From positions 16,079 through 80,078 of the forward strand of contig NZ_FOGL01000007.1 in the NCBI RefSeq assembly GCF_900111195.1: a stretch of 64,000 nucleotides of DNA. The letters run 5' to 3'. The notes under the pieces are model-generated. The model was not told where the DNA came from. It saw nothing but the letters and a program-made list of their open reading frames with translations, and searched no databases. The DNA comes from Gracilibacillus ureilyticus. GTDB taxonomy: Bacteria > Bacillota > Bacilli > Bacillales > Amphibacillaceae. The position numbers and the translations under genes were made by a program. How positions within the stretch are numbered: position 1 is the stretch's first letter; every line of letters starts with the position of its first letter. Positions 1 through 64,000 of the stretch are shown in pieces.

Positions 1-690
1 GAAAAATTTGAGCGAAGTCGATCGGAAGCGGTCTGAAATCCGTGGCGTCCAGAAAAATTCGAGCGAAGGAGTTCAGGTATGGTCTGAAAGCCATCGCGCC
101 CGGAAAAATACGAGTGAAGTCGTTCAGATGTAGTCTGAAAGCCTTCGCGCCCGGAAAAACACGAGCGAAGTCGTTCGAAGATGGTCTGAAAGCCTTCGCG
201 CGCGGGAAATTTGGAGCGAAGTCGTTCGAAGATGGTCTGAAAGCCTTCGCGCGCGGAAAAACACGAGCGAAGTCGTTCGGAGGCGATCTGAAATCCGTGG
301 CGTCCAGAAAAATTCGAGCGAAGGAGTTCAGGTATGGTCTGAAATCCGTCGCGTCCGGAAAAATTGGAGCGAAGTCGATCGGAAGAGGTAAAGCCGTCGC
401 GCCCGGAAAAATACGAGCGAAGTCGTTCGGAGATGGTCTGAAAGCCTTCGCGCGCGAGAAATTTGGAGCGAAGTCGATCGGAAGCGATCTGAAATCCGTC
501 GCGCGCGAGAAATTTGGAGCGAAGTCGATCGGAAGCGGTCTGAAATCCGTCGCGCCCAGAAAAATTGGAGCGAAGTCGATCGGAAGCGGTCTGAAATCCG
601 TCGCGTCCGGAAAAATTGGAGCGAAGTCGATCGGAGGCGGTCTGAAAGCCATGGCGTCAGAAAAATCGAAGCGAAGGCATTCAAACGTAA
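1..690. repeat. Tandem array of a 51-bp unit (13 units plus edges)
   Basis: The anchor GAGCGAAG (GAGTGAAG in the third unit) recurs at 10, 61, 112, 163, 214, 265, 316, 367, 415, 466, 517, 568 and 619, a period of exactly 51 bp except one 48-bp unit (367-414). A degenerate unit follows near 669, and the array runs off the left edge. The unit is purine-rich on the plus strand; one typical copy has 28 G/C of 51, far richer than the flanks. Because 51 is a multiple of 3, both strands stay open with a 17-residue period (plus strand 42-707, Lys/Arg-rich; minus strand 328-732). I do not call either a gene: the plus frame starts at a GTG without a ribosome binding site and is broken by an indel in the first unit (TGA at 9-11). 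A rho-independent terminator follows, so plus-strand transcription is possible. Function unknown. Confidence 0.9.
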
Positions 691-739
691 GCACTGCAAA
701 CCGGTGACAGAGAATCGAATATAAATCAACAAAAACTGG

Positions 740-779
740 TGGTTCCAAGCGAATTTTATTGCTCGGAACCATTTTTTTA
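740..779 (+). terminator. Rho-independent terminator after the 51-bp array
   Basis: TGGTTCC (740-746) pairs with GGAACCA (765-771), with an extra AGC/GCT pairing inside, followed by seven T. It ends any transcript leaving the repeat array on the plus strand and insulates the BCCT gene. Confidence 0.75.
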
Positions 780-886
780 TACGGTATTTGCTGGTTATTT
801 TCCAGCTTCTTTTTTTGTTTGAAATTTTCTTTGAAGTGGTATCAGTTAACTATGCGAAATACCAATCACAGTAAAGGAGAGATAGA

Positions 887-2443
887 ATGAATAAAAGGAG
901 TATATTTGAGAGTTGGAAATTAATTGATTTTCGTATATTCATTCCTGCTATGCTATTTATCATCGCAATCTGTATTCCTTTCTCCTTATATGAATCAGAG
1001 TCACTTGAATTATTAAATGCTATATTTGATAAATTAGTTGATGTTTTTAGCTGGGGCTATATCTGGTATACGATTATCCTGTTAGGGGCAGGTTTATATT
1101 TGTCCTTTTCAAAGTATGGAAAAGTAGTACTAGGTGATCCGAATGAGAAGCCGAAATTGTCTTTATTTGAATATGCGTCCATCCTGATTGCAATGGGTGT
1201 CGGTTCGACTATCATGCGGACAGGTATGGTGCAGTGGACACAGGTTGCTATCGATCCGCCGTTTGGAATTGAAGCAGGTTCGCAGCAATCGCTCTTATGG
1301 GGGAATGCTTACAGTATGTTCTTATGGAGCTTTCAAGTATTTGCAATATTTGTTATGGCTGCACCGGCAATGGCTTATGTCATTCATGTGAAAAAGCGTC
1401 CGCTTATGAGAATTTCTGAGGCGTGTCGCACCATTTTTGGTGATCGTTTTACAGATGGAATTGGTGGAAAGGTGCTGGATGTATTATTTCTTGTTAGTAT
1501 CCTGTCAGGGGCTGCGGTAACATTGGGACTAGGTACACCTATTATTACATCAAACGTATCCAGTCTGTTAAATATGGAAGTTACATTTGGTTTAACAATG
1601 ACAGTGACCATAATCTGGGTTCTGCTTTTTTCTATTAGTGCATATTTAGGTATTGAAAAAGGTATTAAACGATTGAGTACGTTTAATATTTACTTAGCTG
1701 GCGGTTTGGCAGTATTTATCTTAATCGCAGGACCGGGAATTTTTATTTTAGACTTTTTCACAGATACAGTCGGTCATTTGTTTTCTAATTATTTCAAGCT
1801 TTCATTTTATACAGATTCTGTTGCAATGGAATCAACGACTCATATACAAAGCCATATGATTTTTTGGTTTGCTTACAGTGCGACATGGGCAATGCTTCAC
1901 AGTATATTTGCCGCAAAGATCTCCAAAGGACGAACGGTAAAAGAAATGATCCTGACATATTTACTGGCACCTACCATGCTGTCATGGGTTGCCACAGGAG
2001 TTCTCGGGGGGCTGGGTGTGCATCGATATTTAACAGGAGAAGTGAACGTGCTTGATATAGTACAAAGCACTGAGGCAGTCAATGTTATACCGGAAATATT
2101 GATGACCCTGCCATGGTCCGGACTAATTATGTTAGCATTTGTCGTTGTATCAATGGTTTTCTTAACTACAACATTAGATTCAACCACTTATACAATTGCC
2201 GCTTATTCAAGTAAAAGAGATATGAGTAAATATGAGCCATCTCGTAATTTAAGAATCATAGTTGCAGCTATTATTACTGTACTTGCACTAATATTAATGC
2301 AAATAGGTGGACTCGCCCCATTGGAGGTTATCTCCGGTTTAATGGGTATTCCGATCATAATTATTCAATTTTTGACAATATACGCTGCAAAGAGAATGAT
2401 GGATGAAGATAAAGCATGGATATACAATGTGAGAAAAAAATAA
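887..2443 (+). CDS. BCCT-family transporter (betaine/carnitine/choline type)
   Basis: 518-residue polytopic membrane protein with about 12 hydrophobic segments, the usual BCCT size. Family regions seen: the segment around TGMVQWTQVAIDPPFG, the Trp-rich helix FWFAYSATWAMLHS, and the following cytoplasmic loop AAKISKGRTVKEMIL, which matches the conserved BCCT loop (F-[IV]-A-[RK]-I-S-[RK]-G-R-T). The family imports quaternary ammonium compounds, usually with sodium, as osmoprotectants or carbon sources; the substrate cannot be read here. The signature helix lacks the usual WWxSWxPF form, so this is a divergent member. AAAGGAGAG lies 6 nt before the ATG. Monocistronic, with a terminator downstream. 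Confidence 0.85.
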   Translation: MNKRSIFESWKLIDFRIFIPAMLFIIAICIPFSLYESESLELLNAIFDKLVDVFSWGYIWYTIILLGAGLYLSFSKYGKVVLGDPNEKPKLSLFEYASILIAMGVGSTIMRTGMVQWTQVAIDPPFGIEAGSQQSLLWGNAYSMFLWSFQVFAIFVMAAPAMAYVIHVKKRPLMRISEACRTIFGDRFTDGIGGKVLDVLFLVSILSGAAVTLGLGTPIITSNVSSLLNMEVTFGLTMTVTIIWVLLFSISAYLGIEKGIKRLSTFNIYLAGGLAVFILIAGPGIFILDFFTDTVGHLFSNYFKLSFYTDSVAMESTTHIQSHMIFWFAYSATWAMLHSIFAAKISKGRTVKEMILTYLLAPTMLSWVATGVLGGLGVHRYLTGEVNVLDIVQSTEAVNVIPEILMTLPWSGLIMLAFVVVSMVFLTTTLDSTTYTIAAYSSKRDMSKYEPSRNLRIIVAAIITVLALILMQIGGLAPLEVISGLMGIPIIIIQFLTIYAAKRMMDEDKAWIYNVRKK

Positions 2444-2507
2444 CTCTGATTAGTAAGAAAATATCCTATGATAATAACATCATATAATCTAAACATATAG
2501 GAGGAAT

Positions 2508-2560
2508 AAGAGCTCTTAACACATCAATCAGCAGGTTGGTGAGTTAGAGCTCATTTTTTC
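2508..2560 (+). terminator. Terminator downstream of the BCCT gene
   Basis: GAGCTCTTAACAC (2510-2522) pairs imperfectly with GTGAGTTAGAGCTC (2539-2552), followed by ATTTTTTC. It lies 65 bp after the BCCT stop. The rest of the 314-bp gap (2444-2757) holds no gene I can support. Confidence 0.65.
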
Positions 2561-2710
2561 TTTATGCCTGCCATATTGATAACGCGATTCTCTCCCTTTG
2601 ATGACCGAACTCATAGATAAATTCCTGAATGTTGTGAAAAAGACCGAAAACGTGCATTTTATTTCCTCTTTGTCGAAAAGAGGCGTAAAATATTATTTAG
2701 GGTATCGAAA

Positions 2711-2740
2711 TTTATTTTATTTAGCGCTGAAATAAATAAA
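2711..2740 (+). promoter_or_regulatory. AT-rich inverted repeat just before the MFS ribosome binding site
   Basis: TTTATTTTATTTAGC (2711-2725) faces GCTGAAATAAATAAA (2726-2740) with 12 of 15 positions complementary around AGCGCT. It ends 4 nt before the AGAAGGGG Shine-Dalgarno sequence. It could be an operator or an mRNA hairpin close to the ribosome site; the role is inference. Confidence 0.35.
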
Positions 2741-2757
2741 AAAAAGAAGGGGTAACC

Positions 2758-3984
2758 ATTTTAAATCAGGAACAGTTAACAAAACGCAATCTTGGGATTA
2801 TGTGGTTCGCAAATTTTTTTATCGCCTCAAGTATGACAATGGTCATACCTTTTCTGTCCTTATATATTGAAACATTGGGCAATTACTCTGATGACTTTGT
2901 CCAAAAGTGGTCAGGCTGGGTGTTTGCTATTACATTCTTCACAGCATTTATTGTTTCACCGATATGGGGTAGATTTGGCGATCGACATGGTCGTAAGAAG
3001 TTTTTGATGATAGCAGGGTTTGGTCTTGGAATTTGTGTTTTTCTAATGGGGTTTGTGACAAATGTTTATCAACTGTTTATTTTACGCTTCTTCATGGGGT
3101 TTTTCTCAGGATTCATTTCCATGTCTCAAGCATTTATTTCTACACAAACACCGAAACATATTGCAGGTAAAGTATTGGGAACATTGCAGACAGGTAATGT
3201 CACAGGGAGTTTACTTGGACCGCTGATCGGTGGAGTACTGGCGGATTCCATAGGATATGCGGCTACTTTTCAGCTGACATCAATTACATTGTTTGCAGCT
3301 TCTTGTTTTGTTTTATTAGGTATTAAGGAAATTAGAGTGGAAAAACCGCCCGGGGAAAAGGCGAACTATTCCTCTGCAGCAGTTTTGAAACATATTATTT
3401 ATCAGCCTGTGCTTGTGATGGTGATGGTCGTATCAATGTTTGTCCAAATCGCTAATTTCAGCATACAGCCAATATTGTCTTTGTATGTTGATCAGATTCA
3501 TGGTTCCGCAAATATTGCGTTTTTCTCCGGAATCGCCTTTTCAGCAGCAGGGCTAGGAAACCTGTTTATGTCAAGAAGTTGGGGTAAATTAGCAGATCGG
3601 GTAGGGTATGAGAAAATTATTATCTTACTCGTAATCTTATCTGCTCTATTCTTCTTTCCGGGAGCTTTAGTAACGGATATATGGCAACTGATCATTGTTC
3701 GTTTCCTGCTGGGTATGGCCATTGGTGGTATCATCCCGCTCCGGACCGCTTATATCAGGCAAGTAACACCACTGAATATGCAAGGAGAAGTATTGGGATA
3801 TAACACAAGCATCCGGTTTTTAGGGAATATTATAGGCCCAATTTTTGGTGGGTGGGTCGCAGGATTATTTTCCATATCAGCAGTATTTTATTTTAGCAGT
3901 GCGATCTTACTCTGCAGCGGGGCAGCATTCTGGATAACAGTTAAAAAACAAAATAATGCACAGGATTCTTTATTGCATTCCTGA
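2758..3984 (+). CDS. MFS multidrug-efflux-type transporter, apparent ATT start
   Basis: Major facilitator with about 12 membrane segments. The MFS loop 2-3 motif is visible as GRFGDRHGRKK, and a second copy is SWGKLADRVGYEK after the central loop, as in DHA1-type drug efflux pumps. The substrate is unknown. Start choice: the first in-frame ATG is at 2800, but it has no ribosome site and would begin inside the conserved N-terminus. In-frame codons upstream read ATT-TTA-AAT-CAG-GAA-CAG, and AGAAGGGG (2745-2752) sits 5 nt before that ATT (2758). This gives 408 residues with the N-terminal NQEQLTKRNLGIMW typical of Bacillus homologues. ATT initiation is rare, so a mutated start or a base error is also possible. 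Confidence 0.8.
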   Translation: MLNQEQLTKRNLGIMWFANFFIASSMTMVIPFLSLYIETLGNYSDDFVQKWSGWVFAITFFTAFIVSPIWGRFGDRHGRKKFLMIAGFGLGICVFLMGFVTNVYQLFILRFFMGFFSGFISMSQAFISTQTPKHIAGKVLGTLQTGNVTGSLLGPLIGGVLADSIGYAATFQLTSITLFAASCFVLLGIKEIRVEKPPGEKANYSSAAVLKHIIYQPVLVMVMVVSMFVQIANFSIQPILSLYVDQIHGSANIAFFSGIAFSAAGLGNLFMSRSWGKLADRVGYEKIIILLVILSALFFFPGALVTDIWQLIIVRFLLGMAIGGIIPLRTAYIRQVTPLNMQGEVLGYNTSIRFLGNIIGPIFGGWVAGLFSISAVFYFSSAILLCSGAAFWITVKKQNNAQDSLLHS

Positions 3985-4053
3985 AATAAATAATATCAGT
4001 CCAATAGTTGAAACTAATGGTTAGAAGGAAGTTTAAAAGAGGGGGAAAGCTAG

Positions 4054-4824
4054 TTGGAGTCAATATGGTTAGAATATGGATGGACTTTACTCGTGTTAAT
4101 AGGTTTAGAAGGACTGTTATCTGCAGATAATGCACTCGTATTAGCAGTTATTGCAAAACATTTGCCAGTAGAACAAAAGAAACGAGCGATTAATTATGGG
4201 ATAATGGGGGCATTCGTTTTCCGATTTGCTGCATTATTTGTCATTTCCTTTATAGCAAATGTCTGGCAGGTACAAGCGATAGGGGCTCTCTATCTTATCT
4301 ACTTAGGTCTTAAACATATATTGCCACGATCAAACAGTGCGGGTGATGAAGAGGAAAAAGAAAAGCTGGCAAGAGGGAAAGGTTTCTGGCCAACAGTGGG
4401 ACTGATTAGTTTAGCAGACCTGGCATTTGCGGTTGATTCCATTCTCGCAGCCGTAGCACTTGCCTTAGCTCTTCCGGATTCACCATTACCAGATTTCGGC
4501 GGGATGGATGGTGGCCAATTTATCATCGTCATACTCGCAGGTATTTCTGGTTTGATCCTCATTAAGTTTGCCGCAACATGGTTTGTAAAATTGCTTGATA
4601 CAAGACCGAGACTGGAAACTACCGCATATGCGATTGTTGCATGGGTGGGGATTAAGTTAGCGGTTATTACTCTATCCCATCCAAAAGTAGGTATACTGGA
4701 TGTGCATTTCCCTCATAGTACAATCTGGACAGTGATATTCTGGGGTGTCCTGGCTGTAATTGCTGCAAGTGGCTGGATTTTGTCAGGAAAACATCCTGTG
4801 AAAGAAGATGAGGGAATTATCTGA
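4054..4824 (+). CDS. TerC-family integral membrane protein (YkoY/YceF type)
   Basis: 256 residues with about seven membrane helices and the two TerC acidic motifs: EGLLSADNALVLA near the N-terminus and SLADLAFAVDSILA in the middle. B. subtilis homologues (YkoY/MeeY, YceF/MeeF) export manganese and help metallate secreted proteins; older annotation calls the family tellurium resistance. Start is TTG at 4054, preceded by AAGAGGGGGAAAG. No yybP-ykoY manganese riboswitch fits in the 69-bp upstream gap, so control may come through the MFS transcript. Confidence 0.85.
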   Translation: MESIWLEYGWTLLVLIGLEGLLSADNALVLAVIAKHLPVEQKKRAINYGIMGAFVFRFAALFVISFIANVWQVQAIGALYLIYLGLKHILPRSNSAGDEEEKEKLARGKGFWPTVGLISLADLAFAVDSILAAVALALALPDSPLPDFGGMDGGQFIIVILAGISGLILIKFAATWFVKLLDTRPRLETTAYAIVAWVGIKLAVITLSHPKVGILDVHFPHSTIWTVIFWGVLAVIAASGWILSGKHPVKEDEGII

Positions 4825-4825
4825 T

Positions 4826-4855
4826 AAAAGCTGTCCTGAGCTGAGGACAGCTTTT
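4826..4855. terminator. Bidirectional terminator between TerC and EamA genes
   Basis: AAAAGCTGTCCT (4826-4837) and AGGACAGCTTTT (4844-4855) form a perfect 12-bp stem with T-rich flanks on both strands, serving two convergent genes. Confidence 0.9.
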
Positions 4856-4857
4856 AT

Positions 4858-5772
4858 TTATGAATTAATATTCCACATATTAGAATGGACAACTTTTCTC
4901 TTGCGTTGAAATACTATGATAAAGGTAGAAGAGATGACAAGGATAATTCCACAAAGTTGGAGCATCGTTAATGTATCTTTAAAAACAAGGACACCGACAA
5001 GAACAGCAACAATGGGCTCCATTGCTCCGAGAATTGCGGCCTTACTTGATTCAATATAAACAAGCCCGCACGTATAAAGCAGATAGGCGAAGATCGTTGA
5101 TACAATAGAAACACCGATGATATTACCTGCTACTTCCATTTTCTGCATCACTTCAAATTTCCCCCATATACCACTGACTGGAAAAATAAAGATGCTTCCC
5201 ATCATGAGCGCATACACCGTAATTGTAAGGAAGTTATAGTGATGGCTGACAACTTTCCCGATAATACTGTATAAAGCACAGAAAAATGCAGACAAAAGTC
5301 CCAGGATAACACTTTGAAAAGGTATTCCTGCATTCCCGCCAGGTATTAGCTGAATGGCTAAGGCACAGCCGAAAAGTGTGAACACAAGGGAGACCGACTT
5401 CCTTGTGGTGATTTTTTCGTTAAAAAGAATATGAGACAGAATAGCAACAAACACGGGAGACGTATAGAGTAAGACAACAGCAATCGATAAGGAGGTTTGA
5501 TCTATCACTGTAAAGTAACACCAATTAAATATGACAATACCCAGAACCCCTAGACCGATAAAATGAGGAAGATGCTTTATATTAATTTTTAAAAACTTCG
5601 GTGCGAACAATCCTAATAATAATACAAGGATGAGAGCAGAAGTTGTTAATCGAAGTGCAACTACTTCCCATGCAGAAAATCCATACTGATAAAGTCCCTC
5701 TACAAATAACCCTGTTAATCCCCAAAAGCTGGCACCGGCAATTGTCATGAAATAAGCCAAATAGTTTTTCAT
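4858..5772 (-). CDS. EamA/DMT-superfamily transporter
   Basis: 304-residue protein with ten predicted hydrophobic segments arranged as two EamA halves. Signature stretches are GASFWGLTGLFVEG at the N-terminus and AAILGAMEPIVAVLVG in the second half. The family exports metabolites or amino acids; the substrate is unknown. An in-frame GTG 9 nt upstream (5781) overlaps the ribosome site, so I start at the ATG at 5772, 5 nt after AAGGTGG. Convergent with TerC. Confidence 0.85.
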   Translation of the reverse strand: MKNYLAYFMTIAGASFWGLTGLFVEGLYQYGFSAWEVVALRLTTSALILVLLLGLFAPKFLKINIKHLPHFIGLGVLGIVIFNWCYFTVIDQTSLSIAVVLLYTSPVFVAILSHILFNEKITTRKSVSLVFTLFGCALAIQLIPGGNAGIPFQSVILGLLSAFFCALYSIIGKVVSHHYNFLTITVYALMMGSIFIFPVSGIWGKFEVMQKMEVAGNIIGVSIVSTIFAYLLYTCGLVYIESSKAAILGAMEPIVAVLVGVLVFKDTLTMLQLCGIILVISSTFIIVFQRKRKVVHSNMWNINS

Positions 5773-5940
5773 ACGTTCCACCTTCTTTTCTCTCTATTTA
5801 CAAAAAGGTTTCTGTATTCTCTGTTTCTTAAGTATTGGCATTATAACATATATAACGGTTAAGTAAATGAGATATATAAATAAATTGGATTGTAACCGTT
5901 TGTAATGATTTCCTATTCATGACGGAAAAACAATATGTTC

Positions 5941-5961
5941 AAATCGATTTGCATTCGATTT
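5941..5961. promoter_or_regulatory. 21-bp inverted repeat before the beta-glucoside PTS operon
   Basis: AAATCGA (5941-5947) and TCGATTT (5955-5961) are exact inverted repeats separated by 7 nt, 50 bp before the EIIB start. The position suits an operator or activator site for the operon, with the LicR-type regulator encoded downstream as a candidate. The assignment is inference. Confidence 0.4.
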
Positions 5962-6011
5962 AAAATATGATTAAGAACAAAATACTACAAAAAATTCAGG
6001 AGGAATTATTC

Positions 6012-6320
6012 ATGAAGAATATTTTATTAGCATGTTCATCAGGAATGTCTACAAGTCTATTAGTGTCTAAAATGGAGGAAGCTGCGAAAGAGCAGGGGAT
6101 CGAAGTGAATATCTGGGCAGTAGGTCAGGATAAGGCCACAACAGAAATGGAGAAAGCAGATGTTTTGTTAATTGGCCCGCAAATGCGTTTTATGAAAAAG
6201 AAATTTGCTAAAGTTGCTGATGAAATCGGTTTACCTCTAGATGTTATTGATCCGGTTGCATATGGCAGGGTTGATGGAGAAGCAGTACTAAATAAAGCGT
6301 TAGAGCTTATCGGTGACTAA
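6012..6320 (+). CDS. licB: PTS beta-glucoside/cellobiose-type EIIB (LicB-like)
   Basis: 102 residues, the normal length of free-standing lactose/cellobiose-family EIIB. The phosphorylated cysteine is in the N-terminal loop LLACSSGMSTSLL. It passes phosphate from EIIA to the sugar as EIIC imports it. Start is the ATG at 6012, 6 nt after AGGAGGAA; an in-frame ATG 45 nt upstream lacks a ribosome site. First gene of a four-gene operon. The lic name rests on size, order and the nearby LicR-like gene; cellobiose or another beta-diglucoside is equally possible. Confidence 0.88.
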   Translation: MKNILLACSSGMSTSLLVSKMEEAAKEQGIEVNIWAVGQDKATTEMEKADVLLIGPQMRFMKKKFAKVADEIGLPLDVIDPVAYGRVDGEAVLNKALELIGD

Positions 6321-6342
6321 GACCTATAAGGGGGAGAAAAAA

Positions 6343-7632
6343 ATGAATAAATTTATGGAGTTTTTGGAGAACTTTTTACTGCCAATTGCAGATAAATTAA
6401 ATAATAATAGATATTTATCTGCATTGAGAGATGGCTTCATGGTTGCATTACCGCTTATAATTTTCGGATCAATTTTTGTGGTTATTGCAAACTTTCCATT
6501 TCTGGATAAAATTTTAAGTGAAGATGCATTGGCAGCATATCAAAATGCTTTAGGGCCTGCATCTGCTGCAACACTTAGTATTATGGGGATTTTTGTTATT
6601 ATAGGAATCGGCTATAAATTAGTAGAACAATATGAACTTGATGCAATTTATGGTGGGGTTGTTGCACTTGCAGCTTTCTTAATCCTGACCCCGCAGGTTC
6701 TGGAAGGTGTTTCGGGAGTTATTCCTACATCTACATTAGGCGCGCAGGGGATGTTTTTAGGTATCTTTACAGCCTTTATTTCAGCAGAACTGTATCGCTT
6801 CTTTGTTCAAAAAAACTGGACAATAAAAATGCCACCAGGTGTCCCGGGGGCAGTATCAAGGTCATTTAGTGCACTAATACCTATCACATTAACATTATCG
6901 GTATTCTTAATTATTCGTATTATTTTCAGTTATACGCCATTTGAAACAGTGCAGAATTTCATCTATACCGTTATTCAGGAGCCATTAACAGTTTTAGGAA
7001 GTGGTTTGCCAGCAACTATTGTTGCAGTATTGTTAATTCAAATATTCTGGTTTTTCGGATTACATGGCCAGATCATTATTAACTCAGTATTTGATCCAAT
7101 CTGGTATGCGTTAAATGATGAAAATCTGAAAGCGTTCCAGGCAGGTACGGAATTACCAAACATCGTTACGAAACAATTCATTGATACATTTTTAGTAGGT
7201 ATGGGCGGGTCTGGTATGACTCTGGCTGTTGTTATACTCATTTTCATGATTGGACGAAGCAGACAATTGAAAGAGTTAGGTAAACTCGGCGGTCCGGCTG
7301 GTTTCTTTAATGTAAATGAACCGATTATCTTTGGTTTACCAATTATTATGAATCCAATTATTATCATTCCATGGTTGCTCGCACCTGTGGTGATAACAGT
7401 AATCACCTATTTTGCTATGGCAATTGGTTTAGTACCACCACCGGCTGGTATTATTGTTCCATGGACTACACCACCAATCTTAAGCGGCTTTCTTGCAACA
7501 GGTAATGCATGGCAAGGGGCAGTTCTGCAAATATTCAACTTATTTGTTGTAGGTCTCATCTGGTGGCCTTTCTTAAAAGTATTAGACAAGAATTACTATG
7601 AAACAGAAGTGAAGAGTGAAAAATCAGCATAA
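6343..7632 (+). CDS. licC: PTS lactose/cellobiose-family EIIC permease (LicC-like)
   Basis: 429-residue permease with about ten membrane segments, characteristic of the lactose-N,N'-diacetylchitobiose-beta-glucoside EIIC family. Conserved stretches are FFGLHGQIIINSVFDPIW and FNVNEPIIFGLPIIMNP, the latter carrying the NEP motif of the substrate site. Start is the ATG at 6343, after AAGGGGGAG. It lies 22 nt after EIIB and 22 nt before EIIA. Confidence 0.9.
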   Translation: MNKFMEFLENFLLPIADKLNNNRYLSALRDGFMVALPLIIFGSIFVVIANFPFLDKILSEDALAAYQNALGPASAATLSIMGIFVIIGIGYKLVEQYELDAIYGGVVALAAFLILTPQVLEGVSGVIPTSTLGAQGMFLGIFTAFISAELYRFFVQKNWTIKMPPGVPGAVSRSFSALIPITLTLSVFLIIRIIFSYTPFETVQNFIYTVIQEPLTVLGSGLPATIVAVLLIQIFWFFGLHGQIIINSVFDPIWYALNDENLKAFQAGTELPNIVTKQFIDTFLVGMGGSGMTLAVVILIFMIGRSRQLKELGKLGGPAGFFNVNEPIIFGLPIIMNPIIIIPWLLAPVVITVITYFAMAIGLVPPPAGIIVPWTTPPILSGFLATGNAWQGAVLQIFNLFVVGLIWWPFLKVLDKNYYETEVKSEKSA

Positions 7633-7654
7633 AAAGAGTATTAGAGGTGAAGGA

Positions 7655-7960
7655 ATGGATACAGTTACAGAAATCGCTTTTCAAATAATATTGTATGCGG
7701 GGAACGGAAGATCCAGTGCTATGGAGGCTATTCAACAGGCGAAGGATAACGACTTTGAAGGGGCAGACCGGTTAATTAAAGAGGCAACAGAAGAATTAGG
7801 AAAAGCACATGGTTACCAGACAAAACTTTTGCAGGAAGAAGCAAGTGGTGAAGGTGCTAGTGTTAACGTGATCCTGGTTCACTCACAAGACCATTTAATG
7901 ACAGCAATGACTGTACGTGATTTAGCGATTGAGATTATTGAAATATATCGCAATAAATAA
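7655..7960 (+). CDS. licA: PTS lactose/cellobiose-type EIIA (LicA-like)
   Basis: 101-residue all-helical EIIA. The phosphorylatable histidine is in the C-terminal stretch LVHSQDHLMTAMTV, and the N-terminal helix carries AGNGRSSAMEAI as in LicA/CelC. It accepts phosphate from HPr and hands it to EIIB. Start is the ATG at 7655, after GAGGTGAAGG. The next gene begins 14 nt downstream. Confidence 0.9.
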   Translation: MDTVTEIAFQIILYAGNGRSSAMEAIQQAKDNDFEGADRLIKEATEELGKAHGYQTKLLQEEASGEGASVNVILVHSQDHLMTAMTVRDLAIEIIEIYRNK

Positions 7961-7974
7961 TAGGAGGGGAAGGA

Positions 7975-9363
7975 ATGACAGTACAATACAAATTTCCGGA
8001 AGGATTCTGGTGGGGCAGCGCAACATCCGCCACTCAGATCGAAGGTGCAGCAAATGAAGGTGGTAAAGGTAAGAATATATGGGACTACTGGTATGAGATT
8101 GAATCGAATCGTTTTTTTGAAAATATAGGACCTGAAGTAACCTCAGATTTTTACCATCGTTACAAGGAAGATATCAAGCTGATGAAGGAAATAGGTCATA
8201 ACACCTTCCGTATGTCTATTTCATGGGCTCGGTTGATTCCTGGTGGACGGGGAGAAGTTAACCAGGATGCTGTAACTTTCTATAATAATGTGATTGATGA
8301 ACTGCTGGCAAACGATATCGAACCATTTGTTAATTTATTCCATTTTGATATGCCTATGGAATTGCAGCATGAAGGTGGATGGGAAAATAGAAAAGTGGTA
8401 GATGCCTTTGTGGAATATGCGAAAGCAGCATTTGAGTTATTTGGTGACCGTGTAAGTAAATGGTTTACTTTTAATGAACCGATTGTACCTGTAGAAGGTG
8501 GATATTTATATAATTTCCATTATCCAAATGTTGTTGATGCCAAGCGTGCAGTGCAAGTAGCTTACCATACTGTCATTGCAAGTGCTAAAGCGGTGGAAGC
8601 ATTCAGAGAATTTAATATTGCTAATGGTAAAATAGGTATTATACTAAACTTAACGCCTTCTTATCCGAGAAGCAATAACCCTGCAGATATGAAGGCATCA
8701 AGAATTGCTGATCTGTTCTTTAATCGGAGTTTTCTAGATCCTGCGGTTTTAGGAGAATATCCTCTCGAGTTAATCGAACTGTTAAGAGAGCACGGGCAAT
8801 TACCTGAGACACAGCCAGGAGACAAAGAATTAATTAAATTGAACACTGTAGATATTCTAGGTGTGAATTACTACCAGCCACGTCGGGTGAAAGCGAAGGA
8901 AACATTGCCGAATCCGTACAGTCCGTTTATGCCGGAATGGTTCTTTGATCATTATGAAATGCCTGGACGTAAAATGAATGTTTATCGCGGATGGGAAATC
9001 TACGAAAAAGGTATTTATGATATTATGATCAATTTGAAGGAAAACTATGGGAATATTGAATCCTTTATATCTGAAAATGGTATGGGAGTCCAAGATGAAC
9101 AGCGTTTTATCCAAGATGATGAAATTCAGGATGATTACCGGATCGAGTTTATTCGTGAACATTTAAAATGGCTGCACAGAGCAATTGAAGAAGGCTGTAA
9201 TGCGAATGGATATCATTTATGGACTTTTATGGATAACTGGTCATGGTCAAATGCTTACAAAAACCGTTATGGTTTTATTTCGGTGAATATAGAAACACAA
9301 GAACGCACATTAAAGAAAAGCGCACACTGGTTTGAAGAAGTATCGAAAAACAATGGATTTTAG
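7975..9363 (+). CDS. 6-phospho-beta-glucosidase, glycoside hydrolase family 1
   Basis: 462 residues, full GH1 length. The N-terminal signature FPEGFWWGSATSATQIEG is present; the acid/base Glu is in TFNEP (about residue 165) and the nucleophile Glu in ISENGMG (about residue 365). Cytosolic enzyme that cleaves the phospho-beta-glucosides delivered by the upstream PTS. B. subtilis lic operons use a GH4 enzyme (LicH) here, so the hydrolase differs from that template. Ribosome site AGGAGGGGAAGG. A stem-loop follows. Confidence 0.92.
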   Translation: MTVQYKFPEGFWWGSATSATQIEGAANEGGKGKNIWDYWYEIESNRFFENIGPEVTSDFYHRYKEDIKLMKEIGHNTFRMSISWARLIPGGRGEVNQDAVTFYNNVIDELLANDIEPFVNLFHFDMPMELQHEGGWENRKVVDAFVEYAKAAFELFGDRVSKWFTFNEPIVPVEGGYLYNFHYPNVVDAKRAVQVAYHTVIASAKAVEAFREFNIANGKIGIILNLTPSYPRSNNPADMKASRIADLFFNRSFLDPAVLGEYPLELIELLREHGQLPETQPGDKELIKLNTVDILGVNYYQPRRVKAKETLPNPYSPFMPEWFFDHYEMPGRKMNVYRGWEIYEKGIYDIMINLKENYGNIESFISENGMGVQDEQRFIQDDEIQDDYRIEFIREHLKWLHRAIEEGCNANGYHLWTFMDNWSWSNAYKNRYGFISVNIETQERTLKKSAHWFEEVSKNNGF

Positions 9364-9376
9364 TTATCGTAATAGG

Positions 9377-9414
9377 AGAAAAGGGGGCTGATTTGTATGA
9401 TCAGCACCTTTTCT
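9377..9414 (+). terminator. Likely terminator of the beta-glucoside operon
   Basis: AGAAAAGGGGGCTGAT pairs with ATCAGCACCTTTTCT. The stem is strong but the following tract (GTATAAAATAAAATTTT) is only partly T-rich, so termination may be leaky towards the DUF4288 and licR genes. Confidence 0.55.
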
Positions 9415-9561
9415 GTATAAAATAAAATTTTCCAATTATACGACAACTCTTAACGAAATTGAAATTATGCCAAAAATGGTAATGCACTCGTGCAAGAACA
9501 GTAAAGAAATTGTTAAAAGAGAACAGTTTAAAAGATGATTTTTTAATATAGGAGAAAAAGC

Positions 9562-9894
9562 ATGAAGATATACTCAGTAAAAGTACTCTTTGAATCTACT
9601 GTAGTACCAAACATTCATTCATCTAAAACATTCGAAGAAAGGATAATATTGATAAAGGCTCGAAAGCGTGGTGAAATAGAACCCAAAATTCGTAGTCAAT
9701 TTGTTGATGATACTTACAAAAATGCAGAAGGTGGAAAAACTACATGGACTTTGGTAAGAATTCTCGATATATTCGAAACTGTTGATACATTTGAAGGAGA
9801 TATTAATTTCAAAGAAGTTTACAGCCGATTTTTACCGTTTGATAAGCATATTGCTGCGAATGAAGTAATAGAATTGTATTCCCTCGACAAGTAA
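9562..9894 (+). CDS. DUF4288 family protein
   Basis: 110-residue soluble protein. The pattern YSVKVLFES, then EERIILIKA, then TTWTLVRILDIFETVDTFEG and VYSRFLPFD matches my memory of DUF4288, whose function is unknown. It sits between the PTS operon and the regulator gene, 44 nt before the latter, and has AGGAGAAAA before its ATG. It may be co-transcribed with the regulator. No signal peptide or membrane segment. Confidence 0.65.
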   Translation: MKIYSVKVLFESTVVPNIHSSKTFEERIILIKARKRGEIEPKIRSQFVDDTYKNAEGGKTTWTLVRILDIFETVDTFEGDINFKEVYSRFLPFDKHIAANEVIELYSLDK

Positions 9895-9938
9895 GTAAGA
9901 ACGGTGTTTATGCTATGGAATGAAAGGAGAGTGTCTGT

Positions 9939-11861
9939 ATGTTGAACTCTCGGTTGAAAACGATCTTACGTGAATTAATGGCAGAGGGCGGTCCTGTTAC
10001 AAGTACTTATCTCGCTAATATTAACAATGTTACTGCACGAACTACCAGAGATGATATGAAGAAGCTTGATGATATATTGAAAGAATACGGTGCTGCAATA
10101 GAAGCAGTAATGGGAAAAGGATATCGCCTGGAAATAATTGATGATAATAACTTCAGGCAATTTCTGCAATCAATCTTTAAATATGAAGAGAAGAATAATA
10201 ATAATTTGCCAAAATCGCCGAAGGAACGGGCTGCCTATATAATTAAGCGATTACTGTTAATAGATGGCTACCTAAAGCTTGAGGATTTAGCTGATGAATT
10301 GTTTATAAGTAAATCCACTATTCAAAATGATATTAAAGAAATAAGAAATACATTATTGGACTATGGTCTGTCACTGGAATCCAAGCCGAATTACGGTTTA
10401 AGAGTCGAGGGAAATGAAGTGATGCTCAGATTTTGTATAGCTGAATATGTCTTTGACCGGAAAGCGCCAATTCCAGAAGTACACTTGGACTCCATTTCCC
10501 AATCTGATATTGAAAAAATATCATCCATTATCCTTAAAGCAATTGAGATAAATCATATTACTTTATCAGATATTGCAATAAATAATTTAGCTATCCATAT
10601 TATGATTGCATATAAGCGGATGAACAGCGGTTATCAAGTTACACTTGTTCATCAGGATATGAAGGAAATTACTGAACAGGCGGAATATAAAGTGGCTAAG
10701 GGAATTGTTCAGGAGGTGGAACAAACCTTTCAAGTGAAATTTCCGGAAGTAGAAATAGCTTACATTGCTATTCATTTACTTGGCACAAAGATGTTGACAC
10801 AATCAAGTGAGTTGGTAGAACAAGTAATGGATCAGTCGGTACTCGATCTTGTTAACATTGCACTGGAAAAAGTTGAGGAAAAATTGCAGCTGGGGATAAA
10901 AGATGATAAAGAATTGATTATGGCCCTGCACTTGCACCTGAAACCAGCAATTAATCGCTTTAAATTTGGAATGAACATAAGGAATCCCATGCTTGATGAT
11001 ATTAAAAGGAACTACCCACTTGCCTTTGAAGCAGGAATTATTGCAGGATTGGCAATTGAAGAGGAGACTGCTACCAAGATCGACGAGAATGAAGTAGGAT
11101 ACTTAGCGTTGCATATTGGTTCTGCTATTGAACGGAGAAATTTAAAAACCGGCCCGAAGCGGTGTTTGATCGTCTGTGCATCCGGATTAGGAACTTCACA
11201 ATTAATTTACTACAAGCTTAAATCACAATTTGGCCAGCATCTGGATGTGATTGGATCAACGGAATATTATCAACTGCATCAATATAACCTGCAAGAAATT
11301 GACTTCATTGTTAGTTCCATTCCTATTCCAAAGAAACTCTCCGTTCCAGTAATAGAAGTAAATGCCATTCTGGGCGAAAATGATATTAGTAAAATTGAAG
11401 AGCTCGTATTAGAAGAAAAGCAAGCAATTGATCATTTTATACGGAGAGAACTAACTTTTGTTCATCATCCAACACTTGACTCCAAAGAGGCTGTACTCGA
11501 ATATATTGCGTCAAGGTTAACAGAAGCCGGATTAGTGGATGAGGGCTTTCTGGAAGCTGTTTATGAAAGAGAGCAAGTTGCACCAACATCATTTGGTAAT
11601 TTGGTAGCGATTCCACATCCGATCACACCTAAGACGGAAAAAACGTTTCTGACGATCTGTACGCTGCCTAAACCAATAGTATGGCATGATAAACCTGTAC
11701 AATTTGTTTGTCTGCTATGTGTTAAGAAAAACAGCCAGGAAGATCTGCAGGCAATGTACAAGTGGCTTGGTAAGATTATCGATAGCCGTACAATCGTCCA
11801 GCAATTAATTAAAGCAAAAAACTTTGATGAAATCAGAAGGATATTAAAAGAATATTATTAA
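9939..11861 (+). CDS. licR: LicR-type PRD-containing transcriptional activator
   Basis: 640 residues with the full LicR/MtlR architecture: N-terminal winged HTH (about 1-60), a second HTH (about 85-160), PRD1 (about 190-290, conserved His in LAIHIMIAYKRM and IAIHLLGTKM), PRD2 (about 300-395, His in ALHLHLKPAINR and LALHIGSAIER), an EIIB-like domain with Cys in IVCASGLGTSQL, and a C-terminal EIIA domain with His in AIPHPI. The family activates PTS operons and is controlled by phosphorylation of these His/Cys residues. Probable target: the adjacent beta-glucoside operon. The gene lies downstream of its operon rather than upstream as in B. subtilis. Confidence 0.88.
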   Translation: MLNSRLKTILRELMAEGGPVTSTYLANINNVTARTTRDDMKKLDDILKEYGAAIEAVMGKGYRLEIIDDNNFRQFLQSIFKYEEKNNNNLPKSPKERAAYIIKRLLLIDGYLKLEDLADELFISKSTIQNDIKEIRNTLLDYGLSLESKPNYGLRVEGNEVMLRFCIAEYVFDRKAPIPEVHLDSISQSDIEKISSIILKAIEINHITLSDIAINNLAIHIMIAYKRMNSGYQVTLVHQDMKEITEQAEYKVAKGIVQEVEQTFQVKFPEVEIAYIAIHLLGTKMLTQSSELVEQVMDQSVLDLVNIALEKVEEKLQLGIKDDKELIMALHLHLKPAINRFKFGMNIRNPMLDDIKRNYPLAFEAGIIAGLAIEEETATKIDENEVGYLALHIGSAIERRNLKTGPKRCLIVCASGLGTSQLIYYKLKSQFGQHLDVIGSTEYYQLHQYNLQEIDFIVSSIPIPKKLSVPVIEVNAILGENDISKIEELVLEEKQAIDHFIRRELTFVHHPTLDSKEAVLEYIASRLTEAGLVDEGFLEAVYEREQVAPTSFGNLVAIPHPITPKTEKTFLTICTLPKPIVWHDKPVQFVCLLCVKKNSQEDLQAMYKWLGKIIDSRTIVQQLIKAKNFDEIRRILKEYY

Positions 11862-11866
11862 AAAAT

Positions 11867-11908
11867 AGAGACTTACAACTATTAGGGAACATAGTGGGAG
11901 TCTCTTTA
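11867..11908 (+). terminator. Terminator after licR
   Basis: AGAGACT (11867-11873) pairs with AGTCTCT (11899-11905), followed by TTTAATTTTT. Confidence 0.6.
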
Positions 11909-12107
11909 ATTTTTCGGTTTCTAAAAAGAAACACAGATGAAGTTTTGATAAAATAGTAAGGGGAAGATAATATACAGGTTATATCCCGTATAACAGTGAA
12001 AATACACACCGGGTATTAAATTCAATTAGATTTAATTATTTAATCTTTTTTGTGACATAATATTACAGAAAAATTCTCCTCTATGGAGGACAGGGTGGTT
12101 TATAGAA

Positions 12108-12764
12108 ATGAAAATCCGTTTGGAAGTAAAATATCGTACAACGAATGGAGTAGTAACAGAATTTCAATCATCGGAAATGAGTCTGGAAAACAGTATAGCT
12201 GTTGCGGAAGACTTAATGAAACTAAACCGGTTAGCGGACATCCAAATGACCGATTCATATAACAGCAGCTGGACATTAAAAGAACTAAAGAAGTACCTGG
12301 AATCATTGGAGGAAGAACCACATGATATACATATGTATTTTGATGGTGGTTTTGATCGTAAAACAATGAAATCAGGTCTTGGTTGCAGTATATACTATAA
12401 ACAAAACGGGAAAAATTACCGAATAAGGAAAAACGCTCTGGTGAGTGAACTGGGTACAAATAATGAAGCAGAATATGCGGCATTGCATTTTGGCCTGAAG
12501 CAGCTGGAAGAGATGGGTGTCCATCACATGCCTGTCAAGGTCCATGGGGATTCCAAAGTAGTTATCAATCAGTTGACAGATGAATGGCCCTGTTTAGAAG
12601 ATACATTATTTGAATGGATGCAGAGGATCGAGAAATTGATAGATAAATTAGGTTTGGAGCCTGAATACCATGCCGTTTCAAGAAAAAAGAATCAGGAAAC
12701 AGATCAATTAGCAACACAAGCGTTACAACAAATTGAAATAGATAGCAGGAAAGAAGTGGAATGA
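12108..12764 (+). CDS. RNase H-like protein (reverse-transcriptase-like, YpeP type)
   Basis: 218 residues. After an N-terminal domain of about 75 residues comes a type-I RNase H fold with all four acidic positions visible: YFDGGF, TNNEAEYAAL, HGDSKVVINQ and the final Asp in NQETDQLA. This predicts metal-dependent cleavage of RNA in RNA/DNA hybrids. The small N-terminal domain resembles the lead domain of B. subtilis YpeP-like proteins. Monocistronic, between two terminators. Whether it acts in vivo on hybrids is not known to me. Confidence 0.8.
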   Translation: MKIRLEVKYRTTNGVVTEFQSSEMSLENSIAVAEDLMKLNRLADIQMTDSYNSSWTLKELKKYLESLEEEPHDIHMYFDGGFDRKTMKSGLGCSIYYKQNGKNYRIRKNALVSELGTNNEAEYAALHFGLKQLEEMGVHHMPVKVHGDSKVVINQLTDEWPCLEDTLFEWMQRIEKLIDKLGLEPEYHAVSRKKNQETDQLATQALQQIEIDSRKEVE

Positions 12765-12796
12765 CAAAACAGGAGAGTCTGCGGGACATCAGCCGG

Positions 12797-12831
12797 GGGC
12801 GAAACCCTTTCACAGCCGGGTTTCGCCCTTT
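12797..12831 (+). terminator. Terminator after the RNase H-like gene
   Basis: GGGCGAAACCC (12797-12807) and GGGTTTCGCCC (12818-12828) form a perfect 11-bp GC-rich stem, followed by TTTCCC. Confidence 0.75.
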
Positions 12832-12836
12832 CCCAA

Positions 12837-13643
12837 TTACTTCAATACAACTTCATTAATGATTTTCATCTCTTCATGATCAAGCATGTTCTTACCAACT
12901 ACTTTAGTTACTTTTTTATTCATATTTTCTTTTAAATCATTTACTTCCTCTTTATCCCCAACTAGATAAATGTTTTCCCAATTTAAGCCTTTTGCAAACC
13001 GGTCCAGTGTAGAGGCAAGACTTTTATACCAGCGATATCTGTTCGCATCGAATCGCTCTTTGAATTGGTCTGGCTGTGAGTTTCTTCCACCAGGTCCTAA
13101 TGAAGCTTGTCCGCGCGGTGGCCCGGCGTATTCCCGCCAGTCTTCAGTTTCTATATCAAATTCGAATACATGGGAATCCTTTAATGATCCTAATTCCGTA
13201 TCGAGAACTTTGACAGCTTCCTTTTGAGTAAGAATAATCCCTGATTTCGGGAATGTATCGTACATTTCCTTCAGCTGGTCTGTGTGTGCAACATCATCCC
13301 ATTCGAATACTGTCTTTACTGGTAATTGGAACTTCTCCGCAAACCAGATAGATCCATCTCCTGTAGCAAAAATGACTACACTTTTTGCCAAACTCTGTTC
13401 ATTTTCTTTTATATACTTTTCAACTTTCTCTTTAACTGCCCAAAAATTCCTTTTTTCATCAGAATCGCCATCTTCTTGTAAGTAACTTTCAAAATTTCGT
13501 AAGCCATTCTTTAGATGAATTTTCCATTCTCCACCTTGTTGTTCAGGATCAGCACGGTCTGTATTCAAATACATCGTAAAGATTCGATTCGGTTTTCCTA
13601 ATCGAACATTTTCCAACTTCTTTATTTCTTCGTGAAGGTTCAT
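12837..13643 (-). CDS. Bacterial archaeo-eukaryotic release factor 1-like protein (VLRF1/aeRF1-type)
   Basis: 268 residues when started at the ATG at 13643, which has AGGAGTAGTGCGTTA upstream; longer in-frame extension has no ribosome site. The mixed alpha/beta sequence with NRIFTMYLNTDR near the start, a central KSVVIFATGDGSIWFAEKFQLP and a C-terminal NIYLVGDKEEVNDLKENM fits the baeRF/VLRF1 proteins that resemble eRF1 domains 2-3 and Vms1 and are proposed to act on peptidyl-tRNA at stalled ribosomes. A Gly-rich loop, GPGGRNSQ, lies about residue 188. Identification is from memory of the family pattern. Confidence 0.6.
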   Translation of the reverse strand: MNLHEEIKKLENVRLGKPNRIFTMYLNTDRADPEQQGGEWKIHLKNGLRNFESYLQEDGDSDEKRNFWAVKEKVEKYIKENEQSLAKSVVIFATGDGSIWFAEKFQLPVKTVFEWDDVAHTDQLKEMYDTFPKSGIILTQKEAVKVLDTELGSLKDSHVFEFDIETEDWREYAGPPRGQASLGPGGRNSQPDQFKERFDANRYRWYKSLASTLDRFAKGLNWENIYLVGDKEEVNDLKENMNKKVTKVVGKNMLDHEEMKIINEVVLK

Positions 13644-13846
13644 TAACGCACTACTCCTTTTTAAATAATTTTGCTTACATTTTACTTGTAACCGGAAAGC
13701 ACGGGAGTGAAACCTAAATAACTGCAAATGTTTATATTAACTGATACAGAGAATTACGGAAATATTCGAAATAAAATTCAGTATTTTTGTATATGACAAA
13801 GATATATACAAAAGATAGAAAAGATAAGAAATGGAGGTGTCAATTT

Positions 13847-14278
13847 TTGAATCATATAAAATTAATGATGGTAAAATTTCTGCTCAGTTTAGTGTTACTT
13901 TTTATTATCTTAGGAATGGGGTTTGATGTATCATTCGGAAATGTATTTCTTATCACTCTTGTACTGGGGGTTGTCTCATACTTTATTGGTGATAGGATAA
14001 TTTTGCCTAGAACAAACAATATGGTAGCTACATTATCCGACTTCATACTCTCATTTGCTGTTATTTATTTGATGACAGATGCACTGACAGTAGGTGATGG
14101 TGTGCTTCAGGCGGCTTTTATTTCATCTTTAGGAGTTGCTTTGTTTGAATACTTCTTCCATAAATATGTTGCAGCTAATAATAAGGAAGAAGATGAAAGG
14201 ATCTCTGTAGACACTCGACAACTAAATATGGAATCTTCTGAAGAGATTTACCCATATGAAGAAGATAAAAAAGAGTAG
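13847..14278 (+). CDS. DUF2512 (YndM-like) small membrane protein
   Basis: 143 residues starting at TTG 13847, 7 nt after GGAGGTG; an upstream in-frame ATG has no ribosome site. Four hydrophobic segments fill residues about 5-110 and the C-terminus is acidic and hydrophilic, as in the YndM/DUF2512 family of unknown function. It ends 11 nt before the Mn-catalase start and is likely co-transcribed with it. Confidence 0.75.
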   Translation: MNHIKLMMVKFLLSLVLLFIILGMGFDVSFGNVFLITLVLGVVSYFIGDRIILPRTNNMVATLSDFILSFAVIYLMTDALTVGDGVLQAAFISSLGVALFEYFFHKYVAANNKEEDERISVDTRQLNMESSEEIYPYEEDKKE

Positions 14279-14289
14279 GAGGTTGGAAC

Positions 14290-15177
14290 ATGTTTTATCA
14301 TGTGAAAGAATTGCAATATAATGCAAAGCCTGCAGCCCCTGATCCTGTTTATGCCAAAAAACTGCAGGAGATATTAGGTGGGCAATTTGGTGAAATGTCT
14401 GTTATGATGCAATACTTATTTCAAGGCTGGAATTGCCGTGCTGAAAGTAAATACCGGGACATGATTCTGGATATTGCGACAGAAGAAATTGCTCACGTGG
14501 AAATGATTGCCACAATGATCGCTCAGCTGCTTGACGGAGCTCCTGCAAATGACCAGGAAGAGGCAGCTAAAAATCCCGCAGTAGAAGCGGTGCTAGGTGG
14601 AATGAATCCTCAGCATGCTATCGTTAACGGGTTAGGAGCACAACCGAACGACAGTGTCGGTTACCCATGGACAGCTAGATACACTATAGCAAGTGGTAAC
14701 TTGTTAGCAGATTTCCGCGCAAATTTAAACGCGGAGTCTCAGGGACGCTTACAGGTATGCAGGCTTTATGAAATGACGACAGACACAGGTGTAAGGGATA
14801 TGCTTTCATTTTTAATTGCCAGAGATACAATGCATCAGAATCAATGGATGGCAGCGATTGAAGAGCTTGAACAAACACAGGGAGCAATTGTACCTAGCTC
14901 ATTTAATCAGGAATATGAAAAACAGGAAGTTTCCTATTCTTTTATGAACTTTTCTGCAGGTGAAGAAAGCAGTACAGGAAGATGGGCAAACGGTCAGACA
15001 TATGATGGACAAGCAAATTTCGAATATGTACAGAGTCCTCAGGCAATGGGGCAGAAACCAGCTTTACAGCCAGCACCACCCTATATTCATGGAACACCAC
15101 CATTGGATTTAAGAAAAGCACAAGGTGCAGGAAAGCTGGAACCAAATACTAATCAAAACCAACAAGGATTCCATTAA
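14290..15177 (+). CDS. Manganese catalase
   Basis: 295 residues, matching non-haem di-manganese catalases such as B. subtilis YdbD/CotJC relatives. Metal-ligand helices visible are GQFGEMSVMMQYLFQGW (Glu), TEEIAHVEMIATMIAQ (Glu and His) and FLIARDTMHQNQWMAAIEEL (His and Glu). It converts hydrogen peroxide to water and oxygen. The C-terminal tail, from about residue 200, is Gly/Pro/Gln-rich and probably extended. Preceded by AGGAGGTTGGAAC and followed by a perfect terminator. Confidence 0.92.
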   Translation: MFYHVKELQYNAKPAAPDPVYAKKLQEILGGQFGEMSVMMQYLFQGWNCRAESKYRDMILDIATEEIAHVEMIATMIAQLLDGAPANDQEEAAKNPAVEAVLGGMNPQHAIVNGLGAQPNDSVGYPWTARYTIASGNLLADFRANLNAESQGRLQVCRLYEMTTDTGVRDMLSFLIARDTMHQNQWMAAIEELEQTQGAIVPSSFNQEYEKQEVSYSFMNFSAGEESSTGRWANGQTYDGQANFEYVQSPQAMGQKPALQPAPPYIHGTPPLDLRKAQGAGKLEPNTNQNQQGFH

Positions 15178-15204
15178 AAAAAACCACCAATTGGTGGTTT
15201 TTTT
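15176..15204. terminator. Bidirectional terminator, Mn catalase / APC permease
   Basis: AAACCACCAA (15181-15190) and TTGGTGGTTT (15191-15200) are exact complements with an A-run before and a T-run after, serving the two convergent genes. Confidence 0.88.
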
Positions 15205-15221
15205 GATTGGGGTCCGAATTT

Positions 15222-16574
15222 TTAAGCTTCTTTTTTCTTATTCCATCTTCTGTTCATCCAGACAGTGATAGCGCCAATAACAGCGATCAGCAGCAGACTA
15301 ATCCAGAAACCGGGACGGACACTTTTTTCCATTAAAGTACCTGAAACAGCAGCAGCAATAAGTACTAAACCAATTATTGATACTGCTTTCTGAAGCAGGC
15401 GGGGCTTCTCTAATACTTTTAAAGAGGAGATGATGATAAAAGCCCAATTATAAAGAAGCAATATCCCGGCAGCTGTTGTTATATATTCATATATCTTTTC
15501 AGGCAAAAGTAAAGCTGTGATAACAGATACAGATAAACCGCCTGTTGCAAGCAATAATGAAGGCAGAGGTAATTCCTTCCACCTTTTTATCTTTTTAGAA
15601 AAGACCTTTGGTGCATCCTCATCTTTCGCTAATGTTACAAGCAGTGTAACCACCCCGAACAGTGCAGCAGTCATTGTAGAAAAACCGGCGATGATAATTG
15701 CCCCATTAAAAACATGAGGGAAAAAGGCTAATTTATAGTCAGCTAATGCTGTAACAAATGGACTTTCTTTCTGATCAAACGCACCAACAGACACCATAGC
15801 CACCGCTAGTCCGAGGGATAAAATATAAATGAATGTGAGTAAAGAAAGCATAATCTTCCCAGCTTTTGGGGCATCTTCCTTGTTTTTTAAACGGATGGTC
15901 ATAAGGCCAATGACTTCTATACCCCCAAACGCATAAAAGGCATAGATTAGGGAAGCCCAGAATCCTCTAAATCCTTCAGTGAAAAACTTATCTGCAGAAT
16001 CCGGAAGTCCGGGTTTTTCGTCAGGACCACCCGGAATCCAGCCAATTAAGGCAATAATGGCTAGAACGATAAACATAAAAATAGCTGCTGTTTTAATAAT
16101 AGCGAACAAGTCTTCCACTTTATCAAAACCCTTTGTCCCTAACAGAATGACTGAAATAGAAAGCAAGGAATAAATAGCGGCAAAGACCCATAATGGCAAG
16201 TCAGGAAACCAGAGCCGGGTTAGAATTGATAATGCAATAAGCTGGCTACCCATAATAAGAATACTGGAACACCAGTAATTCCACCCACAGCTGAAACCCG
16301 CCCATTTCCCGTAAGCTTTTTCTGCATAGTAACAGAAAGATCCTTCCTGAGGATCCTTTGCGGACATTTTTGCGAGTAAATTAAATACAATATAGGTCCC
16401 AGTGGCGGCAAGTAAAAATGATAAAACAATTGATGGTCCAGTGAGACTTATCCCGATGCTGGAACCGAGAAAATATCCTGTACCGATCGTACAGCCGACA
16501 CCGGTTAATGCTAATTGCCACCATTTCATGTCACCTTCATTAGGGGAAGGCTTCTTCCTGGTTGCTGAACTCAT
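15222..16574 (-). CDS. APC-superfamily amino-acid permease
   Basis: 450 residues with about twelve membrane helices. The unwound first helix reads GVGCTIGTGYFLGSSIG, the amino-acid binding loop of the family, and helix 6 reads YAFYAFGGIEVIGL. It probably imports an amino acid by proton symport; the specificity cannot be read. The ATG is preceded by AAGGAGA with 6-nt spacing. It lies alone, convergent with Mn catalase and 60 nt downstream of the LysE-like gene on the same strand. Confidence 0.88.
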   Translation of the reverse strand: MSSATRKKPSPNEGDMKWWQLALTGVGCTIGTGYFLGSSIGISLTGPSIVLSFLLAATGTYIVFNLLAKMSAKDPQEGSFCYYAEKAYGKWAGFSCGWNYWCSSILIMGSQLIALSILTRLWFPDLPLWVFAAIYSLLSISVILLGTKGFDKVEDLFAIIKTAAIFMFIVLAIIALIGWIPGGPDEKPGLPDSADKFFTEGFRGFWASLIYAFYAFGGIEVIGLMTIRLKNKEDAPKAGKIMLSLLTFIYILSLGLAVAMVSVGAFDQKESPFVTALADYKLAFFPHVFNGAIIIAGFSTMTAALFGVVTLLVTLAKDEDAPKVFSKKIKRWKELPLPSLLLATGGLSVSVITALLLPEKIYEYITTAAGILLLYNWAFIIISSLKVLEKPRLLQKAVSIIGLVLIAAAVSGTLMEKSVRPGFWISLLLIAVIGAITVWMNRRWNKKKEA

Positions 16575-16634
16575 GATTATTCTCCTTCTTAGCTGTAATT
16601 AATCATTATAGTATGTCCCCAGTAAGGCAGCTTA

Positions 16635-17261
16635 TTAAGAAAATAATAATTGAAAAGCCTGGTAACCAAAATACACAGCAAATCCGATCAGTGAAATACC
16701 TGTAGTAACAGAAATAACTTTTAATGTTCGATTTGTTAGAAAATGACGGAAACCGCTTGAGACAAGAGCCATGGTGAAATCCCAGATAATTAAACCAAGG
16801 ATGATGGCGAACGTGTACAGTAATAAGTGTAAATGATCATACTTATTTATTGTGTTAGCTAATACAGAGCCATAAATCCCTAACCAGAATAAAATGGATA
16901 ATGGATTACTTATCGTAATCAGAAATCCTGAAGTAAAGGTTTTTAGCAGGCTGTCTTTTTCACGGTCATGGTTCATCTCGATTTTTTGTGAGCTATAAAT
17001 ACTTTCGATACCTGTGTAAAACAGTACAAATGCACCGAAGGACCATAAAAAAGTTTTCACAAATGGAGTTTCTAAGAAATGAACCAGTCCCAGAAATACT
17101 GCAAGAATAAAGAACATTTCTGCAAAAAGTGCCCCTATGGCAATTGTCCAGGAATGGAGAAAACCGTTTTTAATTCCTTGATTTATTTGAGCTGCATTCA
17201 ATGGCCCAATTGGTGCAGCTAAAGACAAACCGAGGAAAATATAACTGAGAAAAATTGCCAA
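16635..17261 (-). CDS. LysE-family amino-acid exporter
   Basis: 208 residues with six hydrophobic segments. The LysE/RhtB N-terminal signature is FLGLSLAAPIGPLNAAQINQGIKNG (read as two adjoining parts, LAAPIGPLNA and QINQGIKNG). The middle NPLSILFWLGIYG also matches. Predicted export of amino acids or analogues. Start is TTG at 17261, 7 nt after GGAGAGGTGG. Confidence 0.85.
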   Translation of the reverse strand: MAIFLSYIFLGLSLAAPIGPLNAAQINQGIKNGFLHSWTIAIGALFAEMFFILAVFLGLVHFLETPFVKTFLWSFGAFVLFYTGIESIYSSQKIEMNHDREKDSLLKTFTSGFLITISNPLSILFWLGIYGSVLANTINKYDHLHLLLYTFAIILGLIIWDFTMALVSSGFRHFLTNRTLKVISVTTGISLIGFAVYFGYQAFQLLFS

Positions 17262-17416
17262 TTGTATACCACCTCTCCAAAAATATAGCTAGTCCCATTT
17301 TTATTCATTTTGTCAGGAACATAGAACATATTTAATAATGGAGAGGAGTTATTAGGGGGCAGGATAGGGGATGCATTGCTGACCCAATGACGTGGTAAAG
17401 TGGGAAAATTAATTTT

Positions 17417-17983
17417 TTAATTTTTTCTATTTTTTGTATGATAACTGCAGCTGGTTATATGATCATCAACCATTCCAATTGCCTGCATAAAAGAATAAAT
17501 GATGACAGGGCCGACAAACTTAAAACCCTCTTTCTTTAAGTCTTTGCTGATCTGCTTAGATAATTTAGTTTCTGCTGGTATATACTGGTCAGTTTCCCAG
17601 TGATTAATAATTGGTTGATGATTCACATATTTCCATAAAAAGTTGGCAAAACTTCCATACTCACGTTGTATTTCTATTATCGCATTAGCATTATTCCTAA
17701 CTGAATCAATTTTCTTTAAATGTTTAATTATAGAATAATTTTCTTTAATATAAAGTAAATCATTATCTGATAATTTGGAACAATATTCTATGTCAAAATG
17801 ATGAAATGCCTCTTTATAGCTGTTCCGTTTAGACAGAACAGTGTTCCATGATAACCCTGCCTGTGCTCCTTCAAGTGTCAGCATCTCAAATATGTATTGA
17901 TCATCCTCAGAAGGTACACACCATTCTTTATCATGATATTCCACCATTACTGGATTATTTCCTGGCCATAAACATCTTTCCAT
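17417..17983 (-). CDS. tag: DNA-3-methyladenine glycosylase I
   Basis: 188 residues, like E. coli Tag (187). I chose the ATG giving MERCLWPG, the E. coli-like N-terminus; in-frame ATGs extend 8 residues further. Family features: RC near the start and YHDKEW (zinc and base-pocket residues), DDQYIFEMLTLEGAQAGLSW, KRNSYKEAFHHFD, and the C-terminal zinc motif DDHITSC. One oddity is Cys after EW where Gly is usual. It removes 3-methyladenine from alkylated DNA in base-excision repair. Confidence 0.92.
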   Translation of the reverse strand: MERCLWPGNNPVMVEYHDKEWCVPSEDDQYIFEMLTLEGAQAGLSWNTVLSKRNSYKEAFHHFDIEYCSKLSDNDLLYIKENYSIIKHLKKIDSVRNNANAIIEIQREYGSFANFLWKYVNHQPIINHWETDQYIPAETKLSKQISKDLKKEGFKFVGPVIIYSFMQAIGMVDDHITSCSYHTKNRKN

Positions 17984-18044
17984 TAGCATTCTCACTTCCA
18001 TTCTCATCTTTTGTTCTAACTATAACATGAAGAGGAAATATTAA

Positions 18045-18085
18045 AAATAACCAAGCTTTCCCTGCCAGGAGAAGCTTGGTTATTT
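18045..18085. terminator. Strong stem-loop between tag and the ABC permease
   Basis: AAATAACCAAGCTT (18045-18058) and AAGCTTGGTTATTT (18072-18085) are exact 14-bp complements. On the minus strand the stem ends in ATTT, terminating the ABC operon. Confidence 0.85.
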
Positions 18086-18105
18086 ATAGGGGGCTGGATG
18101 CCCGT

Positions 18106-19965
18106 CTATGATTTCTTTGGTAACACAATTCTTTTGTACATTTGAACTGTCAGCAGATAATATGTTAAATAAATAACAAGGAACAGTAATATCGGGATCC
18201 AGATTTTGGTATATGGTTCAATTAATATAATCGAGAACATTTCCATCCCTACTATTACATGAACAAAACCAAGCAAGCCGGGGAACAGGAAAATGAGAAA
18301 TAACTCTTTATAAATGGAAGCAGATAGCTTCGAACGTCTCACACCAATTTTTCTCAGCATGTTATACCGGCTAGTGTCAGCAGTTGCACTTGATAGTAAT
18401 TTAAACATCAGCACACTTGCCATCATCATCAGAAAAGCAATACCTAGAAATAAACCCATAAAGATAGTTCCATTGGCAATTGCCTTTAAAGAAGTATAAT
18501 TTTCATATTTGCTACCGGTCATATCAGGTATTGAACCGGTATATGCCAAGCTGACTTCCTGGTTGTGTTCATCGATTTTTTCTAAAGCAACACTCTTTTC
18601 TGTAAAGTTTTCCAAACGCCCAACAGTTACTGTCTCTATTTCCGCATCTATCGCAGAGAACTTAGTCTCATCGACAATATATATTGTTCTGTCTCCAAAT
18701 ATACGAGATGTTGCTAACAATTCACTTCGTAAAGCTGTTGCCCAGTCGTCTGATATCATTCTTTCTTCTGTTTCTGCTGTATCAGAATATTCATCAAGAG
18801 GGAGTGGATCACTAACCCTTACAGTTCTGGTGAGTTCCTCCATATTACCTGTAAATTGTTGAATGAACGGAGGGTTATTCAGTAAATCGTCTTTTAAAAA
18901 GTATACACCTTCATCAGATACTTTATATGTGTAATCGTTCTTTTCCTGAAAGTCCCAATTCTTAAACTCCTGAAGCTGTTCTTCTGTAGGCTGATAGACA
19001 GCGACATCATTCGCATACATCAATGATGTCTGTATCTCTATATTGTGGTAAAAGGATAAACTTGCTGCCATCGCTCCCAATCCCAGAGCAACTAACATAG
19101 TAACTGTACCTAATACTTTTGTCAGCTGGCTGATCCTGAATTGCAATTGAGCGAAAGTAAAGGAATTTAACCCTTTATCATTCAATGTTCGAATCGACTT
19201 CAACCTTCTGATGATAAACGGTAATAAAGACATAAAGAAAAAGTAGGTACCAAATGTAATGGTTATGGCAGCAGCTATGACACCGAAATGAAGAAAAGTT
19301 CCCATATTAATCATTACATAGTACCCAACTCCGATAAGGATGATTGAAATTACTGTTCCCGCAAAGATTTTCCATCCTTTTCTCATTACAGGATCTGCCT
19401 GCTGTGGAGCACGGACTAAGTCCAGAACAGATTTACTGGCAATCTTCAAAGCATTTACAAATGCTGTTAGCATGAAGAGAATCGCATAAAAGATAACAGT
19501 TGTAATCAATGAGGAGGAATAGAATGCTTCAAATCCTTCCCCACTGAAATTAAGCTGGTTCATTAACATCCTTGCAGTCAATTGAGATAGACCAATACCA
19601 GCCAATATACCGATGATTAAGGAAATAAATCCAATTAATAATGTTTCAAAGAACATCATCTGAGTGACTTTTCCTTTTTTTGCGCCCAATGTCATATACA
19701 TACCGAGTTCTTTTTGCCGTAATGTTAAAATGAAGGATGTAGCATAAAATATATAAAAAATGGTAACCATCGCTAAAATAAATGTTCCAACATGAAAGAC
19801 AAATACGATCGAAGTTATCAGGGCATTTGCCTCAAGGAAGGATTTATTCTGAGCTAATGTTTGAAACATATAAAAAATTGCAATGGAGACAGTTAATCCA
19901 AATAATAATACAATATAGTCTTTCCACATTTTTCTCATACTTGATGTGAGCAATTTCCATAACAT
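18106..19965 (-). CDS. Bce-type ABC transporter permease (FtsX family)
   Basis: 619 residues. The N-terminal LTSSMRKMWKDYIVLLFGL and the large hydrophilic extracellular segment (about 310-510) between membrane helices follow the BceB/VraG plan of peptide-antibiotic detoxification exporters, with FtsX cores at about 60-180 and 520-610. It pairs with the ATPase gene 15 nt upstream. No BceRS-type two-component genes lie alongside, unlike many members, so its control and substrate are open. Confidence 0.88.
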   Translation of the reverse strand: MLWKLLTSSMRKMWKDYIVLLFGLTVSIAIFYMFQTLAQNKSFLEANALITSIVFVFHVGTFILAMVTIFYIFYATSFILTLRQKELGMYMTLGAKKGKVTQMMFFETLLIGFISLIIGILAGIGLSQLTARMLMNQLNFSGEGFEAFYSSSLITTVIFYAILFMLTAFVNALKIASKSVLDLVRAPQQADPVMRKGWKIFAGTVISIILIGVGYYVMINMGTFLHFGVIAAAITITFGTYFFFMSLLPFIIRRLKSIRTLNDKGLNSFTFAQLQFRISQLTKVLGTVTMLVALGLGAMAASLSFYHNIEIQTSLMYANDVAVYQPTEEQLQEFKNWDFQEKNDYTYKVSDEGVYFLKDDLLNNPPFIQQFTGNMEELTRTVRVSDPLPLDEYSDTAETEERMISDDWATALRSELLATSRIFGDRTIYIVDETKFSAIDAEIETVTVGRLENFTEKSVALEKIDEHNQEVSLAYTGSIPDMTGSKYENYTSLKAIANGTIFMGLFLGIAFLMMMASVLMFKLLSSATADTSRYNMLRKIGVRRSKLSASIYKELFLIFLFPGLLGFVHVIVGMEMFSIILIEPYTKIWIPILLFLVIYLTYYLLTVQMYKRIVLPKKS

Positions 19966-19980
19966 AATTGTACGCCCCCC

Positions 19981-20745
19981 TTACGCCTGATCTAAGCTGC
20001 TGAATTCAGCTAATACATTTAGAATTTGCTGGTGAAAAGCAGCTTGATCTTCCGTGCGGCGTATTTCTTTATAAATTGTGCCATCCTGTATAAATAAAAT
20101 CCGTTCACAGTAACTGGCGCTTAATGGATCATGGGTCACTAACATAATAGATACACTATGATGCCTGTTTAAATGTTCCATAGTCTCCATTAAACTGCGG
20201 GCATTTTTTGAATCGAGCGCTCCGGTAGGTTCATCAGCTAATATTATTGCAGGTTCGTGAACAAGTGCTCTAGCGGCTGCCGCTCGTTGTTTCTGTCCTC
20301 CGGAAACCGCAACAGGGTATTTTCCTAATATGGATTTAATACCAAGTTTATCAGCAACCTGATGGACTAGTGGCCTTATGTTCTTTGATGCCACTCCCTG
20401 AAGAGATAATGGTAATGCAATATTTTCATAAATCGTTAAGTTCTCCAATAAATTAAAATCCTGAAAGATAAATCCGAGTTCTGCTGAACGGAAGTCAGCT
20501 AATTCATTTTGTTTCATCATTGTGATGTCTCTTCCGGCAATTTCGATTTTCCCTGAAGTTGCTTGATCTAATGTTGATACTACATTTAATAGCGTTGTCT
20601 TCCCTGCACCAGATGGACCCATAATACCGACAAATTCACCTGGATAGATGTCAAAAGAAACACCATCGAGTGCTTTAAAGCTGTTCTCAGATTTTCTTCC
20701 GAATATTTTTTCAACATGGTCGACATGCACTACTGGTTTTGTCAT
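19981..20745 (-). CDS. Bce-type ABC transporter ATP-binding protein
   Basis: 254 residues with Walker A GPSGAGKTTLLN (about 44-55), the Q-loop FQDFN, signature SGGQKQRAAAARAL and Walker B AIILADEPTGALD, then the switch His in LVTHD. It is of the MacB/LolD/BceA class. First gene of the two-gene operon; ribosome site AGGAGGTATTTAATT before the ATG. The promoter region is shared with the divergent tetR-like gene. Confidence 0.93.
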   Translation of the reverse strand: MTKPVVHVDHVEKIFGRKSENSFKALDGVSFDIYPGEFVGIMGPSGAGKTTLLNVVSTLDQATSGKIEIAGRDITMMKQNELADFRSAELGFIFQDFNLLENLTIYENIALPLSLQGVASKNIRPLVHQVADKLGIKSILGKYPVAVSGGQKQRAAAARALVHEPAIILADEPTGALDSKNARSLMETMEHLNRHHSVSIMLVTHDPLSASYCERILFIQDGTIYKEIRRTEDQAAFHQQILNVLAEFSSLDQA

Positions 20746-20895
20746 AATTAAATACCTCCTGAAATGTTCATTCGCTTATGGTAACATTGTAATAACAACA
20801 GGCAGGAACACCTATTGATTTTTCTTTCAATCAGCTTACAATTTTGTAAGGTAGCAATCTTTATTGACTTTTATTTAAAATTGTCTATAATAAGT

Positions 20896-20911
20896 GAATG
20901 AATATTCATTC
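20896..20911. promoter_or_regulatory. TetR-family operator, copy 1
   Basis: GAATGAATATTCATTC is a perfect 16-bp palindrome located 20 nt before the regulator start. An 18-bp version recurs before the MMPL gene, supporting autoregulation plus exporter control. Confidence 0.8.
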
Positions 20912-20930
20912 CGGATAGGGAGGCGAGAAT

Positions 20931-21497
20931 ATGTCTAAAAATAAACAAGAGGATATTTTTCAGGCTGCTATGGAACTGTTTGGTAAAAGGGGTTATGATG
21001 GGACAACCGTACCGATGATAGCAGACAAAGCTAAAGTAGGAGCTGGAACTATTTATCGTTATTTTGAAAATAAGGAATCTCTCGTTAACGCACTTTTTGT
21101 AAAGTGTGTGGAACAGTTTTTTGATGCAATCCGCAAAGATTTTCCTCAAAATTCTGAAGTCAGACAGCAGTTTAATCATATCTTCAGGAGAATGTTTGTT
21201 TTTGCCAAGGATAATAGTAATGCATTGCAGTTTATTAATTCACATGATGAAGGATATTATTTAAATGAGAAAAGCAATCAAACCTTTCAGGATTTTCTCG
21301 GATTCTTCCGCAATGTAATCGAGGAAGGGATTGACCAGGGAGTTATCCGTCCTCTGCCAACGAATGCACATATCGCTATTGTATATGGGGCTTTTGGTAT
21401 GCTGTTCAGTCATATTCAGTCAGGCAGGATGGAAGAAACACCGGAATTGTTAAATGAATTGGAAGAAAGCTTATGGAATGCTATCAGAGTCAATTGA
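20931..21497 (+). CDS. TetR/AcrR-family transcriptional regulator
   Basis: 188 residues. The N-terminal HTH reads IFQAAMELFGKRGYDGTTV, then KVGAGTIYRYFENKESLVNA, the classic TetR DNA-binding domain; the C-terminal helical part (about 75-188) would bind the inducer. It most likely represses itself and the following MMPL exporter, because both upstream regions contain the same palindrome. Ribosome site GGGAGGCGAG. Confidence 0.92.
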   Translation: MSKNKQEDIFQAAMELFGKRGYDGTTVPMIADKAKVGAGTIYRYFENKESLVNALFVKCVEQFFDAIRKDFPQNSEVRQQFNHIFRRMFVFAKDNSNALQFINSHDEGYYLNEKSNQTFQDFLGFFRNVIEEGIDQGVIRPLPTNAHIAIVYGAFGMLFSHIQSGRMEETPELLNELEESLWNAIRVN

Positions 21498-21518
21498 TTC
21501 TGTAGCTATATTTAAATA

Positions 21519-21536
21519 GGAATGAATATTCATTCC
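21519..21536. promoter_or_regulatory. TetR-family operator, copy 2
   Basis: GGAATGAATATTCATTCC is a perfect 18-bp palindrome 20 nt before the MMPL start and contains copy 1 exactly. Confidence 0.8.
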
Positions 21537-21556
21537 TGAAGAAAGGTGAAAATTAA

Positions 21557-24500
21557 ATGCACAAATTTAAAAATTGGAGAAGTATTTCTTTTTTACTATG
21601 GATAGCAATCTCTGTCATAATGCTAACCACAATGCCGAACATGAATCAGTTAGTCCAGGAAAAAGGACAAATAACTATTCCCGATACTGCACAAAGTTCT
21701 GTAGCAAATGAAATGATAATAGATATGCATGAAGATGGCGGCGAAAGTTATGGGATAATCGCAGTTTTTCATAGCCGAAGTGAAGCAGCACTGACTGAAA
21801 AACAGAGAGGTGAAATTGCTGATACCATTAACAAGCTGTTAGAACAACAAGAAGAACTTGGTATTACGGAAATTTTAACACACTTAGATAGTGAAAAAAT
21901 GGAAGAGCAGCTTGTCTCAGAGGATGGAACGACTATTCTGGCACAAATTTCTGTAAATCAAAATGTTGGAGAAATTGACGAGGTTGCTGATTCATTAAAT
22001 AAAGTAATCGATACAAACGGGGTGGAAACTTATTTAACAGGAAGTGAATTAGTAAGTAATGATTTTGCCAATTCCACTCAGGATGGTGTGAAAAAAACTG
22101 AGATTATTGCAGTGATCTTTATATTAGTTGTATTAATTATTGTTTTCCGTTCACCAATTGTACCAATTATCTCGCTATTAACTGTCGGGGTGTCCTATTT
22201 GGTCTCAATGGGTGTAATCGCACAAATTGTAGATAAATTCGATTTTCCTTTTTCTAACTTTACCCAGGTGTTTGTTGTCGTAGTCCTGTTTGGTGTAGGG
22301 ACAGATTATAATATTCTTCTTTACACCAGGTTTAAGGAGGAATTAAGCAGGCAAAATAGTGCCTATCATGCAGCTAAAGTAACCTTTAAGTCTGCAGGAA
22401 AGACCGTTTTATACAGTGGGCTGGCAGTATTGATTGGATTCTCCTCATTAATCCTTGCTAATTTCTCTCTATATCAGGCGACATCAGGGGTAGCGATTGG
22501 TGTTGCTGTATTGTTACTGGTATTAACAACATTAAATCCATTCTTTATGGTTTTATTAGGAAAGAAAATGTTTTATCCGATCCGAAATTTTAAAGGACAT
22601 GGTGAAAGCCGACTATGGGGATTTTTGGCGAAAAATACCATTTTGCGACCGTTTCTCGCCGTTATTCTTGTACTTGTGATCACTGTTCCCTTCATTTTTA
22701 AATATACTGGAACACTTAACTTTAATGATTTGTTTGAAGTAAATGACAAGTATGAATCCAAACAAGGAATTAATGTGATTGAAGAACATTTTCCACCAGG
22801 GTTTTCTTCACCTGGGACATTAGTTATCAAGTCTGATGACAAATTGAATCAAGCAAAAGCTATGCAGACAATTGATGAATTAACTGAAAAAATTGCCAAG
22901 TTGGATGGTGTAGCAGAAGTATATTCGGCAACACGTCCAACTGGTGATAAAATTGATGAATTATATATAGATAAACAGGCAAATGAATTAGGCTCAGGGA
23001 TCGATGATGCGAATAATGGAATAGGTGAAGTGAATAATGGATTATCATCGGCACAGGACCAAATGAGCAGTAATAAGACAGAAGACCTTGCCAATGTGCA
23101 GAAGTTAATTGATGGAACGAATGAATTGGAAACCGGAGTGGTGAGTTTAGGTGAGGCAATAGCACAGTTGACAGAAGGATTTAATGGCGGGGTGACTGGT
23201 GCAGAGAGTCTTGAAACAGGATTATCAACCGTTCATGATAATGTAGAAAAGTTATCTGGTGCCACTTCTCAATTATTGGATGCTTACAGCCAGTTAGAAA
23301 CAGGGTTGAACAATTACAGCGAGTACTTTGACAGTATGGCACAGGCTATTGATGGCGCCATTTCGGGTTATAACCAGATTGAATTATTAATGAGTGGTTT
23401 TGTTGAAGCAAATCCCGATATGGCAAATGATGAGAGTATTCAACAAACGATTGGCATCGCAATTTCTGCTCAAGAACAATTAAGTGAATTAGCAGAACAG
23501 TTGGAGCAGTTATCGATACAACATCAAACGGTTATGGCATCTTTTGCGGAAGCAAATGGCTCGCTGTCAGTTCTAAATGACGGGCTTATCCAGTTGCAAA
23601 CTGGTGTGGAGGAATTAGAAACAGGGGCTACCGAATTAAAAGAGGGTCTAAGTAAAGGAGCGGAAGGCTCAGGACAGATTGTTGGAAAAACTGGTGAACT
23701 TCAGGCAGGTTTAACGCAAATTAATGATGGCCAGACGCAACTGTTAACTGGTTTAAGCAGCTTACAAGATAAAATGGCTGAATTGCAAACTGGTTTGGTT
23801 GCAAGTACCGATGGTTTAGCAGAAATTAGTGATGGACTAAATGATGCGGAAAGTTATTTAAATGATTTAAGTGAATCGAATAGTAGTGAAAAATTCTATA
23901 TTCCAAAAGAAGTGTTAGAGGGAGAAGAGTTCCAGGAATCTTTAGACACATACATGTCGGATGACCGGACGATAACAACCCTTAGAATTATTCTGGATGT
24001 TAATCCTTATTCAAGAGAAGCAATGCCAATTGTTGCGAATATTAATAATTTGGTTGAAACACAGCTTGAGGGTACTGAGCTTGCTGATGCGGAAGTTGCT
24101 ATTGCAGGAACTACCGCTACGAATGCTGATTTAAAAGAAATAACAGAACAGGATTTTCTCAGAACAGCAACCATCATGTTGATTGGGATAACACTTGTAT
24201 TGATGTTAATCACATGGTCGGTCTCCCATTCACTATTTATTATTGGTTCATTAGTTTTAGTTTACTTTACATCACTTGGAATTAGTGAACTAATCTCTAC
24301 GCACCTTTTAGGTGTGGATATGTTAAGCTGGAATGTGCCTTTCTTTAGTTTCATTATGATTATTGCATTAGGGGTAGATTACAGTATCTTTTTAATGATG
24401 CGCTATAATGAAACAGACGGAGACCCGTCAACAAAAATACTGGAGGCATCTCGGCATATAGGTGGTGTAGTATTATCCGCAGCACTTATCCTTGGTGGGA

Positions 24501-24661
24501 CATTTGCTGCACTGATTCCTTCAGGTGTATTGACACTAATTCAAGTCGCTGCTGTAGTAATTACAGGGTTAGTCCTGTTAAGTATAGCGGCAATGCCAAT
24601 ATTACTGCCAGGCTTAATGGAAGTAACAAATAAATTAAAATTGTTTAGGAAGAAAAAATAA
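21557..24661 (+). CDS. MMPL/RND-family exporter with YhgE-like extracellular region
   Basis: 1034 residues. Two MMPL membrane domains (about 170-380 and 865-1030) each carry the conserved acidic motif: VLFGVGTDYNILLYTRFKEE and ALGVDYSIFLMMRYNE. Between them lies a long extracellular segment (about 480-800) with repeated L-x-TGL and L-x-x-G patterns such as GELQAGLTQINDGQTQL, resembling YhgE/Pip proteins and predicted to be a coiled coil. Predicted proton-driven export of lipids or hydrophobic drugs, induced through the upstream TetR protein. Confidence 0.9.
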   Translation: MHKFKNWRSISFLLWIAISVIMLTTMPNMNQLVQEKGQITIPDTAQSSVANEMIIDMHEDGGESYGIIAVFHSRSEAALTEKQRGEIADTINKLLEQQEELGITEILTHLDSEKMEEQLVSEDGTTILAQISVNQNVGEIDEVADSLNKVIDTNGVETYLTGSELVSNDFANSTQDGVKKTEIIAVIFILVVLIIVFRSPIVPIISLLTVGVSYLVSMGVIAQIVDKFDFPFSNFTQVFVVVVLFGVGTDYNILLYTRFKEELSRQNSAYHAAKVTFKSAGKTVLYSGLAVLIGFSSLILANFSLYQATSGVAIGVAVLLLVLTTLNPFFMVLLGKKMFYPIRNFKGHGESRLWGFLAKNTILRPFLAVILVLVITVPFIFKYTGTLNFNDLFEVNDKYESKQGINVIEEHFPPGFSSPGTLVIKSDDKLNQAKAMQTIDELTEKIAKLDGVAEVYSATRPTGDKIDELYIDKQANELGSGIDDANNGIGEVNNGLSSAQDQMSSNKTEDLANVQKLIDGTNELETGVVSLGEAIAQLTEGFNGGVTGAESLETGLSTVHDNVEKLSGATSQLLDAYSQLETGLNNYSEYFDSMAQAIDGAISGYNQIELLMSGFVEANPDMANDESIQQTIGIAISAQEQLSELAEQLEQLSIQHQTVMASFAEANGSLSVLNDGLIQLQTGVEELETGATELKEGLSKGAEGSGQIVGKTGELQAGLTQINDGQTQLLTGLSSLQDKMAELQTGLVASTDGLAEISDGLNDAESYLNDLSESNSSEKFYIPKEVLEGEEFQESLDTYMSDDRTITTLRIILDVNPYSREAMPIVANINNLVETQLEGTELADAEVAIAGTTATNADLKEITEQDFLRTATIMLIGITLVLMLITWSVSHSLFIIGSLVLVYFTSLGISELISTHLLGVDMLSWNVPFFSFIMIIALGVDYSIFLMMRYNETDGDPSTKILEASRHIGGVVLSAALILGGTFAALIPSGVLTLIQVAAVVITGLVLLSIAAMPILLPGLMEVTNKLKLFRKKK

Positions 24662-24694
24662 ATGAGGAGGTCCCGATAAAACAGAATACCAATA

Positions 24695-24736
24695 TCCGAG
24701 CGTTCGGATCAACATCATCTGATCGCTCGGAAAAAT
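24695..24736 (+). terminator. Terminator after the MMPL gene
   Basis: TCCGAGCG (24695-24702) pairs with CGCTCGGA (24724-24731), with GGATCA/TGATC pairing inside, followed by AAAATT. The following tract has few T residues on the plus strand. Confidence 0.6.
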
Positions 24737-24758
24737 TGTGGTTAACCTAATTGACTGG

Positions 24759-25394
24759 TTACTTCAAATTCTCTAAGAAATCATGCAATTTATCTTTACT
24801 TTTCAGGTTGTGATTACATACAGCACTATCTTTACAAATATAATTTCCTTTTTTGGAATATGTCCCCCGCATTTTTCCTTTTTTCTCAATCGTAAATAGT
24901 GAAACTTCCTCTAGCCCATTACAAATGGAACAGATCCCTTTATGGGCAGAGGGTTCCAAAAAACCGGAAATCCCAGCTAATTTATTCTCTTTTGGAATGA
25001 GCATATAAGTTCTATTCGTTCCCAGGTCCTCCCATCGGAGATAGACCGTTTCTTTTAAGTCGACCAGATTCAAATCAGGCTGTTTTAATTTTTTCACTTT
25101 GGGAAAAGCCTTTTCCACCGTTTTTTCAGAAACTAAAGGAAACGGTATAACAAACTGTTTCACGTATTGAAGGAAACTCTCATAGTCTTCTCTATCCTGA
25201 ATAGATTCCATTTTAATCAATACTTGCTTTTGTTCATCCGTTAATTCATCAAATAGATTCATCGTTCGTTCAATTGACATTTCCCTGACTGCGTTTACCA
25301 CACCTTTGTCAGTTGAGTTTGCTTTTGCTTGCCCAATTGTACGTGCTTGTTCCTTAATATAATTAAATTGATCTGCTTGTATAAATGCTTCCAT
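24759..25394 (-). CDS. FusB/FusC-family EF-G-binding protein
   Basis: 211 residues, the size of FusB/FusC (about 213). The N-terminal helical domain binds elongation factor G domain IV in the family. The C-terminal treble-clef-like zinc domain shows CSICN (about 155) and YICKDSAVCNHNL (about 190), the four zinc cysteines. Family members release EF-G from drug-stalled ribosomes and confer fusidic acid resistance; many chromosomal copies have unknown natural roles. Start is the ATG at 25394, since the in-frame GTG 9 nt upstream overlaps the ribosome site. Confidence 0.88.
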   Translation of the reverse strand: MEAFIQADQFNYIKEQARTIGQAKANSTDKGVVNAVREMSIERTMNLFDELTDEQKQVLIKMESIQDREDYESFLQYVKQFVIPFPLVSEKTVEKAFPKVKKLKQPDLNLVDLKETVYLRWEDLGTNRTYMLIPKENKLAGISGFLEPSAHKGICSICNGLEEVSLFTIEKKGKMRGTYSKKGNYICKDSAVCNHNLKSKDKLHDFLENLK

Positions 25395-25440
25395 CTTTGA
25401 CACCCTTTCTGTTTATTATTGTAACAAATCCCAACAAAAA

Positions 25441-25480
25441 TGCTATGGCAAGAATGTATCTAAAACATTCCTGCCATAGC
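25441..25480 (-). terminator. Terminator downstream of the small HTH gene
   Basis: GCTATGGCAAGAATGT and ACATTCCTGCCATAGC pair with one mismatch (about 25442-25480). Read on the minus strand the stem is followed by ATTTTTG, so it ends the 25485-25748 gene. Confidence 0.75.
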
Positions 25481-25484
25481 GATT

Positions 25485-25748
25485 CTATTTTTTGTATACA
25501 ATTTTTTTAATGGTCTCGATGGAAAGTGCGTATTCGTCAGCTAAATGATCAATTAAGGCACCTTTACGAAAAGCATTCCTTATTTGTTTATTGCGTTCAT
25601 CGTAATATTGCCGATTTCCGGAACGGCTTCCCCAACTTTGCCGGTCAGATTCTCTTTTGGGTATATAAATCATTTCCCCCTGAATATATTCCTGTAACCT
25701 TTCCAACAACTCTTCCGGCAATACCTCATGTGCTTTCACATATTTCAT
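25485..25748 (-). CDS. Small HTH protein (CD3324/Mor-like family)
   Basis: 87 residues from the ATG at 25748, preceded by AAGGAGCTGGCC. The sequence has LPEELLERLQEYIQGEMIYIP, then a basic linker, then IRNAFRKGALIDHLADEYALS and IETIKKIVYKK, a C-terminal helix-turn-helix as in Mor-activator-like small proteins. Probably DNA-binding; target unknown. It is followed by its own terminator and may be read from the same promoter as the 19-codon ORF upstream. Confidence 0.65.
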   Translation of the reverse strand: MKYVKAHEVLPEELLERLQEYIQGEMIYIPKRESDRQSWGSRSGNRQYYDERNKQIRNAFRKGALIDHLADEYALSIETIKKIVYKK

Positions 25749-25841
25749 AATTGGCCAGCTCCTTATATTATTCTTTCTATAAGGGCAAAGCCTAGTTTGT
25801 AATAAGGCGATCTCTACATTTGGCCCATACAAAGTATCGCC

Positions 25842-25901
25842 TTAACTTCCAGGCTCTGCATGGGCAAGCAATAACTCTGGCAATGAGAAACAAATTGCCA
25901 T
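25842..25901 (-). CDS. Possible 19-residue leader peptide or small protein
   Basis: ATG at 25901 is preceded by GGAGGTGTTGGTT, near-ideal ribosome site and spacing. The product reads MAICFSLPELLLAHAEPGS and stops at 25842. Right after the stop, AAGGCGA (about 25838-25844) and TCGCCTT (about 25805-25811) could form a large hairpin before the small HTH gene. It is too short to judge by composition. Confidence 0.3.
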   Translation of the reverse strand: MAICFSLPELLLAHAEPGS

Positions 25902-26048
25902 AACCAACACCTCCATTTTATTTAATTTTACTCCATCGAACCGTAAATGTGGAGTTTCTGTGTAAAACTTAACAAAGAATTTACTTGACATCTTCCTGAC
26001 GTATTTCTCTTGTAAAGTATATTTTGTAAGCGAAAGGGGGAAGAAATA

Positions 26049-26750
26049 ATGCCTATTCAAAGCTCCTTTAACCCAAAAGGAAGGCAAGAGATGAAACATG
26101 CTATTTCTGTTGCAGAATACAAAGTATTACGAAATAAATTACGTCATTTTATGCAAATAGATTCTAATGCAGGTGCTGACGGAAAATATTACATTCGTTC
26201 TGCTTATTTCGATAATTTCGAGAATAAAGTGCTAACAGAGAAAAAAGAAGGCTATCTGGATCGAGATAAGTATCGGGTAAGAATTTATGGGAAAAGTGAT
26301 GAAACTATTAATCTCGAAAGAAAAAGTAAGAGAAATAACCTTACGTTTAAATCAAAATGTCAGATTTCAAAAAAAGAGTATGAGAAGATGCGGGCAGGTA
26401 AGATTGCCTGGATGGAAAATGATCCACGTCCGCTGATCAGAGATTTATACTTCGAAATGTACTACCATCAGATCAGGCCTGTGACAGTAGTCGATTATGT
26501 AAGAGAACCGTATATTTATCCATTTGGAAATGTCCGGGTCACATTTGATCTTAAAGTTCAGACAAGTATAAGAAATACAGATATGTTTCGGATAAATCTG
26601 CCAATGGTTGATGTGCTGGAAGGTCATCTTGTTATATTAGAGGTGAAATATGATGAATATCTACCGGAAGTAATTAAACACTTGCTTCAACTATCAGATA
26701 CGAGACAGGAAGCATATTCCAAATACCAATTAAGCAGAATGTACATTTAA
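26049..26750 (+). CDS. VTC-domain polyphosphate-polymerase-like protein
   Basis: 233 residues, a stand-alone VTC domain (tunnel fold). Charged tunnel residues visible are Lys in MKHAISVAEY, the Arg pair in YRVRIYG, INLERKSKRN, YVREPYIYP, RVTFDLK and ILEVKYDEYLP. In yeast Vtc4 these bind nucleotide and polyphosphate. The bacterial role is unproven. It starts a set with the DUF4956 gene (19 nt gap) and the beta-helix lipoprotein. Ribosome site GGGGGAAGAAATA. No SPX domain or membrane segment. Confidence 0.85.
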   Translation: MPIQSSFNPKGRQEMKHAISVAEYKVLRNKLRHFMQIDSNAGADGKYYIRSAYFDNFENKVLTEKKEGYLDRDKYRVRIYGKSDETINLERKSKRNNLTFKSKCQISKKEYEKMRAGKIAWMENDPRPLIRDLYFEMYYHQIRPVTVVDYVREPYIYPFGNVRVTFDLKVQTSIRNTDMFRINLPMVDVLEGHLVILEVKYDEYLPEVIKHLLQLSDTRQEAYSKYQLSRMYI

Positions 26751-26769
26751 ATAAAAGGAGAAGAAAAAA

Positions 26770-27459
26770 ATGAATACAGAAACAACAAATTTTTCAGATA
26801 TATTTAAATCCAGCTTTTTAGAGAATACTGCATCTTTCTCAATCGTTGATGCATTACTGGGCTTAGCAGCCTCTTTTATCGTCGGATTGTTTATTTACTT
26901 TATTTACAAGAAAACATTTAATGGAGTGATTTATTCCCACTCTTTTAATATCTCACTCGTGATAATGACAATGGCTACATCTCTTGTCATTATGGGAATC
27001 AGTCAAAACGTGCTGTTGTCACTCGGTATGGTTGGTGCATTGTCAATAGTTCGTTTCCGTACACCAATTAAAGACCCGATGGATTTAGTTTACTTATTCT
27101 GGTCAGTAATCGCAGGTATTTTAAGTGGAGCCGGTTTTATCCTTTTGGCAGCAATTGGCTCAGCGGCTATCGGTCTTATCATTGTATTGTTCGCTAATAA
27201 AATCAGAGTGGAAAATCCTTATTTATTAGTGGTGAAATATACGGACGATGAAGCAGGAACTGAAGTAGAGCAATTAATACAATCATATGCAAAAAAATTC
27301 AGCTTAAAGTCAAAATCTATTATGCAAGATAGTGATGTGGAAGTAACTTATGAAGTCCGCGTGAAGGAGAATGATAGTCAGATACCTGCGGAAATTTCAA
27401 AAATCAATAGTGTTCAGTCTGCAGTTATGTTGAGCTATGATGGAAACTTTACAGCGTAA
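26770..27459 (+). CDS. DUF4956 integral membrane protein
   Basis: 229 residues with about four N-terminal membrane helices (25-165) and a soluble C-terminal domain of about 70 residues. The family motif is the polar loop GMVGALSIVRFRTPIKDP in the third segment. DUF4956 genes commonly neighbour bacterial VTC-domain genes, which suggests a complex at the membrane; function unknown. AAAGGAGAAG precedes the ATG. Confidence 0.85.
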   Translation: MNTETTNFSDIFKSSFLENTASFSIVDALLGLAASFIVGLFIYFIYKKTFNGVIYSHSFNISLVIMTMATSLVIMGISQNVLLSLGMVGALSIVRFRTPIKDPMDLVYLFWSVIAGILSGAGFILLAAIGSAAIGLIIVLFANKIRVENPYLLVVKYTDDEAGTEVEQLIQSYAKKFSLKSKSIMQDSDVEVTYEVRVKENDSQIPAEISKINSVQSAVMLSYDGNFTA

Positions 27460-27478
27460 TCGGAAAGGAAGAGGTAGG

Positions 27479-29605
27479 ATGCTTAATCAAAAATTGAAAA
27501 TAATCTTTCCTTTTCTCAGTTTGATCATTGTCTCTATGATTATCTTAAATGGCTGCAGTAACAAAGCAGCTGAAGAGATTAATGTGGTTAACAGTATCGT
27601 CTCCTATGACGGAGACGATACATATACAGATTGGGAAGAGGATGAAGCAACATATATTAATTTGGATGAGAATGATATTACGGTGGAGGACAATAATAGT
27701 ATTTTAGTAAATGATAATCAGATAGAAATCCATACATCTGGAACATATGTATTGGAAGGAACATTAACAGATGGACAAGTTGTCGTAGATGCAGAAGATG
27801 ATGGTACGGTCCGTTTAATTTTAAATGGTGTAACGATGGAGTCAAGCACCAGCTCACCGATTTATGTGAAGCAGGCAGAAAAAACAGTTATCTCTATAGA
27901 AGAAGGGACTGAAAACTATTTGTCTGATGCTGCAGAATATATCTACTCAAGTGATGAAACAGAGGAACATTCGGCAGCCATTTACAGTAAAGATGACCTT
28001 ACAATAAACGGTGCAGGAAATTTGACAGTAGAAGGGAATTTTAATGATGGAATTACAGGCAGAGATGTTCTGAAAATAGTTGGAGGAACAATTAATATCA
28101 CTGCAAAAGACGATGGAATCGTAGGGAGAGACATCTTTGCTTTAAAAGATGCTGATATCACCATAACAGCACAAGGTGATGGAGTGAAATCAAGCAATGA
28201 TTCTGATGCAGATAAAGGAAATGTTGTATTAGAGAATGGTTCATTGACGATAGACGCTGCGGGTGATGGAATTCAGTCAGAAAATACCGTTACAGTAGTT
28301 GAAGGTGAATATAATATCACTGCAGGAAGAGGAAGTCCTGAGACAATAGAAGTGCAAGAAACAATGGGTGGTGGATTTGGTGGCGTAAGAAGAGGGGATT
28401 TTTCAGCTGAAGATGGAGAAATACCTGAAGAGTTTCAGGATGGCGAACGTCCAACCCCACCTGCAGGAGAAGGAATGATACCGCCTGAAGGTATGGAGGC
28501 AGGTGAAGTACCGGAAGCTTTTGCGGAAGGAGTACCGCCGACAGGAACATCAGGTGAGGAGCAGTCATCAACTGAACAGACGGAAGGTGATATTTCGACT
28601 TCTACTGATTCAACAGATGAGGGAACAACAGAAACAGAAGAAACTCCGAGTACAAAAGGGATCAAAGCAGTGAATGAACTGACTGTTTTGGGAGGAACAA
28701 TTTCCATCGATTCATATGATGATTCAGTGCACAGTGATTTAGATGTTATCATTGAGGGTGGAACAATGGAAGCTTCAACAGGTGATGACGGAATTCATGC
28801 AGATGGTAATGTCACCGTTGCAGGTGGTAATATTGCGATAACTAAAAGTCTCGAAGGAATTGAAGGAACTGACATTAGTGTAACGGATGGCAAGGTTTAT
28901 GTTACAGCAGAAGATGATGGGTTTAATGTAAGTGGAGGAAGTGACGGTTTAGAGATGGGCCAAATGGATATGGATGCAACGAATTCCACCACAGCTGAAT
29001 TAGAATCTACAACAGAAGAAAGTGGCCAGTTATTAATTGAGGGTGGTTACATTTATGTGAATGCCAATGGAGATGGACTGGATTCAAATACGAGTGCAAC
29101 AATGACTGGTGGTACAGTATTAGTATACGGGCCAACCAATTCAGGGAATGGAGCACTTGATTATAACCAATCATTTGATATAACTGGCGGGACTTTGATT
29201 GCAGCTGGAAGCAGCGGTATGGCACAAGGCGTTTCTGATACATCCAGCCAGGCAACCGTGATGATGACATTCTCTGAAATGCAGGAAGCTGCAACATCCG
29301 TCTCTATCACAGACAGTAATGGAAATGAAGTAGCGGCTATTGCCCCGGAGAAAGAGTTTCAAATGCTTCTTATTAGCAGCCCCGACTTAGAGCAAGGTGA
29401 AACTTATACTGTTTCAACAGGCAGTGTATTTACTGGTGAAAGTACGGATGGACTATATATAGATGCTAATCCTGAGGGCGGGACTGATATTGTCGAATTC
29501 ACGGCAGAAAATGTCATGACATATGTAAATGAATCAGGAGTTACAGAGCAATCCGGCGGGATGCAAGGTGGCTTTGGAAGAGGTATGGCAAGACCAGGAG
29601 AATAG
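27479..29605 (+). CDS. Secreted beta-helix lipoprotein, Cthe_2159-like carbohydrate-binding family
   Basis: 708 residues from the ATG at 27479 (GGAAGAGGTAGG). A lipobox, IILNGC, ends the N-terminal hydrophobic segment, predicting a lipoprotein. The body repeats G-D-G-I/V turns (for example NFNDGITGRD, AKDDGIVGRD, AQGDGVKSSN, TGDDGIHADG, NANGDGLDSN), the acidic parallel beta-helix pattern of the Cthe_2159 family that binds calcium and acidic polysaccharide. A Pro/Glu/Thr-rich linker (about 290-400) interrupts the helix. Substrate and link to the VTC-like enzyme are unknown. Confidence 0.85.
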   Translation: MLNQKLKIIFPFLSLIIVSMIILNGCSNKAAEEINVVNSIVSYDGDDTYTDWEEDEATYINLDENDITVEDNNSILVNDNQIEIHTSGTYVLEGTLTDGQVVVDAEDDGTVRLILNGVTMESSTSSPIYVKQAEKTVISIEEGTENYLSDAAEYIYSSDETEEHSAAIYSKDDLTINGAGNLTVEGNFNDGITGRDVLKIVGGTINITAKDDGIVGRDIFALKDADITITAQGDGVKSSNDSDADKGNVVLENGSLTIDAAGDGIQSENTVTVVEGEYNITAGRGSPETIEVQETMGGGFGGVRRGDFSAEDGEIPEEFQDGERPTPPAGEGMIPPEGMEAGEVPEAFAEGVPPTGTSGEEQSSTEQTEGDISTSTDSTDEGTTETEETPSTKGIKAVNELTVLGGTISIDSYDDSVHSDLDVIIEGGTMEASTGDDGIHADGNVTVAGGNIAITKSLEGIEGTDISVTDGKVYVTAEDDGFNVSGGSDGLEMGQMDMDATNSTTAELESTTEESGQLLIEGGYIYVNANGDGLDSNTSATMTGGTVLVYGPTNSGNGALDYNQSFDITGGTLIAAGSSGMAQGVSDTSSQATVMMTFSEMQEAATSVSITDSNGNEVAAIAPEKEFQMLLISSPDLEQGETYTVSTGSVFTGESTDGLYIDANPEGGTDIVEFTAENVMTYVNESGVTEQSGGMQGGFGRGMARPGE

Positions 29606-29614
29606 ATAAAGATG

Positions 29615-29645
29615 AGACGTTTCCTGTATCAGGAAGCGTCTTATT
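29615..29645 (+). terminator. Terminator of the VTC/DUF4956/lipoprotein operon
   Basis: AGACGTTTCCTG (29615-29626) pairs with CAGGAAGCGTCT (29630-29641) with one G-U type mismatch, followed by TATTATAATT. Confidence 0.75.
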
Positions 29646-29759
29646 ATAATTTAGAAAACAACACAGATAACCATCCACCTTTGTCCTCTAACATCCTCTC
29701 GACATATTTCTATGTTAAAATAGCAATTGATAAGTTGAAGGAATTGGAGAGCGCGAACA

Positions 29760-30437
29760 ATGGAAAAAATTCTGGTTGTTGAAGATGAAGTTGCGATAAG
29801 TAAGGTTTTGCAGGCATATTTAAAAAAATCCGGTTTTGAGATAGAGATAGCAATGGATGGTGTGACAGCATTAAATAAATTTACAGAAACTAAACCGAAA
29901 TTAGTTTTATTAGATGTAATGTTACCAGGAAAAGATGGCTGGCACGTTCTAAAAGAAATCAGGAGTATGAGTGAGTGTCCTGTCATTATGCTAACAGCTT
30001 TAAGTGATGTAAACTATCGCTTAGATGGATTAAACGGGGGAGCAGATGACTATATTGCCAAGCCATTTTCGGGGGAGGAAGTGGTTGCAAGAGTACATGC
30101 AGTCTTACGCCGTTATGAGAAGGGAGATCGCCCGATCAGGCGTTATGGTCATTTGCAAATTGACCATGAAGCTCATCGGGTAGTCCTCCATCAAAAAGAA
30201 ATTGAATTAACACCAAGAGATTTATCGTTATTAATATTTTTATCAGAGAATCCAAACAAAACTTTCACGAGAGAACAGCTAATTGAACATGTATGGGGCT
30301 GGGATTATGATGGTAGTGACAGGGCGGTCGATTTATCAATTAAACGACTAAGAAAAGCTCTAAAAAACTGGCCGGAAACAGAAGGAGAAATAAAAACACT
30401 TCGAGGAGTGGGGTATCAGTTAAGTGTTCACGAATAA
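29760..30437 (+). CDS. OmpR-family response regulator
   Basis: 225 residues. The receiver domain has the acidic pair EDE (8-10), phospho-acceptor Asp in LLDVMLPGKDGW (about 53), Thr in MLTAL and Lys in AKPFSGEE. The C-terminal winged helix (about 125-223) has the recognition segment DLSIKRLRKALKN. It pairs with the kinase that overlaps its 3' end. It lies directly after the VTC/DUF4956/lipoprotein operon but is separated by a terminator, so control of that operon is a guess. Confidence 0.93.
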   Translation: MEKILVVEDEVAISKVLQAYLKKSGFEIEIAMDGVTALNKFTETKPKLVLLDVMLPGKDGWHVLKEIRSMSECPVIMLTALSDVNYRLDGLNGGADDYIAKPFSGEEVVARVHAVLRRYEKGDRPIRRYGHLQIDHEAHRVVLHQKEIELTPRDLSLLIFLSENPNKTFTREQLIEHVWGWDYDGSDRAVDLSIKRLRKALKNWPETEGEIKTLRGVGYQLSVHE

Positions 30438-31866
30438 TAAAAAAATACCATTACAACGTTATTGGACATCACGTTTTTTGTTAACATTAATTATTGGGTT
30501 GGCAATAATAGCAATAGTATCTGCTTTTTGGATCAAGCATACAACTTTGGAAAATCGTCTGAGGATTATGGAGTTTATGGCAGAAGAAACGGCGAGAAGG
30601 ATTGCTAATATGGATGAAGAAGAGTTGCCTCCCGGCATGGATATGCACCGCTTTTTAGAAGGTGAGGGCAAATTTTTTGATATGGAAGGAAAGCCTAGTA
30701 TTTACGTAACAGATACAGATGGGACAATTATCTATGAAAATTTACGGGAAATGCTGGAGAATGAACAAATACAACCATCACTGATAGATAATGAGGAAGA
30801 AGTTCAGAAAGTTAGCGGTAATGATGTGACTGGTGATTTTTATGTCATTAAAAAACCGATTGAAGAAAATGAAACAATTAGAGGCTGGGTTTTTTATATA
30901 GAGTATAAAGAAAAGCTGGCAAAAGTAGATCAGGCATACGGTCAATTAACAGTGATGATCATCAGCCTGCTCATTTTAGGATGGATTGCAATATATATTC
31001 TAGCTGGACGATTAGCCAAACCGATTAAAGAAGTAGCTAATGCAGCTAAACAGATTGAAGAAGGAGATTACCAAATTGAACTTTTAAATGAAGCAAAAGA
31101 AGAAGAAGTCGATACTTTAATTCAATCTTTTAAAGAAATGGCGCAGAAGCTGGAAAAATTAGAAGCGTTAAGAACGGAATTACTGGCTGGTGTATCACAT
31201 GAGTTAAAAACACCAGTAACTTCCATCAGTGGTTTATTGAATGCAGTAAACGACGGAGTAGTGGAAGGGGACGAAGCGAAGGACTTCCTGGAATCATCTA
31301 TTAAGGAAACGGAAAAAATCAAAAAAATGGTTGAGGATTTACTTGCTTTTAATACCTTTGCAGCAAATGCTGTTCCGGTCTCCATCGATAATTTTTTAAT
31401 CAATGATCTTATTAAAGAGTCTGTGAGTTTATGGGAGAAATCACAAGGCAAGGAGTCTGCAACATCAATTGAGATGAGTTTACTTCAAGATGATTTAGAA
31501 GTAGAAGTTGATCCGGTCCGTTTCCAGCAGATTATGACTAATTTGCTCAATAATGCGACTCAGGCAATGTTGGAAAATAAGCAAATTAAGATAGCAGTTA
31601 CTTCAAGTGAAAATAAAGTCCTTATCGATGTGATGGATAATGGGATGGGAATCCCTGAAGCGGACCAGCTGTATATTTTTGAACGTTTTTACCGTGGAGA
31701 CAATAAGAAACACAAAGTCGGCGGACTTGGCTTAGGATTGCCTTTTAGCAAAATGATCGCACAAGTACTCGGCGGAGATTTAGTTCTGATAAAAAGTGAT
31801 CAGACAGGAACGGATTTTCGGGTTATTCTTCCTGTTTATTCCGGAGGTGGAAATGAGGTATTTTAG
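30424..31866 (+). CDS. Sensor histidine kinase
   Basis: 480 residues starting at GTG 30424, overlapping the regulator by 14 nt with GAGGAGTGGGG about 9 nt upstream. Membrane segments at about 15-35 and 175-195 bracket a roughly 135-residue extracellular sensor. HAMP follows (about 195-245), then the H-box GVSHELKTPVTS, N-box NLLNNATQAM, G1 DNGMGIP and G2 GGLGLGL. Translational coupling marks it as partner of the preceding response regulator. The stimulus is unknown. Confidence 0.93.
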   Translation: MFTNNKKIPLQRYWTSRFLLTLIIGLAIIAIVSAFWIKHTTLENRLRIMEFMAEETARRIANMDEEELPPGMDMHRFLEGEGKFFDMEGKPSIYVTDTDGTIIYENLREMLENEQIQPSLIDNEEEVQKVSGNDVTGDFYVIKKPIEENETIRGWVFYIEYKEKLAKVDQAYGQLTVMIISLLILGWIAIYILAGRLAKPIKEVANAAKQIEEGDYQIELLNEAKEEEVDTLIQSFKEMAQKLEKLEALRTELLAGVSHELKTPVTSISGLLNAVNDGVVEGDEAKDFLESSIKETEKIKKMVEDLLAFNTFAANAVPVSIDNFLINDLIKESVSLWEKSQGKESATSIEMSLLQDDLEVEVDPVRFQQIMTNLLNNATQAMLENKQIKIAVTSSENKVLIDVMDNGMGIPEADQLYIFERFYRGDNKKHKVGGLGLGLPFSKMIAQVLGGDLVLIKSDQTGTDFRVILPVYSGGGNEVF

Positions 31867-31867
31867 G

Positions 31868-31900
31868 AGAGCATGGGAGGAAGATACCATGCTCTTAATT
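31868..31900. terminator. Terminator between the kinase gene and nrdG
   Basis: AGAGCATGG (31868-31876) pairs with CCATGCTCT (31887-31895), followed by TAATT. It lies between convergent genes. Confidence 0.7.
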
Positions 31901-31916
31901 GATATGAAACGTTTCA

Positions 31917-32570
31917 TTAAGGATGCATAAATTCATTAAGGAAATAAGGTACACTACTTCTAAAATGATCTTTTCTTTCTTCAACATAATTTCTAATCTC
32001 ATCAAAAAAGATATCTGCTAAAATAGGATATTTTACTGTCCGAATCTGATCTATGGAAGAGTTATGTTCAATTACATGATCAATACTTAGAAGCAGTTTT
32101 TCTATCAGTCTTCTGTTTGGAGTTATCCCCATAACATCCCGGAAGATTTGCTTGTCATTTTCTGCGTTTAATACGTGATAAGGCAACTTCATATCGATGT
32201 GAAAACCGTCTGCTAAGTTTTCTGTTAGCAGTTTCTTTATCTTATCAGGATATACTCCACATGTAGTTATAATAATCTTACCGTTAAAAATATTACGGAC
32301 TTGCTGGAGCAACTTCTCTATCTCACTCACTTTATCTATTAAAAATTCCCCGCCGCTAAACATGATAGCATCAAAGAGAAATCCGCTTTTTTCTAAATAA
32401 TTGAGCAATTCTTCTTCGGTTTTATACTGTTTTGGTGTATTGGCGACGATTTCCTCATAGTTATGGCAGCCATAACAATGCAGTAAACAGCCTGAAAGGG
32501 AATGAACAAGCAATGTTGTGTGATCTGGTAAGTCAGTAAATGTCCGGATAAAATTGTTATAAAACTTCAC
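31917..32570 (-). CDS. nrdG: Anaerobic ribonucleotide reductase activating protein
   Basis: 217 residues. The radical-SAM cysteine motif is CLLHCYGC (about 29-36) and the SAM-binding FSGGE follows at about 72. It generates the glycyl radical on NrdD using SAM and a [4Fe-4S] cluster. Start is GTG at 32570, one base after the nrdD stop, with GGAGTGAGATAAG as ribosome site inside the nrdD end, so the two are translationally coupled. Confidence 0.92.
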   Translation of the reverse strand: MKFYNNFIRTFTDLPDHTTLLVHSLSGCLLHCYGCHNYEEIVANTPKQYKTEEELLNYLEKSGFLFDAIMFSGGEFLIDKVSEIEKLLQQVRNIFNGKIIITTCGVYPDKIKKLLTENLADGFHIDMKLPYHVLNAENDKQIFRDVMGITPNRRLIEKLLLSIDHVIEHNSSIDQIRTVKYPILADIFFDEIRNYVEERKDHFRSSVPYFLNEFMHP

Positions 32571-32571
32571 C

Positions 32572-34518
32572 TTATCTCACTCCATGTGAAAAGGAGATTT
32601 CCTTTTCTTTCAATCGCTTCCGCTCATTCCAATCATGTCTTCTTGCCTTTGACCAGAAATTATATTTTCCTTCGTAGTAACCTTTTTCATTTACTGCGAT
32701 ATTATTTCTGGCAATCATTTTTAAATAACCAATCACACGACTAAATGTAGCAATATCTGTTGATTCACAGGTTGGGCATGCATTAACATTTTTTGCATCC
32801 TCAGCGATAATCTTTTGTCCGCAGTCCATGCAAGAAGTTATTGTTGGAGTTAATGTAATATAGTTGATCGGTTTTTGAAAGATTCTATCAATATAATGAG
32901 CGAGTCTTTCTGGAGAAACCTTTGCTTCCAAGAAGTGGTGGAGGACACTTCCTGATGTCGCATATCCCTGAAACTCTGCACTGTTTTCTAACTGGGCCAA
33001 GAAATCCTCTTCAGAAAATGGTGTCATACAGCCACTTGTTAAATAAGGGTTTTCGCCTTCACCCTGTGTGAATATTTTTCTACCATTCTTCTCTGCCCAT
33101 TTTTTATCGTGTCTCGCTAATTTGATCGCAGCATTTTCTGCTGGCGCATATTCTATGCCGCAAGCTACTTTGTCCCGGATAATAAAATGGTTCACAATTT
33201 TCGTCATGTATTGCATTAATTCATGCGCAACCAGTTTTCCATGAGAATCTTTTATTCCATTTTCATAGCCAAGATTAATTAAACCTTCATGCATCCCGGT
33301 AACCGCAAAAACATTGAAATAGTTTTTCAGATTATGATTATATGAGAAAAATGTTGGGAATAATTCTTTATTCTGCTCAATCCATTTTCGTTTAGCCATG
33401 TGGGCATCCTGCATCACTTCCATGAATTCTGCCATTTTTTGTTTTGCTAAAGATATATCGTCACCATACTCGATTAAGAGGCGATTCATATTCAGGTTGA
33501 GGACTTGGACGGCACCAGTTGAACCGGTAGATGAACCGAAAATACCTCCTCCAGCCTTTGATAATGTTTCTAGATTAATTTGCAGGCGACAGCATAAGCT
33601 TCTGCTGACTTCTGGATCCTTCGGCTGAATCATTGGGTTAAGCTTTTTGTAATAAGCATCCTCAAAAGGTTTAGATTTGAAATTCTCAAAATAAACACCG
33701 CCCCAGTTATACATCTTATCAAGCAGCTCAAGGAACATCGGATTATTATAATTGAACTCATCATCGATTTGCACGGTTAACAGCGGGAAGGTAAATGGAA
33801 TGCCGTCACTGCCTGTCCCTTCGCTCATTACATCTATAATGGCCTGGTTGATGTAATCAAAATATTCACAAGGAATATCCTTATATTTTATCGGTTTTGG
33901 TACACCGCCAATCACGACATACTCCTCTTTTATTTCTTCAGACGGTTTGCCAAATTCCAGCGTAATATTAGAAAAGCTGCTTTGGGCCCCTGATCTAAGT
34001 GGCATATTTAATTCCCAAATAAGACTCTGGAACATTTGTTTAAGCTCGTCTTTTTCATATGTATGGTTGTGGAGTGCTTCATCATGTAAATAAGAAGCAG
34101 CTATTGTTGATAATTGTGCGAGCATTACAGCCCCTGATACTTGCTGGGATATGAGTGTAACAACATTACTGAAATGTCTTAATAAGATGGATAACCGTTT
34201 TGTTGGCTTTGATGTAATCATGTTTTTTGCAAGAGTAGGAATCCCCTTCATTGCAATGTCGAGACAACTAATGGATACGCAATACGGAGCAAGTTGTTTA
34301 TCGTGCACATATACTATTCCCTCGTCATATAGTTCTTTTATTCTTGGTGGCAGAACGTTTTGAAATAAAAACCGCTCCTCTGCGTAATTGTTGAGATTGT
34401 GTCTAAGAAGTGGCAGAGAATAAACGTAATTACTATTTTCCCGCTTCAGGTAGTCTGCTTTTTTATCCTCTGAAGCTGAGGTGAATTTCTGGATAATCTG
34501 TTCACTATTTTCAAACAT
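32572..34518 (-). CDS. nrdD: Anaerobic ribonucleoside-triphosphate reductase
   Basis: 648 residues, class III reductase. The catalytic barrel contains SRSLCCRLQINLE. The C-terminal zinc site is CMDCGQK and ACPTCES, and the glycyl radical site RVIGYL follows. It reduces NTPs to dNTPs without oxygen, using formate as reductant in known members. No ATP-cone domain is obvious at the N-terminus. Control by NrdR is indicated by two boxes 38-85 bp upstream. Good AAGGAGTTATATT ribosome site. Confidence 0.93.
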   Translation of the reverse strand: MFENSEQIIQKFTSASEDKKADYLKRENSNYVYSLPLLRHNLNNYAEERFLFQNVLPPRIKELYDEGIVYVHDKQLAPYCVSISCLDIAMKGIPTLAKNMITSKPTKRLSILLRHFSNVVTLISQQVSGAVMLAQLSTIAASYLHDEALHNHTYEKDELKQMFQSLIWELNMPLRSGAQSSFSNITLEFGKPSEEIKEEYVVIGGVPKPIKYKDIPCEYFDYINQAIIDVMSEGTGSDGIPFTFPLLTVQIDDEFNYNNPMFLELLDKMYNWGGVYFENFKSKPFEDAYYKKLNPMIQPKDPEVSRSLCCRLQINLETLSKAGGGIFGSSTGSTGAVQVLNLNMNRLLIEYGDDISLAKQKMAEFMEVMQDAHMAKRKWIEQNKELFPTFFSYNHNLKNYFNVFAVTGMHEGLINLGYENGIKDSHGKLVAHELMQYMTKIVNHFIIRDKVACGIEYAPAENAAIKLARHDKKWAEKNGRKIFTQGEGENPYLTSGCMTPFSEEDFLAQLENSAEFQGYATSGSVLHHFLEAKVSPERLAHYIDRIFQKPINYITLTPTITSCMDCGQKIIAEDAKNVNACPTCESTDIATFSRVIGYLKMIARNNIAVNEKGYYEGKYNFWSKARRHDWNERKRLKEKEISFSHGVR

Positions 34519-34555
34519 AATATAACTCCTTCCTGTTTTCTGTGAATTTAATTTA

Positions 34556-34603
34556 ACACAATATATTGTGCGTGTATGTGATAGATATCACTATATGTGG
34601 TTT
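34556..34603. promoter_or_regulatory. Tandem NrdR boxes upstream of nrdD
   Basis: Box 1, ACACAATATATTGTGC (34556-34571), matches the NrdR consensus acaCwATATATwGtgt at 15 of 16 positions. Box 2, TCACTATATGTGGTTT (34588-34603), matches 12 of 16. Their starts are 32 bp apart, about three helical turns, the spacing usual for paired NrdR sites. Confidence 0.8.
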
Positions 34604-34639
34604 TGGAGCTGGGTGTAGATAGTTAGAAGTTTTGCAGAA

Positions 34640-35702
34640 GAGCGTGGTGGGAGTTGCAAAAAGAGTAGGTGAAACGCAAGAAGAGAGCGAAAGTTGCAAG
34701 AAGAGCGCTGAAGTTGCAAGAAGAGCGCTGAAATTGCAAGAAGAGCGCTGAAATTGCAAGAAGAGCGCTGAAATTGCAAGAAGGGAGCGGAAGTTGCAAG
34801 AAGAGCGCTGAAATTGCAAGAAGGGAGCGAAAGTTGCAAGAAGAGAGCGAAAGTAGCAAGAAGAGAGCGAAAGATGCAAGAAGAGAGCGAAAGTTGCAAG
34901 AAAAGCGCTGAAATTGCAAGAAGAGAGCGAAAGATGCAAGAAGAGCGCTGAAGATGCAAGAAGGGCGCTGAAGTTGGAAGAAGAGAGCGGAAGTTGCAAG
35001 AAGAGAGCTGAAAGTTGCAAGAAGAGAGCGAAAGTAGCAAGAAGAGAGCGAAAGATGCAAGAAGGGCGCTGAAATTGCAAGAAGAGCGCGAAAGTTGCAA
35101 GAAGAGCAGGTGAAGTTGCAAGAAGAGCGCTGAAATTGCAAGAAGAGAGCGAAAGTTGCAAGAAGAGCGCTGAAATTGCAAGAAGAGAGCGAAAGTTGCA
35201 AGAAGAGCGCAGAAATTGCAAGAAGAGAGCGAAAGATGCAAGAAGAGCGCAGAAATTGCAAGAAGAGAGCGAAAGATGCAAGAAGAGCGCAGAAATTGCA
35301 AGAAGGGCGCTGAAGTTGCAAGAAGAGAGCTGAAATTGCAAGAAGAGCGCAGAAATTGCAAGAAGAGCGCAGAAATTGCAAGAAGAGCGCTGAAATTGCA
35401 AGAAGAGCGCTGAAATTGCAAGAAGGGAGCGGAAGTTGCAAGAAGAGAGCGAAAGATGCAAGAAGAGCGCAGAAATTGCAAGAAGAGCGCTGAAGATGCA
35501 AGAAGAGCGGTGAAGATGCAAGAAGAGCGCAGAAATTGCAAGAAGAGAGCGAAAGATGCAAGAAGGGCGCTGAAATGCAAGAAGGGAGCATAAGTTGCAA
35601 GAAGGGAGCAAAAGTTGCAAGAAGGGAGCAAAAGTTGCAAGAAGAGAGCGAAAGTTACAAAAAGAGAACAAAAACTGCAAATAGAGCACGAATTTGCAAA
35701 AT
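34640..35702. repeat. Tandem array of a 20-bp unit (about 50 copies)
   Basis: The unit is close to TTGCAAGAAGAGCGCTGAAA. From 34681 to about 35660 it recurs every 20 bp with only a few 19- or 21-bp units (near 35010, 35105 and 35570); edges are degenerate. TTGCAAGAAG is nearly fixed, while the next ten bases switch among a few forms (GAGCGAAAG, GCGCTGAAA, GCGCAGAAA, GAGCGGAAG). The consensus contains no stop triplet in the three minus-strand frames, so three long overlapping ORFs (about 325-378 codons) appear; I treat them as artefacts. The array lies between the 3' end of the NERD gene and the nrdD promoter, with no terminator before it. Confidence 0.93.
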
Positions 35703-35712
35703 GTAATAACAT

Positions 35713-36657
35713 TTATTTTTTTTGAATTAGAGGGGATAGATCATATCTTCTAAATTTATATCCCCCAGTTGATGGCAGCTCTAGCTGATTCAACATTCTG
35801 CTGGTTGTATATACGGAATCCAGCTGTAAGAACCACTTTGCTTGTTTATTATTTATCATATTGCCAAACAAGTAGTAAAAATCTTTCAATGCAGAGATAT
35901 GAGCTTGATGGTCTCTAAACTGGCATTTGCGGCAAATCCATTTTCCGTAATACCATTTCATTAAAACAGGTTTGCAATTGGGGCAAAATACGCCATTCCT
36001 TATAGAGCGGAAGTCTGTAATAAAGTCATATTTCCTGTCTTGATGAAGTGAGAGAAGTTTTTTTCCTAACCCTCGTAATTGATCAATTGATAATATGGGA
36101 TCACGGAACATCTTACTCAATTCCGTTAATCGAAAAGGTAATCTCTGGAGAGGGAGCATGTCTTCATGGTGGAAGGAAAGATGGGCTTTACGATGCGTAA
36201 ATGCTACTAATGTGTAAATTGGGATGGGCGGGTAACCTAGCTGATTTAATAAAGAGGTTAACTGCTGTTTTTGCAGTTCTGCCTGTATTAAGGGGTGATC
36301 ATAAATACTTTCTTCTTCCGAATCTTTCAGCTGAATGAGCTGATTCGCTTCATTGAAATACAGCTTTCCTTTAAGGTGTTTTGCTTCAAGGATCAATAGG
36401 AAGGTACGGAATAATAGCAAACTATCCATTTGAAAAAAATGTCCATTGTAAGGAAGTCTTAATCCATAGAGATCTTGATGAGAAGGAAGTGTAGCTAAAT
36501 CAATAAAGTAAGGTAAACTGGATTCTCCAAGAAAACCTGCAAGTTCTTTTCCATATGCTAAAATTCTCTCAGGTTCCAGCTCATGGGAGCGGGATTGCAA
36601 AATTTCCAAGTGGCTTAGGTGGGGAGTTTTTTCAGGGGATTTTAAAATCAAAAACAT
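35713..36657 (-). CDS. NERD-domain (nuclease-related) protein
   Basis: 314 residues. The NERD core (about 40-150) shows the endonuclease-like motif as Asp in FQMDSLLLF followed by LLILEAKHLKGKLYF (E-x-K), typical of the restriction-enzyme-like fold. A zinc-ribbon-like CPNC and CRKC pair lies at about 240-260. The family is suspected to act on DNA; function unproven. The ATG at 36657 directly abuts GGAGAG, so TTG at 36651, with 6-nt spacing, may be the true start. Confidence 0.8.
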   Translation of the reverse strand: MFLILKSPEKTPHLSHLEILQSRSHELEPERILAYGKELAGFLGESSLPYFIDLATLPSHQDLYGLRLPYNGHFFQMDSLLLFRTFLLILEAKHLKGKLYFNEANQLIQLKDSEEESIYDHPLIQAELQKQQLTSLLNQLGYPPIPIYTLVAFTHRKAHLSFHHEDMLPLQRLPFRLTELSKMFRDPILSIDQLRGLGKKLLSLHQDRKYDFITDFRSIRNGVFCPNCKPVLMKWYYGKWICRKCQFRDHQAHISALKDFYYLFGNMINNKQAKWFLQLDSVYTTSRMLNQLELPSTGGYKFRRYDLSPLIQKK

Positions 36658-36733
36658 CTCTCCGATCTTTTTTCCATATTATAACACAGGGCTTGGATAT
36701 GATATACTAAAATCAAAAATGGGAGTGAGATAA

Positions 36734-37090
36734 ATGGAAACAGAAAAACAAGCTTTTTTCCGTGAGTTTAACGAAGCATTTGTAAAAGGAGATACAGATC
36801 TCATTTTATCAAGTGTGACTGATGATATTACATGGCGTATGGTCGGAACAGATACGATTAAAGGAATCGATGCATTAAGAGAAGCATTGCAGGGGATGGA
36901 AAGCAGTAATCAATTCGAACTGGAAATTGAGTTTATGATTACAAATGAGAAAGAAGCAGCGCTCAATGGATTGATCCATTCAACTAATCGGGATGGCGAA
37001 CAGCGACATTACAGTTTTTGTGATATATATCGTTTAAAGGAGAAGGATGGAAAAATAAACGAGATTATTAGTTATGTTTTAGAGGTATAG
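36734..37090 (+). CDS. NTF2-like/SnoaL-fold protein
   Basis: 118 residues: FFREFNEAFVKGDTDLILSS, then DDITWRMVGTDTIKGIDALRE, then YSFCDIYRLKEKDGKINEI, the cone-shaped alpha+beta fold used by ketosteroid isomerase-like enzymes and binding proteins. The ligand is unknown. It abuts the DUF817 gene by one base and is likely co-transcribed with it. GGGAGTGAG ribosome site. Confidence 0.8.
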   Translation: METEKQAFFREFNEAFVKGDTDLILSSVTDDITWRMVGTDTIKGIDALREALQGMESSNQFELEIEFMITNEKEAALNGLIHSTNRDGEQRHYSFCDIYRLKEKDGKINEIISYVLEV

Positions 37091-37091
37091 G

Positions 37092-37853
37092 ATGAAACAG
37101 CTTTGGACATTCGGTATAGAACAAGCAAAATCCTGTTTGTTTGCTGTAGTGATCTTTTCAACATTGGCGATCACACAAATGATCGAGCTCTCTAATCGCT
37201 ATGACTGGATTTTATTAATTTGTATCATTACACAAATAATTATGCTGGTAACTCATCTGGAAACATGGGATGAACTAAAGGTAATCTGTGTTTTTCATAT
37301 AATTGGGTTGGCATTAGAGATTTACAAAGTACATATGGGATCATGGAGTTATCCGGAAGAAGCTTTTACGAAAGTTTTCGGAGTTCCACTATATAGCGGG
37401 TTTATGTATGCGAGTGTAGCAAGTTATTTATGCCAGGCTTGGCGTAGGCTGGATGTGAGACTGGTAAAATGGCCGCCAAACTGGACAGTAGCTATATTGA
37501 GCGCGGCAATTTACTTTAATTTTTTTACCCATCACTTTATTTGCGATTTTAGATGGTTCTTAAAAATTGCGACTGTTCTTTTATTCATCAGAACAGTTGT
37601 ATTTTATAAAGTAAATGATAAAGTCTATCAAATGCCTGTTGTCCTATCGTTTGTATTAATTGGTTTCTTTATCTGGATTGCAGAAAATATCGCCACATTC
37701 TTTGGTGCATGGCAATATCCTAATCAGTCGGATACGTGGCAAATTGTCCATTTTAGTAAAATAAGTTCATGGCTCCTGCTAGTAATTGTAAGCTTTCTGA
37801 TTGTGGCGATGTTAAAACATATAAAAGGAACGAATAAAGAATCGCACACATAA
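37092..37853 (+). CDS. DUF817 integral membrane protein (YoaT-like)
   Basis: 253 residues, mostly hydrophobic with about eight membrane helices. Family landmarks are GSWSYPEEA, VPLYSGFMYASVASYLCQAWRR and FGAWQYPNQ, plus HFSKISSW in the last quarter; polar Trp/Tyr/His residues within helices suggest a ligand or metal site. Function is unknown. A convergent terminator overlaps its stop codon. Confidence 0.82.
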   Translation: MKQLWTFGIEQAKSCLFAVVIFSTLAITQMIELSNRYDWILLICIITQIIMLVTHLETWDELKVICVFHIIGLALEIYKVHMGSWSYPEEAFTKVFGVPLYSGFMYASVASYLCQAWRRLDVRLVKWPPNWTVAILSAAIYFNFFTHHFICDFRWFLKIATVLLFIRTVVFYKVNDKVYQMPVVLSFVLIGFFIWIAENIATFFGAWQYPNQSDTWQIVHFSKISSWLLLVIVSFLIVAMLKHIKGTNKESHT

Positions 37854-37867
37854 TGGAACGATTCTTT
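37836..37867. terminator. Terminator overlapping the DUF817 stop codon
   Basis: AAAGAATCG (37836-37844) and CGATTCTTT (37859-37867) are exact complements; the DUF817 stop lies in the loop. It can serve both DUF817 and the small gene converging on it. Confidence 0.75.
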
Positions 37868-37878
37868 CATTCGTAAAC

Positions 37879-38007
37879 CTAACATTTATAAAATTCTAAG
37901 TAGTTCTCCGTTTTCGCAGGATGTTTTTCCAAAGAGGCAAGATTTGTGAAGAATAAAATACTGCCACACATCATTATCCAGACGAAAATACCTGTGATAG
38001 CGCCCAT
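37879..38007 (-). CDS. Small membrane protein of 42 residues, divergent from lacI-like gene
   Basis: ATG at 38007 is preceded by AGGAGGG with 6-nt spacing, one of the best ribosome sites in the window. The product has one N-terminal membrane helix (MGAITGIFVWIMMCGSILFF) followed by a short charged tail (SLEKHPAKTENYLEFYKC). It stops at TAG 37879 just before a terminator. I do not recognise a family. The LacI-type operator between it and the divergent regulator suggests co-regulation. Confidence 0.6.
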   Translation of the reverse strand: MGAITGIFVWIMMCGSILFFTNLASLEKHPAKTENYLEFYKC

Positions 38008-38038
38008 TAAAATCCCTCCTTACTCGGAGCATAATTGA

Positions 38039-38052
38039 TGAAACGCGTTTCA
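38039..38052. promoter_or_regulatory. LacI-family operator
   Basis: TGAAACGCGTTTCA is a perfect 14-bp palindrome with the central CG typical of LacI/GalR operators. It lies 32 bp before the 42-codon gene and 34 bp before the lacI-like gene. Confidence 0.82.
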
Positions 38053-38086
38053 GAGCAAGAGATTTTTTTGAATTTAGGTGAATTAA

Positions 38087-39052
38087 ATGACAAATATAAA
38101 GGATATAGCCAGAATTGCCGGTGTTTCAGTATCAACAGTTTCTCGTGTAATTAATAACCACCCATATGTTAGTGAAGAAAAGAAAAGTGCTGTCTTAGAA
38201 GCGATGGAGAAGACTAATTATCAAATTAATATGAAAGCAGTGCATTTAAGCAAAGGTAAATCGCAATTAATTGGAGTGGTCGTCCCCTTCGCTAATCATC
38301 CGTATTTCGGTCTATTAGTGGAAGGGATTGCTAACAAAGCGGTCAGTTATCATTTTCATTTTGTTCTCATTCAAACAAACTATGAGGAAGAACGGGAAAG
38401 AGAAGCATTAGATATGTTGAAACATAAGCAAATTGATGGACTGATCATCTGTTCGAGAATATCAGAGATGAAGCAGATTAGAGAGTATACCAATTACGGA
38501 AGAATAGTTCTGTGTGAAAATGCAGCAAATTATGATTTTGTATCATCTGTCTATATCGATCATTTTCAGGCATTTTATGATGCGCTTACCTTTTTATATC
38601 AAAAGGAATATCGGAAAATTGGATATTGTATTGGACGGGAGTCAGGCTCCAATTCCTATAATCGAAAAAAGGCTTACAAACAGTTTCATGAAGAGATGGA
38701 GTTAGTATGCAATAAACAATATATTTTTTCAGAGAATTATTACTTGGAAGATGGAGAAAAAGTTGTCCGTGAAATAAGGCAGATGGGAAACCCGCCTGAA
38801 GCACTGCTTGTAACGAGTGATGCAGTGGCAGCAGGGATATTGATGGCGTGCGAAAAGAATGGAATCAAAGTACCAGGTGATATGGCGATAATTGGGTTTG
38901 GTAACCAACCTATCTCCAAATCTATGGAAATTACTACATTTGAAATTCCTCTTGTTAAGATGGGTGAAAGACTATTTGAACAAGTAATCGGTAAAAATCA
39001 AATCAAGCATGAAGAATTAAAGATTCAATTAATAGAAAGAAATACAGTATAA
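38087..39052 (+). CDS. LacI/GalR-family transcriptional regulator
   Basis: 321 residues. The HTH and hinge read NIKDIARIAGVSVSTVSRVI and QINMKAVHLSKGKSQLIGVV; the ligand domain (60-320) is periplasmic-binding-protein-like with VVPFANHPYFGLLVEGI and LLVTSDAVAAG. The ligand is unknown, and no sugar genes are adjacent. It probably represses itself and the divergent small membrane protein through the 14-bp palindrome. Confidence 0.92.
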   Translation: MTNIKDIARIAGVSVSTVSRVINNHPYVSEEKKSAVLEAMEKTNYQINMKAVHLSKGKSQLIGVVVPFANHPYFGLLVEGIANKAVSYHFHFVLIQTNYEEEREREALDMLKHKQIDGLIICSRISEMKQIREYTNYGRIVLCENAANYDFVSSVYIDHFQAFYDALTFLYQKEYRKIGYCIGRESGSNSYNRKKAYKQFHEEMELVCNKQYIFSENYYLEDGEKVVREIRQMGNPPEALLVTSDAVAAGILMACEKNGIKVPGDMAIIGFGNQPISKSMEITTFEIPLVKMGERLFEQVIGKNQIKHEELKIQLIERNTV

Positions 39053-39054
39053 AA

Positions 39055-39085
39055 AAGCCAACGCAGCAATTGCGTTGGCTTAATT
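39055..39085. terminator. Bidirectional terminator, lacI-like / yceI-like
   Basis: AAGCCAACGCA (39055-39065) and TGCGTTGGCTT (39071-39081) are exact complements, A-rich before and T-rich after, between convergent genes. Confidence 0.88.
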
Positions 39086-39088
39086 TAT

Positions 39089-39619
39089 TTACTCTTCAAT
39101 TGAAAATTCGAAAGAACCGTGGAGTTTAACTTCTTTACCGATTAAAACACCACCAGTTTCGAGTGGGGCATTCCATGTTAAACCATAGTCTTCACGGTTG
39201 ATTTTTCCGTCCACATCAGCACCTGCGACAATGTTTCCGCTCATTGGGTCTTTTGCTTTACCATTATAGTCGACAGTGAATGTTTCTTCATTAGTTACAC
39301 CTTTAATTGTTAAGTCACCAGTGACTTTATATTCAGAGTCACCTGCTTTAGTTACTGATTTACTTTGGAACGTAATATTCGGGTGATTCTCTACATCAAA
39401 GAAATCTCCTGATTTTAAGTGTCCGTTACGGTCTTCATTGTTTGTTTCAATGGAAGCTACGTTTACTGTTACTTTAATGCTGGCATTTTCTAAATTGTCA
39501 AAATCTCCGTTGAAATCAATATCGAAATCCTGGAATTCACCTTTTGCTTTAGAAACCATCATATGCTTTACTTGAAAATTTAATGCACTGTGCACTTTAT
39601 CTAATTTAACGTTTGTCAT
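39089..39619 (-). CDS. YceI-family polyisoprenoid-binding lipocalin-like protein
   Basis: 176 residues without a signal peptide. The YceI pattern is clear: DKVHSALNFQVKHMMVSKAKG, FDIDFNGDFDN, SGDFFDVENHPNITFQS, VTGDLTIKGVTNEETF and the C-terminal IGKEVKLHGSFEFSIE. Members bind amphiphilic isoprenoids in a beta-barrel. It is divergent from an HxlR regulator with inverted TAACTAA/TTAGTTA elements in the gap, suggesting HxlR control. Confidence 0.9.
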   Translation of the reverse strand: MTNVKLDKVHSALNFQVKHMMVSKAKGEFQDFDIDFNGDFDNLENASIKVTVNVASIETNNEDRNGHLKSGDFFDVENHPNITFQSKSVTKAGDSEYKVTGDLTIKGVTNEETFTVDYNGKAKDPMSGNIVAGADVDGKINREDYGLTWNAPLETGGVLIGKEVKLHGSFEFSIEE

Positions 39620-39753
39620 AGTTTAAAATCCTCCTAAATAATATTAACTTACTTTATGTAACTAAGTATACAAATATTATTTAATTACGTCAAGTAAATT
39701 AGTTATTTTATTTCTGCATGAAATTCTGCTATAATATACCTAAAGAGGTGAAT

Positions 39754-40080
39754 ATGATGAAAGATAAGACAATATGCCCGCGATTTGAATCTGCTTTAGA
39801 TATATTAAATAAACGGTGGACTGGTTTAATTATTTTTCAATTATTAGAAGGAGCACAGCGCTTCTCTAGCATAGAGTCATCAATAGGTATAAGTGGACGT
39901 GTTTTGTCAGAACGGTTAAAAGACCTCGAAAAATACGGAATAGTGGAACGTAAAGTGTATAATGAAACTCCTGTAAGAATAGAATATGGATTAACCGAAA
40001 AAGGGCGGGCACTGGAGCCAGTGCTTAACAGTATCCAGCATTGGGCAGAAGGCTGGATAGATAATGAAACGTTAATTTAG
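39754..40080 (+). CDS. HxlR-family winged-helix regulator
   Basis: 108 residues from the ATG at 39754 (an adjacent ATG follows), after AAAGAGGTGAAT. Core pattern: CPRFESALDILNKRWTGLII, LLEGAQRFSSIE, ISGRVLSERLKDLEKYGIVE and YGLTEKGRALEPVL. Its conserved Cys (about residue 8) can be redox-sensitive in some relatives. It probably controls the divergent yceI-like gene. Confidence 0.9.
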   Translation: MMKDKTICPRFESALDILNKRWTGLIIFQLLEGAQRFSSIESSIGISGRVLSERLKDLEKYGIVERKVYNETPVRIEYGLTEKGRALEPVLNSIQHWAEGWIDNETLI

Positions 40081-40117
40081 TAAAAAAATTCCCGAAAAAA
40101 AAATGTTTAAACACATG

Positions 40118-40143
40118 GCGAAGAGAAACTCTTCGCTTTTTTG
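40118..40143 (+). terminator. Terminator after the HxlR gene
   Basis: GCGAAGAG (40118-40125), loop AAA, CTCTTCGC (40129-40136), then six T. Confidence 0.85.
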
Positions 40144-40299
40144 TATTCTAATATATAATAGAGGTGATATTAACGAGTAGATCATATCTGAGAGGGAATA
40201 GAAAGAAACGTAACAGATTTGTCAGAAGCAGTTTTACCAACATCCTGAAATCCGCTGTATGCTTTTAAAATACAAATAGGTAAATGTGGAGGGGTAGTA

Positions 40300-40974
40300 A
40301 TGGCAAAAAACGTTTTGCGAAATGATTGGGCAGATATACTTGGACAGGAATTTGAGAAAGAATACTATATAAGGTTAAGGGATTTTCTGAAAGAAGAATA
40401 CAAGCAATTCACGGTATACCCGAGTATGGAAGATATATTCAATGCTTTGCATTATACGCCATATGAAAAGGTGAAAGTGGTGATTTTAGGGCAAGATCCA
40501 TATCATGGACCGAATCAAGCTCATGGACTCAGTTTCTCAGTTAAACCCGAAGTAGCTATACCGCCATCGCTGAGAAATATATTCAAAGAGCTTGCTGACG
40601 ATATGGGATATCCCATTCCTAAACATGGTTATCTCACTAAATGGGCGAAGCAAGGGGTGCTTCTGCTGAATAATGTTTTGACAGTGAGAGCGGGGGAAGC
40701 ACATTCTCATAAAGGGATGGGCTGGGAACGATTCACAGACGAGGTAATTATGAGTTTAAATGACAGAGAGAAGCCAGTCGTTTATATTCTATGGGGCGCG
40801 GCAGCACAAAAGAAGCAGGCAATTATTGATACTTCCAAGCATTTTATAATAACATCCCCCCATCCAAGTCCTTTATCAGCACGCAGAGGTTTTTTCGGCA
40901 GTAAACCCTTTTCTAGAGCTAATGATTTGCTTAAGAGTGCAGAAGAAGAACCTGTTGACTGGCAAATTGAGTGA
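40300..40974 (+). CDS. ung: Uracil-DNA glycosylase, family 1
   Basis: 224 residues. Motifs: catalytic water-activating [17 protein letters not shown] (Asp in QDPYH), uracil-binding [17 protein letters not shown], and the leucine loop [14 protein letters not shown] with catalytic His. It removes uracil from DNA. GGAGGGGTAGTA precedes the ATG. Monocistronic. Confidence 0.96.
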
Positions 40975-41028
40975 AGAAGTCGTTTTCAGCAGGCTTTTAA
41001 AATAGGAAATGTGAAAAAGCGCATCAAT

Positions 41029-41065
41029 AAAAAAGGAATAGCAAAGTTATGCTAATTCCTTTTTT
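41029..41065. terminator. Bidirectional terminator, ung / sodium channel
   Basis: AAAAAAGGAATAGCA (41029-41043) pairs with TGCTAATTCCTTTTTT (41050-41065); the minus-strand channel stop lies in its right arm. Confidence 0.82.
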
Positions 41066-41837
41066 CCAGCAGTATTTGTTTCAACTCATTTATTTCATTT
41101 CGTAATTCTTTCATTTCACTTATTTCCTCTTTGATCTCTCCAGTTTCTTCCTCAATGTTCTCTGATAGCTTCTGTGCATTGTTAACAATTTCCCCGACTA
41201 TTAAATTTATCATTATAAAAGTAGTAATTACAATAAATGAAACAAAATAAAGCCAGGAGGAAGGGGATTGTTCGAAAATGGGACGGAATATTCCGCTTGC
41301 CCATGATTCCAATGTGAAAACTTGAAACAGTGTAACAGAGCTTAAGAAAATATCCCCGAAATATTCAGGTGATATATCTCGGTAGAAGCTTGTCCCTAAA
41401 ACAGCATACACATAGAATATTATGGCCATAATTAGCAAAACACTGCTTATTGTAGGTATTGCCATAAACAGCGCCGCAACAATGCGGCGTAATGTAGGGA
41501 CTGTTGTTATTGTCCGGAATACACGCAGCACCCGGAAAATTCGGAGAACACTGACATACGGGGTACTATAAAGGATGACACTTCCCAGAACGATAACGAA
41601 ATCGAAAATATTCCAGCTGTTCTTGAAAAACTTTCCTCTTAGAACAGTGATTTTCAATAATACCTCTAATGTGAAAATAACGAGTATTGCTATATCTGCA
41701 ATGAAAAATAGGCTATAATAGTTAGAATAAATGGTCGGAATTGTTTCTAAGCCGATTAATATTGCATTAACAATAATGAGTCCGGTAATAAACCGGTTAA
41801 ATCGTTTTTCCATCACAATTTTATGCAACTTATCCAT
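41052..41837 (-). CDS. Voltage-gated sodium channel, NaChBac family
   Basis: 261 residues with the six-helix S1-S6 plan. S4 carries regularly spaced arginines: LRIFRVLRVFRTI. The pore has the NaChBac selectivity filter TLESWAS exactly, between P-helix FLSSVTLFQVF and S6 FIMINLIVGEIVNNAQ. The C-terminus (about 225-261) is a Glu-rich heptad coiled coil expected to tetramerise. Bacterial Nav channels support motility, chemotaxis and pH homeostasis in alkaliphiles, which informs the likely lifestyle. Confidence 0.92.
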   Translation of the reverse strand: MDKLHKIVMEKRFNRFITGLIIVNAILIGLETIPTIYSNYYSLFFIADIAILVIFTLEVLLKITVLRGKFFKNSWNIFDFVIVLGSVILYSTPYVSVLRIFRVLRVFRTITTVPTLRRIVAALFMAIPTISSVLLIMAIIFYVYAVLGTSFYRDISPEYFGDIFLSSVTLFQVFTLESWASGIFRPIFEQSPSSWLYFVSFIVITTFIMINLIVGEIVNNAQKLSENIEEETGEIKEEISEMKELRNEINELKQILLEKRN

Positions 41838-41932
41838 TAAATAAATATTCTCCCTTACTTTTAACTGCTAATGATATTTTAAGATGAAAATAGCAGAAAC
41901 ACAAATTTTAATAAAAGGAGTTGTGAATTTCT

Positions 41933-42379
41933 ATGAAGCGTCATGAAGCATTGCATCCGTTATCCCACCACCATCATCATACGCTAGTATTGGCACAGCA
42001 GATGAAAAATGCAGACGATAGCAGCAGTATTCAGCAAATGACAAGAGATGTTATTAAGTTTTGGCAGGAAGACGGTGAGAACCATTTCAGAGATGAAGAG
42101 GAAGTTCTTTTGCCATTATATGCTCAGTATGGTTCAGTGGAGAAAGACGAAATCCGTGAAATGCTTATACAGCATGTTCAAATCCGCAGTTATGTTCATC
42201 AAATCCGGTCAATGAGTAGAAAAGACAGGAAAATCTTTAATGAGCTTGGTGACTTGCTGCAGAAGCATGTTAGATTAGAAGAACGAGTTATTTTTCCGAT
42301 GATTGAAGAAGCGGTGCCGGAAAATTACTTGTATCAGGCAAATGGCAGGTTCCACCGTGACTCATACAGCGGTTTTTAA
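41933..42379 (+). CDS. Hemerythrin-domain protein
   Basis: 148 residues forming one hemerythrin-like four-helix bundle. Candidate di-iron ligands: His cluster HPLSHHHHHTLV, HFRDEEEVLLP (H-x4-E), QHVQIRSYVHQ and KHVRLEERVIFP (H-x3-E). Members bind oxygen, sense redox or store iron; the role here is unknown. AAAGGAGTTGTG before the ATG. Confidence 0.88.
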   Translation: MKRHEALHPLSHHHHHTLVLAQQMKNADDSSSIQQMTRDVIKFWQEDGENHFRDEEEVLLPLYAQYGSVEKDEIREMLIQHVQIRSYVHQIRSMSRKDRKIFNELGDLLQKHVRLEERVIFPMIEEAVPENYLYQANGRFHRDSYSGF

Positions 42380-42487
42380 TCTCATCATATATTTTAATCA
42401 TCATATTGTCTGATAAAGTGATGAATATTAACCGGAATTATGGTAAACTATCGTCTAGTTTCAATACATTGAGGGAGAATATTTACA

Positions 42488-43855
42488 ATGGCACTTCTAG
42501 GTAAATGGAAAAGTATATTTAAAAATTGGTCTGCAATTCATCATATAGTGACATACTATTTATTAGCAGTCATTTTCTCAACAATTGTCGTCAGTTTACC
42601 AGTATTTCATAATGAGGGAATAGAGCTTTCACTTATTGAAGCGATGTTTACAGCAGTAACTTCAATAAGTGTTACAGGCTTAACGGTTGTATCAATCGCC
42701 GATACATTCAATCCTGCAGGTCAAATTGCGATTGCAGTCATTTTACATTTAGGCGGAATTGGTATTATGACAATGGGGACATTTATCTGGGTAATCCTTG
42801 GGAAAAAGATTGGGATTAGAAGCCGGAAACTGATTATGGTTGACCAGAATAGTAAGACATTGGCCGGGTTAGTCAAACTGATGCTGGAGATATTTAAGCT
42901 GATACTCGTTATTGAATTTATTGGTGCATTGATTCTGACTATCCATTTCCTAAATTACTATGATACTGCTCAAGAGGCATTGCTTCATGGAATCTTTGCT
43001 TCGATCAGTGCTACAACAAATGGAGGATTGGATATTACGGGTGCTTCCCTGATACCTTTCGCTGAAGATTATTTTGTTCAGTTTATTAATATAATATTAA
43101 TCATTCTGGGAGCAATTGGCTTCCCGGTATTAGTAGAAGTACAAGAAGTGTTACAGGGGAAAAAATATGCATTTAATGATCGACATAAGTTTTCCTTGTT
43201 TACTAAAATAACGACAATCACTTTTTTCTGGTTAGTAATGATTGGATGGGTACTGATTTTTGCACTTGAGCGAAATGCTTTTTTTGCTGATAAGAATTGG
43301 CATGAAACTTTTTTCTATAGTCTGTTCCAGTCTGTTACCTCCAGAAGTGGCGGTTTATCCACAATGGATATTTCTGAATTTTCCCTGCCAACATTGTTCT
43401 TAATTAGCACTCTGATGTTCATAGGGGCTTCACCGAGCAGTGTGGGTGGAGGGATTCGAACAACAACCTTTGCCATTATGTTGTTAACTATATGGAATTA
43501 TGCGAAAGGGAATTCCAGTGTGAAAGTATTTGGGCGTGAAATAGATCAGGAAGATATCCTGCGTTCTTTTATTGTCATATCCACTGCTTTAATGCTTTGT
43601 GTTTCATCTGTTATTATCCTATCTTATACCGAAAGTTTTTCACTTATCCAAATTGTTTTTGAAGTTTCCTCTGCTTTTGGAACAACAGGTTTATCAATGG
43701 GGATTACACCAGAATTATCAACATTTGGTAAGTGTCTGATTATGTGTCTGATGTTTATCGGAAGAATCGGGATATTTTCTTTTCTGTTTTTGATCAGAGG
43801 AGATGCAAGTCAGGATAAATTCCATTATCCTACAGAACGAATTATTATTGGTTAA
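42488..43855 (+). CDS. Potassium channel subunit, TrkH/KtrB family
   Basis: 455 residues with the fourfold M1-P-M2 repeat. Each pore loop keeps its filter glycine: SISVTGLTVV, SATTNGGLDIT, SVTSRSGGLST and SSAFGTTGLSMG. Length and short N-terminus match KtrB/KtrD rather than TrkH. It needs a cytosolic KtrA/KtrC ring, not encoded here. GAGGGAGAATATTTACA precedes the ATG. Monocistronic with a strong terminator. Confidence 0.92.
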   Translation: MALLGKWKSIFKNWSAIHHIVTYYLLAVIFSTIVVSLPVFHNEGIELSLIEAMFTAVTSISVTGLTVVSIADTFNPAGQIAIAVILHLGGIGIMTMGTFIWVILGKKIGIRSRKLIMVDQNSKTLAGLVKLMLEIFKLILVIEFIGALILTIHFLNYYDTAQEALLHGIFASISATTNGGLDITGASLIPFAEDYFVQFINIILIILGAIGFPVLVEVQEVLQGKKYAFNDRHKFSLFTKITTITFFWLVMIGWVLIFALERNAFFADKNWHETFFYSLFQSVTSRSGGLSTMDISEFSLPTLFLISTLMFIGASPSSVGGGIRTTTFAIMLLTIWNYAKGNSSVKVFGREIDQEDILRSFIVISTALMLCVSSVIILSYTESFSLIQIVFEVSSAFGTTGLSMGITPELSTFGKCLIMCLMFIGRIGIFSFLFLIRGDASQDKFHYPTERIIIG

Positions 43856-43885
43856 CCTCTCAGTGAAGTCTGAGAGGTTTTTTTA
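43854..43885 (+). terminator. Terminator after the ktrB-like gene
   Basis: AACCTCTCAG (43854-43863) and CTGAGAGGTT (43870-43879) are exact complements followed by TTTTTT; the stem overlaps the stop codon. Confidence 0.9.
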
Positions 43886-44109
43886 GCGATGAAAAAGTTA
43901 TCTGTTGCTAAGTTCCCGTAGAAGTCTTACTTTATCTCCTGCGAATTAGTTAAGATTATTTTCTGGATAATTCCACAAGCTTCCTTCTTCTAAAAAACGT
44001 ATGGGAATGGTATGCTAGGGATAGAATAATTTATAGAAGATTAATAGTATATTTAAAAAATAACGCATCGAGATTCCTATACTAGCATAATAGAGATGGA
44101 GGCCGAGAA

Positions 44110-45063
44110 ATGACAAAATACCATAAACAAGTAAGTGAAATACTTGATAATATTCAGAAAGTAATTATTGGTAAAGAAAGAGAAGCAACCCTTAGTTTAG
44201 TTGCACTATTAGCAGATGGGCATGTTTTATTAGAAGATGTCCCTGGCGTCGGAAAAACAATGCTTGTACGTGCATTGGCTAAATCCCTTAATTGTGATTT
44301 CAAACGAATCCAATTCACTCCTGACCTGCTTCCATCTGATGTGACTGGTGTTTCCATTTATAATCCGAAAGAAATGGTATTTGAATTTAGAGAAGGGCCT
44401 ATTTTTGGCGATATTGTCCTCGCTGATGAAATAAACCGGACTTCACCGAAAACGCAATCCGCCTTACTGGAAGCGATGGAGGAGATGAATGTAACGGTTG
44501 ACGGGATAACGAAATCACTAAATAAACCTTTTTTCGTCATGGCAACACAGAATCCGGTTGATTATGAGGGAACGTATCCATTACCGGAGGCGCAGCTTGA
44601 CAGATTTATTATGAAGTTAAGTATGGGGTATCCGGATGAAGCGGATGAACTGGAGATGCTGAATCGAACGGATAGAAGACATCCAATTGATGAAATATAC
44701 CCTGTTATTGATAAGACTCAGCTAATTGAAATGCAAAGTATGATTGAAGATTTGTATATAGATCAGTCAGTCAAGCAGTTAATCGTTCAGATTGCCTCTG
44801 CAACTAGAAAAAATGACTATGTACAGTTAGGTGTCAGTCCGCGTGGTTCCATTGCATTAATGCGCGCAGCAAAAGCATATGCCTTTATCCATAATCGTGA
44901 TTACGTCATACCGGATGATGTACTGTTTTTAGCTCCATTTGTATTGACACACCGCATTATTCTAAGACCGGAAGCAAGGTATGAAGGGATGACCCAGGAA
45001 AAACTGCTTGCCAACATTGTAAACTCTGTAGATATTCCTGTTAGAAAGGAACTTCATGGATGA
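44110..45063 (+). CDS. yeaC: MoxR-type AAA+ ATPase (YeaC-like)
   Basis: 317 residues. Walker A is GVGKTMLVRALA, Walker B ILADEINRTSPKTQSALLEAM, sensor 1 MATQNPVDYEG, with a C-terminal lid domain. MoxR ATPases are thought to act as chaperones with the adjacent DUF58 protein. The next gene overlaps its stop by 4 nt (ATGA-type), so the three genes form one operon. The symbol is assigned by similarity and by the conserved order before guaA. Confidence 0.9.
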   Translation: MTKYHKQVSEILDNIQKVIIGKEREATLSLVALLADGHVLLEDVPGVGKTMLVRALAKSLNCDFKRIQFTPDLLPSDVTGVSIYNPKEMVFEFREGPIFGDIVLADEINRTSPKTQSALLEAMEEMNVTVDGITKSLNKPFFVMATQNPVDYEGTYPLPEAQLDRFIMKLSMGYPDEADELEMLNRTDRRHPIDEIYPVIDKTQLIEMQSMIEDLYIDQSVKQLIVQIASATRKNDYVQLGVSPRGSIALMRAAKAYAFIHNRDYVIPDDVLFLAPFVLTHRIILRPEARYEGMTQEKLLANIVNSVDIPVRKELHG

Positions 45064-46331
45064 AAAAAACAGCACAACGTCTGGTCAGAGTAGTACAATT
45101 GTGTCTGTTTATTGGGATACTGTTTGCATTTGCTATGTTTCAGGGGGGATTTCTTAGCTGGTTTTTATTTTACAGCTTTACTCCCATTCTCCTCTATATG
45201 CTTATCATTCCTTTCTATCCATTTAAGCTTTGGGATGTGCAAAGGGACTCTTCTGCAAACTATGTACATGCAGGAAGTTCAGTAGAATTAGAGATTACGA
45301 TCAAACGTAAAACGCGTTTTCCTCTTTTTTATGTCATGGTAGAAGAATTTTGTCCGGAAACTCTTCGATTCAAAGATATTGGGGATAAAAAATATCAGTA
45401 TATTGCGGATCAATCCTATTACTATGAAAATCGCCAGTTTAGAAAGATACTTTTCCCCTATTTCAGAAAACAATTTACTGTATCTTTTCAGCTGGATCAC
45501 TTACCACGCGGCAGGCACGAATTTTCAACGATTAAAATAAGTACAGGGGATCCGTTCGGGATTGTATCGAATGAATATCATATAAATACCGGATCTCAAA
45601 TGGTCGTTTATCCGGCTGTTCGTGAAATCAAATGGCAGTTAAGAGCGAATAGCTTAGAAGAGGGCAGCAACCCTGCTAATATGTATGATGACAGGTTAAC
45701 GAATGTGGTATCAGGAGTTCGAGAGTATATACCAGGTGACCGTTTTTCCTGGATTGACTGGAAAACAACAGCTAGAAAGAATATGGTTATGACAAAAGAA
45801 TTTGAACAGGAAAAGGATGCTCATTTGGCAATACTTTTACTGGTAAATAATACAAAAAGTGATTTACCGATGTCATTGGAGGCTGCAATCGAACTTAGTT
45901 TATCCATTATGAGTATGATGAGGAAAAAAGGACAGCATCTTAGTCTTCATATTCTGTCAGATCAGGAGAAGCATTTTACCTCTCAACAGATTCAATCACA
46001 ATTTCCGAATATACAAAATTATTTAGCTGCATTGAGACCGGATGATCAGTCCCATGACACAATGAGACTCCAACGCACAGTCCAATATTTACCCAAAGGA
46101 ACTCTGGTGTTAACTATAATCACCAATTTAGATCAGGAATTGGTTGACAGTTTAATAGCAAAGAAAAAGCTGGATTACCAGTTAGCTGTTTGTTATATAA
46201 CTTCAGAAAAACAAATGACATTAGAGAATCAGCGAATGATCCAGCAGTTAAGGTTAAGTAATATTACTGTTCAGACAATGACAGAAAAAGACTTAGTTAA
46301 AGAAAAGTGGGAGGTGAGTGCAACAAGATGA
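45060..46331 (+). CDS. yeaD: DUF58-domain protein (YeaD-like)
   Basis: 423 residues: two N-terminal membrane helices (about 10-55), a beta-rich middle and the DUF58 core with RLTNVVSGVREYIPGDR and SWIDWKTTARKNMVMTKEFEQE, followed by a von Willebrand A-like region (about 260-420). It usually works with MoxR. Start overlaps yeaC and the end overlaps the next gene by 4 nt. Confidence 0.88.
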   Translation: MKKTAQRLVRVVQLCLFIGILFAFAMFQGGFLSWFLFYSFTPILLYMLIIPFYPFKLWDVQRDSSANYVHAGSSVELEITIKRKTRFPLFYVMVEEFCPETLRFKDIGDKKYQYIADQSYYYENRQFRKILFPYFRKQFTVSFQLDHLPRGRHEFSTIKISTGDPFGIVSNEYHINTGSQMVVYPAVREIKWQLRANSLEEGSNPANMYDDRLTNVVSGVREYIPGDRFSWIDWKTTARKNMVMTKEFEQEKDAHLAILLLVNNTKSDLPMSLEAAIELSLSIMSMMRKKGQHLSLHILSDQEKHFTSQQIQSQFPNIQNYLAALRPDDQSHDTMRLQRTVQYLPKGTLVLTIITNLDQELVDSLIAKKKLDYQLAVCYITSEKQMTLENQRMIQQLRLSNITVQTMTEKDLVKEKWEVSATR

Positions 46332-48538
46332 ACCGAACAAAATACAATTTTTCCTTCTCTTCTTTATTAGTACTTGTGGCAGGGTTTTTTTTATTTTGGG
46401 AATGGTTACGGCCGCTTGAACAAATAACTGATACTGGCAGTATGTATGTGTTTATAGTTTATACAGCGTTTTGCTTTGCTGTCTCCTTTTTTGTGAAAAA
46501 TGGGTGGTTAAAGTTCTTTTTAAAAGCGGCTGGCTTAATTTTTGTGATCGATTACTTGTTTCTGCCGAAATTTTTCCTCAGCAGTGAATCGATTGCTCAG
46601 TTGTTTGAGGAATTACAGTTGAATTTCCAGGTGATTCAACATGCGGCATGGAATGAGATGACACCAATTTTTCGGAGTTTGTTATTTCTGACGCTTTTAT
46701 GGTTAATGAGTTATTTATTGCATTACTGGTTTTTAATCGCAAATAAATTCTTTCTCTTTGTTGTGCTTACAATCTTTTATCTGGCGATTCTCGATACTTT
46801 TACTGTCTATGTTGCAACATTTGCTATTGTACGTACAGTACTAATTGCGTTTATTGCCTTGGGTCTTAGTCGTTATTTACAGTTGCAGGACTTAAGTTTA
46901 CCCGTTGACAGGAATGGACGAAGTTTCTTTAGGTGGATGACCCCGGTGACGGTCATTGTTTTAGTTGCTGTCGGACTTGGTTTACTGGCACCTAAACTGA
47001 GTCCGCAGTGGCCGGATCCTGTTCCGTTTATTCAGAGTACTGCAGGGCATGTGGGATTTGGAGAAGGGAGTTCTGTACAGAAGGTAGGGTATGGTGAGAA
47101 TGACTCTACTTTAGGTGGTTCCTTTATTCAGGATGATACCCCGGTATTTGAAGCGTATGCTAAGGAAAGGTTGTACTGGCGTATAGAATCAAAAGATGTT
47201 TATACAGGTAAAGGGTGGGAGAGATCGACACAACTGGAGTATGTTCCACTGAGGACAAGCAGCTTCCGGTTCCAGACTTTCTCAATTAATGAAGTGGAAA
47301 CAACTCCATCAGAAGCTACTCTTCGTTATTCGCCTGAAAGCAATTTATCCAAAGTTCCCTTTCCTTACGGTTCCAGTTTTATAATGGCTCCGAATGGCGC
47401 GAACCTGTTTCAGGACAGGATAACGGGCATGATGGAAGTGGAGACAGGAGAAGGGAATTTAATTAACCAATCTTTTACAATACTTTATGAAGATCCGTCT
47501 TTTAATATAGATCGGTTGAATCAGGTGAGTGAAAATGATTCTCCAGAAATAAGGAATCAATATCTCCAGCTTCCTGACACACTCCCTCAGAGAGTCAGGG
47601 ATTTAGCCGCAGAAATAGTGAAAGAAGAACAAACGAGGTATGGAAAAGCAAAAGCGATTGAAAATTACTTTAGTGCAAATGGGTACACGTATCAGACGGA
47701 AGATGTATCAACCCCGGAACAGGGGGAGGATTATGTGGATCAGTTCTTATTCGAAACAATGGTTGGGTACTGTGATAACTTCTCAACCTCCATGGTTGTT
47801 ATGCTTCGGTCGCTGGATATTCCGGCACGCTGGGTAAAAGGGTTTACTGGCGGCGAACTTAAGCCTGATCAACCGAGCTTGCCAAATGGATTTCATTTGT
47901 ACGAAATTACAAATAACAATGCCCACTCATGGGTAGAAGTATATTTTCCTGGAATTGGCTGGGTTCCGTTTGAACCGACAAGCGGTTTTACTAATCCGAC
48001 AGAATTTTATCAGGAGACATCTGGTGAGGCTTTGACACCGGATGAGCCCCAGGAAAGTACAGAGCAACAGGAGGAATTAGAAGAACAAACACAGCCGGAG
48101 TTAGAAGAAAACACTGCAGAACAGGAAGAAAGCAGTGAAACGCTGGCTGGAAATGATACAGGCAATGGGAATGTTATCTGGGTGATGATTGTTTCGGCAG
48201 TTTTCCTATTCATAGGGGCAGTAATCGGTTTGATGAAGCGCCGGGAAATTAGGGATTGGTATGACAAAAGAAGATGGGCGAATATCTCCAGACAAATGGA
48301 ATTGGATAAAGGATATCTGTATGTCTTAGACGCATTAGCGAAAAGGGGATATCAGCGCCAGAAAGGTCAGACTTTAAGACAGTATGCTCGTTCAATTGAT
48401 GAGCAAATGGGTATAAATGAGATGATGGAACTTACATTAATCTATGAGCGTTATTTGTACCGAAAATCAGACCATGATATGGATAGAGATAATTTGCGTC
48501 ATCTATTCCAGAAGATAATTGATCAAATATTTGCTTGA
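46328..48538 (+). CDS. yebA: Membrane transglutaminase-like protein (YebA-like)
   Basis: 736 residues from the ATG at 46328 (GGGAGGTGAG). About six N-terminal helices, an extracellular transglutaminase-like domain with the active-site Cys in VGYCDNFSTSMVVML and His in NAHSWVEVYFPGIGW, a Gln/Glu-rich linker (about 570-610), one more helix and a cytosolic DUF4129-like tail. The third triad position reads FEPTSG. Last gene of the MoxR-DUF58-transglutaminase operon; substrate unknown. Confidence 0.88.
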   Translation: MNRTKYNFSFSSLLVLVAGFFLFWEWLRPLEQITDTGSMYVFIVYTAFCFAVSFFVKNGWLKFFLKAAGLIFVIDYLFLPKFFLSSESIAQLFEELQLNFQVIQHAAWNEMTPIFRSLLFLTLLWLMSYLLHYWFLIANKFFLFVVLTIFYLAILDTFTVYVATFAIVRTVLIAFIALGLSRYLQLQDLSLPVDRNGRSFFRWMTPVTVIVLVAVGLGLLAPKLSPQWPDPVPFIQSTAGHVGFGEGSSVQKVGYGENDSTLGGSFIQDDTPVFEAYAKERLYWRIESKDVYTGKGWERSTQLEYVPLRTSSFRFQTFSINEVETTPSEATLRYSPESNLSKVPFPYGSSFIMAPNGANLFQDRITGMMEVETGEGNLINQSFTILYEDPSFNIDRLNQVSENDSPEIRNQYLQLPDTLPQRVRDLAAEIVKEEQTRYGKAKAIENYFSANGYTYQTEDVSTPEQGEDYVDQFLFETMVGYCDNFSTSMVVMLRSLDIPARWVKGFTGGELKPDQPSLPNGFHLYEITNNNAHSWVEVYFPGIGWVPFEPTSGFTNPTEFYQETSGEALTPDEPQESTEQQEELEEQTQPELEENTAEQEESSETLAGNDTGNGNVIWVMIVSAVFLFIGAVIGLMKRREIRDWYDKRRWANISRQMELDKGYLYVLDALAKRGYQRQKGQTLRQYARSIDEQMGINEMMELTLIYERYLYRKSDHDMDRDNLRHLFQKIIDQIFA

Positions 48539-48739
48539 CCAGAAAAACGTCGATTGATAGAATAAGATGAAATTATGTCTGGTCCATACAGAGATGAAAT
48601 CGGACAGCTATAACTGAGTAGCTGTGCTTTTTCTATCAATGTGCGAAGCATTCTGATAATACCCAGTGCGAATGGAAAATCTTACTGGGTACAAGTCTCA
48701 CTTTACCGGACTATGTTGAGTGGAGTTAATAATTAATTG

Positions 48740-48812
48740 ACCTTCATATATGTTTGGGAATATGGCCCAGATGTCTCTACCTGAACACCTTAAATGTTCA
48801 GTCTATGAAGGT
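48740..48812 (+). promoter_or_regulatory. Guanine riboswitch (purine aptamer) before guaA
   Basis: P1 pairs ACCTTCATA (48740-48748) with TATGAAGGT (48804-48812). Core elements GGGAATATGGCCC, GTCTCTACC and ACCTTAAATGTTCAG match the xpt-pbuX aptamer. The specificity base before the 3' TATG is C, which pairs with guanine; T would mean adenine. A terminator follows, so guanine should lower guaA transcription. The 375-bp gap before guaA otherwise holds a weak stem-loop near 48615-48640 and no gene. Confidence 0.92.
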
Positions 48813-48829
48813 AGAGGTCTGCATGATTT

Positions 48830-48872
48830 CTGCCTTTCTGAAATGATTAAAAAGGAAAGGCAGTTTTTCTTT
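48830..48872 (+). terminator. Riboswitch expression-platform terminator of guaA
   Basis: CTGCCTTTC (48830-48838) pairs exactly with GAAAGGCAG (48855-48863), followed by TTTTTCTTT. It is the off-state structure for the guanine riboswitch. Confidence 0.85.
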
Positions 48873-48913
48873 ATCACAGGAGTTTTGTTAAAATCTCAAA
48901 GGAGTGGACAATC

Positions 48914-50452
48914 TTGGAAGTAAATAATGAAATGATTTTAGTACTCGATTTTGGAAGTCAATACAACCAGTTAATAACTCGCCGAATTCGTGAGTTTGGT
49001 GTATACAGTGAACTGCATTCTCATCGATTAACTGTGGAAGAAATTAAGGAAATGAATCCAAAAGGCATCATATTATCTGGAGGACCACATAGTGTGTATG
49101 GTGAAAACAGCTTTCGATGTGATGAGCGAATTTTTGATCTAGATATTCCGGTACTTGGAATTTGTTACGGAATGCAATTAATGACACACCACTTTGGCGG
49201 AGTAGTGGAACGGGCCAATGAACGTGAATATGGCAGAGCTCAAATAAATGTGAAAGAAGGAGCTGTGCTGTTTGAAGGGACACCTCAGGATCAAATTGTG
49301 TGGATGAGCCATAGTGATAAAATTTTGGAAGCACCTGAAGGTTTCCAGATAGAAGCAACAAGTTCATCTACACCCGTAGCTGCAATGAGCAATCCGGAGA
49401 AACAGTTTTATGGCGTACAATTCCACCCGGAGGTACGAAATTCAGAATATGGTAATGACTTACTTAAAACATTCGTTTTTCAGGTTAGCAAATGCTCTGG
49501 TGATTGGACGATGGCAAACTTTATAGATATGGAAATAGATAAAATCAGAGAACAAGTTGGTGACCGTAATGTTCTTTGTGCATTAAGCGGTGGTGTAGAT
49601 TCATCTGTTGTAGCTGCATTAATTCATAAAGCAATCGGTGATCAGTTAACATGTATCTTCGTTGATCACGGTTTGCTTCGTAAGGATGAAGCAGATACTG
49701 TAATGGAAACATTCCGTGATGAATTTAAGATGAATATTATTAAAGTGGATGCACAAGAGCGATTTATGAGCAAATTAAAAGGTGTTTCAGATCCTGAACA
49801 AAAGCGTAAGATTATTGGGAATGAATTTATTTATGTGTTTGATGATGAAGCAGCAAAGCTTGAAAACATGGACTTCCTTGCACAAGGTACATTATATACA
49901 GACATCGTAGAAAGTGGTACAGAAACAGCACAGACAATAAAGTCACACCACAATGTTGGCGGGTTGCCTGAAGATATGGAATTCAAACTTATTGAGCCAT
50001 TAAATACTTTATTTAAAGATGAGGTGCGAGCGCTTGGTACAGAGCTTGGCTTACCTGATGAAATTGTATGGCGACAACCATTTCCTGGCCCAGGTCTGGG
50101 TATTCGGGTACTTGGTGAGATAACACCGGAAAAAGTGGAAATCGTTCGTGAATCTGATGCAATCCTGCGTGAAGAGATCCAAAAAGCAGGTTTGGATCGT
50201 GACATCTGGCAATATTTCACTGTATTACCCGATATCCGGAGTGTAGGGGTGATGGGTGATGCGAGGACATATGATTACGCAATTGGAATCAGAGCAGTTA
50301 CTTCCATTGACGGAATGACATCTGACTGGGCTAGAATCCCTTGGGATGTACTGGAGAAAATCTCTGTACGCATTGTTAATGAAGTGGATCATATTAACCG
50401 TGTCCTGTATGATGTAACAAGTAAGCCACCTGCAACAATAGAGTGGGAATAG
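48914..50452 (+). CDS. guaA: GMP synthase (glutamine-hydrolysing)
   Basis: 512 residues. The class-I amidotransferase domain has the nucleophile in GICYGMQLM and the His/Glu pair in FHPEV. The ATP pyrophosphatase P-loop is [15 protein letters not shown] and the dimerisation domain ends with PPATIEWE. It makes GMP from XMP. Start is TTG at 48914, 9 nt after AAAGGAG, which gives an N-terminus of the B. subtilis length. The last four codons are supplied by the 13-bp integration site of the downstream element, so the protein is unaffected. Controlled by the guanine riboswitch. Confidence 0.97.
50439..50451. other. attL core of the integrated element
   Basis: TAGAGTGGGAATA, identical to 63278-63290, spans the last guaA codons (Ile-Glu-Trp-Glu) and two bases of the stop. 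The 3' end of guaA is a well-known integration site for genomic islands. Confidence 0.88.
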
Positions 50453-50460
50453 TAGAAGGA

Positions 50461-50499
50461 GAGTTGAAACCCCTTTGTTTATAAGGGTTTCGGCTCTTT
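50461..50499. terminator. Element-borne terminator behind guaA
   Basis: GAGTTGAAACCCCTT pairs with AAGGGTTTCGGCTC, followed by TTTACTCTATTTT. It lies inside the element and replaces the native guaA terminator, now at 63301. Confidence 0.75.
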
Positions 50500-50508
50500 A
50501 CTCTATTT

Positions 50509-51720
50509 TCATTGCATTGTTATTGCATTATTTGTTTTTAATCCTTTACGTAGGTAACGAGCAGTGAATTGATTCTTGGGTGAAGTATCTTCATTTTCTG
50601 TTGCTGTTTGGTAAGACATAATACCCTCTAATTTATGGGCTACTTCAAAATTACTGTTAGGATACAAATGTCCGTAAGTGCCTAGTGTCGTTTCAATATC
50701 TTCATGCCCTAAGCGGTCTTTAATGATTAATGGGTTTTCTCCCATACTGATGAGCAGGGAAGCATGAGAATGTCTTAAAGCATGTAATCTAATTCGATGA
50801 ACGCTAGCTTTTTTGGAATAACGTGTAATAGCATGTGATAATGTATGCTTTTGTGTTGGAATGCCATTATAGCTCATCACAAAATTGGTTTGAACGACAG
50901 ATTGTTGCACGTCCTTCCATTCGCCGAGTAAAGTTAATGTATCCCCATCTAATGCAATATGACGAACGCTAGCTTTTGTTTTCGGTTCTACAAAAGAATA
51001 GTTTTCTAAATTCTTATAGTAGAGTGTTTTATCAATAGATAACACACCAGCGTCAAAGTCAATGTCTTCCCATTGAATTGCCGTGGCTTCTCCAATCCGC
51101 ATACCTGTCATAAATAAAAACCATAACGAAATAAATAAAAAATGTTGATAGTAATCTTCCTTATAAAAAAGAGAGATGACTTTTTCAAACTCTTCTTTGG
51201 TCCAAAAATCTATTTTTGTCTTTGTCTTTTTCACATTTCCAACAATTTTAGATGGATTACTTTCAGCTAAACCTAAAACAACCGCTCGATCCATCGCCAT
51301 GGAAAATAAACCTTGAACATTTCTAATATAAGAAGAACGATACTTCTTTTTTGATAATGCTAATTGCCATTTTTGCACATGAATCGGGGTAATTTCAGTA
51401 GTGATTAAACTATTAAAAAAAGTGAAATGTTTTCTTACGGTCGGTAATCGATTTTCGTACGTTCTTTCTTTTACTTGTGTTTTATACCAAGGTAAGAAAA
51501 TATCTTCAATAAACTGTTGGAACAGAATGTCATCTTGCTTTTCTTCTAATTCATCTGATTTTGTAAGCAGTAACCTCGAATATTCTTCCCTTGCTTCTTT
51601 TTTAGTTTTAAACCCACTACGGTACTTCTGAATTTGCTTGCCAGTGATTGGGTGATACCCTAAATTAGCACGAAAATAATATGTTCCGTTCTTTGCTTTT
51701 TTGACGATATCTTTAGTCAT
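50509..51720 (-). CDS. int: Tyrosine recombinase integrase of the element
   Basis: 403 residues from the ATG at 51720 (AAGGAGTGAAATC). An N-terminal AP2-like arm-binding region (YYFRANLGYHPITGKQIQK), a SAM-like core-binding domain, then the catalytic domain with Arg in TGMRIGEATA, HALRHSH (H-x-x-R), LGHEDIETT (His) and Tyr in LGTYGHLY: the full R-H-R-H-Y set. It is of the Tn916/ICE type and is expected to recombine the 13-bp core at guaA. All catalytic residues are present, so it may be active. Confidence 0.94.
   Translation of the reverse strand: MTKDIVKKAKNGTYYFRANLGYHPITGKQIQKYRSGFKTKKEAREEYSRLLLTKSDELEEKQDDILFQQFIEDIFLPWYKTQVKERTYENRLPTVRKHFTFFNSLITTEITPIHVQKWQLALSKKKYRSSYIRNVQGLFSMAMDRAVVLGLAESNPSKIVGNVKKTKTKIDFWTKEEFEKVISLFYKEDYYQHFLFISLWFLFMTGMRIGEATAIQWEDIDFDAGVLSIDKTLYYKNLENYSFVEPKTKASVRHIALDGDTLTLLGEWKDVQQSVVQTNFVMSYNGIPTQKHTLSHAITRYSKKASVHRIRLHALRHSHASLLISMGENPLIIKDRLGHEDIETTLGTYGHLYPNSNFEVAHKLEGIMSYQTATENEDTSPKNQFTARYLRKGLKTNNAITMQ
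50511..50532. repeat. Putative integrase arm sites, left end
   Basis: ATTGCATT-GTT-ATTGCATTATT, two direct 8-mers at 11-bp spacing. The same block with AAA in place of GTT lies at 63167-63188 near the right end. It is embedded in the last codons of the integrase gene. Confidence 0.65.
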
Positions 51721-51758
51721 GATTTCACTCCTTACGCAATTAGTGCAAGAAGTACAAA

Positions 51759-51944
51759 TCACACATCTAAAGTTATCCCTAATACTTCCTCAACAGCTTC
51801 TTTAGGAACACGATCTAACTTCTTTGATTGATAATACGTGTGTCCTTTTGATATCATTAGCTTTTTACATTCCTTAATGATATCAGCTGAAAAAGAAGGA
51901 CCATAACCTAGTGCTACCAAGTCTTTTTTAGTCACTGTGACCAT
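51759..51944 (-). CDS. DUF3173-family small protein beside the integrase (possible excisionase)
   Basis: 61 residues: TKKDLVALGYGPSFSADIIK, then HTYYQSKKLDRVPKEAVEEV. This matches the DUF3173 proteins that occur immediately upstream of Firmicute ICE integrases. A winged-helix-like DNA-binding fold and an excisionase role are suggested by position only. GGAAAGGAGTTCAT before the ATG; 38 nt before int. Confidence 0.75.
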   Translation of the reverse strand: MVTVTKKDLVALGYGPSFSADIIKECKKLMISKGHTYYQSKKLDRVPKEAVEEVLGITLDV

Positions 51945-52459
51945 ATGAACTCCTTTCCATAGACTAGGATATACTATTTGATATCTGTCTATTATTATAT
52001 CGCGTTTATAAAATGATTTCTAATACGTTGCGTGAATTTGGCTCTTGCACTAAAAATAAAGATTTTATTGTCATAACTTGATGGTTAAAATTTTTAATCT
52101 TGTTAAAATAAAAATCAGACGGCTGTTGGTACAGCTCCACGGGAATTTCACCCCTGCAAGTATTTCTTCCAGCCCTACTCATAGCTTGCGACGCTTTCAA
52201 CGCTCGAACCATGACGATAGAGGAATATCATTATTCATACTGATGGGTTATCGCCAGCAATCCACCACAATTGCATCAGATTCACAGATAATCGCTCGTT
52301 TCTATTGAAAGTCATGGCGTATGAATCAAGTAGCTCATCATCAGCAAAACGCATCTGATTTTTTATTTATACTGCAAGGCGTTATCTCCCTTGCTTTCTT
52401 TGTCAAAGAACAAGTTATATGATTAATGAAATGAAAGGGAAAACCTAACCATTATCCAT
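51945..52459. other. 515-bp stretch without a supported gene
   Basis: Holds a 68-codon minus-strand ORF (52006-52212) with no good ribosome site and no recognised family, and otherwise no coding signal. It lies between the Orf8-like and DUF3173 genes, where Tn916 has short regulatory and xis-related sequence, so it may be a degenerate remnant or a regulatory leader. Confidence 0.4.
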
Positions 52460-52714
52460 TCAAATCTTGAAAGCTAAAATGGCTTGAATAAGCTTCGACC
52501 TTAAACGATCACATGTTTCTTCGTCGATACCCCAATAAGTGTTTCCTTGTTCGTCATAAAGTTTACGCATCGACAAACTTGTCATGTAGCTTCCATAATG
52601 CAGAATAACCACTTTCATTGCTTCTGGCTCACCCTTATTTGCAGCAAAAATAATTGGGTATGGTAATAAACCACGTTCGTTGTCTTTTGTGTTAGCATCA
52701 ATTATCCCAGTCAT
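52460..52714 (-). CDS. Tn916 Orf8-like helix-turn-helix protein
   Basis: 84 residues. LPYPIIFAANKGEPEAMKVV followed by ILHYGSYMTSLSMRKLYDEQ and YWGIDEETCDRLRSKLIQAIL resembles the HTH_16-type Orf8 regulators of Tn916-family elements. It overlaps the sigma-factor gene end by 17 nt, as Orf7/Orf8 genes typically do. GGAGGAACACGCAG before the ATG. Predicted regulator of element functions. Confidence 0.8.
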   Translation of the reverse strand: MTGIIDANTKDNERGLLPYPIIFAANKGEPEAMKVVILHYGSYMTSLSMRKLYDEQGNTYWGIDEETCDRLRSKLIQAILAFKI

Positions 52715-53135
52715 CTGCGTGTTCCTCCAAAAATCGCTTTAACCATTTAAAAGAGCTTGTCCGTCTATACTGCACTGTACTACGAGGAATCTCTAGTAGT
52801 TCAGCAATTTCTACATCTGATTTATCAAAAAAATAGTATAGTAGGACTGTCTTACGCTTTTCTATTGGCAAAGTACGTAGCGCTTTAGTAAGTAATTTCG
52901 GAGTGATTTTCTTTCCAGCAACTTGAAAACATTCTCCATCTTCTCCCGTATATTGTTTATCTAGGGTGTAAAGTTGATTTGCTTCTTGTGGTGTGAGATC
53001 CGAAAATGTCATTTCCTTTGTTAGCCTTTGTTGCCTTTCGTTATAAATATTAATTGCTTCATTCTTCAATATACGTTTACAAAAGGCGTTAAAAGCACAG
53101 CGAACTTGCCACTCGGTACGATCTGGTTCTATCAT
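52698..53135 (-). CDS. Tn916 Orf7-like sigma-70-family factor
   Basis: 145 residues from the ATG at 53135 (GGGAGAGGAAATGC). An N-terminal region-2-like helix set (WQVRCAFNAFCKRILKNEAI) is followed by a sigma region 4: LPIEKRKTVLLYYFFDKSDVEI, then ELLEIPRSTVQYRRTSS. Orf7 of Tn916 has the same size and layout and promotes transfer-gene transcription. Its targets have largely been deleted here. Upstream 53136-53570 is AT-rich, about 435 bp, with no gene seen. Confidence 0.85.
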   Translation of the reverse strand: MIEPDRTEWQVRCAFNAFCKRILKNEAINIYNERQQRLTKEMTFSDLTPQEANQLYTLDKQYTGEDGECFQVAGKKITPKLLTKALRTLPIEKRKTVLLYYFFDKSDVEIAELLEIPRSTVQYRRTSSFKWLKRFLEEHADDWDN

Positions 53136-53570
53136 GCATTTCCTCTCCCTTCGCAACTGCAAAGGTGGGTGATGATTTCCCCTTTCATAACCTTCAACAA
53201 GATTTTTTATAAAATGCCAAGATATATTATATATTTTCGGAAAATGAGCAAAATAAAAACAACTGAACTTAATCCAGTTGATTAAATAAGAAAATATAAA
53301 ACATTTTGAAGACAACAAGTTATTCAGCAACACTATTAGTTTTTATCGACTTATAGTCATAAATTATGCATAACTGTAGTAATAATACTCACTGGATTAT
53401 TCAAGAACTACCATTGCTGATTGACTGTGCTTCCTTAAATCATTATTTTGTTTATATACTATTCATTTATGATTCTATCAATAAAAACTTTTCTATCAGA
53501 TGTCGGACTCAACGTATCTTATTGTCATTTATATAGTTCAAAAAAGCAATTAAGCTAAATTGTGTATCAG

Positions 53571-54473
53571 TCATACTTTATTAAAAACCTTTACATATTC
53601 CATCCAGTCTGAATCACTGAAAACATTAAATACTATTTTTTCAAATTTATTGGGATGGGTCAATAACCAGTGATTTACAGTAGATATTGCTATGTTGGCT
53701 GCTTCTTTTTTAGGAAAACCAAATACGCCAGTTGAAATAGCACAGAATGCAATACTCTTAATATTTCCCATTTTTTGAGCTAATTCCAAACACTTTATAT
53801 AACAAGAAGCTAATTCACTTTTTTGTTTGTCAGTTAAAGGTGTTCCTTGTGGGACAATCGGTCCAACAGTGTGTAAAACATAGCGAGATGGTAAATTGTA
53901 AGCTCTCGTTATCTTAGCATGTCCAGTATTCTCTAATTCCTTTTGTATAGACATAATTGTTTCACAATCATTCCTTAATTGTGGTCCAGCGGCTGAATGA
54001 ATTGCATTATCAATGCAAGCATGCAAGGGCTGAAAGCAACCTAACATTTGATTATTTGCTGCATTAACAATTGCGTCCGTGTTTAATTGCGTGATATCCC
54101 CTTGCCATAAATAAAAATTATCACTATTAGAATAGGAACAATTGGGAAACATGGTTGCTATTGATTCTAGTTTCTCTATCTTAACGATTCCTTTATTTTT
54201 TAATTCTATTTGTAATAATGTATCTATCTTCTTAATTAATTGATCAGTTAATGGTTTTGGTTCTCTAATATTTAATAATGATCTTAATAAATTGCGTTTT
54301 TCATTATAAGTGTCAGGAAGTCTTACTTCTGCTGGTGCATTAGGCTCTTGTAATAACATATTTATTAAATCGTCAACAATATGTTCAGTACTATTTTGTA
54401 ATGTTTTATTAGGCAGAAACTTTTCATTTAACTGAATGGATGAAGAATAATCCTCTAATTGGATTTGCGACAT
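53571..54473 (-). CDS. Zinc-type macrodomain protein-ADP-ribose hydrolase
   Basis: 300 residues. A helical N-terminal extension (about 1-115) precedes a macrodomain with DAIVNAANNQMLGC (ADP-ribose-binding Asn motif), FQPLHACIDNAIHSAAG and the phosphate loop AISTGVFGFPKKEAA. The C-x-P-x-H-x-C set within GCFQPLHACID is the zinc site of the Zn-Macro class that removes ADP-ribose from protein side chains. It lies 13 nt after the SirTM gene in the same operon, the combination in which a class M sirtuin writes and the macrodomain erases the mark. Confidence 0.88.
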   Translation of the reverse strand: MSQIQLEDYSSSIQLNEKFLPNKTLQNSTEHIVDDLINMLLQEPNAPAEVRLPDTYNEKRNLLRSLLNIREPKPLTDQLIKKIDTLLQIELKNKGIVKIEKLESIATMFPNCSYSNSDNFYLWQGDITQLNTDAIVNAANNQMLGCFQPLHACIDNAIHSAAGPQLRNDCETIMSIQKELENTGHAKITRAYNLPSRYVLHTVGPIVPQGTPLTDKQKSELASCYIKCLELAQKMGNIKSIAFCAISTGVFGFPKKEAANIAISTVNHWLLTHPNKFEKIVFNVFSDSDWMEYVKVFNKV

Positions 54474-54486
54474 TTATACAACCCCC

Positions 54487-55332
54487 TTATGTCATAATTG
54501 CAGAGACAATATCCTGTATATCTTGCATAAATACAATTGTTTTATCCTTATTTTCTTTTATACCAACTGGATGCGCTCTGTTAAATCGTATTAATGTTGC
54601 ATGATTATTTTGGTACGTCATTTGTTCAAATGGATAACGAATGATTCCAGGCGTATTAAACCCAACCCCCATTTCGAGAAAAGCTATTTTCTTGCCCTCG
54701 GTATTCTGTAGAAACTGATTGTATAATTGATGTGACTGATACCATTCTTCGTTTTGTACAAAGTTCTCATTGATTCTTAAATGTGGATCCATATTTCCAC
54801 CACAAATAGGGCATTTGGGGACTAGGTTTGAAGGTATTTTACAATCCTCTGTTTGATCAATCATTTCTCTTACCAATGTTTCATTATAATAAACGTTATC
54901 ATGGCATCTCTTCGCGCACTGTAGGTAACCATAATTACCCTGAACCTCAAACACTTTCTCATTAGGAAAACCAGACTTTTCAAACTGACTATCGACATTG
55001 GTAGTAATGACAAAGTATTCTTTTTCCTTCACTAGTTGGAATAGATCCTTGTAAAGGTTAGTTGCACCAAGTTCAAACCTGTTTACATAAATGTGTTTAG
55101 CCCAGTACGCCCACCGTTCCTCCTGTGTGGGAAAAGGGTAAAAACCGGAGGAATACATGTCAGTCAATCCATATTTTTTTATAAAAGGACTAAAGTTCTC
55201 AGTAAATCTTTTCCCGCTGTATTCAACCCCTGCAGCAGAAGATAGTCCAGATCCACCGCCTATTATTATATATTCCGCATTCTTTATAGCCAACTTAGCT
55301 TCCTTTATATTTGTCTTTAAAGTTTTATTCAT
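54487..55332 (-). CDS. Class M sirtuin (SirTM), predicted protein ADP-ribosyltransferase
   Basis: 281 residues. The NAD-binding GGGSGLSSAAGVEYSG opens a Rossmann fold; TTNVDSQFEKSGF and FEVQGNYGYLQC follow. Where deacetylase sirtuins have the catalytic His (HGN), this has Gln (QGN), the hallmark of SirTM enzymes that transfer ADP-ribose. Zinc cysteines lie in QCAKRC and CPICGG. In Staphylococcus and Streptococcus, SirTM modifies a lipoylated GcvH-like protein encoded next to it; neither GcvH-L nor a lipoate ligase is present here. First gene of the two-gene operon. Confidence 0.9.
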   Translation of the reverse strand: MNKTLKTNIKEAKLAIKNAEYIIIGGGSGLSSAAGVEYSGKRFTENFSPFIKKYGLTDMYSSGFYPFPTQEERWAYWAKHIYVNRFELGATNLYKDLFQLVKEKEYFVITTNVDSQFEKSGFPNEKVFEVQGNYGYLQCAKRCHDNVYYNETLVREMIDQTEDCKIPSNLVPKCPICGGNMDPHLRINENFVQNEEWYQSHQLYNQFLQNTEGKKIAFLEMGVGFNTPGIIRYPFEQMTYQNNHATLIRFNRAHPVGIKENKDKTIVFMQDIQDIVSAIMT

Positions 55333-55395
55333 AAATTCATCACCTGTATTAGAAATATTGAGAATAAAAATATGATGACCAAATTACTAGATAGA

Positions 55396-55432
55396 AAAAT
55401 GCCATTAGCATACGCACTAACGGCATTTTCAA
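55396..55432. terminator. Terminator between the oxidoreductase gene and SirTM
   Basis: AAAATGCC (55396-55403) pairs with GGCATTTT (55422-55429), with TTAG/CTAA pairing inside. Read on the minus strand a T-run follows, ending the oxidoreductase gene. Confidence 0.75.
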
Positions 55433-55447
55433 TTTTTTTACTACAGA

Positions 55448-56086
55448 TTATTCTGCTTCACCAACAACTGTAAATCGTTCATTTATATGTTGTGGATTTT
55501 CAATTTCATCCAATACAGCAATAGCATAATCAGCATAGCTTATATAGCTTTCACCTTTTGAGTTAACTAGAAGGTTATCTTTTCCTGATTGATACGAGCC
55601 AGTTCTTTTTCCGTCAGCATCGAATACTGCGGAAGGACTAATAAATGTCCATGTAATGTTTGAGGTTTCTTGTAGTTCTTGTAAGTTTCTTCCTTGACCT
55701 TTAGCAGTTGGAATAAATACGTCTGGAAATTCAGGTGTATCTATTAATGGAATTGTTTTATCCTCATCAACATAGAGACTTCCAGCTCCACCTACAATAA
55801 TTGCTCTTGTATCTGTTCCTTTTAATGCTTCAATTAAAGCATGTCCAGCGTCAACGTGAGGCTGTTCTTCACCTAAAGGAGCACCAAAGGCATTTACAAC
55901 TACATCAAATTCTTTCACATCATTCGATGTTAAATCTAAAATGTTTTTTTCAACAACAGAAATATTTTTTTCTCCTAACTTTGAAGCATCTCTTACAATT
56001 GCAGTTACTTCATGTCCACGATTAACTGCCTCTTTTAAAATAAGACTTCCAGCTTTACCACTTGCTCCAATAATACCTACTTTCAT
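55448..56086 (-). CDS. NAD(P)-binding oxidoreductase (YwnB/NmrA-like)
   Basis: 212 residues. N-terminal GIIGASGKAGSLILKEAVNR is the nucleotide-binding glycine loop (G-x-x-G-x-x-G) of atypical short-chain dehydrogenases; VVNAFGAP, IIVGGAGSLYVD and SPSAVFDADGKRTG follow the YwnB-like pattern. The substrate is unknown. It is divergent from an Rrf2 regulator, as ywnA-ywnB in B. subtilis, and two operator palindromes lie right before its start. GGAGGAGATAAA ribosome site. Confidence 0.88.
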   Translation of the reverse strand: MKVGIIGASGKAGSLILKEAVNRGHEVTAIVRDASKLGEKNISVVEKNILDLTSNDVKEFDVVVNAFGAPLGEEQPHVDAGHALIEALKGTDTRAIIVGGAGSLYVDEDKTIPLIDTPEFPDVFIPTAKGQGRNLQELQETSNITWTFISPSAVFDADGKRTGSYQSGKDNLLVNSKGESYISYADYAIAVLDEIENPQHINERFTVVGEAE

Positions 56087-56110
56087 TTTATCTCCTCCAA
56101 AATGTCATTT

Positions 56111-56146
56111 GTAACCATCAAGGTTACATGTAACTATCATAGTTAC
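56111..56146. promoter_or_regulatory. Two Rrf2-type operators before the oxidoreductase gene
   Basis: GTAACCATCAAGGTTAC (56111-56127) and GTAACTATCATAGTTAC (56130-56146) share the form GTAAC-N7-GTTAC with starts 19 bp apart. A third, slightly weaker copy lies before the regulator gene. Confidence 0.82.
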
Positions 56147-56210
56147 AATTGTAGTTTTTGTCAACACTTAAGATTTTTAAGTGAATAATCAAATTGGAAC
56201 AAACATAATT

Positions 56211-56227
56211 GTAATCATACAGGTTAC
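56211..56227. promoter_or_regulatory. Third Rrf2-type operator, before the regulator gene
   Basis: GTAATCATACAGGTTAC matches the GTAAC-N7-GTTAC form with one mismatch and lies 48 bp before the Rrf2 start, as expected for autorepression. Confidence 0.75.
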
Positions 56228-56274
56228 AAGTGTGTTATAATTATGTTGATAGAATTAATTGAAAAGGTGATAGA

Positions 56275-56709
56275 ATGTCCATTAGTAGTAGGTTTTCGGT
56301 AGCTATTCATATATTAGCGCTTCTTGAGATAAATAAAGAAGGGGTTTGCACGTCGGAGTACTTAGCTGGGAGTATCAATACAAATCCAGTTGTTGTTAGA
56401 AAAATAGTAGGTATGTTAAAAAAGGCAAATTTGGTAGAAGTACGCCCAGGGATTGCAGGAACGGAACTTGTAAAAGAGTTATCTGAAGTTACACTATTTG
56501 ACGTCTATAAAGCAGTGAATGTTGTAAATGAAAAAGAGCTGTTTTCTATTCATGATAATCCAAATCCTGAATGTCCTGTAGGTAGAAATATCCAAGATAC
56601 AATTGAACCATTTTTTATAGCGGCGCAAGTAGCGATGGAAGAGGTATTAAAAAGTCATACTTTAAAAAATATTGTGCAAGACATCGTAACTAAAGAAGAG
56701 ATGTATTGA
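56275..56709 (+). CDS. Rrf2-family transcriptional regulator (YwnA-like)
   Basis: 144 residues. HTH: SSRFSVAIHILALLEINKE, CTSEYLAGSINTNPVVVRKI and a wing LVEVRPGIAGTEL. There is only one cysteine beyond the HTH (PECPVG, about residue 102), so no three-Cys iron-sulfur site; YwnA-type members sense by other means. Probably represses itself and the divergent oxidoreductase gene. Start after AAAAGGTGATAGA. Confidence 0.9.
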   Translation: MSISSRFSVAIHILALLEINKEGVCTSEYLAGSINTNPVVVRKIVGMLKKANLVEVRPGIAGTELVKELSEVTLFDVYKAVNVVNEKELFSIHDNPNPECPVGRNIQDTIEPFFIAAQVAMEEVLKSHTLKNIVQDIVTKEEMY

Positions 56710-56959
56710 AAATGCAGATATATAGTTAAAGATATGCTTCTTTAGTTTGGATATAATTACATGTTATATCAGCCTTATTTTTTCACTAGGTTATTGCTTT
56801 GATTCTGCTATTTTTGGTTTAATAATCCATTAACAAGCTTTAACAGATTTTATATAATTTGATAAGTGATTATTTTTGTATTATATGTCTTTTATTCCCG
56901 TTTACATGGCAAAATGAATTTACCCTAGAACTGAATCAAATTGATAAATATTATTAAAA

Positions 56960-56988
56960 AGGACATCCTATACTATACTGGATGTCCT
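56960..56988 (+). terminator. Terminator in the 56.7-57.1 kb gap
   Basis: AGGACATCC (56960-56968) and GGATGTCCT (56980-56988) are exact complements followed by AATTTAT. The remaining gap 56710-57097 is AT-rich; a short open stretch on the minus strand after the TcpC stop may be a gene remnant. Confidence 0.7.
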
Positions 56989-57097
56989 AATTTATAAGAG
57001 ATATTCGAATTATAGTGTAGCGATAATTAAAGTTTACTAAGCCACCAATAGTTCATCATCGTTGAACCAATGGCGAGTTTGAAATGTGCAAATTGTT

Positions 57098-58009
57098 TTA
57101 TTCTATAATAATCCAATTTGTATCTTTTTCAACAGTTAGTACGTATTGAGAAATTGATATTTTTTTAGTCACTTCATCTAGGTACTTGACGGCCACCCAG
57201 ACTTGCATTTGGTTCTCTGACTGTTGGAATATAGGGTTAATCAATTCTGAAAATGTATAGTCTTTATTAATTGAAGGTAAGGCATTGTTTTTTACATAAT
57301 AAGTAAGTTCTTTATCAGTAGCGGTTGGATAAAATGCAAAGAATGTCTCCAAAAACTCTGTTATCTCCTGTACAGTATTAGAATCGACTGTGCCATTACT
57401 CTCAGGTTGTTGTGGCTCATAATCTGATTTATTTGGTGCACCCCATAAAGTAGGATTTTGTGTAATTACTAAATTTCCTACATTATCTTGATGGAGCAAA
57501 ATTCGATAGGTGGAATGAATCGTTTCACTATTTTTTTCTTCAGTAATTTTTTGTTCTACTGAATAAACAACCGCATAGGTATCATCATCTTCTTGTAATA
57601 CCGACCAAATATCAATATCACTCACACTAGAACTAGTGGGAATATCTGCTCTTACTGTATCAGTATTTAAAGCTTGCAATTCCTCTGTTAGATAATGGCT
57701 TAGTTTTTCCTCACGTTGTTCAATAGACTCTTTATTATTTTGCCACGTATAGTAATCTTTCACAAAGTTTTTCGTGAAGCTTTCAATTGCACTAGTATCA
57801 ACAAGTTTTGTTTCAATGACTTCTTTTTCATGAACTGTGTGCTGATCAATTGCCGTAAAGTTCTTATATATCCCAAAGACAAGGCTACTAATTAATACAA
57901 TCCATAAACCAATAACTGATTTCTTACTTATGCCAACACTTTTTACTTTTGGTTTAGTAAATTTTGTTTTAATTATTTGTTTTTCTTTTTTTCTAAAGAT
58001 GTTTTTCAT
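57098..58009 (-). CDS. TcpC/Tn916 Orf13-like conjugal transfer protein
   Basis: 303 residues: basic cytosolic N-terminus, one membrane helix (about 30-48: VIGLWIVLISSLVFGIY) and two NTF2-like extracellular domains (about 70-190 and 210-303), the TcpC layout of the conjugation channel. It is the only conjugation-machinery gene left. Its ATG (58009) lies 43 bp from the IS66 left end, so its upstream partners have been lost. Confidence 0.85.
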   Translation of the reverse strand: MKNIFRKKEKQIIKTKFTKPKVKSVGISKKSVIGLWIVLISSLVFGIYKNFTAIDQHTVHEKEVIETKLVDTSAIESFTKNFVKDYYTWQNNKESIEQREEKLSHYLTEELQALNTDTVRADIPTSSSVSDIDIWSVLQEDDDTYAVVYSVEQKITEEKNSETIHSTYRILLHQDNVGNLVITQNPTLWGAPNKSDYEPQQPESNGTVDSNTVQEITEFLETFFAFYPTATDKELTYYVKNNALPSINKDYTFSELINPIFQQSENQMQVWVAVKYLDEVTKKISISQYVLTVEKDTNWIIIE

Positions 58010-58137
58010 TTATTCCAACCCTTTCTATTGTTTAATACGCCCAGCTCCAATTGTAAGCGTCAAATAATGTACACCTTCTATCATCATTCAAAGCGTGAAA
58101 TAATGTCATTATAATAAATCTTGTAGGAGGTTATGCT

Positions 58138-58446
58138 ATGACATTATCAGATAAACAAATAGAATGGGAAGCTCGTATGAAGGAATGGAAAGAGAGTGGG
58201 CTTAGTGCAGCCCAATGGTGCAGAGAACACGATGTTAATCTTCATCAAATGTATTACTGGAAGCGAAGGTTCCAACAAGAAAGCATGGACACAAAAGAAA
58301 CGAATTGGCTTCCTGTACAGGTTACAGAAAGTTCACCAACCATAAAAAGCAGTCCTATTTTTATTCATGTACATGATTACGCAGTAGAAGTTCCTATTGG
58401 TGCTGATCCCACTCAAGTAGCTGAAATCCTTCGTGTAATTTCATAA
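58138..58446 (+). CDS. tnpA: IS66 TnpA (HTH accessory protein)
   Basis: 102 residues; N-terminal HTH region WEARMKEWKESGLSAAQWCR, then LHQMYYWKRRFQQE, typical of IS66 OrfA. Required with TnpB for IS66 transposition in known elements. AGGAGGTTATGCT before the ATG; tnpB starts 4 nt after its stop. Confidence 0.92.
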   Translation: MTLSDKQIEWEARMKEWKESGLSAAQWCREHDVNLHQMYYWKRRFQQESMDTKETNWLPVQVTESSPTIKSSPIFIHVHDYAVEVPIGADPTQVAEILRVIS

Positions 58447-58449
58447 ATT

Positions 58450-58806
58450 ATGCTACATAATAGAAGTTACGATCAGGTTTACTTAGCAAAAGGAAATACT
58501 GACCTGCGGAAATCAATAGATGGACTAGCTGTCATTGTTCAAGAAAGTTTTGATCTCGATCCATTCTCACCATGTTTATTTGTATTCTGTAATCGTAAAC
58601 GTGATAAATTGAAGATATTAGAATGGGAATTTAACGGTTTTTGGCTTCATTACCGACGATTAGAACGTGGAAAGTTTCATTGGCCTTCTGGTGAGAAAGC
58701 CGAGGCCATGTCCATTAGTCACCGCCAACTTCGTTGGCTACTAGATGGTTTACCTATTCATCAACAACATGCACATCACGAAGTAAAAGCACGAACTATT
58801 TTATAA
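58450..58806 (+). CDS. tnpB: IS66 TnpB (accessory protein)
   Basis: 118 residues with the family core KGNTDLRKSIDGLAVIVQE, LFVFCNRKRDKLKILEWE and FHWPSGEKAEAMSISHRQL. Full length and intact. Confidence 0.93.
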   Translation: MLHNRSYDQVYLAKGNTDLRKSIDGLAVIVQESFDLDPFSPCLFVFCNRKRDKLKILEWEFNGFWLHYRRLERGKFHWPSGEKAEAMSISHRQLRWLLDGLPIHQQHAHHEVKARTIL

Positions 58807-58871
58807 GATAATCGTAAATAAATAGAAGAATCCGACTAGTCAATTCGGGTTCTTTTTCGTATACTTATCAT

Positions 58872-60446
58872 ATGAAGAATTCATCCACTAACCCAGAATC
58901 AATTGAATACTTTAAAGAGCGTGCCGAAAAGCTTGAAATGGAAAAGGAAGAGTTAGAGGCTAAATTAAAATGGTATGAGGAGCAATTTCGCTTAAGCCAA
59001 CAACGTAGATTTGGTGCTTCTAGTGAGAAGTCCAATTCTGACCAACTATCCCTTTTCAATGAAGCAGAAGATACAGCTAATCAAGCAGCAGAGGAACCTA
59101 CGGTTGAAACTATTACGTATCAACGAAAAAAGCAAAAAGGTCAACGTGACGCAAAGCTAGAAGACTTGCCTACAGAAACGATAGAGTATCGTTTATCCGA
59201 AGAAGAGCAGGTTTGTTCGTGTTGCGGTGGAAAGCTACACGAAATGAGTCAACAAGTAAGAAAAGAATTAAAAGTGATTCCAGCTCAAGTAAAAGTAGTG
59301 GAGCACGTTAAACACATTTATAGTTGCCGCCATTGTGAAAAGCATGAGATAGAGACACCGATCGTATCAGCGACAATGCCACAATCGGTATTCCCTGGAA
59401 GCTTAGCTTCGCCATCAGCGATGGCCTATATTATGTCGCAAAAGTATGTGGAAGGATTGCCACTCTATCGACAAGAGAAAAATCTTGAGCGATTCGGCAT
59501 TTCTATTCCGCGTCAGACACTAAGTAATTGGATTTTACATGGTGCTCATACATGGCTAGAACTCATCTACAATGAAATGCATGACCACCTTTTACAGCTT
59601 GATATCGCTCATGCAGATGAGACTACCTTGCAAGTTTTATCTGAACCAGGAAGACCAGCAAAATCCAATTCATACATGTGGTTATACCGATCTGGTCATA
59701 CCGATAATCCCATTGTTTTAAATGATTATCAACAAACCAAAGCCGCCAAACATCCACGACGTTTTCTGGATGGGTTTCAAGGATTACTACATGTTGATGG
59801 GTATCCAGGTTATAATGGATTACCCAATGTCACATTGATTGGATGCTGGTCGCATGCACGTCGAATTTTTCGGGAAGCTTTAACAGCATTACCTGAAACA
59901 GCGACTACCACTCAGACGAAAGCACAAGAAGGATTAGCCTTCTGTAATAAACTTTTTGATATTGAACGGGAACTAAAGGACGAAAGTCCAGACGAACGGT
60001 ATGAAAAACGTTTAGAACGCAGTCAGCCAGTGCTGGATGCTTTTTCCGCATGGCTTCGTGAACAAACGCCACGTGTGTTGCCAAAAAGTGCGCTAGGAAA
60101 AGCGATCAAATATTGTCGTAACCAATGGGAACAGTTAGAAGCCTTTCTGACAGACGGGCGTTCGGAGATAGATAATAATCGTGCGGAGAGATCTATCAAG
60201 CCATTCGTGATGGGCCGCAAGGCCTGGCTTTTCAGCAATACAATGAAAGGTGCAAAAGCTAGTGCCATTACATATAGTATTGTGGAGACAGCAAAGGAAA
60301 ATGGATTAAATCCATTTCATTATCTATGTTATCTTTTTGAGAAGCTTCCCAACATGGATACGACAGATAAAGTAAAGTTAAATCAACTTCTGCCATGGTC
60401 ACCAACAATTCCTGAAGAATGTCGTGTACCAAATAAATCTAAATAA
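58872..60446 (+). CDS. tnpC: IS66 TnpC transposase
   Basis: 524 residues. An N-terminal leucine-zipper-like region (8-45), a zinc-finger-like CSCCGG and CRHC, and the DDE core: Asp in AHADETTLQV, Asp in LHVDGYPGYNG and Glu in DNNRAERSIKPFVMGRKAW. No frameshift or stop, so the IS may be active. Confidence 0.95.
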   Translation: MKNSSTNPESIEYFKERAEKLEMEKEELEAKLKWYEEQFRLSQQRRFGASSEKSNSDQLSLFNEAEDTANQAAEEPTVETITYQRKKQKGQRDAKLEDLPTETIEYRLSEEEQVCSCCGGKLHEMSQQVRKELKVIPAQVKVVEHVKHIYSCRHCEKHEIETPIVSATMPQSVFPGSLASPSAMAYIMSQKYVEGLPLYRQEKNLERFGISIPRQTLSNWILHGAHTWLELIYNEMHDHLLQLDIAHADETTLQVLSEPGRPAKSNSYMWLYRSGHTDNPIVLNDYQQTKAAKHPRRFLDGFQGLLHVDGYPGYNGLPNVTLIGCWSHARRIFREALTALPETATTTQTKAQEGLAFCNKLFDIERELKDESPDERYEKRLERSQPVLDAFSAWLREQTPRVLPKSALGKAIKYCRNQWEQLEAFLTDGRSEIDNNRAERSIKPFVMGRKAWLFSNTMKGAKASAITYSIVETAKENGLNPFHYLCYLFEKLPNMDTTDKVKLNQLLPWSPTIPEECRVPNKSK

Positions 60447-60483
60447 AGCATAACATTAGTCCACATCTAGAAATAGGTGTGGA

Positions 60484-62118
60484 CTATTTTACGCTTACCA
60501 TTGAGGTATTATTTGAGTAGTCAAATTCATCTAAATTTGTATTGTATTCAAATGGATAACATGCTTTAAAGCTATTTTTCTTCTTATTACCATTTTCATT
60601 TTTCTTTCTTCGCATTGGGTCTAAATCAGTAATACAAGAAATTTTACGATCAATAGTCCCTTTATTATTGCTATCAAATAAATGTAAGAAATGTTCGAAA
60701 TATCTCCCGCCTACATTTATTACCGCGACATGATGCTTTTCTAAAGGTTTATTTAAGTAGTCCGCAAATACATATAATAATAATTGTTCAGCTATTCCTT
60801 CAACAAATATTATTTTTTCTGCAAACAACATGTTTGATTTAGTAGCATCTAAGAAACGTTGCACGTATTTCTTACTTTTAATCTTATTTTCACCAAAAAC
60901 TTTTCCTGGATAACTAACATTTCTTTTATTATTATTTGTATATAGGCAAATAATATCATCAAGATCTGTTGCTGATGAGATATGTGTCGAATGAGAGGTT
61001 ATGAATATCTGTTTTACCTTTCTATTATTAATGTTATTTTTTAAGAATTTAATGAATTCATTTTGCATAGTAGGATGTAAATGTGCTTCTGGTTCTTCAA
61101 TAGCTAATATAGGAAACACTTTCGCATTACTACCTAAGAATTTTCCATCAGAATCCACCTGCATTTTGGCCAGTAATAAAGCCATAAAAATTAAATTGTT
61201 ATAACCTAACCCATTATGAGTTATTGGTATTGTCAATCCCGTTTCTTGCTTAACTATTAATTGCAACACAGAATAAATTTCACTTTCAGTAATATTGCCT
61301 TCAAAATCTGGTGTTGATTTATCGTAAGACGCACCAATCCCATCTGTATAAGATAGAATTTCTTTATTTCCACTATCTAATCTTTCTTGAATTGTTTTGA
61401 TCAGCTCATGTGAGTTGGTAGAAAAAATATCTTTTCTTTCTTGTAGTTTCCTTTTCTGTTCTTCTTCTGTAATACTTTTGTCAGACTTTATATCGTAATC
61501 TATAAAAAAGTCTATTACATTTTTTAATAAAGTGTTTTTTCCACTAAACATATCCCGTTCTACATCTCGTATTGCATCTAAAAACTGAAAGTCAAATTTA
61601 TTTATACTATCATTGTCTACAGGGGATTGATTTTCTGGATTACCTACCCAAGTTTTATTAATGTATAACCTAATAAATTGACTTCTAATTATATTCCATA
61701 TTTCTTCCGTAGAGCGTGCCTTGCTTACTATATTAATATAGTTCTTTTCTTCGGAAATTGGTAAGAAGAATTCATATTGTATCTTAGCTTCATAAGGCTC
61801 TTTTAGTCTGGTTAACCAGTTGCTTACTGTGACTAATTCATCTGTCATCAAATTTTCATTTTCTGACTGCGTTATACGAACTGAAATTACTATCTTTGGA
61901 GATTCCCTTTTTAAAGATTCTATTGTTAAGGAGTTGTTAAAATCTTCTACGGATAGTTGTTTTCTGACTGAGCTATCAAATATTATAGCCAAAGCGCGCA
62001 ATAAATTTGATTTACCAGAATTATTGTGACCGATTAATACATTGATACCCTCATGAAATTCGACATTAATATTATCGAAACTCCTAAAGTTTTTAATTTC
62101 GATTCCAGAAATATACAT
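60484..62118 (-). pseudogene. OLD-family ATPase/Toprim nuclease, 3' end cut off by IS66
   Basis: 544 codons. The N-terminal ABC-type ATPase has Walker A GHNNSGKSNLLRAL (about 32-45), Walker B FPILAIEEPEAHLHPTMQ and ITSHSTHI. The Toprim domain begins with IIFVEGIAEQLLLYVF and TDLDPMRRKK. The last codons (GTA-AGC-GTA-AAA-TAG) are the IS66 inverted repeat itself, so the true C-terminus is missing. OLD nucleases such as GajA act in phage defence; the partner gene that would follow has been lost, so the system cannot be named. GGAGGAATAAA before the ATG. Confidence 0.88.
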
Positions 62119-62366
62119 TTTATTCCTCCATTTACTAAAAGTTAATTACTAATTATTCCCTTCTTTCGATCTATTATCGTATAGTATTAGGTAATATTCA
62201 ATTAGAGTGAGGTCGATAAATTTTTTTTAGAAAGTTTGGGTTTAGAGTTTAAAACAATAAGTGAAATATGAACAATAGTACACAAGTGTATTAATAGACA
62301 GTTTTATCATCATGCTAATCAATATGTTATAATTAATAATAGATAATATTAGCAAGGAGTTAAATT

Positions 62367-63083
62367 ATGTTTAAAACTAAGGGAGATAGACTGGAATCAT
62401 TGATTCAATACGTTTATCAAGTACTATCAGATTCTGCTAATAAAGATATTGAAGTCAAGAACAAGCACAATATAGTTGGTAAATCAGGTGTAATACATAA
62501 TATAGATGTCTATTACCAATTTGAGCTAAATGGTATCACTCATAAAGTAATATTTGAGTGCAAGAATTGGAATAGTAAAGTCTCCAAAGAAAAAGTATTA
62601 GCTTTAAAATCAATTTTAGAAGATATTCCTAATTCAGTAGGTGTAATGGTAGCCCCTAAAGGCTATCAAAGTGGAGCCAATAAGTTTGCTGAACATCACG
62701 GAATCGAATTGATTTCTGGAAGTGAAGAGTCTTTACTTGCCGCAGTAATTCAGAAGCGCTTACAGGTGGTGCTACCTGACGAATCAGTCATTGGTGAACC
62801 TTTTTATTGCTTAATGGAAAAAGGAGATAGTGGACAGGTAACTGGTACATATATTCGAAATATAGATGTAAATGGTAAGCCGTTTTTGATTTTATATTTT
62901 TCTAAAAAAGAAGCAGAAGAGAGTGGTACAAATTTTAATTCGGTCGTTAGAGGTATAGATAAAAAACATCTTACAATACTATGTGATTATAGCGACAACT
63001 TAGGGTTAAATTTAGCTATAAAACAATTCATGAGTGATGTACTTGGAGTAGAATCTAAACTTATAAGAGACTTTTTTCTTTAA
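62367..63083 (+). CDS. Mrr-like restriction endonuclease-fold protein
   Basis: 238 residues. The Mrr_cat fold spans about 5-130: GDRLESLIQYVYQVLSDS, Asp in NIDVYYQFEL, catalytic VIFECKNWNSKVSKEKV (E-x-K) and a final GVMVAPKGYQSGANKFAE helix. A C-terminal domain of about 100 residues is not recognised. Predicted to cleave DNA, perhaps modified DNA as Mrr does. Divergent from the OLD gene across a 248-bp gap, and last gene before the right end of the element; together they look like a defence locus. AAGGAGTTAAATT before the ATG. Confidence 0.85.
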   Translation: MFKTKGDRLESLIQYVYQVLSDSANKDIEVKNKHNIVGKSGVIHNIDVYYQFELNGITHKVIFECKNWNSKVSKEKVLALKSILEDIPNSVGVMVAPKGYQSGANKFAEHHGIELISGSEESLLAAVIQKRLQVVLPDESVIGEPFYCLMEKGDSGQVTGTYIRNIDVNGKPFLILYFSKKEAEESGTNFNSVVRGIDKKHLTILCDYSDNLGLNLAIKQFMSDVLGVESKLIRDFFL

Positions 63084-63090
63084 CCAAAAA

Positions 63091-63112
63091 AGACGCTTCA
63101 ATTGAAACGTCT
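63091..63112. terminator. Terminator after the Mrr-like gene
   Basis: AGACG-C-TTCAATTGAA-A-CGTCT is a 22-bp near-perfect palindrome followed by CTTGT; a run of A precedes it. Confidence 0.7.
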
Positions 63113-63166
63113 CTTGTAAAAGATATCAAATTTTATAGTTATAACTCTAAATTGTGATTTGCATTT

Positions 63167-63188
63167 ATTGCATTAAAATTGCATTATT
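63167..63188. repeat. Putative integrase arm sites, right end
   Basis: ATTGCATT-AAA-ATTGCATTATT matches the left-end block (50511-50532) at 19 of 22 positions and in the same orientation, 90 bp inside attR. Confidence 0.65.
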
Positions 63189-63277
63189 TTAATTTTTTAT
63201 ATCAATTTATATAGATTGATACTTCTTTAAAAACCTTTATAATCAATGATATTGCTCTATATCAAGCACCGTGAAAG

Positions 63278-63290
63278 TAGAGTGGGAATA
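63278..63290. other. attR core of the integrated element
   Basis: TAGAGTGGGAATA, identical to attL. It is followed by ATTAGAGG, so the uninterrupted gene would have ended GAG-TGG-GAA-TAA. The present guaA stop TAG comes from the element. Confidence 0.88.
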
Positions 63291-63300
63291 ATTAGAGGAA

Positions 63301-63338
63301 AGAGCGGCAACCTTAAAAAGGTGTGCCACTCTTTTTTT
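63301..63338 (+). terminator. Displaced native guaA terminator
   Basis: AGAGCGGCAACCTT (63301-63314) pairs with AAGGTGTGCCACTCT (63318-63332), then seven T. It lies just outside attR and so belonged to guaA before integration. Confidence 0.82.
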
Positions 63339-63505
63339 ATTAAGAGATAATTATAGTTGGTGGGATTCACTTTCTCTCATTCCATTTAATTGAAAAATAA
63401 CGAACGATATGTATTATTTTTTTAATAATATTCGGTTTTAGTCTTGACTAATTTCTCAGACCTTAGTATGATATGTATTGAAATTATTATAATTATTATT
63501 TACCA

Positions 63506-63580
63506 TCCGTCGTATAATGTTGGGAATATGGCCCAAGAGTCTCTACCGGAGCACCATTAAATGCTCTGACTACGAGGAGG
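63506..63580 (+). promoter_or_regulatory. Guanine riboswitch (purine aptamer) before pbuG
   Basis: P1 pairs TCGTA with TACGA; core GGGAATATGGCCC, GTCTCTACCGGAGC and ACCATTAAATGCTCTGAC match the xpt class. The base before the 3' TACG is C, indicating guanine/hypoxanthine binding. A terminator follows, so ligand should shut off pbuG. Confidence 0.93.
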
Positions 63581-63635
63581 AGAAGGTTATTAGTGTGTCT
63601 TTTGATATACTGATAACTTCTCTGAATTGTAGGGG

Positions 63636-63668
63636 AAACTCCTTGGCCTTTATGGTTAAGGGGTTTTT
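63636..63668 (+). terminator. Riboswitch expression-platform terminator of pbuG
   Basis: AAACTCCTTGGCC (63636-63648) pairs with GGTTAAGGGGTTT (63654-63666) using G-U pairs, followed by TTCTTATTTT. Confidence 0.8.
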
Positions 63669-63706
63669 CTTATTTTCTGGTATTAAAAGAAGGGGAGATA
63701 ATAAAA

Positions 63707-64000
63707 ATGAAGAAGTTTTTCGAATTTGATAAACTTGGCACAAATTACCGAAAAGAATCAGTTGCAGGTATTACGACATTCCTTGCAATGGCTTATATTC
63801 TATTTGTAAATCCATCAATGCTTGCGGAAACTGGAATGGATCAAGGTGCGGTGTTTGTTGCAACAGCATTAGCGGCAGCGATTGGTACATTATTAATGGG
63901 CTTGCTTGCGAACTATCCAATTGCTCTTGCACCAGGTATGGGATTGAATGCATTCTTTACGTATACTGTAGTTATTGTTAATGGTATTCCATGGGAAACA
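63707..64000 (+). CDS. pbuG: Guanine/hypoxanthine permease, 5' part
   Basis: The first 98 codons lie in the window. FFEFDKLGTNYRKESVAGIT and TFLAMAYILFVNPSMLAETG, then ANYPIALAPGMGLNAFFTYT, are the N-terminal signature of the AzgA/PbuG (NCS2) purine permeases. It imports hypoxanthine and guanine by proton symport. Riboswitch control and its place after guaA fit. AAGGGGAGATAATAAA before the ATG. Confidence 0.93.
   Translation, partial: MKKFFEFDKLGTNYRKESVAGITTFLAMAYILFVNPSMLAETGMDQGAVFVATALAAAIGTLLMGLLANYPIALAPGMGLNAFFTYTVVIVNGIPWET

Follow-up and report, generated by a model that had tools for sequence, protein, structure and literature searches.

Lone pairs of a class M sirtuin (SirTM) and a zinc macrodomain, the minimal form of the operon, are described from E. 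faecalis, T. pedis and the source of MorMacro in the available text of PMC4518038 and PMC11490716. In the extended operons of S. aureus and S. pyogenes, SirTM and the macrodomain protein are encoded together with GcvH-L, LplA2, OYE and LLM. PMC12710355 treats the sirTM operon of S. aureus in one paragraph with thiol-stress regulators, and its available text draws no operator link between them. SifR of S. pneumoniae, a relative of YwnA, is a monothiol quinone sensor that acts via the cysteine matching that of the regulator described below; its operator, TGTAA-N9-TTACA, resembles that of the HOCl sensor HypR, and its regulon includes YwnB, a quinone reductase (PMC9218516, in the part available). 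Among mobile elements, Tn5801 inserts at the 3' end of guaA with 11-bp repeats (PMC4844618, in the part available).

The DNA analysed here, referred to as the window, is a stretch of 64,000 nt from Gracilibacillus ureilyticus (GCF_900111195.1, contig NZ_FOGL01000007.1, positions 16,079-80,078 of the forward strand). It holds a two-gene pair that is, judged by its sequence and intact signature residues, a class M sirtuin with a zinc macrodomain. The larger unit is a four-gene cassette in which rrf2 is divergent from ywnB-sirTM-macro, and the carrier is a Tn916/Tn5801-like element at guaA, now a decayed 12.9-kb remnant between 13-bp repeats. No report of an Rrf2-ywnB-sirTM-macro cassette was found in the open-licence literature searched. 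With a probability of about 0.58, the cassette is a self-contained electrophile-stress module, carried on the decayed guaA-site element, that combines quinone reduction with reversible ADP-ribosylation of a target encoded elsewhere. The features of the locus, in window positions, are as follows.

50439..50451, attL-like direct repeat TAGAGTGGGAATA (exact 13-bp repeat) at the 3' end of guaA (48914-50452)
50509..51762, minus strand, tyrosine integrase (Pfam Phage_integrase and Arm-DNA-bind_4)
51759..51944, minus strand, DUF3173 small protein adjoining int (Pfam PF11372)
52460..52714, minus strand, HTH_16 regulatory orf (Pfam PF12645)
52698..53333, minus strand, sigma-70 region-4-like orf (Pfam PF08281)
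53571..54473, minus strand, zinc macrodomain, predicted ADP-ribosyl hydrolase (eraser), 300 aa (Pfam, NCBIfam, structure relatives, motif)
54487..55332, minus strand, class M sirtuin SirTM, predicted ADP-ribosyltransferase (writer), 281 aa (solved relative, tree, motif)
55395..55429, minus strand, hairpin between the ywnB stop and the sirTM start, attenuator- or terminator-like (intergenic fold z -2.9)
55448..56086, minus strand, predicted YwnB-like NAD(P)H quinone reductase (Pfam NAD_binding_10; S. pneumoniae YwnB structure 4R01, 191 bits)
56110..56128, candidate Rrf2-type operator O1 (exact TGTAA-N9-TTACA)
56129..56147, candidate Rrf2-type operator O2 (exact TGTAA-N9-TTACA), overlying the -10 of a promoter-like site
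56136..56164, minus strand, promoter-like site TTGACA-17-TATGAT for ywnB-sirTM-macro (11/12 consensus match only)
56210..56228, candidate Rrf2-type operator O3 (exact TGTAA-N9-TTACA), immediately upstream of rrf2
56275..56709, plus strand, YwnA/SifR-type Rrf2 regulator with CPVG motif (Pfam Rrf2; 1YLF, 1XD7; motif alignment)
57098..58009, minus strand, TcpC, the sole conjugation gene remaining (Pfam PF12642)
58138..60446, plus strand, IS66 insertion sequence with three ORFs
60484..62118, minus strand, gajA-like gene, its end adjoining IS66, shorter than the GajA model (PADLOC GajA 835 bits, model positions 1-539 of 687)
62367..63083, plus strand, Mrr-type endonuclease-like protein (Pfam Mrr_cat)
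63278..63290, attR-like direct repeat TAGAGTGGGAATA (exact 13-bp repeat) ahead of the next chromosomal gene

The feature delimited by an earlier sequence-only reading of this DNA ended at 55332, so that YwnB, Rrf2 and the operators between them were left out.

That reading had placed a SirTM/Zn-macrodomain pair at 53571-55332, and both open reading frames are found there on the minus strand, separated by 13 bases. SirTM matches no Pfam model at E 0.01; its closest solved structure is the class M SirTM 5A3A-C (E 1.3e-50). The Gln said to replace the catalytic His is present in VQGNYG (Q131-G132-N133). Conservation was assessed on 66 dereplicated loci, the window included (18 of 84 dropped); loci are identified by L numbers where needed. 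N112, Q131, G132 and R186 are invariant in all 66, and the four structural cysteines are kept in 54-55. The macrodomain protein matches Pfam Macro at 122 bits and the NCBIfam protein-ADP-ribose hydrolase PRK04143 at 330.9 bits (cut-off 272), and its closest solved structures are 8RSI-K, 8RSL and 5KIV. Its zinc loop, GCFQPLHAC with the first Cys at 146, aligns with 8RSI, 8RSL and 5KIV; the zinc motif had thus been seen correctly but misspelled, as C-x-P-x-H-x-C in place of C-x2-P-x-H-x-C. The strict pattern of this motif occurs near the pair in 46 of the 66 loci, several of the misses being contig ends. The alignment to 8RSI spans residues 32-296 and takes in the N-terminal part, where a Zn-Macro would have a three-helix bundle. 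By analogy with these relatives, SirTM and the macrodomain would add and remove ADP-ribose on proteins. Net charge, too crude a measure for judging the reported surface patch, is -2 for the whole macrodomain protein both here and in S. aureus; for the macrodomain part it is 0 here and +3 there.

GcvH-L and LplA2 are both absent next to the window pair, as had been claimed. The lack of these partners had also been presented as notable, which does not hold: lone pairs are already in print (PMC4518038, PMC11490716, in the parts available), and in none of 80 related loci were the partners found. Of 156 SirTM relatives confirmed in a genome scan, the loci of these 80 (3.6-20.8 kb of DNA, at least 15 kb in 41) gave no match to the S. 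aureus GcvH-L and LplA2 queries. The S. aureus control (L095) alone gave matches to GcvH-L, LplA2 and LLM next to SirTM, and no OYE was found within 3 kb. The test detects both partners where they occur, since a search of the window's family gave 22 further loci (L098-L119), 18 of which have GcvH-L, macrodomain and LplA2 by tblastn; L098 is a lone pair, and L105, L118 and L119 are parts of a tandem that lacks them. SirTM is found at E 1e-20 in 20 of 159 genomes of the family and in one of 17 genomes of the genus, namely this one. A scan of 39 plasmid records gave best identities of 66% (a Niallia taxi megaplasmid) and 48% (Enterococcus casseliflavus). In the SirTM tree, the GcvH-linked (extended) sirtuins form one clade of 19 rows that includes S. 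aureus (support 100/100). The window SirTM lies outside it, in a supported group of six rows (98/93) with Neobacillus, Bacillus, Niallia and Paenibacillus loci; the six loci are the window, L015, L016, L018, L019 and L020.

The host genome also carries a second lone pair (L007; SirTM 64% and macrodomain 54% identical), and a weak Cas5b match of its macrodomain (E 0.0016) is taken as chance. The sequence-only reading had foreseen that gcvH-L and lplA2 might lie elsewhere in this genome. The search gave one GCV_H match above the cut-off, one weak match below it, and three LplA/B-type proteins. The GCV_H model recognises S. aureus GcvH-L when used as a control. The host match above the cut-off, a canonical-looking GcvH, is an open frame of 128 aa whose location is gcvH-like; we take its neighbourhood to correspond to the gcvH surroundings of B. 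subtilis. The earlier statement that the target of the pair is unknown stands, and the available text of PMC11490716 says likewise.

The regulator of the cassette belongs with the YwnA type. The window Rrf2 matches 1YLF (156 bits) and B. subtilis YwnA (1XD7, 122 bits), and it is the only Rrf2 match in the host genome at E 1e-5. The CPVG motif is present in the Rrf2 proteins of the window, L018, L019 and L097; a second cysteine, C25 in the window Rrf2, is missing from those of L018, L019, L097 and L096. The product of the first operon gene, with its matches to 4R01 and NAD_binding_10, is a YwnB-family NAD(P)-binding protein with a predicted quinone reductase role. All three exact TGTAA-N9-TTACA sites lie in the 188-bp gap between rrf2 and ywnB, against 0.11 expected in the 64-kb window, and the remainder of the window has none. 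O2 overlies the -10 of the highest-scoring promoter-like site in the scanned region, in a scan that yielded 11 sites against 17.3 in shuffles. Across the host genome, 13 exact operator sites compare with 12 for the reversed control, which gives no genome-wide regulon signal.

The operator recurs beside related pairs. Within 2.5 kb of the pair, 16 exact sites are found in 9 of the 66 loci, whereas the 646 kb outside holds 3. Eight controls, in which the pattern was reversed, given another spacer or scrambled in its arms, yield 0-2 sites near and 0-2 far. Two of the three outside sites (L048, L065) adjoin a YwnA-like rrf2. The operator lies upstream of SirTM in 8 of the 65 other dereplicated loci and in all six loci of the window's clade. 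It stands about 39 bases ahead of sirTM in L044, and in L015, L016 and L044 operators precede the operon with no rrf2 within 3 kb. No exact operator is present within 2.5 kb in 57 of the 66 loci, nor in the locus of the second host pair (L007). Among seven loci from a later search, two (L182, L184) have rrf2 with two operators. Other regulators appear in this set: a divergent HxlR gene in L186 and L188, and a MarR gene upstream in L185 and a PadR-type gene upstream in L183. The tests made at L187 gave no rrf2 or operator and no HxlR, MarR or PadR-type gene, and L183 (SirTM 68% identical) gave no rrf2, operator or redox match.

Redox enzymes are also concentrated near the pair. Such an enzyme is found no farther than 1.5 kb away in 30 of the 66 loci, compared with 8 of 57 loci at 5-8 kb, and none is a neighbour in the other 36. 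By open reading frame the counts are 37 of 236 near the pair and 10 of 262 at 5-8 kb (Fisher p 5e-6), from families that were picked after viewing the neighbours, a choice that favours them. The families counted are NmrA/NAD_binding_10, MDR dehydrogenase of the quinone-oxidoreductase kind, PNPOx, nitroreductase and flavodoxin_2, the NmrA profile also catching MDR proteins; OYE and LLM were included in the count and gave no near match. In view of shadow ORFs in GC-rich genomes, neighbour families were counted only with a Pfam-checked seed, plus a 277-aa Bacteroidota family without Pfam match (L029). HxlR and Rrf2 genes taken alone show no significant enrichment (9 of 236 against 3 of 262 ORFs, p 0.08).

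Partner labels cluster on the SirTM tree yet change often, with 25 changes over all labels against 48.7 in shuffles. The regulator can be retained while the upstream gene differs: among loci whose Rrf2 is 68-71% identical, the upstream gene is ywnB in L019 and L097, encodes an NmrA protein with just 22% identity to YwnB in L018 (Rrf2 68% identical), and is SnoaL-like in L182 and L184 (SnoaL by Pfam for L182). The second host pair (L007) and L160 adjoin a zinc-type dehydrogenase (Pfam), which we take to be of the quinone-oxidoreductase kind. Since unrelated families replace one another in the upstream slot and SirTM, macrodomain and operator are kept, an operon neighbour is probably not what SirTM modifies; the turnover speaks against such a neighbour as the obligate target.

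A strong hairpin precedes sirTM in the window, L015, L016, L018 and L019 (z -2.1 to -4.5 relative to shuffles), and one is also present in L097, which was folded without shuffles. The hairpin sequences are unlike one another except between near relatives, and the second host pair (L007) has no hairpin (z +1.1). A simple terminator scan of the window region called none. In L016, L019 and L097, about 20 bases separate the hairpin from the sirTM start; this leaves little room for a promoter, so that read-through seems to be needed.

The carrier had been called a Tn916-type element. The insertion site, repeats, integrase, regulatory orfs and TcpC bear this out, with the correction that this copy is a remnant that has lost its conjugation genes except TcpC. 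Between the repeats lie int, DUF3173, HTH_16, the sigma-like orf, TcpC, IS66, the gajA-like and Mrr-type genes and the SirTM cassette; the HTH_16 and sigma-like orfs are presumably of Tn916 type. The full conjugation module is missing and TcpC alone is recognised: no relaxase or coupling gene was found among the element ORFs scanned with Pfam, a scan that covers all but a few other ORFs below 100 aa, and no gajB-like ORF was found among those scanned. IS66 may have caused the loss of the conjugation genes. Copies of the integrase 84-96% identical occur in 8 other genomes of the family. In 10 related same-family elements (stretches up to 20 kb), the int, DUF3173, HTH_16 and sigma-like genes are present in all 10, TcpC in 8 and the guaA end in 7, and SirTM, macrodomain, YwnB and Rrf2 in none. 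The pair had been assigned to the cargo slot where Tn916 carries tet(M), a slot that we take to adjoin tcpC. It does lie between the sigma-like orf and tcpC, and in two related guaA elements (L150, L152) other genes fill this gap. Its description as lying beside nuclease-like genes is not accurate, the gajA-like and Mrr-type genes being 5-8 kb away.

An electrophile-stress module of this kind would work as follows. Reduced Rrf2 would repress in both directions until its cysteine is modified by a quinone or by another electrophile that reacts with thiols, whereupon Rrf2 would be released. The operon would then be transcribed from the promoter covered by O2, yielding much YwnB for quinone reduction, and leaky or regulated passage of the hairpin would yield less SirTM and macrodomain than YwnB. 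SirTM would ADP-ribosylate at least one host protein whose gene lies elsewhere, and once the stress ends the mark would be stripped by the zinc macrodomain. The genes and their order, the CPV motif, the three operators and the hairpin are features of the DNA itself; electrophile release, induction, attenuated sirTM expression, ADP-ribosylation in trans and removal by the macrodomain are proposed by analogy with named relatives.

Several other readings of the locus were weighed. The pair may modify canonical lipoylated proteins (host GcvH, E2 lipoyl domains), as the usual lipoyl-linked system acting in trans. A canonical-looking GcvH and three LplA/B-type proteins are present in the genome, and GcvH-L is the only known SirTM target in the available text of PMC11490716, but the same text reports that MorMacro, from a lone pair, failed to demodify GcvH-L, and the window SirTM falls outside the clade (100/100) of GcvH-linked sirtuins, so we regard this as unlikely. 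We find it rather improbable that the adjacent operon product, YwnB or whatever protein is swapped for it, is the substrate of SirTM, which would thereby regulate a redox enzyme. Extended operons do encode their own target (PMC4518038, in the part available), and ywnB is adjacent to and co-directional with sirTM, its product being more conserved in L015 (86% identical) than SirTM (72%). Against this, the upstream gene shifts among loci to NmrA (22%), zinc-type quinone oxidoreductase, SnoaL-like, FMN protein, and DsbA plus DAO. Similarly small odds attach to co-location alone, in which SirTM and the macrodomain ride along with a ywnAB operon as passengers and serve some process unconnected with it. 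The hairpin that parts ywnB from sirTM and the lack of the operator in most loci would suit passengers, but the operator persists in loci that have lost or replaced ywnB (L016, L018, L044, L182, L184), and other lone pairs come with an HxlR or MarR regulator and with redox neighbours.

Anti-phage defence by ADP-ribosylation of a phage or host protein upon infection is very improbable, even though the mobile element also carries gajA-like and Mrr-type genes. SirTM, macrodomain, YwnB and Rrf2 have no PADLOC match at E 0.01, the Pfam-named neighbour families elsewhere are redox, regulatory, cupin, radical-SAM and DUF1848, and the regulator is of an electrophile-sensor type. A pattern-based scan of viral contigs gave 30 pattern matches and no confirmed relative, and phage records contributed a single extended operon, from S. 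aureus, plus two partial matches; the earlier suggestion of a phage protein as target thus finds little support. We give as little credence to an addiction pair on the DarTG-like model, with SirTM as toxin and the macrodomain as antitoxin. Adjacent writer and eraser genes on a mobile element would fit such a pair, but a stress-type operator precedes the operon, and 10 of 85 loci, some of them long-flanked (L047, L050, L087), have no macrodomain match within 3 kb of SirTM, a count in which divergent macrodomains could be missed.

Under the preferred reading of an electrophile-stress module, the quinone-sensor type of switch suggests what turns on a poorly understood enzyme pair: the named operator and the sensor class point to quinones or other thiol-reactive electrophiles as inducer. 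With the class of inducer indicated, the search for the target can be run under the right condition. The finding also suggests redox or electrophile stress as a common theme of lipoyl-linked and lone pairs. More tentatively, lone SirTM/Zn-macro pairs could be an electrophile-triggered switch for reversible ADP-ribosylation of a chromosomal, non-operon target, with sensor, reductase, writer and eraser in one mobile module.

Set against the known systems, the locus shares parts with each. With the SifR regulon of S. pneumoniae and B. subtilis ywnAB (PMC9218516, in the part available) it has in common the CPV-cysteine Rrf2, YwnB and TGTAA-N9-TTACA, whereas that regulon is without ADP-ribosylation genes, and ADP-ribos, sirtuin and macrodomain do not appear in the main text of the paper. 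The extended SirTM operon has homologous SirTM and Zn-macro proteins and oxidoreductase neighbours as well (OYE in 18 of 18 loci, LLM in 14 of 18). It differs from the window in its lipoyl genes, in having the macrodomain gene ahead of sirTM, and in a SirTM that is 36-40% identical and in a separate clade; the 18 extended operons, examined over 173 kb that includes 2.1-3.3 kb upstream of each, contain no operator and no Rrf2 match. The Tn5801/Tn916 ICEs at guaA (PMC4844618, in the part available) share the guaA 3' site, short direct repeats, integrase and Tn916-type genes, while the window element lacks conjugation genes except TcpC, contains IS66 and carries a redox/ADP-ribosylation cassette as cargo. 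The main texts of PMC4518038 and PMC11490716 do not mention quinone, Rrf2, HxlR or horizontal, Tn916 does not occur in the main text of PMC11490716 (2024), and 'mobile' does not occur in that of PMC4518038 (2015). With the lone pairs the window pair shares both enzymes, the class M hallmarks (Gln for His, and Asn118 and Arg192 in Spy numbering, all present in the window SirTM) and the absence of GcvH-L and LplA2; it differs from those in print in belonging to a cassette with Rrf2, operators and ywnB that is carried by a Tn916/Tn5801-like element at guaA.

Two kinds of gene recur beside the pair of class M sirtuin (SirTM) and zinc macrodomain in other genomes. SPASM radical-SAM-type genes lie within 1.5 kb of the pair at six of 66 dereplicated loci, against none of 57 at 5-8 kb, and are accompanied by a nitroreductase in four of the six. 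DUF1848-type genes show 4/66 against 0/57 over the same distances.

L021, L024, L033, L062, L065, L091: SPASM radical-SAM-type genes
L023 10822-11751; L026 5094-6023; L035 1929-2867; L037: DUF1848-type proteins, within or adjoining SirTM/macrodomain operons

Redox genes also share a run with the pair in Paenibacillus sp. HW567, where an exact Rrf2-type operator (TGTAA-N9-TTACA) stands upstream.

L020 7085-10840: DsbA, FAD oxidoreductase, macrodomain, SirTM

In one genome (G088), three SirTM-like matches with long branches follow each other in tandem, with macrodomain and GcvH-L matches absent from the run; the same genome also carries an extended operon (L117), in which the pair is joined by GcvH-L and LplA2.

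G088, contig C1 1165393-1168967: L105, L118, L119, tandem SirTM-like matches

The cargo of the window's element includes a gajA-like gene that is shorter than its model and whose end adjoins IS66; no gajB-like ORF was found among the scanned ORFs. In the related guaA-site element L150, a second cargo gap encodes an FtsX-type permease and a histidine kinase (both by Pfam), together with an ABC ATPase-like gene.

Window 60484-62118: gajA-like gene (Gabija)
L150 12457-17036: second cargo gap, flanked by HTH_16 and DUF3173

L095 (OR849908.1), catalogued as a Staphylococcus phage, is the extended operon of S. aureus, apparently host DNA inside the phage record. Across the 18 fetched stretches with extended operons from the window's family (L189-L206), the oxidoreductase OYE was matched in all 18 and LLM in 14.
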